From a virus: a stretch of DNA of 28,443 bases. Made by a program: the position numbers and the translations under genes. Shown in pieces: positions 1 to 28,443 of this stretch (positions within the stretch are counted from its first letter, which is position 1; every line of letters starts with the position of its first letter). The stretch is from the IMG/VR virus record IMGVR_UViG_3300047550_004219, positions 1 through 28,443 of that record, one strand, 5' to 3'. Below the pieces are notes generated by a model. The model worked only from the letters and a program-made list of their open reading frames with translations. It made no database searches and was not told the DNA's origin.

Positions 1-437
1 CTACGTGAGCGCAACCCTCTATGTGCGCAGCACAAACGATGATCCATGGTACGCCAACATGGAGTGACTGGGTGGAGTTTGCTAACGCCACAAAGCGCGG
101 GCGAGCATTCCAGTTTAAGACTGAAGCTACGACGCTCAGCGCTGATCAGAACATACTGATTGATGAGCTTGGCTGTGAGATCGAGCTTGAGCAGAGAGTG
201 GCGACGGCTGGACCGTTGACCAGCGGCGCCGCTTCCTATGGCGTCGCCTTTGCCGAGCCGTTCTATGCGGTGCCTGCGATCGGAGTCACGGCCTACAATA
301 TGGGCACCGGCGACTACTACTCCATCACCGCCATGTCGCGCAGCGGCTTCACGATCACCTTCTACAATGCGTCGGCCACTGTGGTCAGTCGCAACTTCAC
401 CTATTCCGCTGTTGGCTTCGGCCGGGAGATTGTCTAA
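1..437 (+). CDS. Tail tip / central tail protein (J-like), C-terminal part, apparent +1 frameshift
   Basis: This is the C-terminal end of a siphovirus tail-tip attachment protein of the lambda J / TipJ kind, which sits at the end of the tail tube and contacts the host. The last ~60 residues carry the domain seen at the end of many such proteins: a pattern of the type FAEPFYAVPAIGVTA, then GDYY.I, SGFTI.F and a final GFGREIV. The reading frame is broken near the left edge. Frame 2 (from base 2) gives ...STNDDP, then runs to a TGA at 65-67. Frame 3 gives GTPTWSDWVEFAN and stays open to 437, with a possible ATG at 21. Skipping the single T at about position 47 joins them as NDDP-GTPTWSDW, which is what this family looks like. 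The cause may be a sequencing indel, a real mutation or a programmed shift. The 5' end lies outside the window. The stop overlaps the next ATG (TAATG). Confidence 0.7.
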
Positions 438-1636
438 TGGCTCAACATGCCGACTACATCATCGCTAACCAGTCTGGTCCTTCGTTCAGGGCTGACCTGA
501 ACAATGCGCTGGCGGCAATCGTCAGCAACAACAGTGGGGCCACTGAACCGGCAACGACTTACGCATACATGCCGTGGGCGGATACTGCCACTGGCCTATT
601 CAAGATCCGCAATGGCGCAAATAGCGCATGGATCACGCTGTACCAGCTGGACGGCGAATGGTCAACGATTGTGCTGGAGAATGGCACAGCAGCAGCTCCA
701 TCGCTGTATTTCAAGGATTCCTTCACTGACACGGGACTGTTCAGCGCTGGCGCCGATCAGGTCAACGTCGCTACTGCTGGCGTTGAGCGTGTTGAATGGG
801 GCGCGTCTGAGGTTGTCTTCAACGATGGCGGTGAGAACTACGACTTCAGGATTGAAGGTGATACGCAGTCGAACCTGTTTCTGGTCGATGCTAGCGAGGA
901 CAAGGTAAAGGTAACAGGAGGTTACAAGGTTATCAACTCAGGCGCTACGCCAGGCGTTGGGCCAGTCATTGAGACTGAGAACTTGGCCACCAGCCTTGTC
1001 AGCGGTGACGTACTAGGCCAGTGGGACATGATCTCGAATGACAATAGTACAAACGCGAACGGAGCTAGAATCCGCATTATTGGCACTGTATCAAGCACGG
1101 ACGGCACTGGAAGGCTCAGACTGCAAGTCAAGGGCACTAACTCGGCAACATTTACCACAGTCTTTGATGCCAGCGCCGCTGGCGCCACGGTCCCAACCTT
1201 AACAGCTCAGAACCTTACAGCTACATACGTCAACGGTCGTGCAGTAATGTCTGGCTATGCAAGTATGGCGCCTAGTGATACGCAGATTGACGTTGATATA
1301 TCAAGTCTCTTTACCGCAACCGAAGCCTTCGCCCACTACTGTTATATTGAGGTTGTGGGCATATACAACTCGGGGGCCGGCACAATTAACCGGCTCCACA
1401 AGGTATGGTCGCAGCACGTACACTGGGCGCCTAGCGCATTTGCAATCAATGGTGCTGTACTAGAGAATTCGTATAACTCTGATACTCAAAACTTCCCGGC
1501 TGGCGCTGTCAACGCCTCGAAAGTGCTTACCGTCGTCTCTGGGTCAACGGTGCAACTAAGGCTACAGAATCGCACAGGAGCGGTAACCGGTTCCGCCACT
1601 TTCTATCGCTATCATGTGCAGGTGCTCCAGGCTTGA
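437..1636 (+). CDS. Tail fibre / tip-associated structural protein
   Basis: 399 aa protein starting at an ATG that overlaps the upstream stop, so it is probably translationally coupled to the tail-tip gene. The N-terminal ~75 residues (MAQHADYIIANQSG, FRADLNNALAAIVS.N.GATEPATTYAYMPWADT..G..K.RN) form a module I recognise from tail fibre proteins of cyanophages and other siphophages, thought to anchor the fibre. The middle is beta-rich, with GLFSAGADQVNVATAGVERV resembling a virion repeat motif that precedes receptor-binding parts. The C-terminal ~150 residues have no family I recognise and may be the receptor-binding part. No transmembrane or signal sequence is visible. It follows the J-like gene directly, which fits a side-fibre or tip-fibre role. 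Family-level role is an inference from the N-terminal module and position. Confidence 0.75.
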   Translation: MAQHADYIIANQSGPSFRADLNNALAAIVSNNSGATEPATTYAYMPWADTATGLFKIRNGANSAWITLYQLDGEWSTIVLENGTAAAPSLYFKDSFTDTGLFSAGADQVNVATAGVERVEWGASEVVFNDGGENYDFRIEGDTQSNLFLVDASEDKVKVTGGYKVINSGATPGVGPVIETENLATSLVSGDVLGQWDMISNDNSTNANGARIRIIGTVSSTDGTGRLRLQVKGTNSATFTTVFDASAAGATVPTLTAQNLTATYVNGRAVMSGYASMAPSDTQIDVDISSLFTATEAFAHYCYIEVVGIYNSGAGTINRLHKVWSQHVHWAPSAFAINGAVLENSYNSDTQNFPAGAVNASKVLTVVSGSTVQLRLQNRTGAVTGSATFYRYHVQVLQA

Positions 1637-1638
1637 CC

Positions 1639-1920
1639 ATGGCTACTATCTCAGTTTCTTGGCAGATTGAAAAAGTGCAGCTTGAAGGCGAGCAGGTTGC
1701 GCTTAGCTACGAAGTCAGCTGTTGCGCAGGGCAGCAGAGCGTGACACTTAAGGGACAGATCGCGATTGACGCTGACACAGCAGAGTCGCTCCCAGACTCC
1801 CTTACGAAAGCCCAGGCAGCGTCTGTTGTTGGCGGCGATGTGATTGAAGGCATCGAAAAACGGGTACTGAGCAACGCAGGCGTTAAGCCGGCGGAAACCA
1901 CCGAGGCCGATCACCCGTGA
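1639..1920 (+). CDS. Small unknown protein of the tail cluster
   Basis: 93 aa if started at the ATG at 1639; a TTG at 1633 overlapping the preceding stop is possible but less attractive. The product (MATISVSWQIEKVQLEGEQ...) is rich in beta-strand-like alternation in its first half and ends in an acidic, Thr/Glu-rich tail. No family recognised. Position between a fibre gene and a basic small protein gene in the structural block suggests a virion or assembly role, but the sequence does not prove it. The next gene starts on a GTG inside its stop codon, so the two are coupled. Confidence 0.6.
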   Translation: MATISVSWQIEKVQLEGEQVALSYEVSCCAGQQSVTLKGQIAIDADTAESLPDSLTKAQAASVVGGDVIEGIEKRVLSNAGVKPAETTEADHP

Positions 1921-2054
1921 CCGTTCGCAGCAAAACCGGCGCCATGGGGCGCATCGAGCATCGACCCGGAAAGCCGAAGCGCACCAGGCAGGGCCAAGGC
2001 AAGCACAGCCGCCCCAGGGGGAGGCGGAAGCTACTGCGTCGCCAAGGAAGGTAG
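1917..2054 (+). CDS. Tiny very basic conserved phage protein (45 aa)
   Basis: GTG start overlapping the upstream TGA (GTGA). The 45-residue product is extremely rich in Arg, Lys, Gly and Gln, with the order KTG...GRIEHRPGKPKRTRQG.G..S.P.GRRKL.R.QGR. I recall short proteins with the same KTG / IEHRPGKPK / TRQGxGxxSRP / GQGR spacing from cyanophage structural clusters, where the function is unknown. The composition suggests binding to nucleic acid or an acidic partner, which is inference only. It is below the size many gene callers accept and could easily be missed. The coupled start and the recognisable spacing are the reasons for calling it. Confidence 0.6.
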   Translation: MTVRSKTGAMGRIEHRPGKPKRTRQGQGKHSRPRGRRKLLRRQGR

Positions 2055-2081
2055 GCGCCGGCCCGTCGCTAGACTCGTGAC

Positions 2082-2417
2082 ATGACCACGCCCAGCACCT
2101 ACAACTTCTCGCTGCAGCGCCGTGCTGACTACAGCATGGATCTGCAGTTTCTTGATAGCGACGGCGCACCGCTCAACCTGACGGGTTGGACGGTGCTTTC
2201 GCAGGCATGGAACGAAGCCCGCACACAGAAATACGCTGATTTTGCGGTTACCTATGTCGATAGAGTTCAAGGAAAAATAAAGCTGACGCTAACGGACGAG
2301 CAGACAGCAACATTCCCGAGCGAAATACACTATGATGTGCTCTTGATTGATCCGAGTGGGTTCAGGGAATACTATCTTGAAGGCGTTGGGTACGTCAGCG
2401 AAGGCTACACGGCATGA
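2082..2417 (+). CDS. Small beta-rich virion protein (tail/baseplate type)
   Basis: 111 aa. The layout YNFSLQRRADYSMDLQF...G.PLNLTGWTV...W ... A.F.VTYVDRVQGKIKLTLT..QTA..P..IHYDVLLIDPSG.REYYLEG.V matches the small beta-sandwich proteins of phage tail or neck regions, in which a membrane- or fibre-proximal domain ends with a statement-like DVLLIDPSG strand and a YYLEG strand. BppU N-terminal-like domains have a similar order, so a baseplate or fibre adaptor role is likely. No catalytic motif is seen. Its stop overlaps the next start (ATGA at 2414), placing it in the structural operon. Confidence 0.65.
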   Translation: MTTPSTYNFSLQRRADYSMDLQFLDSDGAPLNLTGWTVLSQAWNEARTQKYADFAVTYVDRVQGKIKLTLTDEQTATFPSEIHYDVLLIDPSGFREYYLEGVGYVSEGYTA

Positions 2418-2749
2418 GCGTAACTGTAAATACCACCGAGCAAAGCATAGTCGTAAGTGGCGGCAGCGGTTCGATTGTCGTTGAATCGCCACAGGTTACA
2501 AACATTGTAACTACAGAGCCGGCCAGGCCCTCGATCATCATCAGCGACAGCGAAGGCCAATCCGCTGTTGTTACGGTTCCGCAAACACAGATCGTCAATA
2601 TCGTTGCGCCAGGTCCACAAGGCCCGCCGGGTCCTGATGGTGGTGCTCTACCAGGCGGCGGGAATCCAGGCGACCTCCTGATGAAGGAAGACTACGCCAA
2701 TGGCGCCGCTGGGTGGGCGCCTACACTAGATGGAGGGACTTTCTTCTGA
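2414..2749 (+). CDS. Small fibre protein with short collagen-like stretch
   Basis: 111 aa, ATGA-coupled to the gene before. The first two thirds are Ser/Thr/Val-rich beta sequence, and then a short collagen-like segment (GPQGPPGPDGG, about residues 71-81) leads into a Gly-rich tail. Short Gly-X-Y stretches are common trimerisation or shaft elements in phage tail fibres. The end GD.L.K..YANGAAGWAPTLDGGTFF resembles the C-terminal motif of several consecutive small fibre proteins, and the next gene ends with a similar DGGTF. A structural role is likely; the exact partner is unknown. Confidence 0.65.
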   Translation: MSVTVNTTEQSIVVSGGSGSIVVESPQVTNIVTTEPARPSIIISDSEGQSAVVTVPQTQIVNIVAPGPQGPPGPDGGALPGGGNPGDLLMKEDYANGAAGWAPTLDGGTFF

Positions 2750-3204
2750 TGGCACGCATTCAACTCAGGCGCGGCCTTAAGGCCAACCTTCCTACGACCG
2801 GGATGCTGGCCGGCGAGCCGCATATCACGACCGATCGCGGCACGCTCCACGTTGCAACAAGCGCGACAGCGAAGGTGCCTGTCGTTCCGCCGATCGACGA
2901 TCTCGTTACTCTCGGCGCCATCAGCGGCTCAGAGGATTTGCTGATCATCCATGACGGCAGCGAGTCAACCGGCCAGCGAGAAAAGAAGATTACGTTCGAT
3001 GCCTTCAAGCTAGCCCTCAACATCCCTGCTGGCAGCACGGACGAAAAGGTCGCCATTGTGTCTGGCGGCACTGCTGGCTACATCTGGGGGACGGATGGAA
3101 CCGATGGCGTCATTCGACTGAACAGCTCATTGAGCTGGACGAAGGATCCCGGCAACGGTTTTGTTACGATCCAGGTTGAAACGGTGGATGGCGGTACGTT
3201 CTGA
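2749..3204 (+). CDS. Fibre protein with Mtd-like N-terminal domain
   Basis: 151 aa from the ATG at 2749, which overlaps the preceding stop (TGATG); a longer in-frame start at 2713 would lie inside the upstream gene. The N-terminus MARIQLRRGLKANLP.TGMLAGEPHITTDRGTLHVAT follows the pattern of the major-tropism-determinant N-terminal domain (IQ.RRGT...P.L..GE....TD...L...) found at the base of many phage fibre proteins. The centre has a DLLIIHDGSE segment and the end reads VETVDGGTF, as in the preceding gene. It is probably one of a set of stacked fibre or adaptor proteins. Confidence 0.7.
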   Translation: MARIQLRRGLKANLPTTGMLAGEPHITTDRGTLHVATSATAKVPVVPPIDDLVTLGAISGSEDLLIIHDGSESTGQREKKITFDAFKLALNIPAGSTDEKVAIVSGGTAGYIWGTDGTDGVIRLNSSLSWTKDPGNGFVTIQVETVDGGTF

Positions 3205-3623
3205 TGCCACGGCAGCAGCTGATCAAACTCCGCAAAGGCGCGGCAACTCCAGCTGCTGCCGATTTTGTTGAGGCCGAGCCCGCGTGGGATTCGGTAGGGA
3301 AGAACTTATATGTAAAGGCCGCTGACGGCTCAATGGTGCTGATTAACGCCCCTAGTGGCGGAGGAGGTTACAGCGAGTCAGCGACTCCACCCGCATCGCC
3401 TACGAATGGCTATCGCTGGCTTGACACAACAAGTGGAATCCAGTATGTCTACAATAACGATGGCAACAGCTCTCAGTGGGTAGAATTTTCTGCACCTATA
3501 GAGGCGCCCAGTTTTTACGCTAACCCAAACCCACCTTCAACTGCAGTTGAGGGCGATGAGTGGCTTGATACTGACGCTGGCATTAAGTACCGCTATTTTG
3601 ACAACTCATGGGTCGAGCTTTAA
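3204..3623 (+). CDS. Fibre protein with Mtd-like domain and two W-D-T repeats
   Basis: 139 aa, TGATG-coupled. The N-terminal ~45 residues (QLIKLRKGAATPAAADFVEAEPAWDSVGKNLYVKAADGS) again follow the Mtd-N pattern. After a Gly-rich linker come two copies of a repeat of the form PP.SP..GY.WLDT.SGI.Y.Y.......WVE (about residues 62-95 and 107-139), a unit common in fibre proteins of phages and often the receptor-facing or adaptor part. No enzymatic residues seen. Together with its neighbours it forms a row of short fibre proteins with related modules, suggesting duplication followed by divergence. Confidence 0.7.
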   Translation: MPRQQLIKLRKGAATPAAADFVEAEPAWDSVGKNLYVKAADGSMVLINAPSGGGGYSESATPPASPTNGYRWLDTTSGIQYVYNNDGNSSQWVEFSAPIEAPSFYANPNPPSTAVEGDEWLDTDAGIKYRYFDNSWVEL

Positions 3624-3626
3624 GCC

Positions 3627-4124
3627 ATGCCAACAATTGACTTTCCCTCATCTCCGTCTGTAAATCAGACCTATACATTCGAGGGTCGGACCTGGAAGTT
3701 TAACGGCGTAGGCTGGCAAATCTTCAATTCTGCCATCTCACCCGAGGTCGGAACCAATAGCGTCTCGCAAACTGTTAGCCTAAATCCACAGGCCACAACA
3801 GTGGTCAACTTTACAATGCACCCTATGGTGCAAATTTATAGTATCACATCCAGCGTGTCAGCATGGATCCGTGTTTACAGTTCGGCGAACGCATCGACGA
3901 ATGACGCGGCCCGTCTAGTTACCGCCGATCCAGCTCCGGGCGCTGGCGTAATCGTAGAAGTTCTTACAACTACTCCAAGCCAGACGATAACTCTTAATCC
4001 TATCGGCTCTGGCGTCAATGCAGAGTCTCCTCGCACGAGTGTCTATCCCGTGCGGATCACCAACAATGACGTTTCATCCACGTCCGTGACCGTTACGGTA
4101 AACTACGTCTACCTGGAGATTTAG
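3627..4124 (+). CDS. Small fibre protein, unknown receptor-binding part
   Basis: 165 aa. It starts 3 nt after the preceding stop. The N-terminal P.SPSVNQTYTFEGRTWKFNGVGWQ is a variant of the GY.W...G..W repeat of the previous gene, so it probably attaches through the same fold. The rest (about residues 45-165) is a Thr/Ser/Val-rich beta domain with a central WIRVYSSANAS..D motif, of a kind seen in small structural proteins of cyanophages. Likely a virion protein; function beyond that is not visible. Confidence 0.65.
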   Translation: MPTIDFPSSPSVNQTYTFEGRTWKFNGVGWQIFNSAISPEVGTNSVSQTVSLNPQATTVVNFTMHPMVQIYSITSSVSAWIRVYSSANASTNDAARLVTADPAPGAGVIVEVLTTTPSQTITLNPIGSGVNAESPRTSVYPVRITNNDVSSTSVTVTVNYVYLEI

Positions 4125-4126
4125 CC

Positions 4127-5041
4127 ATGACAGCCACCTTCGGTACTGCATCCATTGCCCTGAACGGAGACACATCGGCGGCAGGCCTGTATTCTCTGTG
4201 GAAAAATACAATCTGCCCTGGGATGGGGTTCTCAAATAGCACCGAGCTACTGCAGGACGTAACCAACACAAGGCTTGTCTACACAAAAACCAACCTTGTC
4301 GGTACATATTCGACTACCTATTGGCGATTCGCATTTGCGGCAAACTCTGTAGCAATGAACCTGTACCACGCTTACAATACGTCTACGGATGTTGGAACTG
4401 GCCTGATTAGCGGGGTAAACAATACAGGATTTACGTTTTCACCTACGACCCTCAGCTACACAATTTACTATTGGAAGGACAGCGCTGTCAACCCGCAGTG
4501 GGGAATGGTAAATGTTCGATCGTCTGACGCCAATTCGGCCGGCAACCTAACATATAATGGAGGGTTTGGATGGTGCAAAGTTACTCCATTTAGTATTATG
4601 GATCCAAATACACAGCCAACCACACTATTTATTGGCGGGACCAGCGGCGGCCCCGGATCTAGGCAGAATTTCCTGAGTTCGACTGCCGTAAGCTTCTTCG
4701 GAGGAAGCCACACGGTCGGGACAACCCAGACTCAAGGTAAGAGCCTGCAAACAGCCTTTGCACTCGGCCATTACGGAACAAACACAAGCTTGAACATATC
4801 TTCCGGTTTTTTCCAGGCTGGCACATTGGCCGCATCAACTGCGCCGATTATGACCACGCCAGTGATCGTTGGCACGCATGGACTGGCGCTGGGCTATGTG
4901 AATAGTCTTGACCTCGGAGCAACAACCCCGCTCGAATACGACAAATATCGCCTTGAAGATCGACTTATCGTCACGGCGGGTGTTGAAGAATGGCAGCCGA
5001 CTGGACGCTATTCCCACTCACTATTTATTCGCGTGGTCTGA
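4127..5041 (+). CDS. Probable distal fibre / receptor-binding protein
   Basis: 304 aa, starting 2 nt after the preceding stop. The protein is rich in Thr, Ser, Asn, Gly and aromatic residues, has few charged residues, and shows no signal peptide or membrane segment. That composition is typical of the exposed part of phage adhesins. I recognise no named family. Being the largest gene of this stretch and the last sizeable one before the lysis-type genes fits a receptor-binding role. The stop overlaps the next ATG. The codon mix (AAT, ACA, TAT common) is more AT-tolerant than in genes to the far right, as in the neighbouring fibre genes. Confidence 0.6.
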   Translation: MTATFGTASIALNGDTSAAGLYSLWKNTICPGMGFSNSTELLQDVTNTRLVYTKTNLVGTYSTTYWRFAFAANSVAMNLYHAYNTSTDVGTGLISGVNNTGFTFSPTTLSYTIYYWKDSAVNPQWGMVNVRSSDANSAGNLTYNGGFGWCKVTPFSIMDPNTQPTTLFIGGTSGGPGSRQNFLSSTAVSFFGGSHTVGTTQTQGKSLQTAFALGHYGTNTSLNISSGFFQAGTLAASTAPIMTTPVIVGTHGLALGYVNSLDLGATTPLEYDKYRLEDRLIVTAGVEEWQPTGRYSHSLFIRVV

Positions 5042-5214
5042 TGGCTAACTACACCATACCTCCGACGACCGATCTATCTGCTTATTTGGGGCTACTCACG
5101 ATGAGTGTAATCAAGGGCAGCAGGACCCCTGCACCAGCCACGATGTTGATACCCTTTGGCAGTCAGCCCTCCCGGCCCACTGCCGGCCAACTGTTCCCCC
5201 GACCGACGCCATGA
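5041..5214 (+). CDS. Small unknown protein (57 aa)
   Basis: ATG at 5041 overlaps the preceding stop (TGATG) and the stop overlaps the next ATG (ATGA at 5211), so translation coupling on both sides supports it. The product begins MANYTIPPTTDLSAYLGLLT and ends in a Pro/Arg/Thr-rich tail. No domain is visible. An in-frame ATG at 4990 would start inside the previous gene and is less likely. Confidence 0.5.
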   Translation: MANYTIPPTTDLSAYLGLLTMSVIKGSRTPAPATMLIPFGSQPSRPTAGQLFPRPTP

Positions 5215-5465
5215 GCACCTATCCCGTTATCAAGCTGACATCCTCGGTTACAATTCAGCCTCCGGTTTACACTGATACGCTGATTGTCAAGCAAGTTCTT
5301 GAAAATCCAGGCGAGAAAACTGTAAGAGCCGAGATCATTAAAAGCGAATCGCCTTATTTTTCTGAATGGATCGTTGTTTGGTCCGGGGAGGAATACGACC
5401 AAATCGGCCAGTGGACAGATGACGATCTCGTTGCCAGCATCTGCGCCTACTACAACGTCGCCTGA
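5211..5465 (+). CDS. Small unknown protein of the structural block
   Basis: 84 aa, ATGA-coupled to the gene before. The order of strands (YPVIKLTSSVTIQPPVYTDTLIVKQVLENP..KTVRAEI) followed by W.GEEYDQIGQWTDDDL...I is of a kind seen in small cyanophage tail-cluster proteins of unknown role. The end is acidic, followed by CAYYNVA. No catalytic motif, no membrane segment. About 70 nt without a gene follow before the membrane-protein genes, so this may be the last protein of the fibre operon. Confidence 0.55.
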   Translation: MSTYPVIKLTSSVTIQPPVYTDTLIVKQVLENPGEKTVRAEIIKSESPYFSEWIVVWSGEEYDQIGQWTDDDLVASICAYYNVA

Positions 5466-5535
5466 TCGCGAGCGCAAGACTCGCTGGAGGCCCACCAGCG
5501 GGTTGATAAGCTGCCAGTAGGCCATCAGCTGCCTC

Positions 5536-5799
5536 ATGCCACCAGAGAGCCCCGAGGCAGTGACCAGTCTCCCCAACGGCCCGACACCGGGCAACCAGCT
5601 CACCCAAGCTGTACCAGCCCTGTTGACCGCAGCCGTGCTCGGTCTGGCAGGGCTTTTTGTTCAAGTTGCAAAACTTGGTCAAAGTATGGATACAGTGATG
5701 CAGGACGTTCAAGAAATGAAGAACGACCTAAAAGAGCGAGTGTCCAAACTTGAGGATCGCGTCAGGCAGCTAGAAATCACCTCAATTCGCGCAAAATAA
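5536..5799 (+). CDS. Small membrane protein with coiled coil (holin/spanin-like candidate)
   Basis: 87 aa. After a Pro-rich N-terminus there is one hydrophobic stretch (about residues 27-47, AVPALLTAAVLGLAGLFVQVA), then a heptad-like charged helix (M.DVQEMKNDLKERVSKLEDRVRQLE) to the end. One membrane span plus a soluble coiled coil is the usual build of small phage lysis accessory proteins (spanin inner-membrane subunits, some holins). Its neighbours are another small membrane protein and, convergently, the endolysin, which supports a lysis role. Exact class cannot be decided from the sequence. Confidence 0.6.
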   Translation: MPPESPEAVTSLPNGPTPGNQLTQAVPALLTAAVLGLAGLFVQVAKLGQSMDTVMQDVQEMKNDLKERVSKLEDRVRQLEITSIRAK

Positions 5800-5801
5800 C
5801 C

Positions 5802-6056
5802 ATGCCAAACTGGCTCTGGCGCTCAATTACTGGAATTTCGGTAACGATTGTTGTCATTGCTGCTGCTCAATGGGCTTCGTGCCGCTTCTACGTTCTTCCA
5901 GCTGCTTGGCCATGGTATGCACGCTATGTCGGGACCCAGCAAGGAAAGTCGATAGACCTTGCGCCAATGGGTTGCGCTGACGCCGATTCTCGCGCTATTG
6001 CCGTGATGACCGGCGTCCTTACAACACTGATCAGCCTTAGCAGGAAAGCCGAGTAG
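5802..6056 (+). CDS. Small membrane protein, holin candidate
   Basis: 84 aa, starting 2 nt after the preceding stop. It has an N-terminal membrane span (about residues 9-26, TGISVTIVVIAAAQWAS), a loop with W-PWYARYVGT, and a second hydrophobic stretch near the end (AIAVMTGVLTTLISLSRK, about residues 65-82) ending in Arg/Lys/Glu. Two spans in under 90 residues with a charged tail fits a class II-like holin. The stop lies 2 nt from the end of the oppositely oriented endolysin gene. Alternative: another lysis accessory membrane protein. Confidence 0.6.
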   Translation: MPNWLWRSITGISVTIVVIAAAQWASCRFYVLPAAWPWYARYVGTQQGKSIDLAPMGCADADSRAIAVMTGVLTTLISLSRKAE

Positions 6057-6058
6057 TG

Positions 6059-7201
6059 TCAGTAGGTCCACTCAGTGCAAGGACGAGCGCCCGCACCTGG
6101 AACAAAGCCACCTCGACTACGTCGGTCTAAATGAATAAAACCTCTATGCCTACCATCACCTAGTCCACCAGACCAGCGCACGCGGATCCATTGGTAAAAT
6201 TCTTCCAGACTTCGTCCTACAGGATATATGTCCATAGCTTCACCTGTAGTGTGCCGAGAGCCTGAGACACCACCAACCTCGGTGTTAATCGGCTCAGGAC
6301 GGTAGAAGCTAGTCACGCCCAAAGGAGCTCCCCATGCATCCCGGATTTGCTGGAAAGCTTGGGCTGTCTCCACAAGCCAAGCTCTAGCCGCGCTGTTTGT
6401 TGCGGGGATACGACGTCGGTCCCACTGTACAATTTCCCCTACAGTTAGATTAGCTGTGACGAGGGCGTCGAAATCTTCCCAATCGATAGTAGCCGTAAGC
6501 GCTTCTCCGCCGAGCTGCACACGCTGCCAATGAGACTCGAATACGTACCAGCTACCCGCATCCGCGACTAACTGTACGCGAGCATGGCCATCTCCAGGCA
6601 GTTCGGCATAGGATGCTACACCATAGACTTTACCTGCAGGTACGATAACTTTTTCTTTTTCCCCGAGCTCGGCAGCGCGCACAGGCTCTTTCTTCAGCCA
6701 AGTAGCTTGAATGGCTTTAAGCGTAAACAGAGGAGGTCGGACAGAGGTACAAACTTCTGTAACAGGATTTGTAGATTTAGGACATTTTTCATTCATAATA
6801 TCGATGAGCTTTTGTGCATACGCTGGATCTGTTGCGTAACTTTGGTTGACCAAGTCGAGCGCAGCAGCTTCACGCGACGTTGAGTTATTGACCCCTCTGT
6901 ATGGACCAAAATCTTTATACCATCTATCCACTAGGTAAGTGATACACTCTTCGGCGCTAGCAAAGTCTTTAAACTCGGCTTCAATGGTCACAGTTTTGCC
7001 ATCTAGTACTTCTTGGGTAGCGCACACTGTACCCTCACCCTTGATACCTAAATAATTGTGTTTGCCGCTCGTGTGGCGGAACCAACCGCTCTCCAAAGCA
7101 CATTGCGCGGCTGCCAATTCGGGGTAGCGGGCCCCAGCGGAACGGGCGATTTGCATTACCCCCTCCCAGGAAAGAGAAGTTGCCTTTTTTCTCGAGGCCA
7201 T
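6059..7201 (-). CDS. Two-domain endolysin: glucosaminidase + M15-type peptidase
   Basis: 380 aa enzyme that should cut peptidoglycan at two sites. Residues ~10-145 are a glucosaminidase (GH73-like) domain: ELAAAQCALESGWF (with the expected catalytic Glu in ALESGW), then NYLGIKG and a FKDFASAEECITYLVDRW segment. A middle ~100 residues resemble an SH3-like or linker domain. Residues ~255-380 are a peptidase M15 (D-Ala-D-Ala carboxypeptidase-like) domain with the zinc motif SRHTTGEAMDI and a second His in GFIHLD. No signal peptide, so release through a holin is expected; two candidates lie convergently next to it. It ends the minus-strand block and could be expressed separately from the plus-strand structural genes. 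Confidence 0.9.
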   Translation of the reverse strand: MASRKKATSLSWEGVMQIARSAGARYPELAAAQCALESGWFRHTSGKHNYLGIKGEGTVCATQEVLDGKTVTIEAEFKDFASAEECITYLVDRWYKDFGPYRGVNNSTSREAAALDLVNQSYATDPAYAQKLIDIMNEKCPKSTNPVTEVCTSVRPPLFTLKAIQATWLKKEPVRAAELGEKEKVIVPAGKVYGVASYAELPGDGHARVQLVADAGSWYVFESHWQRVQLGGEALTATIDWEDFDALVTANLTVGEIVQWDRRRIPATNSAARAWLVETAQAFQQIRDAWGAPLGVTSFYRPEPINTEVGGVSGSRHTTGEAMDIYPVGRSLEEFYQWIRVRWSGGLGDGRHRGFIHLDRRSRGGFVPGAGARPCTEWTY

Positions 7202-7287
7202 GCGTCTCGTGGTAGTGTGAGCTCAGCTCAGCTTAGCACTTGAAGCGCTCTGCACCCTCGTGGGAGCCCTAGATAGTCTGCGTAACT

Positions 7288-7506
7288 TCAAAGTGATTTC
7301 CAGTATTTATCTTCAGCTTTTGTTCTCCATGCTGTGAACTGCGCTAGGCGAGAGGAAGTCCGTGCGCTCTTTTTGCGTAGATTCCAGTCATGAAAGAACT
7401 GAGCATCGTCAACTAAGCGGTGGAGCAGTCCGTTAGGTAACCGCTCAGCGATACGCATTAGTTTACGCAGTAAAACAGCACGGACTTCAGCCTCACTCAA
7501 GCTCAA
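7288..7506 (-). CDS. Small unknown basic protein
   Basis: 72 aa, most likely from a TTG at 7506 whose bases overlap the stop of the upstream cyAbrB gene (TTGA), a coupling arrangement. The product is helical and basic: S.AEVRAVLLRKLMRIAERLPNGLLHRLVDDAQFF, then a Lys/Arg-rich tail. The phrase I.RLP...L..LVDDA.FF is of a kind common in small cyanobacterial proteins associated with regulators, but I cannot name a family. Cotranscription with the AbrB-like gene suggests a partner or auxiliary role, which is inference. Confidence 0.55.
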   Translation of the reverse strand: MSLSEAEVRAVLLRKLMRIAERLPNGLLHRLVDDAQFFHDWNLRKKSARTSSRLAQFTAWRTKAEDKYWKSL

Positions 7507-7892
7507 ACGGCGCCAGTAGCGCGGTCTTGCTTAGCAGTAGTAACAGTAGGAGCAGTGTCGAGCGGACGTGGAACGAGACGAATGCAGTCTTCTTCAATCA
7601 GGATGTCCAGTTCATTACCCGGTTCCACTCCAAACTTTTCAGAGTAGGTCTTACCGAGAAGGATAATACCGCTACTGTGAACGGTAGTGATGTAGTTAGC
7701 GGGTTTACCCGTTCCTCGTCCGATAGGAAGAGCCGTGCCCTGCGCCGCCAGCAATGCGTGGTAGAAAGTCTTAACCAGAACTTGCTCACCCTTTTTTGTG
7801 GTGCGCGTGTAGCCTGCGCCAACAGCCAGGTCTCTTTGGTTGGTCTCCGGGTTCGCCTTGACGAAAGCCAGAAGCTCCTGTCCGGTCAGCAT
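7503..7892 (-). CDS. cyAbrB-type transcriptional regulator
   Basis: 129 aa. The N-terminal half matches cyanobacterial AbrB regulators: LTGQELLAFVKA..E..QRDLAVGAGYT....G....V...FYHALLAAQG. The C-terminal half is the swapped-hairpin part (TVHSSGIILLGKTYSEKFGVEPGNELDI). In cyanobacteria cyAbrB1/2 are near-universal DNA-binding regulators of carbon/nitrogen metabolism and stress. Here a phage-borne copy lies between polymerase and endolysin genes. It has its own promoter directly upstream, so it can be made apart from the polymerase message. It could mimic or titrate the host regulator, or control the endolysin downstream. Assignment to the family is firm; its targets are inference. Confidence 0.85.
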   Translation of the reverse strand: MLTGQELLAFVKANPETNQRDLAVGAGYTRTTKKGEQVLVKTFYHALLAAQGTALPIGRGTGKPANYITTVHSSGIILLGKTYSEKFGVEPGNELDILIEEDCIRLVPRPLDTAPTVTTAKQDRATGAV

Positions 7893-7915
7893 GAGAAGAG
7901 ATTGAATGCCCCACC

Positions 7916-7943
7916 ATAGTACATAGGCGACGCCTCATGTCAA
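7916..7943 (-). promoter_or_regulatory. Sigma70-type promoter for the cyAbrB gene
   Basis: On the minus strand a perfect TTGACA (-35; plus-strand bases 7938-7943) is followed after 16 nt by TACTAT (-10; 7916-7921). Transcription would start near 7908, leaving a leader of about 15 nt before the ATG at 7892. It sits in the 60-nt gap between the polymerase stop and the cyAbrB start. The -35 is full consensus and the -10 matches four of six. No operator-like repeat is obvious. Confidence 0.65.
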
Positions 7944-7952
7944 GTGAGCGCG

Positions 7953-9911
7953 TCATTTGGCGTCAGCCCACGTACGCCCGTGTGAGACCTCGGCAACAAT
8001 CGGGACTTTCGTGCAAACCTCGACGCCGGCCTCTTCCATACACTGCTTCAGCTTGGTTCCCCAGTGGGAGGCGACAGCCTCTGGGACCTCTATGACGATT
8101 TCATCGTGGACCATAGCGATCAGTGCAACACCGTCCATAGGAGTAGCTAGTATTTCAGCCCATAAACGGCGAATAGCAAGCTTAGCGATGTCACCTGCTG
8201 TTCCTTGAACTTGTGTGTTTATTCGAGTCGTGTACTTATCATTAAACCCAGCTAGTATGCGTCTGCGCCCGAGCGCGGTAAACACAGCTTTTGTGGTTTT
8301 ATTACCCTCTTCGCATTGCCACTCATAAAGTCGAGGGTACGCAGCACGAAAACCTTCTACAATTTCTTTAGCCTCTGCGTGCGTCATATCGATGCCATAC
8401 TGCGCGACCGCCTGCTTACGGAGAGTTGCAGGACCTGCGCCGTACAACAGCCCAAAATTAGCGACTTTAGCTGAAGTACGCTGCTTTTTAGTGACCTGGT
8501 CTAGTGGCGTTCCAGTCATTAGTGCAGCGGTTTCAGTATGTAGGTCACGGCCCGCACGATAGGCCTCAATCATTCTTTCTTCTCCTGAAAGCTCTGCAGC
8601 TACACGTAGCTCAATTTGACTGAAATCTGCGACGACTAAAGAGTAACCAGGCGCAGCTACAAATTGTGATCTAAATTCTAACGAGCGATTGACCTGCTGT
8701 AGATTGGGAGCGGCTGCACTCAAACGACCTGTCTCAGTCCCCATCTGCCTGTAAGAACAGTGGATACGCCCATCTGAGCCCACTGCAGCTAAGAGTGTTT
8801 CTAGCCCTGACACACGGGTAGCTGCAGCTTTCCAAGTTAAATAGCTATCGATCAGCTCATACTCTGCACGCATAAACGCCAGAAGATTCTGGTCCAAACT
8901 CGGTGTGCTGTTAACTCCGAGAGAAGGCGGAAGCAAAATTCCTGCTTGTTCAAAGCGCGCAGCCATTTGTTTTGGAGAGCGTGGATTAAACCCCGCATAG
9001 ACTTTAGTACCTAAACGTATAGAACCTGAGTCACGTGCTCTAGTGTTTACAGAGCCATCTGAGTTTCGAGGTAGCCACACACTCGGATCGTCAGAGTGCC
9101 GTTGTTTAATACAAGAATCTAGTAACTCTAGAAATGTAGATTGTAAAATTTCAGCTTCTTCTTCTAGCTTTTTATGTAATTTCTCTGCCCCTTCTTTATC
9201 AAAACCGAATCCGTACCATTGCATCATGGCTATAGGGCGAAGCACGCTCATTTCAATTTTGAATAGATCCCATAAAGTAAAATCATCTCGCGTGCGAGAG
9301 CCCTTTAAAGCCTCCATCAGAGGTTCGGTTAAAAAAGGTAAACAAATAACATCACGAGCTGCGTAGTATAACATTTCTTCACTTATAGAATCTCCCCAGT
9401 TAGCCTTTTGTAGCTCTTTAGATAGTGGTACTTTTAGCACACGCTCTACAATAGAACCTAAATCGTTCTTAGCACCTGTACCATTATTGACCAGCTTAGC
9501 CGCGATCATAGTGTCGAACACTGGTCCCCCGAGATCGACACCTTCAGCTAGCAGAAAGTTGATATCAAATGCTGCGTTCTGCAGTATTTTAGGACTTGGT
9601 CCTTCCAACAAAGCTTTAAGTTGCCGTAGTCCGGGTGCCTCCCAGGGCACCTGGCGCTCCCCGGAAACACGCCATCCATCTAGATCGACAATTAAAGCAA
9701 AATCTTTTGATCCCAGCTGTACAAGACGTACACGATCTAAATGAGGATTTAAACCTGTAGTTTCAGTGTCTACACCTATGTGTGGGCATTCTGTGGGCCG
9801 AAAACGCAATAGCATTGCCTTCAACAGCCCTGCTTGCTGAGGCCCGCAAACAAGCTGATAGTCAGGAGTTTGAAGCACGGCTGTGGTGTGCAGTGTCTGC
9901 AATGAGGGCAT
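7953..9911 (-). CDS. polA: DNA polymerase I (family A) with 3'-5' exonuclease
   Basis: 652 aa from the ATG at 9911 (a TTG at 9920 is also in frame). Replicative phage polymerase. The N-terminal exonuclease domain shows exo I VDTETTGLNP (about residues 47-56) and the later YYAARDV exo III-type motif. The polymerase domain shows motif A VVADFSQIELRV, the O-helix RTSAKVANFGLLYGAG and motif C MVHDEIVIEVPE. There is no 5'-3' exonuclease domain. The residue equivalent to E. coli F762, in the NFG of the O-helix, is Phe; in viroplankton literature Phe or Tyr there is linked to virulent phages, which is a hint only. It lies downstream of the primase-helicase but behind a terminator. Confidence 0.95.
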   Translation of the reverse strand: MPSLQTLHTTAVLQTPDYQLVCGPQQAGLLKAMLLRFRPTECPHIGVDTETTGLNPHLDRVRLVQLGSKDFALIVDLDGWRVSGERQVPWEAPGLRQLKALLEGPSPKILQNAAFDINFLLAEGVDLGGPVFDTMIAAKLVNNGTGAKNDLGSIVERVLKVPLSKELQKANWGDSISEEMLYYAARDVICLPFLTEPLMEALKGSRTRDDFTLWDLFKIEMSVLRPIAMMQWYGFGFDKEGAEKLHKKLEEEAEILQSTFLELLDSCIKQRHSDDPSVWLPRNSDGSVNTRARDSGSIRLGTKVYAGFNPRSPKQMAARFEQAGILLPPSLGVNSTPSLDQNLLAFMRAEYELIDSYLTWKAAATRVSGLETLLAAVGSDGRIHCSYRQMGTETGRLSAAAPNLQQVNRSLEFRSQFVAAPGYSLVVADFSQIELRVAAELSGEERMIEAYRAGRDLHTETAALMTGTPLDQVTKKQRTSAKVANFGLLYGAGPATLRKQAVAQYGIDMTHAEAKEIVEGFRAAYPRLYEWQCEEGNKTTKAVFTALGRRRILAGFNDKYTTRINTQVQGTAGDIAKLAIRRLWAEILATPMDGVALIAMVHDEIVIEVPEAVASHWGTKLKQCMEEAGVEVCTKVPIVAEVSHGRTWADAK

Positions 9912-10126
9912 GAGAGTCAAGTCGACGAATGAGGGTAAACGTGGTGTAGTTTAGACTCAGTGTGTGTGTGGTGTGCTCTACAGCTCACTGTTTAAACGCA
10001 ATAAAACGGACTTTTTAAAGGCTGCACAATGTGTGTGTGATATAAAAAGTCAAAGTACGAACACGGAGAGCAGGAGAATAATAAGCCCCCACCCGGGTGA
10101 AGTCAAGGTGGGGGCCCTCACTTAGG
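9912..10126. other. Intergenic region between primase-helicase and polymerase
   Basis: About 215 bases without a gene. The right end holds the minus-strand terminator of the primase-helicase gene. The rest is AT-richer than its surroundings, with alternating TG runs (about 9960-9974 and 10030-10040) and A/T tracts (ATAAAA, TTTTTAAAG). A minus-strand promoter for the polymerase is expected here, since the terminator separates the genes. Candidates such as TTGTGC-17-TTTTAT are weak and I do not call one. Confidence 0.4.
10085..10115 (-). terminator. Intrinsic terminator after primase-helicase gene
   Basis: A perfect 9-bp GC-rich stem (GCCCCCACC at 10085-10093 with GGTGGGGGC at 10107-10115) and a 13-nt loop. 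In the minus direction it is followed by a T-rich stretch (TTATTATTC). It lies 12 nt past the stop of the primase-helicase gene, so it ends that message before the polymerase gene. Confidence 0.7.
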
Positions 10127-12883
10127 TCAACCCCAGCTAGCTGAGTCCCAGTCGCCCTCAGCGAAGCGTGGCGTCCGCGGGCTCTTTACCTGTGCGCCCG
10201 TGTCGCTAAATCGAGCTGCAGACTCCGAAAAGCTTGCTGTATCAAGGGTTTCAGCCTCTGGATTTAACGACACGGGCTCTCTAGCTCCTGTAGTGTCGCC
10301 AATACCGAGCTCTCGGTTCGGCCCCGCCATCGACTCCCCTTCAGTCACCTCGCTCTCGAGGGGAGTCGACTCTCGCACGATCTCGGTAGTCTCAGCGGAG
10401 AGAAAAGCCGACTTAACGACATCCCCCTCGTCTGAGGGATTTAACGCCAAATCCATGTCGTTAATTGAATCGCTCTCGGGGACTGGGGTTTCGGGTGTTT
10501 TTCCATAATTAACGACAGATTCTTCCTGGTATAAGGGAGAGCACACCGCAAACAGGGGTTCAGGCCGGCCCCGCTGCCCGGTTGAACGGGTGCCATGAGA
10601 CACCACGAGACCTGAAGCTATCCACGCTTTCAGCCAGCGCTGTACCGTCCTTGCCGATACATGCGTTCCCTGTCCTCGGTGCCCTGTAAGCCGACTATTC
10701 AGTTCATAGCGCAGCTCTTTCACTGTCATCCCCGCCTCGCCTACGTCTTTCAATATCCCGAGCACGAGTGTGCGGGGGGTCTCGTCCCCTTGTCCATTAT
10801 TTGCTCTTTTTACCGTTGGAGTCAGATCCTCAAGACTGAGAGCTTCCTCTATGTCCTCTCGTACTAAAAAACGATCGCCTCCACGCATCCCACGACTCTT
10901 ATCAATTTCTAGAATCAGTGCAGTATCACCAAATTGTAGTTTTTCTTCGTCCGATAGCTCTTTTAATTCCCAAGTTTCATGCACAGCGTTTCTTAGTGTA
11001 TCCGTGCCACGGAATTTAGTTCCGTCTTTGGTATTGTGGTGTATCCATAAAAATGTAGTAGGAGGAAACACTGTACCATTTTCTCGAGCTAGTCTGTAAA
11101 GCGTGTTAGCGTACTCTTTCTCATATTCTTTTGCGGCTATCATAGTACTTACCGATGTTAAAGAGTCCACTACTACTAAGACTGGTTTGAACTCCGCCAA
11201 CCACCGTATCAAAACTTTGTATTGACTTTGTTGCCACTGTGGTTTAAATTTGAACCATTTATCACAACCGCCTGTATCGATACCTTGCTGGTCTAAATAC
11301 TCAGCATAATCCGTCATGCTCATGTCGTTACCTATAAATAGTACATTACCTTTTGCAGTAGGTGTGACGGTTATACCTCTCACTTTCATGGGCAACTGTT
11401 GCCCCACAATCCTAGATAACAGTACAGCCAGTCTAGTTTTGCCCATACCTCCCCGAGCATGTAACATTATAGAACTCGGTTTAGAGACAAAATCTGGAAT
11501 TAAGTAGTCACGTTGCCCTCTACATTCTTCTTGCCAATTAGGCGAGTCTACTACTTGCTGCTCATGTAACATAAAACGTTCAAGCGCAGCTCGTACCTGA
11601 GGGCCGGACCGGTACACATTTGTCAGTCCGGCGTCGCGCACAAGCTCCATTAGGTGGTAGTCCCCGAGCTCGGCATTCTCGAACCTGTCGTCTATATCTA
11701 GTGCAGCCGTAAAAAATTCGTGTCCGCTAAGGCGCCTTAGCGGGGCTTCTTTAGTTGTCATTTCTATAGCTTTTGCGCACGCAGGATAATCAAATCCGAG
11801 TGCTGTGGCCAATTCGGCTACGTATACCTCGAGATCTGGGCCTTGAGGACGGTCAGCGTGCAGGTCTTTTACTCTTATTTTGTGTACAAAATCTAGAATG
11901 TCACCGCCAACACCACAAGCTTTACAGTCCCAACAACCGCTTGTAACCGAGTACTGAAACGAAGTCCCACTACGCCCACCATGCCACGGGCATCCGCTCA
12001 TTCGCTGGGGTTTGGTGCCCTGGCGATCCTTCCATCCGTATGTGTCGAACACTTCATGTGTGAATACTAACTCTTCTAAGCGTGGTAGCAAGAGCCTTTG
12101 TACTTCTTCCTTAAAAAACCATCCGCGTATTTGACGACTCGGTACTGCGGTCTCCCCAAGTTCTGCGTCGAGCGCTTTTTGATCAGCATCGCTGAGCCAT
12201 TGTACCGGCTTGCGGTGCTCACGTAATACAGTTAAAATCCAGGATGGTATAAGTTCTAGTTGTTTGTTATTATAGTTAAGCCATGTATAAGGCTGTTTAG
12301 TCTCTGGGTGCACAGAGCCAGGAACTACGCTCTGACAATGGTTAAATCGTAACACGACTTCTTCATAAGGACGTTCGTCGAACAATGGAGTAGCGTTTGC
12401 AGCTACTCTATTGGTGTCGCCGTGCCCTAAGTGCCACTGATTATCTTCGGCACGCAATATAAGTGTTTTCACATGACGTAATTCCGGTATTAGAGGTGCA
12501 GGTACGCGGTAGAGGATTTGACGACGGCCCGGTTTACCGGATGTCCACGACATAGTTTTTTCTACTCCGTAAGCTTCGTATTCGGCACCCGCGGCCTGCT
12601 GGTAGCGCTCGTCCGCCAGAGGACCATCGATGTCTAGGGCGATCAGACCCCCCGAAAATTCGCCTGTTACTACCCCGAGCCCGTTGTAGTCACTGCGAAG
12701 TTTGTAAGCATCTATACAAGCTTGTTTTGTTAGAGGTTTAGTTGTCCATTCTTTAATGAAAGTAGCTTTACCAGCTACAGGGACGAAGGACCACCACTCC
12801 GGGAAGTTATCGTTCCGTAACAGATCGATAGCCCGCCCTGCAGGACCAGTAGTGAGCAGGCTTGAAACTGAGGCTTCCGTCAT
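10127..12883 (-). CDS. Primase-helicase (prim-pol, zinc finger, RepA-like ATPase, winged-helix tail)
   Basis: 918 aa replication protein, ATG start. Residues ~15-200 are a bifunctional primase-polymerase-type domain with the acidic motif GLIALDIDG (83-87) and a later VVPGSVHPE. A zinc finger follows (C298-x2-H301, C317-x2-C320, C323), as in phage primases that recognise template. The ATPase core of the RepA/AAA_25 kind has Walker A GGMGKT (478-483) and Walker B VLVVVDS (about D573), followed by FRGTDTLRN.VHE.W. A DNA-binding winged-helix region (TVKELRYELN...VSARTVQRWLKAWI) is followed by a ~150-residue acidic, Ser/Thr-rich, probably disordered tail. The whole should unwind DNA and make primers for the polymerase. 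It is the first gene of the leftward block. Confidence 0.9.
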   Translation of the reverse strand: MTEASVSSLLTTGPAGRAIDLLRNDNFPEWWSFVPVAGKATFIKEWTTKPLTKQACIDAYKLRSDYNGLGVVTGEFSGGLIALDIDGPLADERYQQAAGAEYEAYGVEKTMSWTSGKPGRRQILYRVPAPLIPELRHVKTLILRAEDNQWHLGHGDTNRVAANATPLFDERPYEEVVLRFNHCQSVVPGSVHPETKQPYTWLNYNNKQLELIPSWILTVLREHRKPVQWLSDADQKALDAELGETAVPSRQIRGWFFKEEVQRLLLPRLEELVFTHEVFDTYGWKDRQGTKPQRMSGCPWHGGRSGTSFQYSVTSGCWDCKACGVGGDILDFVHKIRVKDLHADRPQGPDLEVYVAELATALGFDYPACAKAIEMTTKEAPLRRLSGHEFFTAALDIDDRFENAELGDYHLMELVRDAGLTNVYRSGPQVRAALERFMLHEQQVVDSPNWQEECRGQRDYLIPDFVSKPSSIMLHARGGMGKTRLAVLLSRIVGQQLPMKVRGITVTPTAKGNVLFIGNDMSMTDYAEYLDQQGIDTGGCDKWFKFKPQWQQSQYKVLIRWLAEFKPVLVVVDSLTSVSTMIAAKEYEKEYANTLYRLARENGTVFPPTTFLWIHHNTKDGTKFRGTDTLRNAVHETWELKELSDEEKLQFGDTALILEIDKSRGMRGGDRFLVREDIEEALSLEDLTPTVKRANNGQGDETPRTLVLGILKDVGEAGMTVKELRYELNSRLTGHRGQGTHVSARTVQRWLKAWIASGLVVSHGTRSTGQRGRPEPLFAVCSPLYQEESVVNYGKTPETPVPESDSINDMDLALNPSDEGDVVKSAFLSAETTEIVRESTPLESEVTEGESMAGPNRELGIGDTTGAREPVSLNPEAETLDTASFSESAARFSDTGAQVKSPRTPRFAEGDWDSASWG

Positions 12884-13206
12884 GTAATGTCAGTGCGTGT
12901 TGTTGGTTACCGCCCTGGACCCTCCTGCCCTCAGGAGGGTTTTTTTTTGCGTCCAGGTGTCCGGGCGCCCAGCTGCGGCTCGATCACCCTACCGGGTCCA
13001 CCGAGCTCGTACAAGGCGCTCTGCCCTCGGCGCTGTAGAAGAGATCGCGTCACCCCATTGGCGGGCCCTGGAGCTCCTGCGCTTGGGTCTAGCCCCGTCA
13101 GAACGAGTCCTCAACTAAGTTCTTGTGTTGAGTCTCATTAGACTTTGCAGCGCAGTGGCCACAACGGGGGTGACTGGACTAGGGTGAGCCGAGTCGACCA
13201 ACTGGA
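12884..13206. other. Divergent intergenic region (promoters expected)
   Basis: About 320 bases between the leftward primase-helicase and the rightward RHH/SSB genes. It should contain promoters for both blocks, but no clear -35/-10 pair stands out. It holds a strong plus-strand terminator at its left end. A perfect palindrome AGTCT-CATT-AGACT lies at 13131-13144, about 60 nt before the first rightward gene, and could be an operator. The reading frames crossing this region give Pro/Arg/Cys-rich sequence without protein-like character. Confidence 0.5.
12920..12948 (+). terminator. Strong intrinsic terminator with no upstream plus-strand gene
   Basis: An 8-bp perfect stem (CCCTCCTG at 12920-12927 with CAGGAGGG at 12932-12939), a 4-nt loop, and nine T directly after it (12940-12948). 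An outer inverted repeat, CCTGGAC (12914-12920) and GTCCAGG (12951-12957), encloses hairpin and T-run. In the plus direction it is as good a terminator as any in the window, yet the gene to its left runs the other way. It may end an antisense or small RNA, or stop transcription entering from the left. Confidence 0.75.
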
Positions 13207-13401
13207 GTGAGCACCAAGCACCGCCTTTACGGCGAGCTGAAGCGCAAGCGGCATCTGTACTTAACAGATACTGCGCACCGTCATTTGGTCGATTTGGCCC
13301 ATAAAGGAGGTTCTTCCCCTTCTGAGGTGTGTGAGCAACTAATTAGGCTCCACGCTGCGGCCATAGCTGTTCCTGTCACCCCGCCAAACGAGGCATCATG
13401 A
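13207..13401 (+). CDS. Small ribbon-helix-helix-like DNA-binding protein
   Basis: 64 aa from a GTG start. The order of a basic N-terminus (KHRLYGELKRKR), one strand (HLYLTDTAHRHLVDLAHK) and a second helix opening with SPSEVCEQLIRL is the ribbon-helix-helix plan of CopG/Arc-type regulators. These bind DNA as dimers and often control their own operon. The stop overlaps the ATG of the SSB-like gene (ATGA), so the two are coupled. It is the first gene right of the divergent region and could act on the nearby palindrome; this is inference. Confidence 0.6.
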   Translation: MSTKHRLYGELKRKRHLYLTDTAHRHLVDLAHKGGSSPSEVCEQLIRLHAAAIAVPVTPPNEAS

Positions 13402-13937
13402 CCACACCCTGGCTTTCTGTTGACGTTGTCGAAGAAATATCGAGTGAAGCTTCTAGCGGTTCTCGATTTGTAAATCCTTCCAAGATCGAGGGAGAGAAGC
13501 GTTTTCGCTTCTTTGGCCAAGGTATTACTGGATTCAGTGGGTGGACGACTGACAAGAAGCTTTTGCGCTGGGAGCTTAAACCTACCGAGCTCCCCAGCAA
13601 TCTAGCTCCTGATAAAAGCGGACGTGTAGGTGTTAAGCGATTTATCGCAAGTGTGGTGTACGACTACGAAGCTGAAGAATTTAAAATTATCGAAATCACT
13701 CAGCGCAGGCTTATGGAGCAACTCTTTAAATATATCAAAGATGAAGATTATGGGGATCCTACTCTCTACGATGTGAAAATCAATAAAACAGGACAAGGTA
13801 TTGATACTGACTATAGTTTGATCGCGTCTCCACCGCGCGTTCCCGCTAAAGAAGTCCTCGCTGCCTATAAAGATGTCTATTGCAATCTTCGCGCGCTTTT
13901 TGACAGTGATGATCCGTGGGCGGCGCCTCAAGCCTGA
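13398..13937 (+). CDS. Probable single-stranded DNA-binding protein
   Basis: 179 aa. The order V.VV..WDYEAEEFKIIEITQR-type strand, then a helix, then DYGDPTLYDVKINKTGQGIDTDYSLIASPP, followed by a C-terminal helix and an acidic DSDDPWAAP tail, is that of phage SSBs of the gp32/OB-fold kind. In these, YDI.I...G.G.DT.Y marks the core, and an acidic tail contacts polymerase and helicase. A basic stretch (KIEGEKRFRFFGQG) lies near the N-terminus. It is coupled to an RHH gene and ends at a clean terminator, so the pair forms its own unit. Confidence is moderate because SSB families diverge strongly. Confidence 0.65.
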   Translation: MTTPWLSVDVVEEISSEASSGSRFVNPSKIEGEKRFRFFGQGITGFSGWTTDKKLLRWELKPTELPSNLAPDKSGRVGVKRFIASVVYDYEAEEFKIIEITQRRLMEQLFKYIKDEDYGDPTLYDVKINKTGQGIDTDYSLIASPPRVPAKEVLAAYKDVYCNLRALFDSDDPWAAPQA

Positions 13938-13957
13938 TCCCATTGACTTAGGAGCAA

Positions 13958-13981
13958 GGCAGGCTGAGACCTGCCTTTTTT
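13958..13981 (+). terminator. Intrinsic terminator after SSB-like gene
   Basis: GGCAGG (13958-13963) and CCTGCC (13970-13975) form a 6-bp stem, extended by AA/TT, with a 6-nt loop. Six T follow (13976-13981). It lies 20 nt after the stop codon and closes the RHH-SSB unit before the next operon. Confidence 0.85.
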
Positions 13982-14008
13982 CATTAGTCTGGACTGCACC
14001 TTACACTC

Positions 14009-14263
14009 ATGTCCACGGCACACCCGTCTCTGCTCCACATTTTCGCTCGTAATGTGCAGCACTACGCCTTTAAACGTGGTTGGTCCTCAGCACAGCTAGC
14101 CGCTCGCTTAGGCATCACCCCTCATACTATGAACCGGATTCGTTACGGCAGAGGTCGATATTTGGATCCTGAAATTATGGCTGAAATGTTTTTGCTGTTC
14201 CAATGCGAACCGAATGACCTCCTCCTCCCCCAGCCCGGAATCGACTACACCAGTGTTGACTGA
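14009..14263 (+). CDS. Cro/CI (XRE)-family helix-turn-helix regulator
   Basis: 84 aa. The core FARNVQHYAFKRGWSSAQLAARLGITPHTMNRIRYGRGRY is a clear XRE-type helix-turn-helix. It is followed by DPEIMAEMFLLFQCEPNDLL, the typical closing helix and acidic end of Cro/CI proteins. It opens the operon that continues through exonuclease, dNMP kinase, ThyX and sigma factor, so it may control that operon. It has no peptidase or dimerisation domain, so it is not a CI-type cleavable repressor. The start of the exonuclease gene overlaps its 3' end. Confidence 0.85.
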   Translation: MSTAHPSLLHIFARNVQHYAFKRGWSSAQLAARLGITPHTMNRIRYGRGRYLDPEIMAEMFLLFQCEPNDLLLPQPGIDYTSVD

Positions 14264-14978
14264 ACGACTTTTGACACTGCCCAAGTATGAACCCGAACAT
14301 CATTTTAATGAGGCTAATGAACGAGAGTATGTGGTACCTTTCGGCTACGCCGCCGGTGTCACTACTATTCTAAATGGTTCCTCAGATACTAGCAAGCTAG
14401 AAGAATGGCGTGAAAGCATAGGTCCAGCCCGTGCTGACGCTATTCGTGACCTTGCCGCACACAGAGGGACGAAACATCATAGTTATATCGAAGACTATTT
14501 ATTACACGGGACAATTCCGCCCTTTAGTTTTTTATACACACCTTACTGGAAATCAACTGCATCGTTTCTCGATTACGTGGAGAAACCATTGCTTATAGAG
14601 GGTGCTGTATGGCATCCCGCCGGTTTTGCAGGGACACTAGACGCACTGGTGTACATGCATGAATTTACATTACCTGACGGTAGTGCGTTCCTTGCAGATT
14701 CTATCCAACCTACTTTATGCGATTGGAAAACGGCTGATTCACCGCCTAAGCCCGCTAAGCTTTATGAATACGCTTTACAAGTAGCTGCGTATGTAGCCGC
14801 CTCGAACAACCTGTACGGCTATCTAGGTGTGCACGTGACGCGCGCGCTAATCGTTGTCGCTGTGGCAGACGCACCTCCTCAGATTATCGTATTAGACGCG
14901 GAAGCGCTACGACAGTATTATTTGCATTTTTTAGCACGACTACAGCGCTTTACTCACATGCGCCGGGGGCGGCAATGA
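14214..14978 (+). CDS. PD-(D/E)XK-family exonuclease (RecB/Cas4-like)
   Basis: 254 aa from the ATG at 14214. An in-frame GTG at 14253, overlapping the XRE stop less, is an alternative start. The nuclease core is visible: RDLAAHRGTKHHSYIEDYL (helix with the RG..H....E pattern), GFAGTLDAL (acidic metal residue), CDWKTAD (the D-x-K pair), and YALQVAAYVAA (the QxxxY motif). This matches phage RecB/Cas4-like exonucleases acting in recombination or host DNA breakdown. It lies beside replication and nucleotide genes, and its stop overlaps the next ATG. Confidence 0.8.
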   Translation: MTSSSPSPESTTPVLTERLLTLPKYEPEHHFNEANEREYVVPFGYAAGVTTILNGSSDTSKLEEWRESIGPARADAIRDLAAHRGTKHHSYIEDYLLHGTIPPFSFLYTPYWKSTASFLDYVEKPLLIEGAVWHPAGFAGTLDALVYMHEFTLPDGSAFLADSIQPTLCDWKTADSPPKPAKLYEYALQVAAYVAASNNLYGYLGVHVTRALIVVAVADAPPQIIVLDAEALRQYYLHFLARLQRFTHMRRGRQ

Positions 14979-15358
14979 CTCATACTCAAAATCCTGTTGA
15001 GCAGCACCTTACAACTAGCTTAGTGTGTTCGATTTTAGGTCAAATGGCCGCGGCGCAAGGCCACGATATTACCAGCTTGCTTCCGCCGGATTCAGCGCTA
15101 CGTGCGCAGCTGCTCAGCGAACTACGCGATTTGCCCATCTCTCCTGAGCTATTAGCGCAGCACACTATGATGTCTTTGATGGCACTGCTTGCTGACGCGG
15201 ATAATGCCGCTAGACTCACTGCGGCTTTTGCGCAGCTACTATGGCAGGTACTTGGCGACCCTAGCAGCGGAGCCCCGCCTGCGCTCTATAAACAGGCCGG
15301 TGTTGCAGTGCACGCGGTCTTACTTCAGCTTTTCACTCTACTCCCTGATCAATCATGA
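14975..15358 (+). CDS. Unknown helical protein
   Basis: 127 aa, ATGA-coupled on both sides between the exonuclease and the dNMP kinase. The product is Leu/Ala-rich and helical with a low charge, for example SLVCSILGQMAAAQGHDITSLL and a C-terminal AVHAVLLQLFTLLP. No membrane segment is long enough to be clear. No family recognised. Tight coupling to nucleotide-metabolism genes suggests a role in replication, but nothing in the sequence shows it. Confidence 0.6.
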   Translation: MTHTQNPVEQHLTTSLVCSILGQMAAAQGHDITSLLPPDSALRAQLLSELRDLPISPELLAQHTMMSLMALLADADNAARLTAAFAQLLWQVLGDPSSGAPPALYKQAGVAVHAVLLQLFTLLPDQS

Positions 15359-15930
15359 CTGCCCCTTTTTTGATAGGGCTGTACAGCCCTGTGCCAGGTT
15401 CAGGTAAAAGCACTATAGCTTCGTTCTATTGCAGTCAAGGTTATCACATTGTGTCGTTCGCTTCTGTATTAAAAGATATGTGCCGTTTATTTCTGCTCAC
15501 ACAATGCATACCCCCTGCCCAGGTGGACTATTATATGTGCAATGCTAAAAACGACAAAATACCTGAACTAGGAGTCAGCGCGCGTCATTTGATGCAAACA
15601 CTCGGGACTGAGTGGGGGCGCACGTGTGTTGATCCCGATGTGTGGGTCCGTACTTGGACACGCCAAGTAGAAATGCGCCTTAAAGCCGGAGGCGCTGTAG
15701 TTTGTGACGACATTCGTTACTTTAACGAGGCTTCAGCTCTACTACGGCTAGGTGGAGAACTGTGGCATGTAACACGTCCGTCTATTGTGTGTGAAAGTAC
15801 CCATCAATCTGAAGGAAATCTAGATAATTTTGGAGTCTTTCATCGTTTTATCGTCAATAGTGCGTCGATCGACGACCTACATCAGTGTCTTCCGCGCTTC
15901 GCACGCGCCCCCCACGCCAGGTCTGTCTGA
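15355..15930 (+). CDS. Deoxynucleoside monophosphate kinase (dNMP kinase)
   Basis: 191 aa. It phosphorylates dNMPs to dNDPs, using nucleotides recycled from host DNA. The P-loop lies at the N-terminus (GLYSPVPGSGKST, about residues 8-20). SARHLMQTLGTEWGR (about 78-92) matches the (R)..LQ..GTE.gR signature of phage T4 gp1-like dNMP kinases, and VVCDDIRYFNEA resembles the Walker B/lid region. The C-terminal part is short and basic. It stands just before ThyX in the operon, so the two should feed dTTP and dNTP supply. ATGA-coupled upstream; the next gene begins 1 nt after the stop. Confidence 0.8.
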   Translation: MTAPFLIGLYSPVPGSGKSTIASFYCSQGYHIVSFASVLKDMCRLFLLTQCIPPAQVDYYMCNAKNDKIPELGVSARHLMQTLGTEWGRTCVDPDVWVRTWTRQVEMRLKAGGAVVCDDIRYFNEASALLRLGGELWHVTRPSIVCESTHQSEGNLDNFGVFHRFIVNSASIDDLHQCLPRFARAPHARSV

Positions 15931-15931
15931 C

Positions 15932-16183
15932 ATGTTTACAAATTCCATTCCACCCCGCGCTCTGAGTCCTTCGCCTACTAGCACTAGATCTTACCCCTGG
16001 AAATTCGCACTAGGTGATGAGATCTACGCTCTAGGTCACGCAGCTACTACTACACTAAAAGTCGTAGGAGGTGAACTCTGGATGACGTTCCCGCATATCC
16101 ACGCCATTGATGCGTGTGGTAAAACGTGGATTATACCCCAGATTCACTGCTCTTCTAAACCCATCATCCCGCGTAAAGCATGA
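15932..16183 (+). CDS. Small SH3-like (KOW-type) protein
   Basis: 83 aa from the ATG at 15932; a longer in-frame start at 15830 lies inside the kinase gene. After a Ser/Pro/Thr-rich N-terminus the core reads KFALGDEIYALGHAATTTLKVVGGELWMTF.HIHAIDACGKTWIIPQIHCSSKP. The G-D-E-I-Y opening and the short strands fit a small SH3/KOW-like barrel, common among cyanobacterial and phage small proteins of unknown role. ATGA-coupled to thyX. Confidence 0.6.
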   Translation: MFTNSIPPRALSPSPTSTRSYPWKFALGDEIYALGHAATTTLKVVGGELWMTFPHIHAIDACGKTWIIPQIHCSSKPIIPRKA

Positions 16184-16911
16184 CTAGCTTGATCGACCCC
16201 CGTTTCCGCGTCGAAGTCCTAGCCAGCACGCCTAAGCCTCAGAGTCTAGTGTGGCGAGCTATGCATCAGGACTACAGTGAAAATTTTGTTTATGACGAAA
16301 CGCCTCCCCCCGAGAGCGAGGCCGGCCTGCTTGTAGTAAAGCACCTATTAAATGGGGATCGAGGTCATTATGGCCCCCTCGAGCACCCTCAGATAAGTTT
16401 TAATGTGGGATGGTTTCCTCACGATGTGATGCAGCAAGCACGCACACATCGAGTTGGTGTGAGTTTTGACGTACAATCAGGTCGTTACACAGGTCAACGT
16501 ATATGCGCGGTTGCGACAGGAGTGCTAGACATTGATGAAGTGTTTTATCGTAGACCTGTGGGTGTGTACAGAAATAGACAAGGCAAAGTCTACCAATACA
16601 CAGAAGCTGCGCGCGCAGCGGACCTTGACATCTATTTAACACTAGCAAAACTCTATAAAGCCGATATAGACAGAGGTGTGGCGGAAGAGCACGCCAGGCG
16701 CGTGATACCATACGCGCTCCGTCAGCACTTTGTTGTGAGCTGTAATTTACGCTCGCTGCTCCACCTATTCGATCTGAGAGCTAAGCACGATGCGCAACAC
16801 GAGATAGTCCAAATGTGTGAGCTTATCTGGCCGCATTTAGAAGTCTGGGCCCCCGAGGTCGCCCGCTGGTACTCACGCACCCGTCTGCACAAAGCTCGCC
16901 TTGCTCCGTAA
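16180..16911 (+). CDS. thyX: FAD-dependent thymidylate synthase
   Basis: 243 aa. ThyX makes dTMP from dUMP using methylene-tetrahydrofolate and NAD(P)H through FAD, with no free dihydrofolate step. The signature segment QARTHRVGVSFDVQSGRYTG (about residues 87-106) is the RTHR...S..QS.RY variant of the ThyX motif that I know from cyanobacteria and their phages. Upstream GPLEHPQISFNV supplies the conserved E-H pair, and LRSLLHLFDLRAKHDAQHEI the C-terminal R....R....AQ.EI motif. It is ATGA-coupled upstream and lies with the dNMP kinase in one operon, fitting dTTP supply during replication. Confidence 0.93.
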   Translation: MTSLIDPRFRVEVLASTPKPQSLVWRAMHQDYSENFVYDETPPPESEAGLLVVKHLLNGDRGHYGPLEHPQISFNVGWFPHDVMQQARTHRVGVSFDVQSGRYTGQRICAVATGVLDIDEVFYRRPVGVYRNRQGKVYQYTEAARAADLDIYLTLAKLYKADIDRGVAEEHARRVIPYALRQHFVVSCNLRSLLHLFDLRAKHDAQHEIVQMCELIWPHLEVWAPEVARWYSRTRLHKARLAP

Positions 16912-16960
16912 AGGCACCGCGACCTTCTTCACTTCCCTTGCGCCGGTCCCCTCCGCACTG

Positions 16961-17818
16961 ATGTCCCAATCTGAAATCCACGCCTATCTTGCTGAAGTAG
17001 GCCGCTATCCCGTTCTCTCTAAAGAGGCGCAATTACGTCACTGCCGTCGTATTCATGCCTGGATGCAAGCCGGGCGTGACACCGCTCCTCCTAAACTCAG
17101 CCGAGCCGGGCGGCGTTCGCTCGAAGTCATGACCGCTACGAATCTTCGACTTGTCGTCTCTATAGCTAAGCGCTACCAAGGCAGAGGTATGGATATGGCC
17201 GATCTAATACAAGAAGGTAACTTAGGTCTAATACGCGGGCTAGAGTTGTTCGACCCGACCCGTGGTTATGCTGTCTCCACTTATGTCTACTGGTGGGTTA
17301 GACAAGGCATAACGCGAGCCCTGCATACACATTCTCGCACTATACGTCTGCCAATCAACACGTACGAAGTTCTCACAAAACTACAACGTTTTATAGGTGA
17401 CTACCTCGTGCGTAACGGGCGGCATCCTACGATCTCCGAGATCGCGGAGCACATGCGCATACCCCCCGAGCGTGCCACCGCCATTCTCGAGGCCGACATC
17501 CAAACGGCCTGTGCCAGCCTCGACACCCTCTGCCCTGAAGGCTCTGGCACTCTGCTTGACCTCATCCCCAGCACGTCCCCTGCAGACGATCCCGAGCATC
17601 ATCTCCTCACCGAGTCCGATCATGAAGCTATTCATACCGGGTTGGGTCAGCTACAAGACGTGGAGAGGCACGTCATCACATCGACATACTTTAAAGATCG
17701 TACGTTACGCGAGTTAGGTGAAGAACTCGGTATCAGCCGCGCGCGGGCGGGGCAGATACAACAAGCTGGGATACGTAAACTGAAACAGATGCTAAAAGCA
17801 TCTAACCACACCCCTTGA
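16961..17818 (+). CDS. Sigma-70-family RNA polymerase sigma factor with unusual region 4.2
   Basis: 285 aa from the ATG at 16961, 49 nt after thyX; a TTG at 16901 inside thyX is in frame but less likely. Region 1.2 is visible (IHAYLAEVGRYPVLS), then region 2 (NLRLVVSIAKRYQG.G.D..DLIQEGNLGL, STYVYWWVRQGITRAL), then region 3 (RTIRLPINTYEVLTKLQRF, HPTISEIAEHMRI) and region 4 (TLRELGEELGISRARAGQIQQAGIRKLKQ). It is therefore a complete group 1/2-like factor without the acidic 1.1. In region 4.2 the usual R-E-R-x-R-Q recognition helix reads R-A-R-A-G-Q, which removes two residues that contact the -35 element in E. coli sigma-70. It should guide host RNA polymerase to phage promoters. Confidence 0.92.
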   Translation: MSQSEIHAYLAEVGRYPVLSKEAQLRHCRRIHAWMQAGRDTAPPKLSRAGRRSLEVMTATNLRLVVSIAKRYQGRGMDMADLIQEGNLGLIRGLELFDPTRGYAVSTYVYWWVRQGITRALHTHSRTIRLPINTYEVLTKLQRFIGDYLVRNGRHPTISEIAEHMRIPPERATAILEADIQTACASLDTLCPEGSGTLLDLIPSTSPADDPEHHLLTESDHEAIHTGLGQLQDVERHVITSTYFKDRTLRELGEELGISRARAGQIQQAGIRKLKQMLKASNHTP

Positions 17819-17829
17819 CCCACCCAGTG

Positions 17830-18036
17830 ATGGCACCTCATCCTCACATCCGGCTGCGTTGGTACGAGCACCTTTTGTTCCGCTTCTTGTCTCGCAGTCC
17901 GCGGATCGAATACATTGTTGTACAACAAGTTGTGCGGCGAGGCGTCGATCCCTTATCGCACAAATCCGTTGGGTACGTCGAACAACTCGAGGCGCTGTAC
18001 CGCTCCTCGAGTGCGGACGAACATCCTAGACCGTAG
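17830..18036 (+). CDS. Small unknown basic protein
   Basis: 68 aa from the ATG at 17830, 11 nt after the sigma factor stop; a TTG at 17815 overlapping that stop is also in frame. The product has a basic/aromatic N-terminus (IRLRWYEHLLFRFLSRSPRIEYIVVQQVV), then RRGVDPLSHKSVGYVEQLEALYR and a charged end. No family recognised. The location suggests a sigma partner or operon passenger, unproven. Confidence 0.5.
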   Translation: MAPHPHIRLRWYEHLLFRFLSRSPRIEYIVVQQVVRRGVDPLSHKSVGYVEQLEALYRSSSADEHPRP

Positions 18037-18093
18037 TTACACATTTACTGCTAATTTGTTTTACTACCATCGTGCGTCCTGCGCCTTACTCCA

Positions 18094-18468
18094 ATGCGTT
18101 CTCAAGTACCTCTAGAACGGCTCTTAGCAGTCTGTGACTTGATCTACACTCGCGACGGTTTTGTGACCTGGAGCGAAGTAGGTAAAATCCTTCATATAAG
18201 TCGGCAAGCGGTGCAACTGCGCTTGCGCGCTGCCGTCGACAAAGGCGATGTTCCCCCTGAGCTCGTCACTAAGTATCAAAGTATGGCAGCGCGAGCAGCC
18301 ACAAACCGAGAGCGTAAAGAGCAGCGAGAGTACAGTGACAATAAGCATCGTCGTTACATGCGTTTCACCCCCGAAAATCTAGAGTGGCTACAGCAGCAGG
18401 CTACTCAGCGCAGCGCTACCATCACAGACATTGTAAATGGGCTGGTCGTTAAAGCCAGGAACAACTAA
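18094..18468 (+). CDS. DNA-binding protein with N-terminal HTH and C-terminal RHH-like segment
   Basis: 124 aa. Residues ~5-50 form a helix-turn-helix (LLAVCDLIYTRDGFVTWSEVGKILHISRQAVQLRLRAAV). A basic linker (NRERKEQREYSDNKHRRY) follows, and then YMRFTPENLEWLQQQAT....TITDIVNGLVV, which has the strand-helix-helix order of ribbon-helix-helix proteins. Two different DNA-binding units in such a short protein is unusual. It is the last gene before the structured non-coding region, about 70 nt upstream of it, and could control that region or its own operon. Confidence 0.6.
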   Translation: MRSQVPLERLLAVCDLIYTRDGFVTWSEVGKILHISRQAVQLRLRAAVDKGDVPPELVTKYQSMAARAATNRERKEQREYSDNKHRRYMRFTPENLEWLQQQATQRSATITDIVNGLVVKARNN

Positions 18469-18475
18469 TTACATA

Positions 18476-18506
18476 CATATACATTTTTTTGGGGGCTATG
18501 TATATG
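18476..18506. repeat. AT-rich inverted repeat before the structured RNA
   Basis: CATATACAT (18476-18484) and ATGTATATG (18498-18506) are perfect 9-base inverted arms around a T6-G5 spacer. GGGGG (18491-18495) can also pair with CCCCC (18522-18526), in conflict with the first pairing. It follows the HTH gene by 8 nt. It may act as operator, terminator-like element or promoter region for the RNA downstream. Confidence 0.55.
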
Positions 18507-18538
18507 CTTTATTGCTGTGTACCCCCACCTCAGGTTGC

Positions 18539-19549
18539 GACTCGTGAGTCTAGAAGGGCTCTCTATCTATCTATGCGGTCACCTAGTGTCTCAACGTGAG
18601 ACACGGTTGAGATCACTGAATGTTAAGCTGGCTTGACCAAGGCTGCGATTCCGGTGCTAGGTTGGCAACGACAACCGAGGAGCCCCCGGAGAGCGCTGCT
18701 CTCGCGGACGGCGCCCGGGCTGTCACCATACCGCACCTAGACAACCGAACACCAGGCCCACGGGTCCCGCGGCTTTGCTGCGCCCGTGCGCCGATCACGC
18801 TTCCCGCCTTGTGCGGGTTTCGTGATCCTGTCGCCGGTCCGCTTGACGGATCCCGCGGCGGTGGTGCTAGGTTAGGTGCACCGATCCAAAAGGGTCGGTC
18901 AGCCGCTTCAGCGGCGCGTCCTGTTCACAAACTGCCTATGTAATGACTCGTTGCGGAGCTGTGCTCCGTCCTACTAACAACAACCGTGCCGAGCGCAGTG
19001 TCGAGCCCGTGATCGGGTGAGCCTGCCCAGCTTGGAGGGAAGACGTATCGGACAATGAGCCCGTAAGGGCCGGGGTCTGTACCAGGGGCGGCGATTTGCC
19101 TGCGGTCTGGCCTACGTATCGTCTGAATCCTGGCTTCGCCGGAGGGACAAGCTGACCCGCCTTGTGCGGGCCTCTCAGAGGAGGGCACCTAGGGATAGGT
19201 GTTCAGCCCTAACCGACCCGGATGGTATGGGGGAATAGGTGCAGCGGCATGATGCCGAGCCCACGCCCGAGCCATCGGGCCTAGGTGAGCACTAGCAGGC
19301 GCGGGCTCTGAGCCCTTCGAAGCTAGTAGCTGTCTAGTGGGCAGGCAGTGAAGCTGACAGCGCAACCCCGGCGAACAGGGGCGCGACTGTCTTGCTGTAC
19401 CTATGGGAATACGCAACCCGGCTTACCCCGGCTCTGCACATACGGTCACCGCGTGTTGACCGTGGCAATGGGTATTCGGCTCTGCCTAACACGCACAAAC
19501 CATCTCCCCCAGAAGTCCCCCCTGGCGCACTGCGTCCGGGGGTCTTTTG
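18539..19549 (+). ncRNA. Candidate giant structured non-coding RNA (GOLLD/ROOL-like)
   Basis: About 1 kb without a convincing gene but dense in perfect hairpins. Examples: 18586-18604 (8 bp, loop ACG); 18689-18703 (6 bp); 18793-18827 (7 bp enclosing a 5-bp hairpin); 18881-18898 (7 bp with AAAA loop, one G-T pair); 18902-18915; 18954-18968; 19006-19017; 19059-19070 (GCCC-GTAA-GGGC, a GNRA loop); 19156-19170 directly stacked on 19171-19181; 19245-19257; 19265-19280; 19303-19315; 19442-19463 inside a 19407-19412/19472-19477 stem. A longer-range helix pairs CACCTAGG (19186-19193) with CCTAGGTG (19280-19287). GGTGCTAGGTT occurs twice (18653, 18863), and the hairpin CCCGC-CTTGT-GCGGG twice (18803, 19156). 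It ends in an intrinsic terminator, which sets the strand. Size, phage setting and GNRA loop suggest the GOLLD/ROOL class, but I cannot confirm any Rfam family. Ends are approximate. Confidence 0.65.
19518..19548 (+). terminator. Intrinsic terminator at the end of the structured RNA
   Basis: An 11-bp stem with one mismatch and one G-T pair (19518-19528 with 19532-19542; core CCCCC/GGGGG), loop ACT, followed by TCTTTT. It lies 45 nt before the next gene and gives the structured region a defined 3' end on the plus strand. Confidence 0.7.
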
Positions 19550-19592
19550 GCTGAGGTGCTTTGCACCTTTTCCTCTCGCAGTGAGTCTCTGC

Positions 19593-19841
19593 ATGGATCA
19601 AATGGTTTTTGTCCGCACTCGTGCTATCGCCGCAGGCGGCATAGTCCGCGCCAACCTCGCGAACACAACCCTTAAGCGTGGCAGTTCCGACCACAAGTAC
19701 AAGCACTCACTGTCTGTGTGCGACAACCACCTAGTCGCCGCTCGCGTGTGGATTATAGACCACATGCCGCTGGTTAATAGCCAGCCCGTAGGGCTGCAGT
19801 CGTATGACGATGGCTACGTCTTCGCGTTCTCCGCTGCCTGA
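19593..19841 (+). CDS. Unknown small protein
   Basis: 82 aa from the ATG at 19593; an in-frame GTG at 19581 and an ATG at 19602 are alternatives. The product begins MDQMVFVRTRAIAAGGIVRAN and later reads HKYKHSLSVCDNHLVAARVWIIDHMPL. It has a mixed, protein-like composition. No family recognised. It is the first gene after the structured RNA. Short perfect hairpins continue inside it (19628-19639, 19782-19794), so the RNA-like character of this stretch does not stop at the terminator. Confidence 0.5.
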   Translation: MDQMVFVRTRAIAAGGIVRANLANTTLKRGSSDHKYKHSLSVCDNHLVAARVWIIDHMPLVNSQPVGLQSYDDGYVFAFSAA

Positions 19842-19849
19842 TCACGCTC

Positions 19850-20089
19850 ATGAACCTCGCCGATCGCAACTACGCCATCGGGCTCTACGCCCGTTACCTG
19901 AAGGCCCACGGGCCTTCCCGCTTTCACGGCATGCGCCTTGCGCGCATTGAGCGCCTTGTGGCGCAAGCTGTCACCCCGTACGGGCACTGGGGCTCGCCCC
20001 ATTACAGGCTTCCCTTCTGTGAAGCCCGCTATGTGGCCGGCGCTCTGTGCGTCTGGAAGGGCACGTTCTACAGAACCGTATTTGTCTGA
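19850..20089 (+). CDS. Unknown small basic protein
   Basis: 79 aa. Starts 8 nt after the preceding stop. The product (MNLADRNYAIGLYARYLKAHGPSRFHGMRLARIERLVAQ...) is basic and helical at first, aromatic and beta-like toward the end (ARYVAGALCVWKGTFYRTVFV). No family recognised. The coding sequence contains several perfect hairpins (19900-19917: 8 bp with a 2-nt loop; 19951-19964: GCGCC-TTGT-GGCGC). Starts without a Shine-Dalgarno sequence. Confidence 0.55.
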   Translation: MNLADRNYAIGLYARYLKAHGPSRFHGMRLARIERLVAQAVTPYGHWGSPHYRLPFCEARYVAGALCVWKGTFYRTVFV

Positions 20090-20117
20090 TTCACGATCCG
20101 GTCATCCTATCCCCATC

Positions 20118-20351
20118 ATGCAATTCGACTCACGCCGGGCTAAATGCCCTGGTTACCTGGAGTTCATCTGGCGCGCCGACGTCGAGCGCCCCGAGGGGAC
20201 TACCCCTCAGGCCGTGGCCTACATCACCGACATCTACAGCAACCCAGGCAAGCCCCGGTTCTGGGGCGTCTATGGCACCCACGTCGTCGAAGGCCCGAGC
20301 GTGGCCTCCGTCAAGTCAGAGCTGTTCGCCTTAATCGAAGCCGGCCAATGA
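20118..20351 (+). CDS. Unknown small protein
   Basis: 77 aa from the ATG at 20118, preceded by a pyrimidine-rich stretch without Shine-Dalgarno. The product reads MQFDSRRAKCPGYLEFIWRADVE, then AVAYITDIYSNPGKPRFWGVYGTHVVEG..VASVKSELFALIEAG. The phrase YITDIYSNPG...FWGVYG suggests a compact alpha/beta protein. No family recognised. Its stop overlaps the next ATG (ATGA), and it belongs to the C-ending-codon cassette. Confidence 0.6.
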   Translation: MQFDSRRAKCPGYLEFIWRADVERPEGTTPQAVAYITDIYSNPGKPRFWGVYGTHVVEGPSVASVKSELFALIEAGQ

Positions 20352-20707
20352 GCACCGCCCACAGCGCCATCCATGCCTTCCTCTGGTCCGAAGGCGTGGA
20401 GCCCGGCACCAGCATCAGTAACGACCTCATGCGCGAGATCGCTTGGGCCTGGGAGCGTTTCCGCGAAGCCGCCGAAGCTCTCGGTTTCGACGCCGCCAAG
20501 CACCGCGCCACCGCCATCGACCCCACCCAGGGTGATGAATGGGACTACGCCGCCCACGACTTCATCCTCACCTGCAACCATCACGGTTCAGGCTTCTGGG
20601 ACGGTGGGTGGCACGCTCCATGGGGAGACCGCCTCACCGCCCTCTCCCACACCTTCCCCCAGCTGGAGTCGTACCTCGATGACGACGACATCCTCCGCAT
20701 CGTGTGA
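20348..20707 (+). CDS. Conserved phage protein with HGSGFWD motif
   Basis: 119 aa, ATGA-coupled. The C-terminal half (AAHDFILTCNHHGSGFWDGGWHAPWGDRLTALSHTF.Q...YLDDDDILRI) matches a small protein found in very many phages, usually written F.LTRNGHGAGFWDR.W...G..LT..A..FGE.....DD. It has no assigned biochemical function that I know. The N-terminal half is Ala/Glu-rich and helical. Codons are strongly C-ending like the rest of this cassette. Confidence 0.75.
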   Translation: MSTAHSAIHAFLWSEGVEPGTSISNDLMREIAWAWERFREAAEALGFDAAKHRATAIDPTQGDEWDYAAHDFILTCNHHGSGFWDGGWHAPWGDRLTALSHTFPQLESYLDDDDILRIV

Positions 20708-20708
20708 T

Positions 20709-20912
20709 GTGAAAACCCACTTCTCAAACCGCGCCGTCCCTCCCGTGACGGCCGAACAGCTCCGCTCTGTCGGAGTTGATCCCTCCGATCTCTGGTGGTC
20801 ACCTACCTTCCACACCTGGATGTTCTGCGGCCCCCTTGCTGCGCAGAACCCCTACGCCACCACCGGCGCCACCCTCGCCGCGCTCGGCCTCACCCCCGAC
20901 CCCCGCGCCTGA
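20709..20912 (+). CDS. Unknown small protein
   Basis: 67 aa from a GTG at 20709, 1 nt after the preceding stop. No ATG start is available in frame without entering the upstream gene. The product reads VKTHFSNRAVPPVTAEQLRSVGVDPSDLWWSPTFHTWMFCGP...YATTGATLAALGL. The LWWSPTFHTWMFCGP stretch is aromatic-rich. No family recognised. The frame is supported mainly by tight spacing and by C-ending codons typical of the neighbours. Confidence 0.5.
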   Translation: MKTHFSNRAVPPVTAEQLRSVGVDPSDLWWSPTFHTWMFCGPLAAQNPYATTGATLAALGLTPDPRA

Positions 20913-20915
20913 TCC

Positions 20916-21080
20916 ATGGACCGCCACGCCAAAGCCAGCGAAGTCTGGTTCCTGCTCCATAAAGCAGAGCAGCTTGTCATCAACGACCCTGACTATCACC
21001 CAAATGTCCACCGCGACATCAACAACTGCATGGACATCGTTGAAACCCTCCAACACAAACTCGAGGCATCCGGCCAATGA
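20916..21080 (+). CDS. Very small helical protein (54 aa)
   Basis: ATG at 20916, 3 nt after the preceding stop. The stop overlaps the next ATG (ATGA at 21077). The product (MDRHAKASEVWFLLHKAEQLVINDP, then VHRDINNCMDIVETLQHKLEASG) is one or two amphipathic helices. It is short enough to be missed by size filters, but tight spacing on both sides supports it. No family recognised. Confidence 0.55.
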   Translation: MDRHAKASEVWFLLHKAEQLVINDPDYHPNVHRDINNCMDIVETLQHKLEASGQ

Positions 21081-21268
21081 CCTTCTCTGACTTCGCCAAC
21101 ATCGCCCACTGCGCCGAACAACGCATGGACCTCCTATGGGAGGAAGCCTGCGCCGCCGCCGCCTCTGGCAACGCCTGGCAGCCCTTCCACGAACGCCGCT
21201 GGCGCGAGCACGAGTCCTACATGGCGATGCAACAACACGCCCGCATCCTCTGGAACCGCCGCCCATGA
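21077..21268 (+). CDS. Small helical protein (63 aa)
   Basis: ATGA-coupled at both ends. The product is helical with many Trp, Glu and Arg residues (FANIAHCAEQRMDLLWEEACAAAASGN.WQPF.ERRW). No family recognised. Member of the C-ending-codon small-gene cassette. Confidence 0.55.
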   Translation: MTFSDFANIAHCAEQRMDLLWEEACAAAASGNAWQPFHERRWREHESYMAMQQHARILWNRRP

Positions 21269-21513
21269 AAGTCACCCCCGAGCACTACCGCACCCTCTGC
21301 CACGCGATCTACCGATCCCAGCAGGGTGTAGAAACCCTCGACGAGTACGTCAACCAGCACGGTCTCACGCCCATGCGCTGGCGCTGGGACCTGCTCTGGC
21401 GTGCCAAACGTGTGGGCCACCTACCTGAGCGGTTCATCGAGGACACCCTCTACTCCTACTGCAACGACACCCACATCGACACCGCCCTACGCCGGATCAC
21501 CGGCACCAACTGA
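21265..21513 (+). CDS. Conserved small phage protein with HIDTALRRI motif
   Basis: 82 aa from the ATG overlapping the preceding stop. HYRTLCHAIYRSQQGVETLDEYVNQHGLTPMRWRWDLLWRA and the end LYSYCNDTHIDTALRRITG match a family of small proteins found in many phages (usually ...GLS..R.RWDLL..A......LY.YLNDDHIDTALR.I). The function is not known to me. Good sign that this cassette is phage DNA rather than host DNA. Confidence 0.75.
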   Translation: MKVTPEHYRTLCHAIYRSQQGVETLDEYVNQHGLTPMRWRWDLLWRAKRVGHLPERFIEDTLYSYCNDTHIDTALRRITGTN

Positions 21514-21605
21514 AGCACCCCCGAGCCCGTTCCCTGCCCCGCAGGGTCGGGCCCCTGGGCGCCTCTGCGCCTCATCCCTCTCAAGCTGTGAGTTCAGCGC
21601 ATTTT

Positions 21606-21920
21606 ATGTCCTTCCAAAGCTTCTACATTCCCTCCACAAATGAGGGCAAGACTTGGTGCGTCGGGTACTCCAAGCCCGGGGGCCGCCCCGGAGTCGTCTC
21701 TGCCACCGAGGGCGAGTCCGAAGTCACACCGGACGGTGTGCGCATCTTCAAAGCTGTTCTCATAGACGCGAATCGCGTCCGCCACCCGCTCGCTGGGCGC
21801 GCTACGAAGCGTGCTGTTGCCCAGGCCCTATGTGAACTGCTCTGCTACATGGAGCAGACCGAGCGCATCTCTCACGAGGACGCCATGAAGTGGGTGCAAC
21901 GCGCCCAGGCCTACGCCTGA
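21606..21920 (+). CDS. Unknown small protein
   Basis: 104 aa from the ATG at 21606; an in-frame GTG at 21588 would add six residues. The product starts with aromatic beta-like sequence (FQSFYIPSTNEGKTWCVGYSKPGGRPGVV), then ATKRAVAQALCELLCYMEQTERISHEDAMKWVQRAQ at the C-terminus, a helix pair. No family recognised. About 90 nt with small hairpins (GC-rich, no T-run) separate it from the preceding gene. Confidence 0.6.
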   Translation: MSFQSFYIPSTNEGKTWCVGYSKPGGRPGVVSATEGESEVTPDGVRIFKAVLIDANRVRHPLAGRATKRAVAQALCELLCYMEQTERISHEDAMKWVQRAQAYA

Positions 21921-21922
21921 CG

Positions 21923-21957
21923 GCGGAGCGCTTTACCCATCCACACCGCCGCTCCGC
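21923..21957. repeat. GC-rich inverted repeat in gap
   Basis: GCGGAGCG (21923-21930) and CGCTCCGC (21950-21957) are perfect 8-base arms around a 19-nt loop. It sits between two genes and has no T-run, so it is not a standard terminator. It may be an mRNA processing or stability element. Confidence 0.5.
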
Positions 21958-21971
21958 GGCGCCTCTCACTC

Positions 21972-22676
21972 ATGCCCACCAACCCCAATGGACGAGTCCT
22001 CTATGAGGGCCCGTCCTTAATCGACGGCGCCCCCATCGTCGTCATCGCCACCGGCTTCACCGAGCGCACCGCCAACGCCAAGACCGGTTCGATGATCCAA
22101 ACCTGGATCCTCCGCGCCGACATCCCCCCGCACCATGCCTTCGCGGGTCCCGAGGGCGCCTCGGTCTGCGGCGACTGCTCCCACCGCCTCAACGCCACCT
22201 GCTACGTCCGGTGGTATCAGGCGCCGCTTGCCGTCTGGAACTGCTGGCACCACGGCGCCGGCTACGCCCCGGCGTCGCCGTCCGACTTTGACGACGTGAT
22301 TCTCCGCATCGGCTCCGGCGGTGACCCCTGCGCGGCCCCCGAGCACGTCTGGCTCCCCCTGATCAGCCGCGTAGCGGCCCACACCGGTTACACCCACCAG
22401 TGGCGCCGACCGCTTGCCGCCTGGGCCTGCGGCATCTTGCAAGCCAGCTGCGACGGCTTCGCTGACTATCTCGAAGCCACCGCCCACGGTTGGTCGACGT
22501 TCCTCGTGACCCCGGCCGACGTGCCAGCCCCCGCCGGCACCGTTCACTGCGCCGCCTCCGCCGAGCGCGGCCACAAGACCACCTGCGCTGCCTGCACCCT
22601 GTGCGACGGCGCAACGGCAAACGTCGTGATCCACGCCCACGGCTCCCGTCGTTCGCACGTGACCTTGCGTAACTGA
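21972..22676 (+). CDS. Conserved Cys-rich phage/plasmid protein (DUF7227-like)
   Basis: 234 aa. The order of motifs is distinctive: KTGSMIQTWILRADIPP, then ASVCGDCSHR....CYVRWYQAP..VW, then RIGSGGDPCAAPEHVW, GYTHQWRRP.AAW, a TAHGWSTF.V segment and CAASAERGHKTTCAACTLCDG...VVIHAHG. I recognise this as a large family of phage, plasmid and bacterial proteins of unknown function. Two Cys clusters (CGDC.....C and C........TTC..C..C) look able to bind zinc or an Fe-S cluster, which is inference. I recall the name DUF7227 but cannot check it. Codons are strongly C-ending. Confidence 0.75.
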   Translation: MPTNPNGRVLYEGPSLIDGAPIVVIATGFTERTANAKTGSMIQTWILRADIPPHHAFAGPEGASVCGDCSHRLNATCYVRWYQAPLAVWNCWHHGAGYAPASPSDFDDVILRIGSGGDPCAAPEHVWLPLISRVAAHTGYTHQWRRPLAAWACGILQASCDGFADYLEATAHGWSTFLVTPADVPAPAGTVHCAASAERGHKTTCAACTLCDGATANVVIHAHGSRRSHVTLRN

Positions 22677-22685
22677 ACCCCTCCC

Positions 22686-22847
22686 ATGTCCAGACTCCCC
22701 CGATACCACCGCATCCCGCGGTGGGCTGTCGAATACGCCATCGGCGTGGTGCTCGGTTTGTGCATAGCCTACGTGGCTATTGATCATGGCCTACGCACTC
22801 CATCTGATCAACTACCTGTAGTGCCTACAACTACTACAGGCCCTTGA
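22686..22847 (+). CDS. Small single-span membrane protein (53 aa)
   Basis: ATG at 22686, 9 nt after the preceding stop. A basic N-terminus (MSRLPRYHRIPRW) leads into one hydrophobic helix (AVEYAIGVVLGLCIAYVAI, about residues 14-32), then a short Pro/Thr-rich tail. This looks like a type II-style single-span peptide. Its 3' end lies inside a terminator-like hairpin. Function unknown; small inner-membrane peptides often serve in phage accessory regions. Confidence 0.55.
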   Translation: MSRLPRYHRIPRWAVEYAIGVVLGLCIAYVAIDHGLRTPSDQLPVVPTTTTGP

Positions 22848-22859
22848 CTTTTTTTTTTT
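22815..22859 (+). terminator. Terminator-like hairpin overlapping the 3' end of a gene
   Basis: CCTGTAGT (22815-22822) and ACTACAGG (22833-22840) form a perfect 8-bp stem with a 10-nt loop. Eight bases later comes a run of eleven T (22849-22859). The gap between stem and T-run is longer than usual, so efficiency is uncertain. The stem codes for the last residues of the small membrane protein. Confidence 0.55.
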
Positions 22860-22880
22860 CAAACTCATCCTTTACTCACT

Positions 22881-23237
22881 GTGCACACTACTATTACGAC
22901 CGCCACTGAGCGACGCGCTCGGTCTTACGCGCCCACAAGTGAGGTAGGCCGTCGGCTAACGCGTGCCGCAGCGTTGCGCGCCAAGATTGACGCTCTCACA
23001 GCTAAGTACGACAGTGCACGCCACTGGCTACAAACTCACATGGAGGCAGAGGGGCTCACAAGCGTCGAGCTAGGCCCCATCCAATGTGTGCTCAAGACGC
23101 GCGCCCGATGGACATACACCGCAGACACGCAGCGCGAGATGGCGGCGCTCGCCGTCACTCAGCGGTTGGAACAGAAATCCGGTCTGGCGCTCAACGTTCC
23201 TACTCACTACGTCGCACTGACGCATTCAGCATCATGA
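22881..23237 (+). CDS. Unknown helical protein, common in phage accessory regions
   Basis: 118 aa from a GTG at 22881. The N-terminus is basic and helical (GRRLTRAAALRAKIDALTAKYDSARHWLQTHMEAEGL). The second half (VELGPIQCVLKTRARWTYTADT......LAVTQRLEQKSGLALNVPTHYVAL) has a conserved-looking order of K.R.RWTYT and Q..EQ.SG.A.N.PTHYV. I recall this order from small phage and cyanobacterial proteins of unknown function. No catalytic motif. Coupled to the next gene (ATGA). Confidence 0.65.
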   Translation: MHTTITTATERRARSYAPTSEVGRRLTRAAALRAKIDALTAKYDSARHWLQTHMEAEGLTSVELGPIQCVLKTRARWTYTADTQREMAALAVTQRLEQKSGLALNVPTHYVALTHSAS

Positions 23238-23401
23238 CAACATCACCTGCATCAGTCTACAAAGCTGTGATTAACATGGAGCGGTATGGCGGAGGTTTCT
23301 GCGCCGCTCTTGCGCAAGCTTGGTACAAGGCTGACTCTCAGAACAAGCGGATCATCGAAGAGGCCTTTTCCCATCTCTTCGTCAAATACGAGGCTTACTA
23401 A
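23234..23401 (+). CDS. Very small conserved phage protein (55 aa)
   Basis: ATGA-coupled to the gene before. The product (MTTSPASVYKAVINMERYGGGFCAALAQAWYKADSQNKRIIEEAFSHLFVKY, split here by residues I read) follows the order YGG.F..AL...W..AD..N...I..AF..L...Y. I know this order from small proteins of many phages and some bacteria; the role is unknown. Below common size cutoffs but supported by coupling and the motif. Confidence 0.65.
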   Translation: MTTSPASVYKAVINMERYGGGFCAALAQAWYKADSQNKRIIEEAFSHLFVKYEAY

Positions 23402-23402
23402 C

Positions 23403-23723
23403 ATGCAGCGTTTCATCTTGGCTCTGTGGGCCGCCGCCTTGTGCGCACCCGTACAAGCTCGTACCGTAACCGCAACTGTTTATCACGAGTGGTACCACAA
23501 CAGCGTGACTTACTGCGGCGGCGTCTACCGCCACTGGGGTGTTAGTGCCGCACATCCCTGGCTACCCTGCGGCACCATCGTCCGGGTGGCCCACGGTGGC
23601 CGTGTGCTGTCGGTGCCGATCACTGATCGATGCGACTGCACCTCCATCGACCTGAGCGCTGGCGCTGCCTGGCGTCTCGGTGTGCCGCTCGACGGCATCG
23701 CCACGGTCCACATCAGCTACTGA
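23403..23723 (+). CDS. Secreted RlpA-like double-psi beta-barrel protein
   Basis: 106 aa, starting 1 nt after the preceding stop. The N-terminal 19-20 residues are a signal peptide (MQRFILALWAAALCAPVQA, cut expected after VQA). The mature part has the RlpA/DPBB pattern: A.VY......VTYCGG.Y...G.SAAHP.LPCGTIVRVAHGG..LSVPITDRCDCTSIDLSAGAAWRLGVPLDGIATVHI. RlpA proteins are peptidoglycan-acting lytic transglycosylases or wall-binding proteins; the D-R-C region holds the usual active-site Asp. It lies far from the endolysin, so it may act in entry, superinfection exclusion or wall modification. Six Cys suggest disulfides outside the cytoplasm. Confidence 0.75.
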   Translation: MQRFILALWAAALCAPVQARTVTATVYHEWYHNSVTYCGGVYRHWGVSAAHPWLPCGTIVRVAHGGRVLSVPITDRCDCTSIDLSAGAAWRLGVPLDGIATVHISY

Positions 23724-23870
23724 CTCAATGCTCTCTGACCTGACACCTCCCCGAGGGCCCCCGCCCTGAATGGGTTGACTTTATCTCGCTCCGTCACTAC
23801 CGTGGTCTCACAAGGGCGAGGTGCTCCAACTCAATCACAGTCACGTCCTCTACCTAGTTCAACTATTGTA
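23724..23870. other. Gap before the DUF932 gene, possible weak promoter
   Basis: About 150 bases. A small GC hairpin (AGGGC/GCCCT) lies near 23754-23767. TTGACT at 23775-23780 is followed after 17 nt by TACCGT, a weak candidate promoter for the gene downstream. No protein-like frame other than the upstream extension of the next gene. Confidence 0.35.
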
Positions 23871-25004
23871 ATGACTTTCTTCATTGAGACTGCCCAGCCT
23901 ACGCACAGTGACACTGACGAAGCTCGTGCCGTTAGTAACATGCGTGCTGGTCTGCACAGACAAGTAACTTCGGGTTACGCCCGCGAACGGCATCTTTTGC
24001 TCACTGCTCCGCCACAGATCGCTATCCAGGCCGGAGGCACCCCGGTCGGTCCCGATGCCTCTCCTCGCCAGGCTTTCTCCGCTGCCGGGGCTAACTTCAC
24101 CGTAATCTCCCGGCCGATCGCCTTCGATTCTTCCCCCGAGGGCGATGCAGACTGGCTCTCTATCGCCTCCCACAAAGCTATCGTTCGCACTGATACATCT
24201 CGCGCCCTGGGGGTTGTAGGCCGCGCGTACGAGCCGGTCCAGAACGAAGCGCTGATCAACCTGTTTGAGTATCTGCGCGAAGACGCTAAGCTTGACAACA
24301 TCGTCGTGCTCGGTGGCGGGCAGCGTGTGTATGCCACAGCCTCGATCGCTCTAGAAGGGGAGGTCATCCCGGGTGATAAGATCCGTCGCTATCTCCATGC
24401 TTTCAATAGTCACGACGGTACCACATCCTTTGGTGTGTTCTTCAGCGACTTGCGCCTAGTGTGCGCCAATCAGCTGGCTTTTATCTCCGGCCGCGGAGCA
24501 CGTAAAGCAAAGGCAGCAGGCCATGGCCTCACGCTGCGCCACAGTCGGAATGTTCGAGCCTTCGCAGAGCGCCTCCCTGAGTTGATCAATCTCCAGACTC
24601 AAACTTTCGCACGCTCGCTAGCGGAGCTGACCCCTCTCACCACCACGCGGCTCACGACCGAGACGGCCCGTCGTGTGCTCGAGCTGACTTATGCCGACAA
24701 GCTGTCCACCCCGGTCAGAGATCGCGCCACCGGGATCCAGCGTGAGCGCACCCTGAGTGACCTGGAGGACAGCCACGTGGCGACCATCCGCAGCCACTGC
24801 TACGGTGAGACTGGGCTGGGCATCGATCCTGCTGACCGTTCGCTCTGGAACCTGTACCAGGCCATTACCCAGTTCGAGACGCACGACACCGGCCGGCTGA
24901 AGGATCCTATCGCCTCGGCCCGCGCCCGCCTCAGTGCTTTGTGGGGAGGAGCCGCCGCGCAGCGCATTGAGCGTGCGCGTGAAGCCTGCCTGGCCCTGGT
25001 CTGA
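23871..25004 (+). CDS. DUF932 family protein
   Basis: 377 aa from the ATG at 23871; a TTG at 23775 would add 32 residues of low-complexity sequence. The core matches DUF932/TIGR03299-type proteins: ADWLSIASHKAIVRTDTSRALGVVGRAYEPVQNEALINLFEYL, GGGQRVYATASI, IRRYLHAFNSHDGTTSFGVFFSDLRLVCANQLAF, then RHSRNVRAFAERLPELI. These proteins are widespread in phages and plasmids, often near replication or accessory genes, with no proven activity that I know. The C-terminal 100 residues are helical. It is the largest accessory gene of this end of the window. Confidence 0.8.
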   Translation: MTFFIETAQPTHSDTDEARAVSNMRAGLHRQVTSGYARERHLLLTAPPQIAIQAGGTPVGPDASPRQAFSAAGANFTVISRPIAFDSSPEGDADWLSIASHKAIVRTDTSRALGVVGRAYEPVQNEALINLFEYLREDAKLDNIVVLGGGQRVYATASIALEGEVIPGDKIRRYLHAFNSHDGTTSFGVFFSDLRLVCANQLAFISGRGARKAKAAGHGLTLRHSRNVRAFAERLPELINLQTQTFARSLAELTPLTTTRLTTETARRVLELTYADKLSTPVRDRATGIQRERTLSDLEDSHVATIRSHCYGETGLGIDPADRSLWNLYQAITQFETHDTGRLKDPIASARARLSALWGGAAAQRIERAREACLALV

Positions 25005-25146
25005 TGCTGCCTACCGATCCCGCCCTTCCGTGACAGGACGTGCGTGAGTCGCAGGCCATCGTCCTCGCAGCCATCGAGCGCTCAGTAGGCTGACACTTCG
25101 CGCGGCAGGCTCTGCTGTAAGTCCGCGCTTACCCCCGTTCATCGCT

Positions 25147-25434
25147 ATGGCCTTAATCACTTTCAAGAATCCTTCACTCATTGCCTGGCTCGAATCTAAA
25201 GGTATCACAGGTGAGTATAAAGACTACGTCACGCCAAATGATGTAGCGCATCGTCACGTCTACGGGCATCTGCCTTACTGGTTGGCTGCCTACGCTGAGC
25301 GTATTAGTGAGGTCTCGCTCCCTCGTCTCACACGTGACGACAGGCAACGGTTGAACGCGGGTGTCATGACCGTTGCGGAGATGGACGCAGCCGGCGCGTA
25401 CATCGCTACGTATCAAGTACGTAGCGCCGGCTGA
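25147..25434 (+). CDS. Csx16-like small protein (possible type III CRISPR counter-defence)
   Basis: 95 aa. ATG start after a 140-nt gap. The order FKNPSLIAWLESKGI, then HRHVYGHLPYWLAAYAERISEVSLPRLTRDDRQRLNAG.MTVAEMDAAGAYIATYQV, follows the Csx16 / VVA1548 pattern as I remember it: (R)HPGAIEWL...GI at the start, V.GTLPVHLAA in the middle, then L.LP...RG.EL....M...GA.L..Y.V. Csx16 proteins accompany type III CRISPR systems and have been reported to act as cyclic-oligoadenylate ring nucleases. A phage copy would be a plausible anti-defence protein. The match is by eye. The basic H/R of the N-terminal RHPG is here K-N-P, so catalysis may differ. The gene ends in strong inverted repeats. Confidence 0.5.
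   Translation: MALITFKNPSLIAWLESKGITGEYKDYVTPNDVAHRHVYGHLPYWLAAYAERISEVSLPRLTRDDRQRLNAGVMTVAEMDAAGAYIATYQVRSAG
25390..25431. repeat. Overlapping, competing inverted repeats at a gene end
   Basis: GCCGGCGC (25390-25397) pairs perfectly with GCGCCGGC (25424-25431), and inside it CGCTACGTA (25404-25412) pairs with TACGTAGCG (25418-25426). The two pairings share bases 25424-25426. They cover the last codons of the Csx16-like gene. Such a switch-like arrangement could control message stability or be a trace of insertion. Confidence 0.5.
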
Positions 25435-25623
25435 GGTAAGCCCCGGGCTCTCACCTCCGGGGCCCTCATCCACACACGGCACTGCGACAACCGTGCGCAC
25501 CACGCATTCTTGCACACTGTGCGCCCTGCGCGCGCCGCGCCAGACTGGGGCTGACCATCCCGCGCCTAAGCAGGCCTCCAGGTGGTCACCCCCCCTTTTC
25601 CCGTCGGCTCGAGCCGTTTTGAC
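25435..25623. other. Gap of about 190 bases
   Basis: Contains a 7-bp GC hairpin (GCCCCGG at 25440-25446 with CCGGGGC at 25457-25463) directly after the Csx16-like gene, without a T-run. The rest shows no convincing gene or promoter. The gap has C-rich runs but no tRNA-like cloverleaf that I can find. Confidence 0.4.
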
Positions 25624-25830
25624 ATGGATGCGCCCATGCCTAGCTTTACTGCGGCTCACCGTGCTTATCAGCTGATCCAAGTTGATACAGGTGTAGCGCT
25701 TTACAGCACCTGCGCCACTACCGATGAGATCCTTTTCGCTAACGAGAACCTCCGCCGCGCCGGCAACACTTGTCGGTTTTTCCCTCATGGATCGTTCATC
25801 TCGCCATCACTGCATGACCACGCTGCGTAG
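25624..25830 (+). CDS. Unknown small protein
   Basis: 68 aa from the ATG at 25624; an ATG at 25636 is also in frame. The product reads MPSFTAAHRAYQLIQVDTGVALYSTCATTDEILFANENLRRAGNTCRFFPHG, mixed alpha/beta with two Cys. No family recognised. The start has no Shine-Dalgarno. It overlaps the next gene by 17 nt in another frame. Confidence 0.5.
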   Translation: MDAPMPSFTAAHRAYQLIQVDTGVALYSTCATTDEILFANENLRRAGNTCRFFPHGSFISPSLHDHAA

Positions 25831-26026
25831 ACGTTATGCCATCCGCTGTGACGCCGGTTTTCTCGCGGCTTCTTACGCAATAGAGGGGCCTCCGGTGAAG
25901 CTGGTGCCTAATGCCATTGATGCTTGTCGCTTTGTGGACTTTCGCGCTGCAGGGCGACGTGCGCAGCACTATGCCTCACTAGGGTGGCAGAACTTGCGCA
26001 TTGTGGAGTTTACGCTCCACAACTGA
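25814..26026 (+). CDS. Unknown small basic protein
   Basis: 70 aa from the ATG at 25814, overlapping the end of the gene before. The product (MTTLRRRYAIRCDAGFLAASYAIEGPPVKLVPNAIDACRFVDFRAAGRRAQHYASLGWQNLRIVEFTLHN, read in parts) has the order of a small alpha/beta domain: strand, helix with DFRAAGRRAQHYASLG, strand RIVEF. No family recognised. Confidence 0.55.
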   Translation: MTTLRRRYAIRCDAGFLAASYAIEGPPVKLVPNAIDACRFVDFRAAGRRAQHYASLGWQNLRIVEFTLHN

Positions 26027-26070
26027 ACACATCCACTCCGCCTGCTCTCTCTCTCTCTCCACTGTGTCAA

Positions 26071-26271
26071 ATGAGTAGTTATTCATCTTTTTGGCGGGCT
26101 CTTTCATCCTACTGCGATGAACTCGCGCCCGTAGTGGGACCTCTCCTCAGTGCTATAGGAGCGACGGCTACGGCCGTCGACCGAGCTAGTGACCCCGCGA
26201 ACTCAGCGCGCACCACCGGACGGACGCTGAGTTGCGAAGCTGCACCCGCTTCCAGGGAGCTAGATGCGTGA
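26071..26271 (+). CDS. Unknown small protein with internal hairpins
   Basis: 66 aa from the ATG at 26071, after a CT-dinucleotide run (26045-26059). The product is amphipathic in the middle (ELAPVVGPLLSAIGATATAVDRAS) and polar at the end. Two strong inverted repeats lie inside it: CGACGGC/GCCGTCG at 26162-26179, and AACTCAGCG (26200-26208) with CGCTGAGTT (26225-26233). The next gene starts on a GTG inside its stop. Real gene likely, but not certain. Confidence 0.45.
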   Translation: MSSYSSFWRALSSYCDELAPVVGPLLSAIGATATAVDRASDPANSARTTGRTLSCEAAPASRELDA

Positions 26272-26510
26272 CGCATACTAATCCCCTCGAACTCGACGAC
26301 ACTACGTTTCTCGAAAAAGCACGAGCAATGTGCTCCACTAAAGCCGCGTACTTCACTCGCCCCGAGGCCGTTGCGTTTGCACGGCGCCGCGGGTACGGCG
26401 GGCGCCCCTATGCCTGTCCGTGGTGCGGTTCGTGGCACTTGACGAGTAATGACCGAGCGCGAGCTAAGGCCTTCACTCGCAGACTTTCACGTTTGCTACG
26501 TGAAGCATGA
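26268..26510 (+). CDS. Small zinc-ribbon protein
   Basis: 80 aa from a GTG at 26268 overlapping the preceding stop (GTGA). It has the order KAAYFTRPEAVAFARRRGYGGRPYACPWCGSWHLTS, with a CPWCG knuckle followed by WH. I know this order from small zinc-binding proteins in many phages and mobile elements, of the kind Y.T...A........Y.CP.CG.WHLT. The C-terminus is very basic (RARAKAFTRRLSRLLREA). A nucleic-acid-binding role is likely but inferred. Confidence 0.7.
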   Translation: MTHTNPLELDDTTFLEKARAMCSTKAAYFTRPEAVAFARRRGYGGRPYACPWCGSWHLTSNDRARAKAFTRRLSRLLREA

Positions 26511-26546
26511 ATGCTAGGGGCTCCACACTAAACTCCCACACCTCAC

Positions 26547-26765
26547 ATGTCTATGTTCCGTCTTTTCTTTCGTGGTTTAATGGAGCGTTTTTCTAGCTCT
26601 ACTCAAACCTATCTTATCTCAGCGCGGACTTACGACACGTACCCTGTACGTATGCGCGTAGAAGCGTACAGTGTGTCCCACGCTCTGCTCACAGCTCAAG
26701 AGTTATTCCCCCGTCATATATGCAGCGCCGCCGAGCTGGAACCCGAGTGGGGTGAAAGCGCGTGA
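26547..26765 (+). CDS. Unknown small protein
   Basis: 72 aa. The second half (RTYDTYPVRMRVEAYSVSHALLTAQELFPRHICSAAELEPEW) is an order I recall from cyanophage and cyanobacterial small proteins (veA.S..HALLTAQELFP). The N-terminus is basic and aromatic (MFRLFFRGLMERF). Function unknown. The next possible reading frame begins on a GTG overlapping its stop. Confidence 0.6.
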   Translation: MSMFRLFFRGLMERFSSSTQTYLISARTYDTYPVRMRVEAYSVSHALLTAQELFPRHICSAAELEPEWGESA

Positions 26766-26863
26766 GTGTGAACTCGACCTGCATCCTTGCTTGTATGAAC
26801 AGCTCCCAATGCCTCTCCCTGACCAAAACGGATCTTGATGATGCTAGATTACGAAAGTCTTGA
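26762..26863 (+). CDS. Possible tiny Cys-containing peptide (33 aa)
   Basis: GTG at 26762 overlaps the preceding stop (GTGA). The product has three Cys residues (STCILACMNSSQC), then a short polar end, and overlaps the start of the following gene by 26 nt. Evidence is limited to the coupled start. It may simply be the untranslated gap between two genes. Confidence 0.2.
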   Translation: MSVNSTCILACMNSSQCLSLTKTDLDDARLRKS

Positions 26864-27101
26864 TTCCGCTATCTGCACCTGGCTTCAAAAGCATCCTGTA
26901 GGGCACCCGGCCAATAGCGCGGAGCTTCAGGCTCTGGCGGCCCCGCTCGCAGCTGGCGAGGCCTGGCGCTTGATCGACCGCAGGATGCAGGCCTTGCGCC
27001 ACTCGGGCCGGATTCATTACGCCGGTCGACGCAGGGGCTGGCATGGCTGGCGAGTCGCCGCACCCGAGGGTGTGGCCGGTAGTGGTGGCTCTCGCGCCTA
27101 A
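26838..27101 (+). CDS. Small winged-helix-like DNA-binding protein
   Basis: 87 aa from the ATG at 26838; the next ATG (26841) is equally possible and a TTG at 26835 is in frame. The order LDSAICTWLQKHPVGHPANSAELQALAAPLAAGEAWRLIDRRMQALRHSGRIHYAG..RGWHGWRV resembles the winged-helix units of small phage regulators, with a recognition helix around RLIDRRMQALRHSG and a wing G.I.Y....GW. The Gly-rich C-terminus is probably disordered. No partner visible. Confidence 0.55.
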   Translation: MMLDYESLDSAICTWLQKHPVGHPANSAELQALAAPLAAGEAWRLIDRRMQALRHSGRIHYAGRRRGWHGWRVAAPEGVAGSGGSRA

Positions 27102-27206
27102 CCCACCTCTCCGCTGCCGGCCACCCAGCGGACTGCCCAGGACGTGAGTTCTGGAAGCCCGCATCGTACCCTGCCGAGACCATCTCGGTTATCCACACCA
27201 AGACTC

Positions 27207-27884
27207 ATGACAGCAATCGCACCAGTTATTCGGCTCGTCGGCACCATCGGTGACGACCGCCTCATCGCCACCAACCAGAACTGGATCATTGGGGGGTTCG
27301 GCCACGACTACCTTTCAGCCCGCCGCGAAGCCACCCTCGAGGGCGGCGGCGGCAACGACAGGATCTACGGCAGCAACGGCAAGGACTCGATCAGCGGCGG
27401 CGCCGGCAACGACACCATCGTCGCCGGCTGGGGTGATGACACCATCCACGGCGGGGATGGCAACGATCAGATCACCGCGGAAGACGGGAACGACTATCTG
27501 GACGGCGGAGCCGGGAACGACTTCCTCTCAGGCGGGTGGGGCCATGACACCCTGATCGGTGGAGCCGGCAACGACACGCTGAACGGCATCGGGGGCACCA
27601 GGAACACCCGAGAGAAGCTCCACATCGACTGGCTCACCGGCGGCCCTGGTGCTGACACCTTCGCGCTGTCGAATAACTACTGCCACTTGGGGCCTGGAGA
27701 CTATGCGGTGATCACGGATTTCAACCCCGCAGAGGATCGCCTGCTGCTGTACCGAGGCCGCTTCCAATACCTCCGTACCAGCAACAGCGGCACCGAGCTC
27801 TATGAGGGCGGCGACCTGATTGCTGTACTTCAGGGCTGCGATCTCCAGACGCTGGTAGGTCGACACGTCGCTTGGCAGGGTTGA
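27207..27884 (+). CDS. RTX (hemolysin-type) calcium-binding repeat protein
   Basis: 225 aa from the ATG at 27207 (preceded by ACTC, as many starts here); an in-frame GTG at 27144 is less likely. Residues ~28-130 contain about ten nonapeptide repeats of the GGXGNDXLX kind (GGGGNDRIY, GGAGNDTIV, GGAGNDFLS and so on), which form a calcium-binding beta-roll. The C-terminal part (LTGGPGADTFALSNN, YAVITDFNPAEDRLLLYRGRFQY, GTELYEGGDLIAVLQGCD) is the domain that closes many RTX proteins of cyanobacteria. No signal peptide; RTX proteins usually leave through type I secretion, though that signal is not obvious. Strongly GC-rich and C-ending codons suggest transfer from a cyanobacterium. Confidence 0.85.
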   Translation: MTAIAPVIRLVGTIGDDRLIATNQNWIIGGFGHDYLSARREATLEGGGGNDRIYGSNGKDSISGGAGNDTIVAGWGDDTIHGGDGNDQITAEDGNDYLDGGAGNDFLSGGWGHDTLIGGAGNDTLNGIGGTRNTREKLHIDWLTGGPGADTFALSNNYCHLGPGDYAVITDFNPAEDRLLLYRGRFQYLRTSNSGTELYEGGDLIAVLQGCDLQTLVGRHVAWQG

Positions 27885-27921
27885 AGAAGCTACTGCTACC
27901 GCGCCGAATCTTCTGACTTGT

Positions 27922-27930
27922 TGCTATAGT
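27922..27930 (+). promoter_or_regulatory. Extended -10 promoter candidate
   Basis: TG-C-TATAGT is an extended -10 element (TGnTATAAT with one mismatch) lying in the 58-nt gap before the last gene. There is no good -35, as allowed for extended -10 promoters. A start near 27937 would leave only a few bases before the ATG at 27943. Confidence 0.4.
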
Positions 27931-27942
27931 GTGCATCATCCC

Positions 27943-28443
27943 ATGAAAACACGCAACACAGAGCATCTCGCAGCCACCGTGGCTGAGCACATCGAAGCTG
28001 ATGCTGTTTTTCAAGGTAGGTATTGGGATGAAGAGGACCAAAAGGGTTGCTTCATCGGCTGCCTAGTTCACGCCGACAGGCCTGATCTCATTGAAGAGCG
28101 CTACGGTATCCCGGTGATGATTACCAGAATCGCCGAGGAAATCTTCGAGGAGTTACCTTCTGCTGAAGCTGCACAGTTCTTTGCTGATTTCCCGGCTGCA
28201 ATCAACAACGACGGGAAGGATCTTAGCCGCGTTGGCTGGAGGTTCCTTTCTCAGACCCTGCGCGATCTGCCATCGACAACCGCTGAGGCGCAGACTGTAG
28301 TCGATCTAGCTATCGCCGGTCTTGATCGCCTTGCGAAGGGGGAGCAATGGCCGACTGCTGACGCTGTCAGGGACGCTGCCTGGGCCGTTGCCAATACCGC
28401 TGCCAGTGCCAGGGCTGCTGCCTGGGCGGCTAGTGCCGCTGCC
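27943..28443 (+). CDS. Ala-rich-tail phage protein, cut by window end
   Basis: 167 codons from the ATG at 27943 and open to the last base, so the C-terminus lies outside. The N-terminal 100 residues follow a known order: VAEHIEADAVFQGRYW...QKGCFIGCLVHADRPDLIEERYGIP, ITRIAEEIFEELPS..A..F...FPAAIN.GKDLS. The last 40 visible residues turn into ANTAASARAAAWAASAAA, the start of Ala/Arg/Trp repeats. I recognise this as a family of phage and bacterial proteins with a KGC.IGC.VH core and long Ala-rich repeats; its function is unknown to me. It has its own promoter candidate. Confidence 0.75.
   Translation, partial: MKTRNTEHLAATVAEHIEADAVFQGRYWDEEDQKGCFIGCLVHADRPDLIEERYGIPVMITRIAEEIFEELPSAEAAQFFADFPAAINNDGKDLSRVGWRFLSQTLRDLPSTTAEAQTVVDLAIAGLDRLAKGEQWPTADAVRDAAWAVANTAASARAAAWAASAAA

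Follow-up and report, generated by a model that had tools for sequence, protein, structure and literature searches.

What does a phage keep in about a kilobase of DNA that is rich in hairpins and holds no convincing gene? Such a region lies in the window, by which we mean the whole stretch of DNA that was analyzed, the 28,443-base IMG/VR virus record IMGVR_UViG_3300047550_004219. A preliminary description of this DNA proposed a single RNA of ~1 kb with its own terminator, possibly belonging to GOLLD or ROOL. To our knowledge, large structured phage RNAs such as these have no known function.

Position and conservation of the region

Related contigs were reached through a downstream protein, and the pattern of the 3′ hairpin served as a probe for further IMG/VR loci. 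It matched 52 contigs, which represent 38 distinct loci besides the window, plus one more relative; about 39 related viruses carry the RNA region at the same genome position. Where upstream sequence suffices, they share the same order: sigma factor, an optional small gene, a region of ~0.9 to 1.05 kb, the long hairpin, and then varying genes. The sigma-factor gene lies upstream in every related locus with enough sequence, and in all distinct loci of that kind the region is alike in position and size. It has no conserved ORF in these relatives and is sometimes preceded by orf124 or a minus-strand ORF. A homologue of orf124, a candidate regulator whose protein has no Pfam or PHROG match, is present in about half of the loci. 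Relatives sought through this 124-aa protein were not found, and the sigma factor led only to distant ones, in which the RNA was absent by blastn. The coordinates of all features are collected in Table 1.

Related contigs that look complete are ~70 to 72 kb long. In a relative of 71,967 bases, the sigma factor is followed by a regulator-like gene, the RNA region, ~10 kb of small unknown genes and, beyond these, genes for terminase, portal, head, tape measure, and tail. In the window, the other side carries the genes for PolA, ThyX, primase, and exonuclease. A cyanobacterial host is plausible, since the nearest isolates, although remote, are cyanophages (29% for PolA to Pseudanabaena phages, 36% for the sigma factor to Synechococcus phages). 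Phage and plasmid collections held no similar DNA, and in cellular genomes the 3′ hairpin pattern gave two chance matches, with no similarity in their surroundings and no host or prophage identified. The genes 3′ of the RNA region are mosaic, their content varying between relatives. GC content steps from ~50 to 55% to ~61% exactly at the RNA region (window 18500), and the genes 3′ of that point are small, unknown, and mosaic. A DUF932 protein (PHROG 1221) is encoded at 23775-25004, within the downstream operon.

The RNA region itself changes little. Positions 18654-19590 are 92 to 95% identical over ~940 nt in three relatives, and another, L036, is 97% identical over a 584-nt part. In the same relatives, the orf124 protein is just 68 to 71% identical and the sigma factor 54 to 56%, versus 92 to 97% for the RNA. 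Such extreme conservation amid a fast-changing gene neighborhood points to strong selection. The last 80 to 150 nt of the region are shared far more widely than the remainder.

Table 1. Features of the RNA region and its neighbors (window coordinates)
Feature	Position	Strand	Basis or remark
Phage sigma-70-like factor, context gene	16901-17818	+	PHROG 351; Pfam Sigma70_r2/r3/r4
orf124, 124-aa protein	18094-18468	+	Translation; N terminus HTH-like by eye (VTWSEVGKILHISRQAVQLRLRAAVDKG)
Common 5′ boundary motif TACATAYAYATACATTTTTT	18469-18490	+	Precedes the 3′ hairpin by 0.83-1.2 kb in nearly all loci
GAGAC/GTCTC/GCGAC repeats	18534-18616	+	Visible in the window, richer in relatives
Predicted promoter P1, TTGACC-N19-TAGGTT	18633-18663	+	TGC extended -10; motif count
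First structured segment (module A)	18664-18835	+	Ends in hairpin CCCGCCTTGTGCGGGTTTC (18805-18823); alignment of five close relatives, fold
Predicted promoter P2, TTGACG-N19-TAGGTT	18843-18873	+	TGC extended -10, retained by each of the five close relatives
Predicted main RNA, about 650-700 nt (660-685)	18880-19563	+	P2 to 3′ hairpin; ends inferred, structure supported
3′ domain, type B	18977-19408	+	Many helices with compensatory changes; nine-sequence pair count
Type B core	19234-19408	+	Closed by helix UAGGUGCAGC/GCUGUACCUA; used to build covariance model R1
Pseudoknotted element	19443-19494	+	Hairpin 19443-19462, loop GCGUGUU (19451-19457) with AACACGC (19488-19494); hairpin 19470-19487
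Long conserved 3′ hairpin	19496-19563	+	27 pairs; the "terminator" of the preliminary description; pattern in 52 contigs
Alternative hairpin GAGGTGC-TTT-GCACCTT	19553-19569	+	Excludes the base of the long hairpin
Small hairpin GCAG..CTGC directly before start codon	19578-19592	+	GCTG..CAGC in relatives
First downstream gene, 82 aa, unknown	19593-19841	+	Differs between relatives; no Pfam match

Coding potential, covariation, and domain types

We looked for a reading frame in the region. Among nine type B sequences, the maximum open stretch over all six frames is ~75 to 127 codons, and no frame is common to all relatives; the frames differ and are broken by indels. This bears out the earlier impression that there is no convincing gene, and a conserved protein frame, named in advance as one refuting observation, was sought in the relatives and not found.

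Scans against Rfam were empty as well: the 4227 families at curated (gathering) thresholds gave no match in the window or in 15 related loci, and two relatives scanned at an E value of ≤1 gave none. As a fold, 961 nt reached a minimum free energy of -451.6, versus -417.6 ± 8.3 for 20 shuffles (z, -4.1). Single 150-nt windows were less exceptional, and several coding windows of the same phage score equally low, so that thermodynamics alone would not settle the structure. With local windows unexceptional and Rfam empty, the decisive evidence had to be comparative.

We therefore predicted a structure from the window sequence alone (18977-19573), completed it with the pseudoknot and the long hairpin, and tallied its pairs across nine sequences. 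The structure derived from the window was paired in 95.2% of cells, versus 38 to 43% in slid controls. Eighteen pairs had changed on both sides, compared to 6.1 ± 1.7 in shuffles (0 of 500) and 2 to 6 in slid controls, and double-change cells numbered 30, compared to 7.5 in shuffles. Compensatory examples include GCUGA/UUCAGC to GCCAC/GUGGC around variable arms, GGGCU/AGCCC to GGACU/AGUCC, and the helix that closes the type B core. The same holds for type E, a domain unrelated to type B: 97% of its cells are paired, with 9 double-change pairs versus 0 to 3 when slid. A simplified R-scape-style tree test, whose null is underpowered, gave weaker results: a best pair at an E value of 0.01 and the pseudoknot pair at 0.27 in the 3′ element, two marginal pairs and none clear in module C, no pair at an E value of ≤1 in the 3′ hairpin region, and no pair listed for the first all-loci alignment of the 3′ element. 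Of the homologue collection and covariation analysis suggested beforehand, the pair count over nine sequences was thus positive and the tree test weak.

Because covariation exceeds the controls and synteny is retained, comparison indicates that the region encodes a real structured RNA. Compensatory changes beyond controls and the lack of a conserved frame place it among structured noncoding RNAs, and the ornate, hairpin-rich region seen at the outset is backed as a large structured phage RNA. That the region hides a protein-coding gene, or that its GC-rich DNA folds by chance, is largely refuted and has a negligible probability: several coding windows of the phage do fold as well, but the indel-broken frames and covariation far above controls both speak against it.

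Some elements of the first description fared less well in the comparison. The GTAA hairpin at ~19058-19070, read as a GNRA tetraloop, is present in the window but not conserved in relatives: the loop is TTAA in L139, and L122, L148, and L159 have a longer, different arm. Two stacked hairpins at 19156-19181 are present, but the second is absent in L148, L159, and L127. No support was found for a long-range helix between 19186-19193 and 19280-19287, whose 5′ arm is a local hairpin that is deleted in L159 while the 3′ arm stays.

Alignment of 35 loci showed that the ~450 nt preceding the 3′ element fall into types. Type B comprises the window, L107, L122, L131, L138, L139, and L148, with L127 and L159 more distant; type D comprises L121, L132, L142, L143, and L152; and type E comprises L108, L110, L119, L123, L128, L135, and L146, with L115, L144, and L151 more distant. 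Core members within each type are ~88 to 100% identical although their 5′ modules differ, and in L122 and L148 the 3′ domain of the window is joined to a different 5′ module. Covariance model R1, built on the type B core (175 positions), recovers every type B member (L127 scores 118 bits) and has no match in types D or E; on this model, D and E are not detectably homologous to type B.

Predicted promoters and ends of the RNA

Where does the RNA begin? Alignment of the alternative 5′ module exposed a repeated TTGAC...TGC-NANNNT motif. By sigma70-like criteria (-35 TTGAC, a spacing of 17 to 19, a -10 with A2 and T6, strand specificity), 35 loci contain 77 copies on the RNA strand, versus 0.35 expected, and 0 antisense, with regular spacing between copies. 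The plus strand of the window has exactly two, at 18633 and 18843, and both fit the sigma70-like definition by sequence. Their -10 boxes are nonconsensus, and a strict sigma70 scan calls neither; we regard P1 and P2 as predicted sigma70-like promoters. In four related phage records, the same motif is also found ~0.7 to 0.8 kb more upstream, at a place from which it would drive orf124. The promoter spacers show only mild enrichment of a dyad (mean of 3.1 pairs versus 2.3 in shuffles). The GAGAC/GTCTC/GCGAC repeats may be operator-like or form small hairpins. The alternative 5′ module (e.g., in L119 and L142) has three evenly spaced predicted promoters, each followed by conserved hairpins that are possibly separate small RNAs; one such hairpin, CACGCGCGCACATCATGCGCGTTT, is identical in 30 contigs.

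Given two internal promoter motifs, with P2 conserved, we treat the first part of the region as a putative promoter stretch and let the RNA begin at ~18880. The region is probably not one transcript from 18539, and the main RNA probably spans ~18880 to ~19563. The alternative in line with the first description, a single giant GOLLD-like RNA of ~1 kb that would start with the 5′ motif at 18469 and finish in an intrinsic terminator, draws on the shared 5′ motif, on a total size that is constant across all loci, on the strong overall fold, and on GOLLD, which likewise has a conserved 3′ part and a more variable 5′ part (PMC12286853). Against it stand the strand-specific array of predicted promoters inside the region, 5′ and 3′ modules that swap independently, a U-run that L140 and L159 lack and that elsewhere belongs to a covarying stem, and the absence of GOLLD or ROOL similarity in the model searches. 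We consider it improbable. Predicted promoters within the region, its mosaic modules, and covariation that carries on from the 3′ hairpin into the leader of the next gene point instead to a promoter region followed by an RNA of about 650 to 700 nt.

Could the conserved feature be the DNA itself, with iterons and an AT-rich stretch that mark an origin of replication, a site for packaging, or a hotspot of recombination? An AT-rich motif is indeed followed by GAGAC repeats, and mosaic gene content starts right after the region. However, the compensatory changes follow RNA pairing, with frequent G-U pairs, the promoter motif is strictly one-stranded, and there is no skew switch at the region, which leaves this reading very unlikely.

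At the 3′ end, compensatory variants of the pseudoknot (GCGUGC/GCACGC and GUGUGU/ACACAC) are followed by the long hairpin. The hairpin taken for an intrinsic terminator is real, extremely conserved, and spans 19496-19563, but it is at most a putative terminator. It carries TCTTTT, yet the lower stem pairs this U-run with compensatory changes (CCAGAAG/CTTTTGG, CCAGGCA/TGCTTGG, and CCAAACA/TGTTTGG), and pairing extends outwards, CAAACCATCTC with GAGGTGCTTTG. Judging from these variants, the conserved feature is the pairing and not a free U-run. A plain terminator was dropped as a candidate once the U-run was seen to be paired; the hairpin may be cleaved by a double-strand RNase, terminate transcription, or act as a switch. 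L036 and L116 have an internal deletion of ~80 nt (equivalent to window 19397-19475) at 97 to 100% identity, in which the pseudoknot hairpin is lost and the final hairpin is kept.

The covarying hairpins end no more than one base short of the start codon that follows, and the alternative hairpin, which shares GAGGTGC with the long one, has variants GAGGGGC/GCCTCTC and GAGATGC/GCATCTC (read from the alignment). The main rival explanation builds on this: the RNA would be a long cis-acting leader of the downstream operon, which either makes polymerase ignore terminators, in the way of HK022 put RNA, or controls the genes that follow by switching between the long and the alternative hairpin. That the 3′ hairpins covary up to the start codon, and that the two sharing GAGGTGC are mutually exclusive, favors it, as does the CTCTCAAGCTGTGAGTTCAGC leader, which recurs before another gene (21580-21600) and suggests a cis role for the 3′ part. 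There is precedent in HK022 put RNA, a structured RNA of early phage transcripts that acts on polymerase (PMC9378689). Yet mutually unrelated 3′ domain types share the same leader end, and different genes follow it. Known put elements are also far smaller than the ~650 nt found here, and put was set beside the lake-phage RNA by description, as a candidate for working alike. We hold a cis leader to be possible but the less likely explanation. A second short conserved intergenic element at 21511-21600 is 97.7% identical over 88 nt to L034 and has hairpins and the CTCTCAAGCTGTGAGTTCAGC leader motif before a different gene.

Possible function and related RNAs

Comparison has established compensatory folding, a fixed position after the sigma factor, the lack of a coding frame, a strand-specific motif array, the 3′ hairpin, and exchangeable 3′ domains. 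In the reading that we prefer, and to which we give an even chance, a new family of large structured phage RNA, ~650 to 700 nt long, is transcribed from this region as its own unit, split off at the long hairpin, and active in trans. Host sigma70 RNA polymerase would transcribe from tandem P1 and P2 early in infection, and the P2 transcript, about 650 to 700 nt, would fold on its own. Transcription may partly stop at the long 3′ hairpin, and/or an RNase III type double-strand RNase may cut there, freeing a stable RNA. Read-through past the hairpin would serve as mRNA for the small downstream genes, as in the T7 early region. The freed RNA would most likely act in trans as a structural or binding RNA, as proposed for GOLLD and ROOL.

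The T7 early region has tandem host promoters and then RNase III hairpins. Similarly, the lake phages have two to four predicted tandem host-type promoters ~90 to 210 bp apart, followed by a long hairpin just before the first gene; unlike in T7, these are TTGAC promoters with a TGC-extended -10 and spacers of 17 to 19. We know of no large conserved structured RNA of this kind in T7.

GOLLD forms a 14-mer RNA cage and is often found near tRNA genes. The lake-phage RNA resembles GOLLD (RF02032) in being large, ornate, phage encoded, and without known function, and ROOL (RF03087) in being a large phage-associated structured RNA, but it belongs to neither by the searches made. GOLLD, ROOL, and OLE models had no match in the window even at an E value of ≤10. 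The GOLLD model matched 0 of 6 phage records, with no match in five related records; the ROOL model had no match in five related records, in a search whose control genomes were also silent, so that it had no positive control. ARAGORN found no tRNA genes in the window or in 33 loci. Apart from lacking a model match and nearby tRNAs, the lake-phage RNA differs from GOLLD in following a sigma-factor gene and in having a 3′ domain that is itself exchangeable. A search of the open-licence literature found no description of it, and it is apparently an undescribed family that matches no known RNA family. It could possibly still work like GOLLD or ROOL. The family has ~39 relatives, occupies a defined place beside a phage sigma factor, and swaps domains in nature while staying almost completely conserved. 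Its predicted promoters would imply that host polymerase expresses it, which would make function directly testable.

More speculatively, and with perhaps a minor chance of being correct, this may be a new RNA class made of exchangeable parts, in which a fixed promoter and 3′ end form a socket and at least three unrelated 450-nt domains are swapped, each nearly unchanged. If true, such a modular RNA would be the counterpart of modular immunity or counter-defense loci, its domains having different targets. In L127 and L108, the 3′ element has an insertion of ~60 nt with the hairpin TAGTGCT-YCGA-AGCACTA beside a repeat of the GCACAAACC junction, which looks like a small mobile or duplicated hairpin.

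Follow-up and report, generated by a model that had tools for sequence, protein, structure and literature searches.

A divergent Csx16-like gene in an accessory slot of cyanophages, a candidate counter to type III CRISPR signaling

What does a 95-residue protein, encoded directly behind a DUF932 gene, do for a virus that most likely infects cyanobacteria? The gene lies at positions 25147–25434 on the plus strand of the DNA analyzed here, a 28.4-kb virus record referred to as the window herein. An earlier note, made from the sequence alone, had placed its product in the Csx16/VVA1548 family and proposed that it was phage-borne, in a cyanobacterial setting and with no CRISPR locus nearby, and possibly an anti-CRISPR against type III systems. 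We found that an ATG-initiated ORF of 95 aa corresponds exactly to 25147–25434 and that the motifs quoted in the earlier note (NPSLIAWLESKGI, VYGHLPYWLAAYAE and LTRDDRQRL...M...GAYIATYQV) are all present in it. Relatives of this ORF occur on 26 further IMG/VR contigs, 24 of which were reached by direct search (two as fragments only) and two through a neighboring gene; protein identity to the window protein was 52–67% for the relatives measured. Pairwise pN/pS within the family ranged from 0.16 to 0.51. Since these values are low and 26 viral relatives exist, the ORF is coding and under purifying selection, and the low pN/pS rules out a non-coding ORF.

The window carries tail-fiber, endolysin, family A DNA polymerase, primase and exonuclease genes and further encodes a dNMP kinase, ThyX and a sigma factor. 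Best matches of the DNA polymerase were to Pseudanabaena phages, those of ThyX to the Synechococcus phages S-H1 (64%) and S-CBWM1 (56%), and those of the terminase on a related 72-kb contig to Cylindrospermopsis and Nodularia phages. A clear Shine-Dalgarno motif is absent from most of the gene starts examined, including that of the Csx16-like gene. As all three sets of best matches are cyanophages and Shine-Dalgarno motifs are mostly absent, the sequence comparisons indicate that the host is most likely a cyanobacterium. The proposed setting is thereby borne out, in that the polymerase, ThyX and terminase matches identify the window as a cyanophage fragment; the proposed lack of a CRISPR locus also agrees with our scans, as no CRISPR-like direct repeats were found in the window and no cas genes among its scanned ORFs. 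Elsewhere in the window, the gene at 27144–27884 codes for a protein with RTX calcium-binding repeats (PF00353, 5.1e-29) and contains a 27-base tandem repeat (27342–27494); it has no counterpart in the sister loci compared.

The assignment to Csx16 holds at the level of the family. Against Pfam, the window protein matched PF09652 (Cas_VVA1548, that is, Csx16) with an E value of 3.5e-5, residues 7–91 aligning to profile positions 5–90 of 91, and this was the single credible Pfam family. Its score of 24.4 bits lies 0.6 under the gathering cut-off of 25. PADLOC likewise returned a Csx16 match for the window protein (9.9e-6) with no other family matched there, and Csx16 models alone for the window protein and its relatives. 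All nine diverse family members scanned matched PF09652, the best at 1.1e-7. TIGR02620 (NCBIfam) did not match the window protein, and its matches to the relatives L042 and L048 (19–20 bits, with L042 at 20.0) fell below the cut-off of 46.35.

Taken alone, the window protein had no match in PHROGs or NCBIfam, nor by tblastn among 50,697 phage records, and the link to known Csx16 proteins therefore needed a relative, L023, the most bridging member of the family. Plain tblastn with L023 led to the Csx16 protein of Methanobacterium virus Drs3 (5e-5) and, on an Allomeiothermus plasmid, to a protein with a Csx16 domain (2e-6). Drs3 Csx16 in turn reaches Csx16 proteins of Allochromatium and Aeromonas whose genes adjoin csm6 and cas genes, as well as Csx16 of virus PhiF3 and of an archaeal plasmid that has no CRISPR locus in the stretch examined. 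When the cyanophage clade was aligned by hhalign to six canonical, viral and plasmid Csx16 sequences, the probability was 97.8% (E 1.1e-12, 93 columns). A profile of the six canonical sequences scored the window protein at 12.3 bits, with the best of ∼2,000 shuffles at 11.2, and L042 at 30.7 bits, with the best shuffle at 6.0. This control is clear for L042 and places the window protein near its best shuffle, so the homology is sound via the family and marginal for the window sequence alone. By these comparisons, the window protein is a distant homologue of Csx16 along its entire length. Chance resemblance of motifs was also considered; the profiles, the conservation and the shuffles speak against it. 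With narrow search patterns, which leave distant cellular homologues possible, we found no relatives in 84,980 bacterial and archaeal species genomes, and no canonical Csx16 in viral contigs with similarly narrow patterns.

The predicted fold is consistent with this homology. AlphaFold2, run with a 13-row alignment, modeled the window protein with a pLDDT of 90.3 and a pTM of 0.76 as β-α-β-α-β-α-β-α-α-β, and L042 was modeled with a pLDDT of 88.7. Csx16 has been described as a five-stranded sheet with flanking helices (PMC12409355), and the strands and helices of the window model are ordered as in that description. When Foldseek candidates were realigned with VIA-align, CARF or ring-nuclease structures took the first four places and most of the first twenty for the window model, including SiRe_0806 (apo and with cA4), Cad1-CARF and the ring nuclease Sis0455, at Z 4.2–3.6 and with one unrelated dehydrogenase among them. 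For the L042 model, the top 13 rows were all CARF proteins (Z 4.4–3.5). These Z values are low, and other Rossmann-like folds further down score nearly as well. The structural comparison suggested in the earlier note gave a mixed picture: CARF domains rank first by VIA-align (Z ≤ 4.4), whereas plain Foldseek against the PDB and viral models returned no significant match. A search of the PDB by sequence yielded no Csx16 structure, the matches being designed proteins or chance. Both models are small α/β folds, and their likeness to CARF domains, which bind cyclic oligoadenylate, is consistent support, short of proof.

Upon comparison of residues, we found that the cyanophage proteins depart from Csx16 at several conserved positions. 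In six canonical and viral Csx16 sequences, the whole sample behind the word invariant here, R11, H12, H32, G46, L48, P49, R76, G77, E79 and L80 (Drs3 numbering) are invariant. The Arg-His pair after strand 1 has become x-Asn in the cyanophage clade, with the Asn invariant across 13 phage members (K7-N8 in the window protein). His32 of the HLD motif is replaced by Tyr in most members, including the window protein, and is kept only in L024, L042 and L048, of which L042 is the nearest to canonical Csx16. The canonical RG-x-E-L reads RG-(E)LT in most relatives, one residue shorter, and AG-VMT in the window protein. The G and P of the GxLP loop are invariant across the clade. Clade invariants further include N8, W14, K18, H35, V38, G40, P43, W45, E55, P59, R63, R66, R68 and EMDAAGA, and the pattern H-x-x-V-x-G-x-x-P-x-W is fixed in the clade and its own. 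In a small tree, the clade is monophyletic on a long separate branch (support 97/97). The protein length and motif order cited in the earlier note fit Csx16. The changes at Arg-His, His and RGxEL had been overlooked there, and with these canonical residues replaced, catalysis cannot be assumed.

The surroundings of the gene show how it behaves among related phages. Its conserved left neighbor is the DUF932 gene at 23775–25004 (+; PF06067, E 5e-25; true start codon uncertain), and DUF932 lies upstream of csx16 in all csx16-bearing sister loci compared that extend far enough. The right neighbor at 25582–25830 (+) is a small conserved ORF of 82 aa, found by tblastn at 47–59% in nearly all sister loci and without a Pfam match. 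Between the two, a comparison of 27 DUF932 loci and the outgroup L055 defined a variable slot at 25005–25581, which in sister phages holds csx16, a gene of ∼150 aa that we term X150, and/or an HNH gene. csx16 is present in 21 of the 27 DUF932 loci spanning the slot, a fraction that may be inflated because these loci were fetched via the DUF932 gene of a csx16-bearing phage, and it is absent from L087, L093, L094, L099, L103 and L107. It is also absent from the whole 60-kb record of the sister phage L055, whose polymerase is 62% identical and whose slot is otherwise filled. All six loci without csx16 carry X150 (for instance, L093:5443–5892 and L107:5639–6022); 14 loci carry both genes, and csx16 occurs without X150 in the window and seven loci. 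Each of the 27 loci thus has csx16, X150 or both, and neither is present only in the outgroup L055. X150 has no credible Pfam match and no PADLOC match, and we regard it as a candidate second counter-defense gene. HNH endonuclease genes lie in the same slot at L096:5092–5571, where the gene sits between DUF932 and csx16, at L099:1540–2055 and at L107:5065–5550 (PF13392 for L107). For DUF932 itself, no link to anti-CRISPR was found in the literature. Gain and loss of csx16 within a small variable slot fits accessory, counter-defense-like behavior better than a core function, although its presence in most sister loci could suit a general function as well.

Csx16 is a cA4-specific CRISPR ring nuclease (PMC12409355), and a published survey of 28,114 phage genomes found it in two. 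In length, motif order and the G-x-x-P loop, the window protein is like canonical Csx16, whose profile it matches over the full length, and its predicted α/β fold is probably alike as well; it differs in that its gene is phage-borne and away from cas genes, in that the Arg-His and His residues are replaced, and in scoring below the PF09652 and TIGR02620 cut-offs. The Csx16 proteins of Methanobacterium virus Drs3 and of PhiF3 are likewise virus-borne, and among isolated viruses the nearest relative found comes from Drs3 (35.9% identity to L023). Unlike the cyanophage proteins, these belong to viruses of methanogenic archaea, retain the canonical TRH, H and RGEEL, and sit on a separate branch. 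Viral Csx16 is thus already known in kind, and what is new is the cyanophage clade with its rebuilt motif set. Csx16 also occurs on other mobile elements. The uncultured-archaeon plasmid LC711081.1 (84 kb) carries it at L032:4995–5291, where no cas gene is annotated closer than 5 kb. On the Allomeiothermus silvanus plasmid pMESIL02, WP_013159804.1 (L028:8010–10025; 671 aa) carries a Csx16 domain at its N terminus (PF09652, 71 bits) and a segment that by eye resembles a second one (YGHAPMHAAAYAN...). Within 8 kb lie genes for Rad52, ParB, an RNase H-family protein and TnpB; no cas gene is annotated in that stretch, and this protein is possibly a fused counter-defense protein.

Viral ring nucleases that destroy cA4 have precedents. 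AcrIII-1 (Crn2/DUF1874) is used as an anti-CRISPR (PMC12409355), as is AcrIII-2 (viral SAVED), the effect of which within a virus is unproven (PMC12751052). Both belong to families that differ from the Csx16-like protein: the DUF1874 (STIV B116-like) profile had no match in the window protein at Pfam E values up to 10, and the 95-aa protein has no Pfam match to a SAVED domain.

Our analysis establishes the homology, the predicted fold, the phage and cyanobacterial context, purifying selection and the variable occupancy of the slot; beyond homology, CARF-likeness and phage accessory status, we infer the dimer, the ligand, cleavage and the anti-CRISPR effect. We favor, at a probability of roughly 0.55, the reading that a Csx16-superfamily protein, diverged and adapted to phages, is encoded by an accessory gene in a lineage of ∼70-kb cyanophages and removes cyclic oligoadenylate to counter type III immunity. 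This role fits the chemistry of Csx16 as a cA4-specific ring nuclease and the variable genomic slot. Once a type III complex senses phage RNA, the host Cas10 would make cyclic oligoadenylate, most likely cA4. The phage protein, modeled as a small CARF-like α/β domain and presumed to dimerize as modeled for Csx16, would bind the cyclic oligoadenylate, most likely cA4, and would remove it, for which metal-independent phosphodiester cleavage is the likeliest route. Csx1/Can2-type effectors would then stay off and the phage would survive. On our assessment, the gene probably silences the host CRISPR alarm, with cleavage favored over mere binding by about two to one.

The altered residues keep a sponge or another messenger as live alternatives. 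Tentatively, and well short of even odds, the clade may have rebuilt a Csx16-type pocket, losing Arg-His and His and gaining an invariant His/Trp pattern, which would yield an anti-defense protein with sponge chemistry or with a messenger other than cA4. A catalytically dead relative that sequesters cyclic oligoadenylate tightly without cleaving it is unlikely. Loss of Arg-His and His beside a strictly kept GxxP loop and the new H-x-x-V-x-G-x-x-P-x-W pattern does have the look of a kept pocket with altered chemistry, and a slow or sponge-like CARF relative, Csx15, has been described (PMC13148439). Csx15 resembles the window protein as a CARF-superfamily type III accessory protein and possible cA4 sponge, but the two have no sequence match and Csx15 has not been observed in phages (PMC13148439), which counts against a phage sponge. 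Moreover, type III systems are argued to produce messenger in such amounts that sponging may be fruitless (PMC13148439), and as the literature covered does not say which Csx16 residues are catalytic, loss of the conserved ones need not end activity.

We consider it quite unlikely that, as an enzyme or binder of nucleotide signals, the protein has been retargeted from cA4 to cA3, cA6, SAM-AMP, or CBASS or other signals. The fixed, clade-specific changes at conserved Csx16 positions and the long monophyletic branch would suit such a change, but the Csx16 tested so far is cA4-specific and a direct sign of another ligand is absent. A phage protein for housekeeping or host takeover, merely descended from Csx16 or sharing its fold, appears very unlikely. 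Most sister phages carry the gene behind the same DUF932 gene, pN/pS is low, and the tie of the phage protein to CRISPR comes from sequence and context; yet absence from six of the 27 sister loci and from L055 implies that it is not essential, and every credible profile match is to a CRISPR-associated family.

Type III CRISPR occurs in bloom-forming cyanobacteria; in Microcystis, for instance, type III-B systems have spacers against a cyanophage (PMC11855584). In a limited literature search, we found no report of a cyanophage counter-measure to the type III cyclic-oligoadenylate signal. If the rebuilt-pocket reading were true, this would be, within the same limited search, the first Csx16-family counter-defense gene shown in bacterial phages. 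The 27 natural copies in viruses of bacteria, with changed key residues, provide a set for learning which Csx16 residues cleave and if phages meet cA4 with enzymes or with sponges.
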